Positions 1 through 7,542 of a DNA stretch of 7,542 bases are shown here, piece after piece (within the stretch, counting starts at the first letter, position 1; each line of letters opens with the position of its first letter). Source of the stretch: Candidatus Mcinerneyibacteriota bacterium. Lineage in GTDB: Bacteria > AUK180 > JAQVHJ01. The stretch is from positions 1 to 7,542 of the forward strand of contig DAOVMD010000134.1 of NCBI GenBank assembly GCA_030630935.1. The letters run 5' to 3'. The translations under genes and the position numbers were made by a program. The notes under the pieces were generated by a model. The model was not told the origin of the DNA. It ran no database searches and saw nothing but the letters and a program-made list of their open reading frames with translations.

Positions 1-28
1 AAATAATGTATTTCGTGATAAACTCACG

Positions 29-928
29 CTAGGAAAACTGTCCTTGAGTTAAATTCTTCTCATTCATTATCTTCTCAACCATATTAATAAACCTGTGTTT
101 ATCTCTTATCCAATCAGGACTAACTAACTGTCCTGGTTTTGGATCACCTGTCAACCGCTGTATAATAATTCTTTTATCTAAATTTATAAGAACAGCTACC
201 GTCCGCTCGACCGCCGACTCAAATGATATGGGAGAGAATTCTCTACTCAAAAACAACTTTTCTAAATGGGTTCCTTTAATTATATACAACTGATGAATCT
301 TGACCGAGTGAACCTGTAGTCTGGAAAGTTCTTGAGCAGTATAAATATTATCTGAAATATCTTCCCCGGGTAAACCTATTATTATATGCGCAGTTGTAAA
401 AATTCCTTCGGAGATCGTTAGTTTCACCGCGGTTTCAAAATCCTCAAATTTATGCTGTCGATTAATTTTTTCTAAGGTCTCATTCCTGGCACTCTGCAGC
501 CCGAATTCGATACCAATATCTTTCTGTACCTTAAAACGTTTTATTACTTCAAGGTGCTCTTTTGTAAAAGTATCAGGTCGGGTACCTATGTAAACGAGAA
601 CAATCTCCGGATAATTTAATAAAATTGATAGCTTCTCTTCCAGGAATTCAGGGGAACAATATGTATTTGTATAGGACTGAAAATACCCGATGAATTTATT
701 AACACCTCGTTTCTGTTTGAGTAATTCCATCCTGGTCTTAATCTGCTCATCAATAGGAATCATACTTGAGTCCGGACCACTACCAAACTCATCGCAGTAA
801 ATACAACCTTCACTCGAAAGAGTTCCATCTCGATTCGGACAGCCTAACCCAAGATCTAAAGTTAATTTTAATACTTTTTCCCTAAATCTGCTGCGTAGAT
901 ATTTTGAAAAACGATTATACCTTTCCAT
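29..928 (-). CDS. Radical SAM protein, TIGR01212/YhcC family
   Basis: This 299-residue protein matches the YhcC-like branch of the radical SAM superfamily (Elp3-like fold). The [4Fe-4S] cluster ligands are visible as C30-x11-C42-x2-C45, in the family-typical context CPNRDGT...GCIYC, rather than the common CxxxCxxC spacing. Later blocks also fit: FQSYTNTY, YIGTRPDTF, IGIEFGLQSA, and HIIIGLPGED. It should bind SAM and an iron-sulphur cluster in the cytoplasm. The family's reaction is not firmly established as far as I know, so no substrate is assigned. It is the last gene of the minus-strand operon, 12 bp after the glycosyltransferase stop. No clear Shine-Dalgarno precedes the ATG (GACGATTAAATA-ATG), which suggests translational coupling or reinitiation. 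The start is supported because the N-terminus before the cysteines has the usual family length. The family call is strong; a role in polysaccharide synthesis rests on position only. Confidence 0.9.
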   Translation of the reverse strand: MERYNRFSKYLRSRFREKVLKLTLDLGLGCPNRDGTLSSEGCIYCDEFGSGPDSSMIPIDEQIKTRMELLKQKRGVNKFIGYFQSYTNTYCSPEFLEEKLSILLNYPEIVLVYIGTRPDTFTKEHLEVIKRFKVQKDIGIEFGLQSARNETLEKINRQHKFEDFETAVKLTISEGIFTTAHIIIGLPGEDISDNIYTAQELSRLQVHSVKIHQLYIIKGTHLEKLFLSREFSPISFESAVERTVAVLINLDKRIIIQRLTGDPKPGQLVSPDWIRDKHRFINMVEKIMNEKNLTQGQFS

Positions 929-940
929 TATTTAATCGTC

Positions 941-2098
941 TTATTTCCGGTCAGGATCCCAAATAGGGGAAGAATCACGTGTGATCCAGTTAAGCATCCC
1001 AATCAATAACGAAACATTCATTAAACAAAAATATGAAATTGGAGTAATTATGGGAAGTATTTTCTTCTTCTTTAATAGTAACCACCCGCTAAATCCAATT
1101 AAGTAAAAGACTATCTGTAAACCGATCGTAATGTTATAAAAAGTACTCAACGAATTCATAAAGAGATTTGAAAACCAAACCCCAAGTAAAAACACTGGCG
1201 AGAACCATCTCAGGAACTTATGCAAAAAGTAAAAAACACTTATCCAGCCATATTTAAAAATATTAAATAGAAAACCCATTTCCTTAATTGAATTGAAATC
1301 CGCATTACCTATTCTGATTTTTCGTCGATATTCACTAAGAATGTCAGAAGTAGATTCTTCACGGGCACGGGCCTCAGGTTCAAAAATTAATCTCTTACCA
1401 TGTTTGACGGGTTGAAGTGAAAGAATAAAGTCATCTAAAATATTTTTATTCTTTGGCAACGGTTTGAAATATTCTTTTTTAATCGCATATATCCCCCCAT
1501 TTGCACCGCAAACGGATCCAATTACTCCTTCAAGTTCTTTAAGAGACCTTTCATGCTTCCAATACCTGGCTTCTAATTTATTCCGGTCTTTCGGTGTGAT
1601 TTCTAAATAACCACAGACTCCACCAACTTCAAATGTTCCAAAATTTCTGACAAGTTTAGAAATCGCATCGGGTTCAAATATGGTATTTGCATCAGTGAAT
1701 ACAAGAATTTTTCCGGTCGATTCTGCAACGCCGTTATTAATGCTGACCGCTTTACCTGAACGTTTTTCTAACCGGAGAAATTTTATGCGTAAATCATTGA
1801 AACCACGAATATATTCATCTGTTCTGTCACGGGACGCATCCGAGATGACTATAACCTCTAACTTCTCTGCCGGGATATTTTGATGTAAAAAATTCTCGAT
1901 CTTATCCCGAATAATTAGCTCTTCATTATAAACCGGAAGAATTACCGAAACCTTCGGAAAATCATTCAGGTACCCAGGCTTTGGAAGCACTCGACCCCAC
2001 CTGATAAATCTTAGAAATAAAGGATAAAATAAATACGTAAGAAATAATAAACTAAAAAATGACCAGAATAAATATTGTAGAATCTTGTAGGTTGTCAT
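941..2098 (-). CDS. Membrane-anchored glycosyltransferase family 2
   Basis: This 385-residue inverting GT-A glycosyltransferase probably transfers an activated sugar to a lipid-linked glycan at the cytoplasmic face of the inner membrane. An N-terminal hydrophobic segment (about residues 8-30) leads into the catalytic domain: VSVILPVYNEE (50-60), the nucleotide-binding SDAS (86-89), GKAVSINNG (115-123), and the metal site FTDAN (134-138), which reads DxN rather than DxD. GANGGIYAIKKE (198-209) and the likely catalytic-base motif LDDF (221-224) follow, then RRKIRIGN (258-265). Three or so membrane segments fill roughly residues 285-375, and the tail ends WDPDRK. The family includes chitin synthase/NodC-like and exopolysaccharide enzymes; the donor cannot be read from sequence. 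Its ATG lies 3 bp after the upstream gene's stop. The Shine-Dalgarno AAGGAG (2110-2115) is inside the last codons of that gene, about 11 nt from the ATG. Confidence 0.93.
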   Translation of the reverse strand: MTTYKILQYLFWSFFSLLFLTYLFYPLFLRFIRWGRVLPKPGYLNDFPKVSVILPVYNEELIIRDKIENFLHQNIPAEKLEVIVISDASRDRTDEYIRGFNDLRIKFLRLEKRSGKAVSINNGVAESTGKILVFTDANTIFEPDAISKLVRNFGTFEVGGVCGYLEITPKDRNKLEARYWKHERSLKELEGVIGSVCGANGGIYAIKKEYFKPLPKNKNILDDFILSLQPVKHGKRLIFEPEARAREESTSDILSEYRRKIRIGNADFNSIKEMGFLFNIFKYGWISVFYFLHKFLRWFSPVFLLGVWFSNLFMNSLSTFYNITIGLQIVFYLIGFSGWLLLKKKKILPIITPISYFCLMNVSLLIGMLNWITRDSSPIWDPDRK

Positions 2099-2101
2099 TT
2101 A

Positions 2102-3460
2102 TTAACGGGCTCCTTTTTGAAATAAGATAATAAAAATTGTTTTAAAGAAAATTTCAATGTCTAACCAAATAGAATAATTATTTATATAAAATAAATCAAA
2201 ACTTAATCTCTCTTCTAAGCTTAAGTCATACCGACCATTTATCTGTGCAAGACCGGTAAGCCCAGGCTTAACCAGCAACCTGATTCCTTTATACGCAGGA
2301 CGCTGTTCAACAAAATAAGGCCGCTCAGGACGGGGGCCTATCATTGATAACCTACCAAATAAAACTAATAATAGCTGCGGGAGTTCGTCTAAACTAAAAC
2401 GCCTTAAAAATTTGCCGATTCGCGTAATTCTAGCATCATCTTTATCTGCCCACTTAGGACCGGTCTCTTCTTCTGCATCTTCAAACATTGAACGGAATTT
2501 TAAGATTTTGAACGGTGTTCCATTTAAACCAAGGCGAATCTGCTTAAATAAAGTCGAACCTTTTGAATCAATTTTTATAAGAATAGGAATTATTAAAAAT
2601 AATGGTAAACTAAACACTATTAAAATTAATGAGATGAATATATCAAACAACCTCTTTATTAATGCATTAATCCCATATATTGGATGGGTAATAATTTTAA
2701 AAAAAGGGAAACCCTCGACCGGTAATAACTTATAACCATTTGAAACAAGATTAATATACTCAGGATCAAGCCAAAAATTTAAATCAAGACCAGGGGTATT
2801 ATTAATTGCTGACATAATCTCCTTAAGGTCAACCGGCTTAAGAAAAAGAATTGTTTTAATCTTATACCTCTCTATTATATTTAATAGATGCTCGCCATCT
2901 CTTAAAACTGAATCAATACCAAAACAACTGTCAATCCCGGCTAACTTTAAAATATACCTATCCTTGAAGAACCCCTTCAGCTTCTTCGATTCCGCTTTAT
3001 CAAAAACTTGATGTGTAAAAATTAATAGTCCGGGAAGAGATTGTGTTGACTTCATCAACAAGTCCGCAAAACTCCCAGCAAAGGTCCTGAATATTAAAAT
3101 AAAAAAGACTAATAAAAAAAGATAAATAATAAAAACCCATCTTGATAATAATATATTCTCAGTTGAGTACATATTGCAAAAAAGAATAATTACAAAACTT
3201 ATTATTAAATGGAAAAGCCCCGAAATTAAAATTTTCCTGAATATATGAATATCAAGCAATCGATCTGATACATAAACCCCAAAAATTAACATGAAAAACC
3301 AGAAACTAAAACTGAATAACAAAACAACTGTATAAAATGCTGCCAGGTGATTCTCTGGAATTGCTCCTAAAAACCTGATGTAATAAGATAAATATAAAAC
3401 AAAACCCGTAATTACTATCTCAATTATCGAGAGAATTAAAAATTTAAAAACTTTTTTCAT
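2102..3460 (-). CDS. Polyprenyl-phosphate sugar-1-phosphate transferase (WbaP/WcaJ type)
   Basis: This 452-residue enzyme is a polytopic phosphoglycosyl transferase, the usual first step in making lipid-linked exopolysaccharide or O-antigen repeat units: it moves a sugar-1-phosphate from a nucleotide sugar to undecaprenyl phosphate. About four N-terminal membrane helices (residues 5-127) precede a soluble Rossmann-like region (about 140-255). The bacterial sugar-transferase domain begins at KRLFDI (269-274) with its membrane re-entrant helix. It contains KFRSM (321-325), the catalytic Asp-Glu dyad D358-E359 in SLDELPQL, GPRPER (375-380) and KPGLTGLAQINGRY. Length is normal for the family. The sugar (often glucose, galactose or GlcNAc) cannot be assigned. 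It is the first gene of the minus-strand operon, with an AGAGG ribosome site 3 nt before ATG and a strong-looking promoter upstream. The stop is a tandem TAATAA that leads into the next ATG. Confidence 0.96.
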   Translation of the reverse strand: MKKVFKFLILSIIEIVITGFVLYLSYYIRFLGAIPENHLAAFYTVVLLFSFSFWFFMLIFGVYVSDRLLDIHIFRKILISGLFHLIISFVIILFCNMYSTENILLSRWVFIIYLFLLVFFILIFRTFAGSFADLLMKSTQSLPGLLIFTHQVFDKAESKKLKGFFKDRYILKLAGIDSCFGIDSVLRDGEHLLNIIERYKIKTILFLKPVDLKEIMSAINNTPGLDLNFWLDPEYINLVSNGYKLLPVEGFPFFKIITHPIYGINALIKRLFDIFISLILIVFSLPLFLIIPILIKIDSKGSTLFKQIRLGLNGTPFKILKFRSMFEDAEEETGPKWADKDDARITRIGKFLRRFSLDELPQLLLVLFGRLSMIGPRPERPYFVEQRPAYKGIRLLVKPGLTGLAQINGRYDLSLEERLSFDLFYINNYSIWLDIEIFFKTIFIILFQKGAR

Positions 3461-3482
3461 AAGCCTCTTTGAAATTTATAAA

Positions 3483-3511
3483 ATTATATCATAATACACT
3501 TTTTTTTGCAA
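3483..3511 (-). promoter_or_regulatory. Promoter of the minus-strand polysaccharide operon
   Basis: On the minus strand a TTGCAA -35 (3506-3511, 4 of 6 consensus) is followed by a 17-bp spacer and a perfect TATAAT -10 (3483-3488). The -10 is preceded by TGA, giving an extended -10 (TGN). A start about 7 nt downstream would leave a leader of about 15 nt with AAGAGG just before the ATG. This fits sigma-70-type housekeeping transcription; no operator is obvious. Confidence 0.7.
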
Positions 3512-3521
3512 GGAAAATATC

Positions 3522-3538
3522 ATAGTTTCGCTTCGCTC
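3522..3538. repeat. GTTTCGCTTCGCTC element, copy 1
   Basis: The 17-mer ATAGTTTCGCTTCGCTC occurs here and again at 6352-6368, both times in non-coding DNA. The opposite strand reads GAGCGAAGCGAAACTAT, with the pentamer GCGAA twice in tandem and the 7-mer GCGAAGC inside. Upstream AAGGAAA (3510-3516) can pair imperfectly with TTTCGCTT (3526-3533, one bulge), a weaker version of the hairpin around copy 2. It lies just upstream of the minus-operon -35 box. Two exact copies in 7.5 kb suggest a dispersed genomic repeat. Confidence 0.65.
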
Positions 3539-3610
3539 AACATTTATGATTTATGATTGATAGTTAGTAATTTAAGATTGATTTTGCATTATGTAATACA
3601 ATGCTACGAT

Positions 3611-3649
3611 TTACTAACACTTGAACTATTGAACGCATGCGAAGCATGC
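3611..3649 (+). repeat. 39-bp direct repeat with hairpin, copy A
   Basis: Positions 3611-3649 match 3720-3758 at 37 of 39 bases, with the last 30 identical. The unit has two parts: two TTGAAC octamers in tandem (TTGAACTATTGAAC, 3621-3634) and the inverted repeat GCATGC-GAA-GCATGC (3635-3649). The inverted repeat can fold as a 6-bp stem with a GAA triloop. Its centre, GCGAAGC (3639-3645), is the 7-mer known from structural work to form an unusually stable DNA mini-hairpin. Function unknown; it looks like a short REP-like or MITE-like element. Confidence 0.8.
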
Positions 3650-3678
3650 CTTTAGAAACATTCCAACAATTGAACCAT

Positions 3679-3698
3679 AGACGTGCCATGGCACGTCT
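3679..3698. repeat. Perfect 20-bp palindrome
   Basis: AGACGTGCCATGGCACGTCT reads identically on both strands, with a GCCATGGC core. The right flank continues CTAC, while the left flank (CCAT) does not match, so the palindrome may be the remains of a longer element ending GTAG...CTAC. The inverted repeat at 7451-7482 has the same GTAGNG...CNCTAC edges, which hints at one repeat superfamily. A dimeric regulator site is the alternative, but the position between repeats favours a dispersed element. Confidence 0.75.
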
Positions 3699-3719
3699 CT
3701 ACAATAACACTTAAACATT

Positions 3720-3758
3720 TTATTAACTCTTGAACTATTGAACGCATGCGAAGCATGC
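3720..3758 (+). repeat. 39-bp direct repeat with hairpin, copy B
   Basis: This is the second copy of the 3611-3649 unit, offset by 109 bp, with only two differences. TTGAACTATTGAAC is at 3730-3743 and the GCATGC-GAA-GCATGC hairpin at 3744-3758, with GCGAAGC at 3748-3754. It is followed by ATTGAACACTTAAAC, so here octamer units flank the hairpin on both sides. It lies about 30 bp upstream of the plus-operon -35 box. Confidence 0.8.
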
Positions 3759-3787
3759 ATTGAACACTTAAACTTTTATTTTTTACC

Positions 3788-3816
3788 TTGAATAATAAAT
3801 TAAAATATGTTAAAAT
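3788..3816 (+). promoter_or_regulatory. Promoter of the plus-strand operon
   Basis: TTGAAT (3788-3793) and TAAAAT (3811-3816) are separated by 17 bp, and TGT precedes the -10, giving an extended -10. A start near 3823 would leave a leader of under 20 nt. The ribosome site AAGGA (3828-3832) is 8 nt before the ATG at 3841. Extended -10 boxes are present on both sides of this intergenic region, so both operons may use the same sigma factor. Confidence 0.6.
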
Positions 3817-3840
3817 TAATAAAACATAAGGAAAAACTTA

Positions 3841-4923
3841 ATGAAGATTTGCCTTGACCTTCTTCCAATCCCTGAAGAGTACGGTGGTTCGGGACGTTAC
3901 GCCCTAAACCTTATTAAAGGTTTCTCGGAGCTATATGGCTTATATCCAAATAAATACATTATTTATTTAAACAGCATTATAAAAAAGCATGTCTCGATAG
4001 ATAATAACAATTTTATAATTAACAGCAGGTCATTTAAATCAAAAATTGCAAGGATCAGGTTTGAACAAAACAAGTTGGTAAAGCTTGTAAATACTGAAGA
4101 GTTCGACGTATTTCATGCAATTGCTAATATCCTTCCTCTCAAGATCAATGCAGAGAAAACAAAACTAATTGCTACTGTTCACGACCTATTATTCCTTAAG
4201 AATCCTACACGATATCCGATTACAAAATATCAATATTACAAACACTATGTTTCAAAAACTATTTCTATTTCACATAAAATAATTGTAGATTCCGAGTATA
4301 CAAAAAACGATATTGAAACATACTTCCCGGAAGAAAAAGAAAAAGTTAGGGTAATCCCTTTAGCTCCTGACCCCACCTTTCGACCTGATGGTGATAATGT
4401 CCAAACGGAAGATTTTATCCTGACAGTTGCTGCGCTGGAGCCCGGAAAAGGATTTGAAGACCTCCTTACTGCATTAGAGCAAACCTTCAGAGAAAGAAAA
4501 ATAAAATTATTTATTGCAGGTCCGAAAGGTTGGAAAAATAAAAAAATTATGAAAAAAATATTAAACCTGAATAAAGCATATAATGGGATTAAGCTACTCG
4601 GCTTCATTCCGAATCAAGAATTAGCAAAAATTTATAGAAGCGCAAGGTTATTTATCTACCCGTCTTTGCAGGAAGGTTTTGGTTTGCCGGTGATTGAGGC
4701 TATGGCAAGCGGAATCCCGGTTTTAGTACCAGATACAGATCATTATCGCAAGATTACAGGCGGAAAAACATCATATTTCAATCCAAAAATCAAGGACGAC
4801 CTTTTTCTAAAAATCAATAAAATTATCTCGTCCGAACAAAACAATAGCAACGCTTTAACCTGGGTAAATCAATACACATGGAAAGACGTTGCAAAGAAAA
4901 CCCTGGAAGTATATAAAGAATGA
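3841..4923 (+). CDS. Glycosyltransferase family 4 (GT-B fold)
   Basis: This 360-residue retaining glycosyltransferase resembles mannosyl- or rhamnosyl-type transferases of polysaccharide clusters. It is predicted to be cytosolic or peripheral at the inner membrane. The N-terminal acceptor domain has the glycine loop EYGGSGRYALN (about residues 13-23) and the ATVHDLLFLKNP segment. SEYTKNDI and VRVIPLAPD mark the end of that domain. The C-terminal nucleotide-sugar domain has AALEPGKGFEDLL, LFIAGPKGW, KLLGFIPNQEL and YRSARLFIYPSLQEGFGLPVIEAMASG, with the donor-binding pair E278-x7-E286. No membrane helix or signal is seen. Length is normal. The start is fixed by AAGGA 8 nt upstream and by the usual family N-terminus. 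Its stop overlaps the next start (ATGA), so the two proteins are probably made together. The donor and acceptor are not readable from sequence. Confidence 0.94.
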   Translation: MKICLDLLPIPEEYGGSGRYALNLIKGFSELYGLYPNKYIIYLNSIIKKHVSIDNNNFIINSRSFKSKIARIRFEQNKLVKLVNTEEFDVFHAIANILPLKINAEKTKLIATVHDLLFLKNPTRYPITKYQYYKHYVSKTISISHKIIVDSEYTKNDIETYFPEEKEKVRVIPLAPDPTFRPDGDNVQTEDFILTVAALEPGKGFEDLLTALEQTFRERKIKLFIAGPKGWKNKKIMKKILNLNKAYNGIKLLGFIPNQELAKIYRSARLFIYPSLQEGFGLPVIEAMASGIPVLVPDTDHYRKITGGKTSYFNPKIKDDLFLKINKIISSEQNNSNALTWVNQYTWKDVAKKTLEVYKE

Positions 4924-6347
4924 AAAAACTTCTTTTATTAAACCCTCCCTTTCTCCCAAATTATTCAAGAGACTCCCGTTCTCCGGCTGTTACACGGAGC
5001 GGAACAATTTATTATCCTATCTGGTTAAGTTATGCAGCTGGATATTTAATAAGAAATAAAGTCAATGTAAAATTGATCGATGCTATTGCTGAACCCGTTC
5101 CCTGGAAACAATTCTCCAAATACCTTTCGGACGAAAACTACGATATAATCGCAATCCACACAAGCACACCATCGATTGAGTCCGACGGTAAGATTGCTCA
5201 GGATATAAAAAAGATTTTACCGACCGCACGCATCTATTTAACAGGAACACATGTTTCGGCATTACCTGAGGAGACCCTGAAACTTTTCCCGGAGGTTGAT
5301 GGAGTTGTGGTAGGGGAGTTGGAATATCCTTTACTTGACCTTGCGAAGGGAATGCCGCTCAATGAGGTTAGGGGAATAGTTTACCGGGAGGGGAACCGGA
5401 TATTTCATTCAAAGCCCAAGGAGATATTCAAGGAGTTATTTCAACTTGAATGGGTATCGAAGATTTACAGAAAGTTTTTGAATATAGATAATTATTTTTA
5501 TTCAGCCCTGCGGTATCCAGTAATTACTATTAATGCGGGTCGTGGTTGTCATTATAATTGTTCATTCTGTGTATTACCCCAGGTTTTCACCGGTCACAAT
5601 GTCAGGTTGCGTGAAGTTGATGATATTATTGCAGAGCTTGAATATATAAAAAGTGAGATGCCCTGGGTAAAAGAGATTATGTTTGAAGATGATACATTCA
5701 CGATTGATCAGCTCTGGCTTAAACGATTCTGTCTTGAACTGATTGTTCGTAAAATTAAAATTCGATGGTCAGCTAATGCACGAGCTGAATTAAGTCTGAA
5801 CACATTAAAACTAATGAAGTTAGCCGGGTTACGACTATTGTTCGTTGGTTTTGAATCACCGAACAAAAAAACATTACACAGTATTCATAAGGGGATTACA
5901 CCTGAGCAGCAGCAAGTATTCATGGCGAATACCCGGTTAGCCAAGGTTAAGGTTCACGGCTCATTTATTTTTGGATTACCCGGTGAAACCATGGGAGATA
6001 TGGGTGATACAATCTCATATGCTATAAAGCTCCAGCCTGATACATGCCAATTCTTTCCATTAATCCCATATCCCGGAACGGAGATGTTTCACCAGTTAAA
6101 TAAAAAAGGACATATTAAATTCGAGAAATATAGAGATTACCTTACCCCTGAAGGATATCATTCAACAGTACTTGCTTATCCTGACGTCTCAACAGATGAA
6201 ATCCTGGCAATGTGTCGTATCGCAAGGAGAATTTTCTACAGACGTCCGGGATATATTCTAAAAAAAATCTCTCAAATACTGTTCAATCCAGCGGAAGCAA
6301 AACGTATTATCCGGGCATACTGGAATTTCCGAAAACATATGAAGTGA
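4920..6347 (+). CDS. B12-binding-domain radical SAM enzyme
   Basis: This 475-residue protein has the two-part layout of cobalamin-dependent radical SAM enzymes (the HpnJ, BchE and methyltransferase-type class). The N-terminal cobalamin-binding-like domain (about 1-150) starts LLLLNPPF, has YYPIWLSYAAGYL and continues through IIAIHTSTPS, LTGTHVSALPEE and VVVGELE. It lacks a canonical DxHxxG, as many in this class do. The radical SAM core has RGCHYNCSFC with cluster ligands C210, C214, C217; then MFEDDTFTID, GFESPNKKTL and FIFGLPGET follow. The C-terminus is a basic helical tail with FYRRPGYILKKI. Likely chemistry is methylation or another radical reaction at an unactivated carbon. The overlap with the glycosyltransferase suggests a glycan, carrier lipid or envelope lipid substrate, but this is inference. 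It is most like enzymes acting on hydrophobic substrates. The stop codon lies inside a hairpin (6341-6364). Confidence 0.93.
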   Translation: MKKLLLLNPPFLPNYSRDSRSPAVTRSGTIYYPIWLSYAAGYLIRNKVNVKLIDAIAEPVPWKQFSKYLSDENYDIIAIHTSTPSIESDGKIAQDIKKILPTARIYLTGTHVSALPEETLKLFPEVDGVVVGELEYPLLDLAKGMPLNEVRGIVYREGNRIFHSKPKEIFKELFQLEWVSKIYRKFLNIDNYFYSALRYPVITINAGRGCHYNCSFCVLPQVFTGHNVRLREVDDIIAELEYIKSEMPWVKEIMFEDDTFTIDQLWLKRFCLELIVRKIKIRWSANARAELSLNTLKLMKLAGLRLLFVGFESPNKKTLHSIHKGITPEQQQVFMANTRLAKVKVHGSFIFGLPGETMGDMGDTISYAIKLQPDTCQFFPLIPYPGTEMFHQLNKKGHIKFEKYRDYLTPEGYHSTVLAYPDVSTDEILAMCRIARRIFYRRPGYILKKISQILFNPAEAKRIIRAYWNFRKHMK

Positions 6348-6364
6348 AACAATAGTTTCGCTTC
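6341..6364 (+). terminator. Hairpin spanning the stop codon of the radical SAM gene
   Basis: GAAGTGAAAC (6341-6350) and GTTTCGCTTC (6355-6364) form a 10-bp stem with one U-G wobble and an AATA loop. The TGA stop (6345-6347) lies in the left arm. The right arm is part of the GTTTCGCTTCGCTC repeat. No U-tract follows, so classical intrinsic termination is doubtful; it may instead protect the mRNA 3' end, or may simply be the other half of the repeat element, which would then overlap the gene end. Confidence 0.4.
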
Positions 6365-6368
6365 GCTC
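6352..6368. repeat. GTTTCGCTTCGCTC element, copy 2
   Basis: This is an exact copy of the 17-mer at 3522-3538, 5 bp after the end of the radical SAM gene. It includes GCTTCGC (6360-6366), the complement of the mini-hairpin 7-mer GCGAAGC. Here the repeat pairs with the end of the gene to make the hairpin 6341-6364, so the full element may be a larger inverted repeat of which copy 1 retains mainly one arm. Confidence 0.65.
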
Positions 6369-6554
6369 CACAATGAAAAAGTAATAATGAAGAATATTTT
6401 TGCGTTATATATTTAAATGCTTTAGTTCAAAACAATATTTCTTAAGACACAGAGAAATGTAGGCAAACAAAAAAATAATTTAACAGGGAACTGAAGAGAA
6501 CTTATGAGAACTAAAAAAACAAAAAAGAAAAATGTCCACAGGGATGTACGGGGT

Positions 6555-6595
6555 AAAAAAAACAAAAGAAGAATTTGTTCTCTGATCTCGATCAG
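6555..6595 (-). terminator. Possible weak terminator of the lipoprotein gene
   Basis: Read on the minus strand, one base after the TGA stop comes CTGAT-CGAG-ATCAG (stem 6582-6586 with 6591-6595). About 20 nt later there is a U-rich stretch including eight U (6555-6562). The stem is only 5 bp and the U-run is too far for a textbook intrinsic terminator. The position is right, the structure is weak. Confidence 0.25.
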
Positions 6596-6596
6596 G

Positions 6597-7331
6597 TCAT
6601 TTAATTTGATAAGAGATTATATTAGAAATTACACGATTCTTCCCGTTGATCGTCTGTTCAATGTAAACAGTATAAACTCCTTGCTCGGTCTTAGAATAGA
6701 TTAATTCTTTCTTATCTACAACCGGAATAACCGATACCCGGACACCGTTATAAATTACTACCCATCTTTTTTTCAATCCGGAATCATCTATTCTTTTTTC
6801 AATTTTAATTATATTATCATTATTAATACTAAGTTCAACCCATGGAAATTTTACTTGTTTCAATTTCGCTTTAAGCTTTTTAACATATTTCATTATTTTT
6901 TTTACTTTAGCTTTTTGATGTTCCACAAGTTCGTTTAATTTGGCATTCTCCTTCTTGTACTTCTCAATATCCATTTTCAATTGTTTATATACGTCTCCTC
7001 CACCGGGACCTAACTCTGCCTTTAACATTAATATCTCTATCTCCATTGCCCGAATCTTAATTAGGTATTCTACCTGCATTTTCTTAGATTTCGCTAATTC
7101 CATCATTAGTTTACGGTTTACTTCTTCAACTTCCTTTATCTTTTCTATAAGTTCCTTATCAATATCGGGAGATGGGGTAGGTATAATTGCAGGTGGTCCC
7201 TTATCCGGAACCGGGTTAGAACTGCCGGAAACCGTGTTCCCAATTATGAAAACACATCCGGAAAAATAAAAACTGAAAAGAAAAATTAATAGTCTTGTTA
7301 ATATTAAAACTCTTCCTCTTTTATATTTCAT
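6597..7331 (-). CDS. Coiled-coil lipoprotein of unknown function
   Basis: I do not recognise this protein. With the second ATG (7331) it is 244 residues; that start is chosen because AGGAGG is 6 nt before it but only 3 nt before the first ATG (7334). A basic N-terminus and hydrophobic stretch (8-23) end in the lipobox FSGC with C26, so it should be lipid-modified; Val at +2 would send it to the outer membrane in a diderm. A proline/glycine/serine linker (31-55) follows, then a long charged helix or coiled coil in two parts (57-107 and 113-161) separated by GPGGG (108-112). The stretch 140-161 has 11 lysines in 22 residues. The C-terminal 80 residues look beta-rich (RWVVIYNGVRVSVIPVV, GVYTVYIEQTINGK), like a small Ig-like domain. 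It converges on the polysaccharide operon and need not be related to it. Confidence 0.8.
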   Translation of the reverse strand: MKYKRGRVLILTRLLIFLFSFYFSGCVFIIGNTVSGSSNPVPDKGPPAIIPTPSPDIDKELIEKIKEVEEVNRKLMMELAKSKKMQVEYLIKIRAMEIEILMLKAELGPGGGDVYKQLKMDIEKYKKENAKLNELVEHQKAKVKKIMKYVKKLKAKLKQVKFPWVELSINNDNIIKIEKRIDDSGLKKRWVVIYNGVRVSVIPVVDKKELIYSKTEQGVYTVYIEQTINGKNRVISNIISYQIK

Positions 7332-7542
7332 CATATACCTCCTTTTTGATTTACAATATTATTTACGGGGGTTACAACTTCTTTATTCTGTGAAATTTCT
7401 TTTTTAAAAAGTTTAGAGTCTTCAAAATCGTTTACGATCTTTTGAAAAAACAGTAGGGGCGACCGACCGGTCGCCCCTACTGAACGATACAAATATTCTA
7501 TTAATATATTTTGACATAGCTTGTTTATATAATTATTCACAG
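7331..7542 (-). CDS. Doubtful short reading frame, open at the window edge
   Basis: A frame of 69 residues can be read from a GTG at 7540, two bases from the window end, to a TGA at 7331. No stop precedes the GTG within the window, so this could equally be the 3' end of a longer gene. In favour: it ends QKGGI-TGA with the lipoprotein's ribosome site in its last codons and an ATGA overlap, typical of coupled genes, and its last 35 residues have a protein-like mix. Against: no recognisable domain, and a 32-bp inverted repeat in the middle (encoding VGATGRSPLL), which is more usual in non-coding DNA. Confidence 0.3.
   Translation of the reverse strand, partial: VNNYINKLCQNILIEYLYRSVGATGRSPLLFFQKIVNDFEDSKLFKKEISQNKEVVTPVNNIVNQKGGI
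7338..7344 (-). promoter_or_regulatory. Strong ribosome binding site that decides the lipoprotein start
   Basis: The minus strand reads AAGGAGG followed by TATATGATG. The site is the best Shine-Dalgarno in the window. Spacing of 3 nt to the first ATG is poor and 6 nt to the second is good, which favours initiation at 7331. It lies in the last codons of the upstream open frame, whose TGA overlaps the first ATG. Confidence 0.75.
7451..7482. repeat. GC-rich 32-bp inverted repeat
   Basis: CAGTAGGGGCGACC (7451-7464) and its exact complement (7469-7482) flank a 4-base GACC spacer, making a 14-bp perfect stem. It is far more GC-rich than its surroundings, a sign of a dispersed or foreign element. 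The edges GTAGGG...CCCTAC parallel the CTCTAC edge of the palindrome region near 3698. Similar GTAGGGGCGACC repeats are, from memory, common in intergenic DNA of many environmental bacteria and cyanobacteria and get translated as VGATGRSP-like peptides. No U-tract follows on either strand, so a terminator role is unlikely, though six T follow it on the minus strand. Confidence 0.8.

Follow-up and report, generated by a model that had tools for sequence, protein, structure and literature searches.

Organization of the locus

The question raised by this locus is what a B12-binding/radical SAM protein does when its gene overlaps that of a glycosyltransferase. In the 7,542-nucleotide stretch of DNA that was analysed (the window), the forward strand encodes a GT4 glycosyltransferase of 360 residues (3841-4923), which matches PF00534 (Glycos_transf_1, 89 bits) and PF13439 (Glyco_transf_4, 41.7 bits), both over cut-off, and a B12-binding/radical SAM protein of 475 residues (4920-6347; hereafter rSAM), identified by Pfam, NCBIfam, phylogeny and fold, in which the Pfam domains Radical_SAM (67 bits) and B12-binding (62 bits) score above their gathering cut-offs. 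The original prediction that an ATGA start/stop overlap joins the two genes is borne out (4920-4923, forward strand), the Pfam domains agree with it, and the overlap suggests that translation of the two genes is probably coupled. The start at 4841 given in that prediction falls within the GT4 gene, which begins at 3841, and is likely a slip of one digit.

The proposal that this is a divergent polysaccharide locus also stands, in that a polyprenyl-phosphate sugar-1-phosphate transferase of the WcaJ/EPS type (PGT; 2102-3460; Bac_transf 217 bits, TIGR03025 339 bits against a cut-off of 295.6) and a membrane GT2 glycosyltransferase (941-2098; Pfam Glycos_transf_2) are encoded on the reverse strand upstream of the GT4-rSAM pair. 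Beyond them on the reverse strand is a gene for an MnmL/YtqA-type tRNA-modification radical SAM protein (29-928; TIGR01212, 277 bits), which is probably unrelated to the GT4-rSAM locus. No gene for a flippase, a polymerase or sugar-nucleotide synthesis was found within the 7,542-nt window. The divergent intergenic region (3461-3840) contains a 43-nt direct repeat and a perfect inverted repeat; intergenic repeats of the window lie at 3524-3540, 3610-3652, 3719-3761 and 6350-6395 (TTTCGCTTCGCTC; GAACGCATGCGAAGCATGC, the 43-nt direct repeat; AGACGTGCCATGGCACGTCT, a perfect palindrome), and the sequence at 6347-6395 recurs at about 40 places in the same genome. Further downstream, the reverse strand encodes a coiled-coil protein of 245 residues that is a probable lipoprotein and matches no family with confidence (6597-7334).

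Conservation in the closest relative

The window belongs to a metagenome-assembled genome (MAG) of 3.16 Mb that is 80% complete (G000), and a search of genome contigs identified a single family-level relative, a MAG that is 72% complete (G001, locus L039). The rSAM proteins of the two genomes are 69% identical and the GT4 proteins 46% identical, and the 4-nt overlap is kept (1040-1043 of L039). Thus, the GT4-rSAM pair and its overlap are conserved in the sister genus. In G001, contig C158 ends within the GT4 gene, and a separate contig, C389, carries the MnmL, GT2 (L169, 12304-13482) and PGT genes adjoining in the same order as in the window and ends at its final base inside the PGT gene, the product of which is 59% identical to the PGT of the window. 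Because both contigs break at the divergent GT4/PGT junction, where the window has its repeats, the whole locus is probably syntenic, with the join between C158 and C389 inferred across the contig ends. The genes downstream of rSAM differ between the two genomes. No close HpnJ-like protein was found in five genomes of the same class that belong to another family.

rSAM belongs to a clade that is sister to HpnJ

The NCBIfam family that best matches rSAM is HpnJ (TIGR03471; 377-378 bits), the equivalog cut-off of which (577.6) is not reached, and the second-best is BchE (TIGR02026; 149 bits against a cut-off of 481). BchE is likewise a B12-binding radical SAM protein but acts on a porphyrin, and the window contains no photosynthesis genes. 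Among 337 genomes sampled across bacteria, HpnJ-like proteins (E-value of 1e-60 or better) are present in 86, and only five proteins, scoring 746-780 bits, exceed the HpnJ cut-off. In a careful maximum likelihood tree of 49 proteins, including rSAM and these five true HpnJ proteins, the latter form a clade of their own (support 100/99), and rSAM lies apart from them in a clade (support 100/99) that comprises 28 proteins and spans at least 18 bacterial families; a third small group is nearer to the 28 proteins. The comparison with HpnJ and BchE proposed in the original prediction thus places rSAM inside neither, and the clade, sister to HpnJ, is a new clade of a known kind of enzyme. Within the family, neither of the two outcomes named as speaking against the prediction, that the pair is rare in relatives or that rSAM falls in a clade of known unrelated function, was found.

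HpnJ and rSAM share the order of their domains, a Cx3Cx2C..PQ motif and a DDT region. They differ at the N-terminus, where the clade of 28 proteins has the signature SRxxRSPAVTKSGTxYYP and HpnJ has DGGAGxRYQ. The cysteines of the Cx3Cx2C motif (residues 210, 214 and 217 of rSAM) are invariant in 35 sequences. The domains, this motif and the predicted fold place rSAM in the class of cobalamin-dependent radical SAM enzymes, and on sequence and fold rSAM is a candidate user of cobalamin. The AlphaFold model (pLDDT 95, pTM 0.93) is closest to the solved structure of AprD4 with paromamine (PDB 6fd2; Z 36.0, 3.1 Å over 423 residues), followed by MgmA (Z 29.0) and OxsB (Z 28.2), and AprD4 is also the top hit of a profile search (155 bits). 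Given that AprD4 is a dehydratase and that other fold neighbours are methylases, the fold leaves the chemistry unfixed.

A second clade member in the same genome (contig C185), 41% identical to rSAM, lies in a cluster of the order GT4-GT4-asnB-epimerase-rSAM-GT2/GT4 fusion (L040). The fusion, directly downstream of the rSAM paralogue, combines GT2 and GT4 domains in a single ORF, which the end of the contig cuts short (6477-8215). On contig C4 of this genome, three tandem B12-binding/radical SAM genes are joined by successive 4-nt overlaps, and more coupled genes, of unassigned type, come after them (L046, 502-4486). A role in defence was considered and rejected: in PADLOC, rSAM matched only the uncharacterised candidate PDC-M51A, and weakly (47 bits), and GT4 had no match.

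Glycosyltransferases are the recurrent partners of the clade

A GT2, GT4 or PGT gene on the same strand directly adjoins the rSAM gene in 17 of the 28 clade members, compared with two of 322 control genes taken from control stretches in genomes of the same set (Fisher p about 1e-19, in a test that ignores relatedness). Counted by family, adjacency is found in about 12 of 18, one of which was added through its GT9. The ORF caller used for the neighbours gave wrong frames in some GC-rich loci (e.g. L102 and L104), so these counts are approximate and probably low. The remaining 11 members lack a called GT2, GT4 or PGT gene next to rSAM; in one of them there is a GT9 with a PGT close by, and in another an adjoining aminotransferase. 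Together with the overlap kept in the sister genus, the adjacency throughout the clade suggests that the pairing is more than chance.

GT4 directly adjoins rSAM in only four of the 28 loci, which rules it out as the universal partner. The most common partner is an orthologous GT2 (mostly 37-60% identity between loci), which is fused to a PGT domain in four loci (L087, L089, L105 and L112); in L087 and L089, rSAM and the GT2-PGT fusion appear to make up a two-gene unit. The predicted GT4/rSAM pairing holds within the family. Throughout the clade, GT2 predominates as the partner, in many cases fused to a PGT or beside one, so the pairing with GT4 is one form of a broader association. Over 11 loci the partner GT2 and rSAM have correlated distances (r 0.71, Mantel p 2e-4); this demonstrates co-inheritance, to which shared vertical descent may contribute in part. 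GT9 is also a recurrent neighbour, and in L105 and L112 it occurs with a lipid-A-type (LpxL-like) acyltransferase. A DUF362 protein with 4Fe-4S motifs, which could be the electron donor of rSAM, directly adjoins the clade rSAM in several families, among them in L088 (8438-9676) and L095 (8407-9795), and similar proteins are present in L090 and L096. In total, the clade is repeatedly linked with enzymes for glycans on lipid carriers.

The hosts of the clade appear unable to make hopanoids

HpnJ catalyses the contraction of a sugar ring, as judged from the structure of the cyclitol ether. In the hopanoid pathway the glycosyltransferase HpnI adds GlcNAc to the hopanoid, HpnK deacetylates it, and HpnJ converts the product to bacteriohopanetetrol cyclitol ether (PMC12583986). 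The original prediction knew of no established pathway with exactly the pair of a GT4 and a B12 radical SAM enzyme; HpnI, HpnK and HpnJ provide a precedent for a glycosyltransferase and an HpnJ-type radical SAM enzyme, in which HpnJ works after the glycosyltransferase on one lipid-linked sugar (PMC12583986). A literature search for cobalamin radical SAM enzymes with glycosyltransferases or polysaccharides found nothing relevant beyond the hopanoid papers.

That rSAM is itself a hopanoid HpnJ with bacteriohopanetetrol glucosamine as its substrate has in its favour that HpnJ is the best NCBIfam match, but the score of 377 bits falls well short of 577.6, the true HpnJ proteins have their own clade, and SHC, HpnH and HpnK are all missing from G000 and G001 (80% and 72% complete), so that we regard this function as extremely improbable and reject it. 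Four of the five genomes with HpnJ have SHC, as against none of the 27 other genomes tested, including G000 and G001. HpnH shows the same split over the 23 genomes tested, and both markers are absent from every clade genome tested. MAG incompleteness weakens single absences; the SHC/HpnH pattern is uniform over many genomes that are more than 90% complete. Accordingly, the hosts of the clade seem to lack the capacity for hopanoid synthesis. G000 and G001 yielded no HpnK deacetylase, which makes a glucosamine substrate made by HpnK unlikely. The partners differ as well, being GT4, GT2 and PGT in the clade. In a comparison that covered the window, its GT2 scores only 22 bits against the HpnI model (cut-off 310). 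The fifth genome with HpnJ, 99% complete (G067, L084), encodes an HpnJ of 775 bits, and neither SHC nor HpnH was found in it.

A model for the function of rSAM

Combining the locus, the tree and the partners, we suggest that this locus rather probably builds and tailors a lipid-linked glycan, with the co-translated rSAM remodelling one lipid-linked sugar. In this model, PGT would load a sugar-1-phosphate onto the polyprenyl phosphate carrier, GT2 and GT4 would lengthen the carrier-linked glycan, and rSAM, co-translated with GT4, would use radical chemistry to remodel one sugar that is still attached to the lipid. That the substrate of rSAM is a lipid-linked sugar seems likely to us, and AprD4, the closest solved structure, has an aminoglycoside substrate. 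The 11 clade members with no GT2, GT4 or PGT gene called beside rSAM and the lack of flippase, polymerase and sugar-nucleotide genes in the window weigh against the model. As for the reaction, the kinship of rSAM to HpnJ leads us to favour, tentatively and by analogy, a rearrangement that adds no methyl group, for instance one that contracts the sugar ring to a cyclitol. Only a few cobalamin radical SAM enzymes are non-methylating; HpnJ is counted among them, and until recently OxsB alone in this group had been isolated and characterised mechanistically (PMC13142503). The class is known to contract sugar rings, as established for OxsB and AlsB (PMC13331322), which share the B12-binding and radical SAM fold with rSAM (OxsB, Z 28) but are larger, act on nucleotides and are distant in sequence.

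The C-methylation of a sugar suggested in the original prediction is possible, although we consider it doubtful. Methylation is the most common reaction of cobalamin radical SAM enzymes (PMC13142503), sugars of aminoglycosides are methylated by GenK and GenD1 (PMC5461906), and the methylases MgmA, TsrM and CysS are among the fold neighbours (Z 27-29), all of which is consistent with a C-methyltransferase that gives rise to a branched-chain or C-methylated sugar in the glycan. However, HpnJ, the nearest named family and nearest characterised relative, is listed as non-methylating (PMC13142503). AprD4, clearly ahead of all other fold matches (Z 36.0), does not methylate either. AprD4 itself, a paromamine 1,2-diol dehydratase that ranks first by both profile and fold, dehydrates a pseudodisaccharide (PMC5461906), an aminoglycoside sugar, and could be the model for an rSAM that deoxygenates a glycan sugar as a radical dehydratase. 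Such a function is unlikely in our view: identity to AprD4 is only about 20%, the NCBIfam AprD4 model gives only 54 bits (cut-off 500), and no gene for an AprD3-like reductase was recognised next to rSAM. AprD4 also differs in belonging to a soluble antibiotic pathway. Alternatively, rSAM may act on the carrier lipid or on an acyl chain instead of the sugar, as the LpxL-like acyltransferases beside the clade members in L105 and L112 might indicate; other B12 radical SAM enzymes are proposed to act on membrane lipids (PMC13142503). With acyltransferases identified in one family only and glycosyltransferases overwhelmingly the partners of rSAM, we consider this possibility quite improbable.

Extending the favoured rearrangement of a lipid-linked sugar from this locus to the clade as a whole is more speculative. 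We regard it as a long shot worth stating that this sister clade of HpnJ, in at least 18 families that look free of hopanoids, produces sugars with a contracted ring (cyclitol-type) or with another rearranged skeleton, carried on polyprenyl-linked glycans or glycolipids. If so, the products of the clade would be a class of surface sugar not yet known from outside hopanoids. The two-gene units of rSAM and a GT2-PGT fusion provide a small, testable system, and a clade of this kind, tied to ordinary genes for lipid-linked glycans, would widen radical sugar remodelling across bacterial surface glycans.
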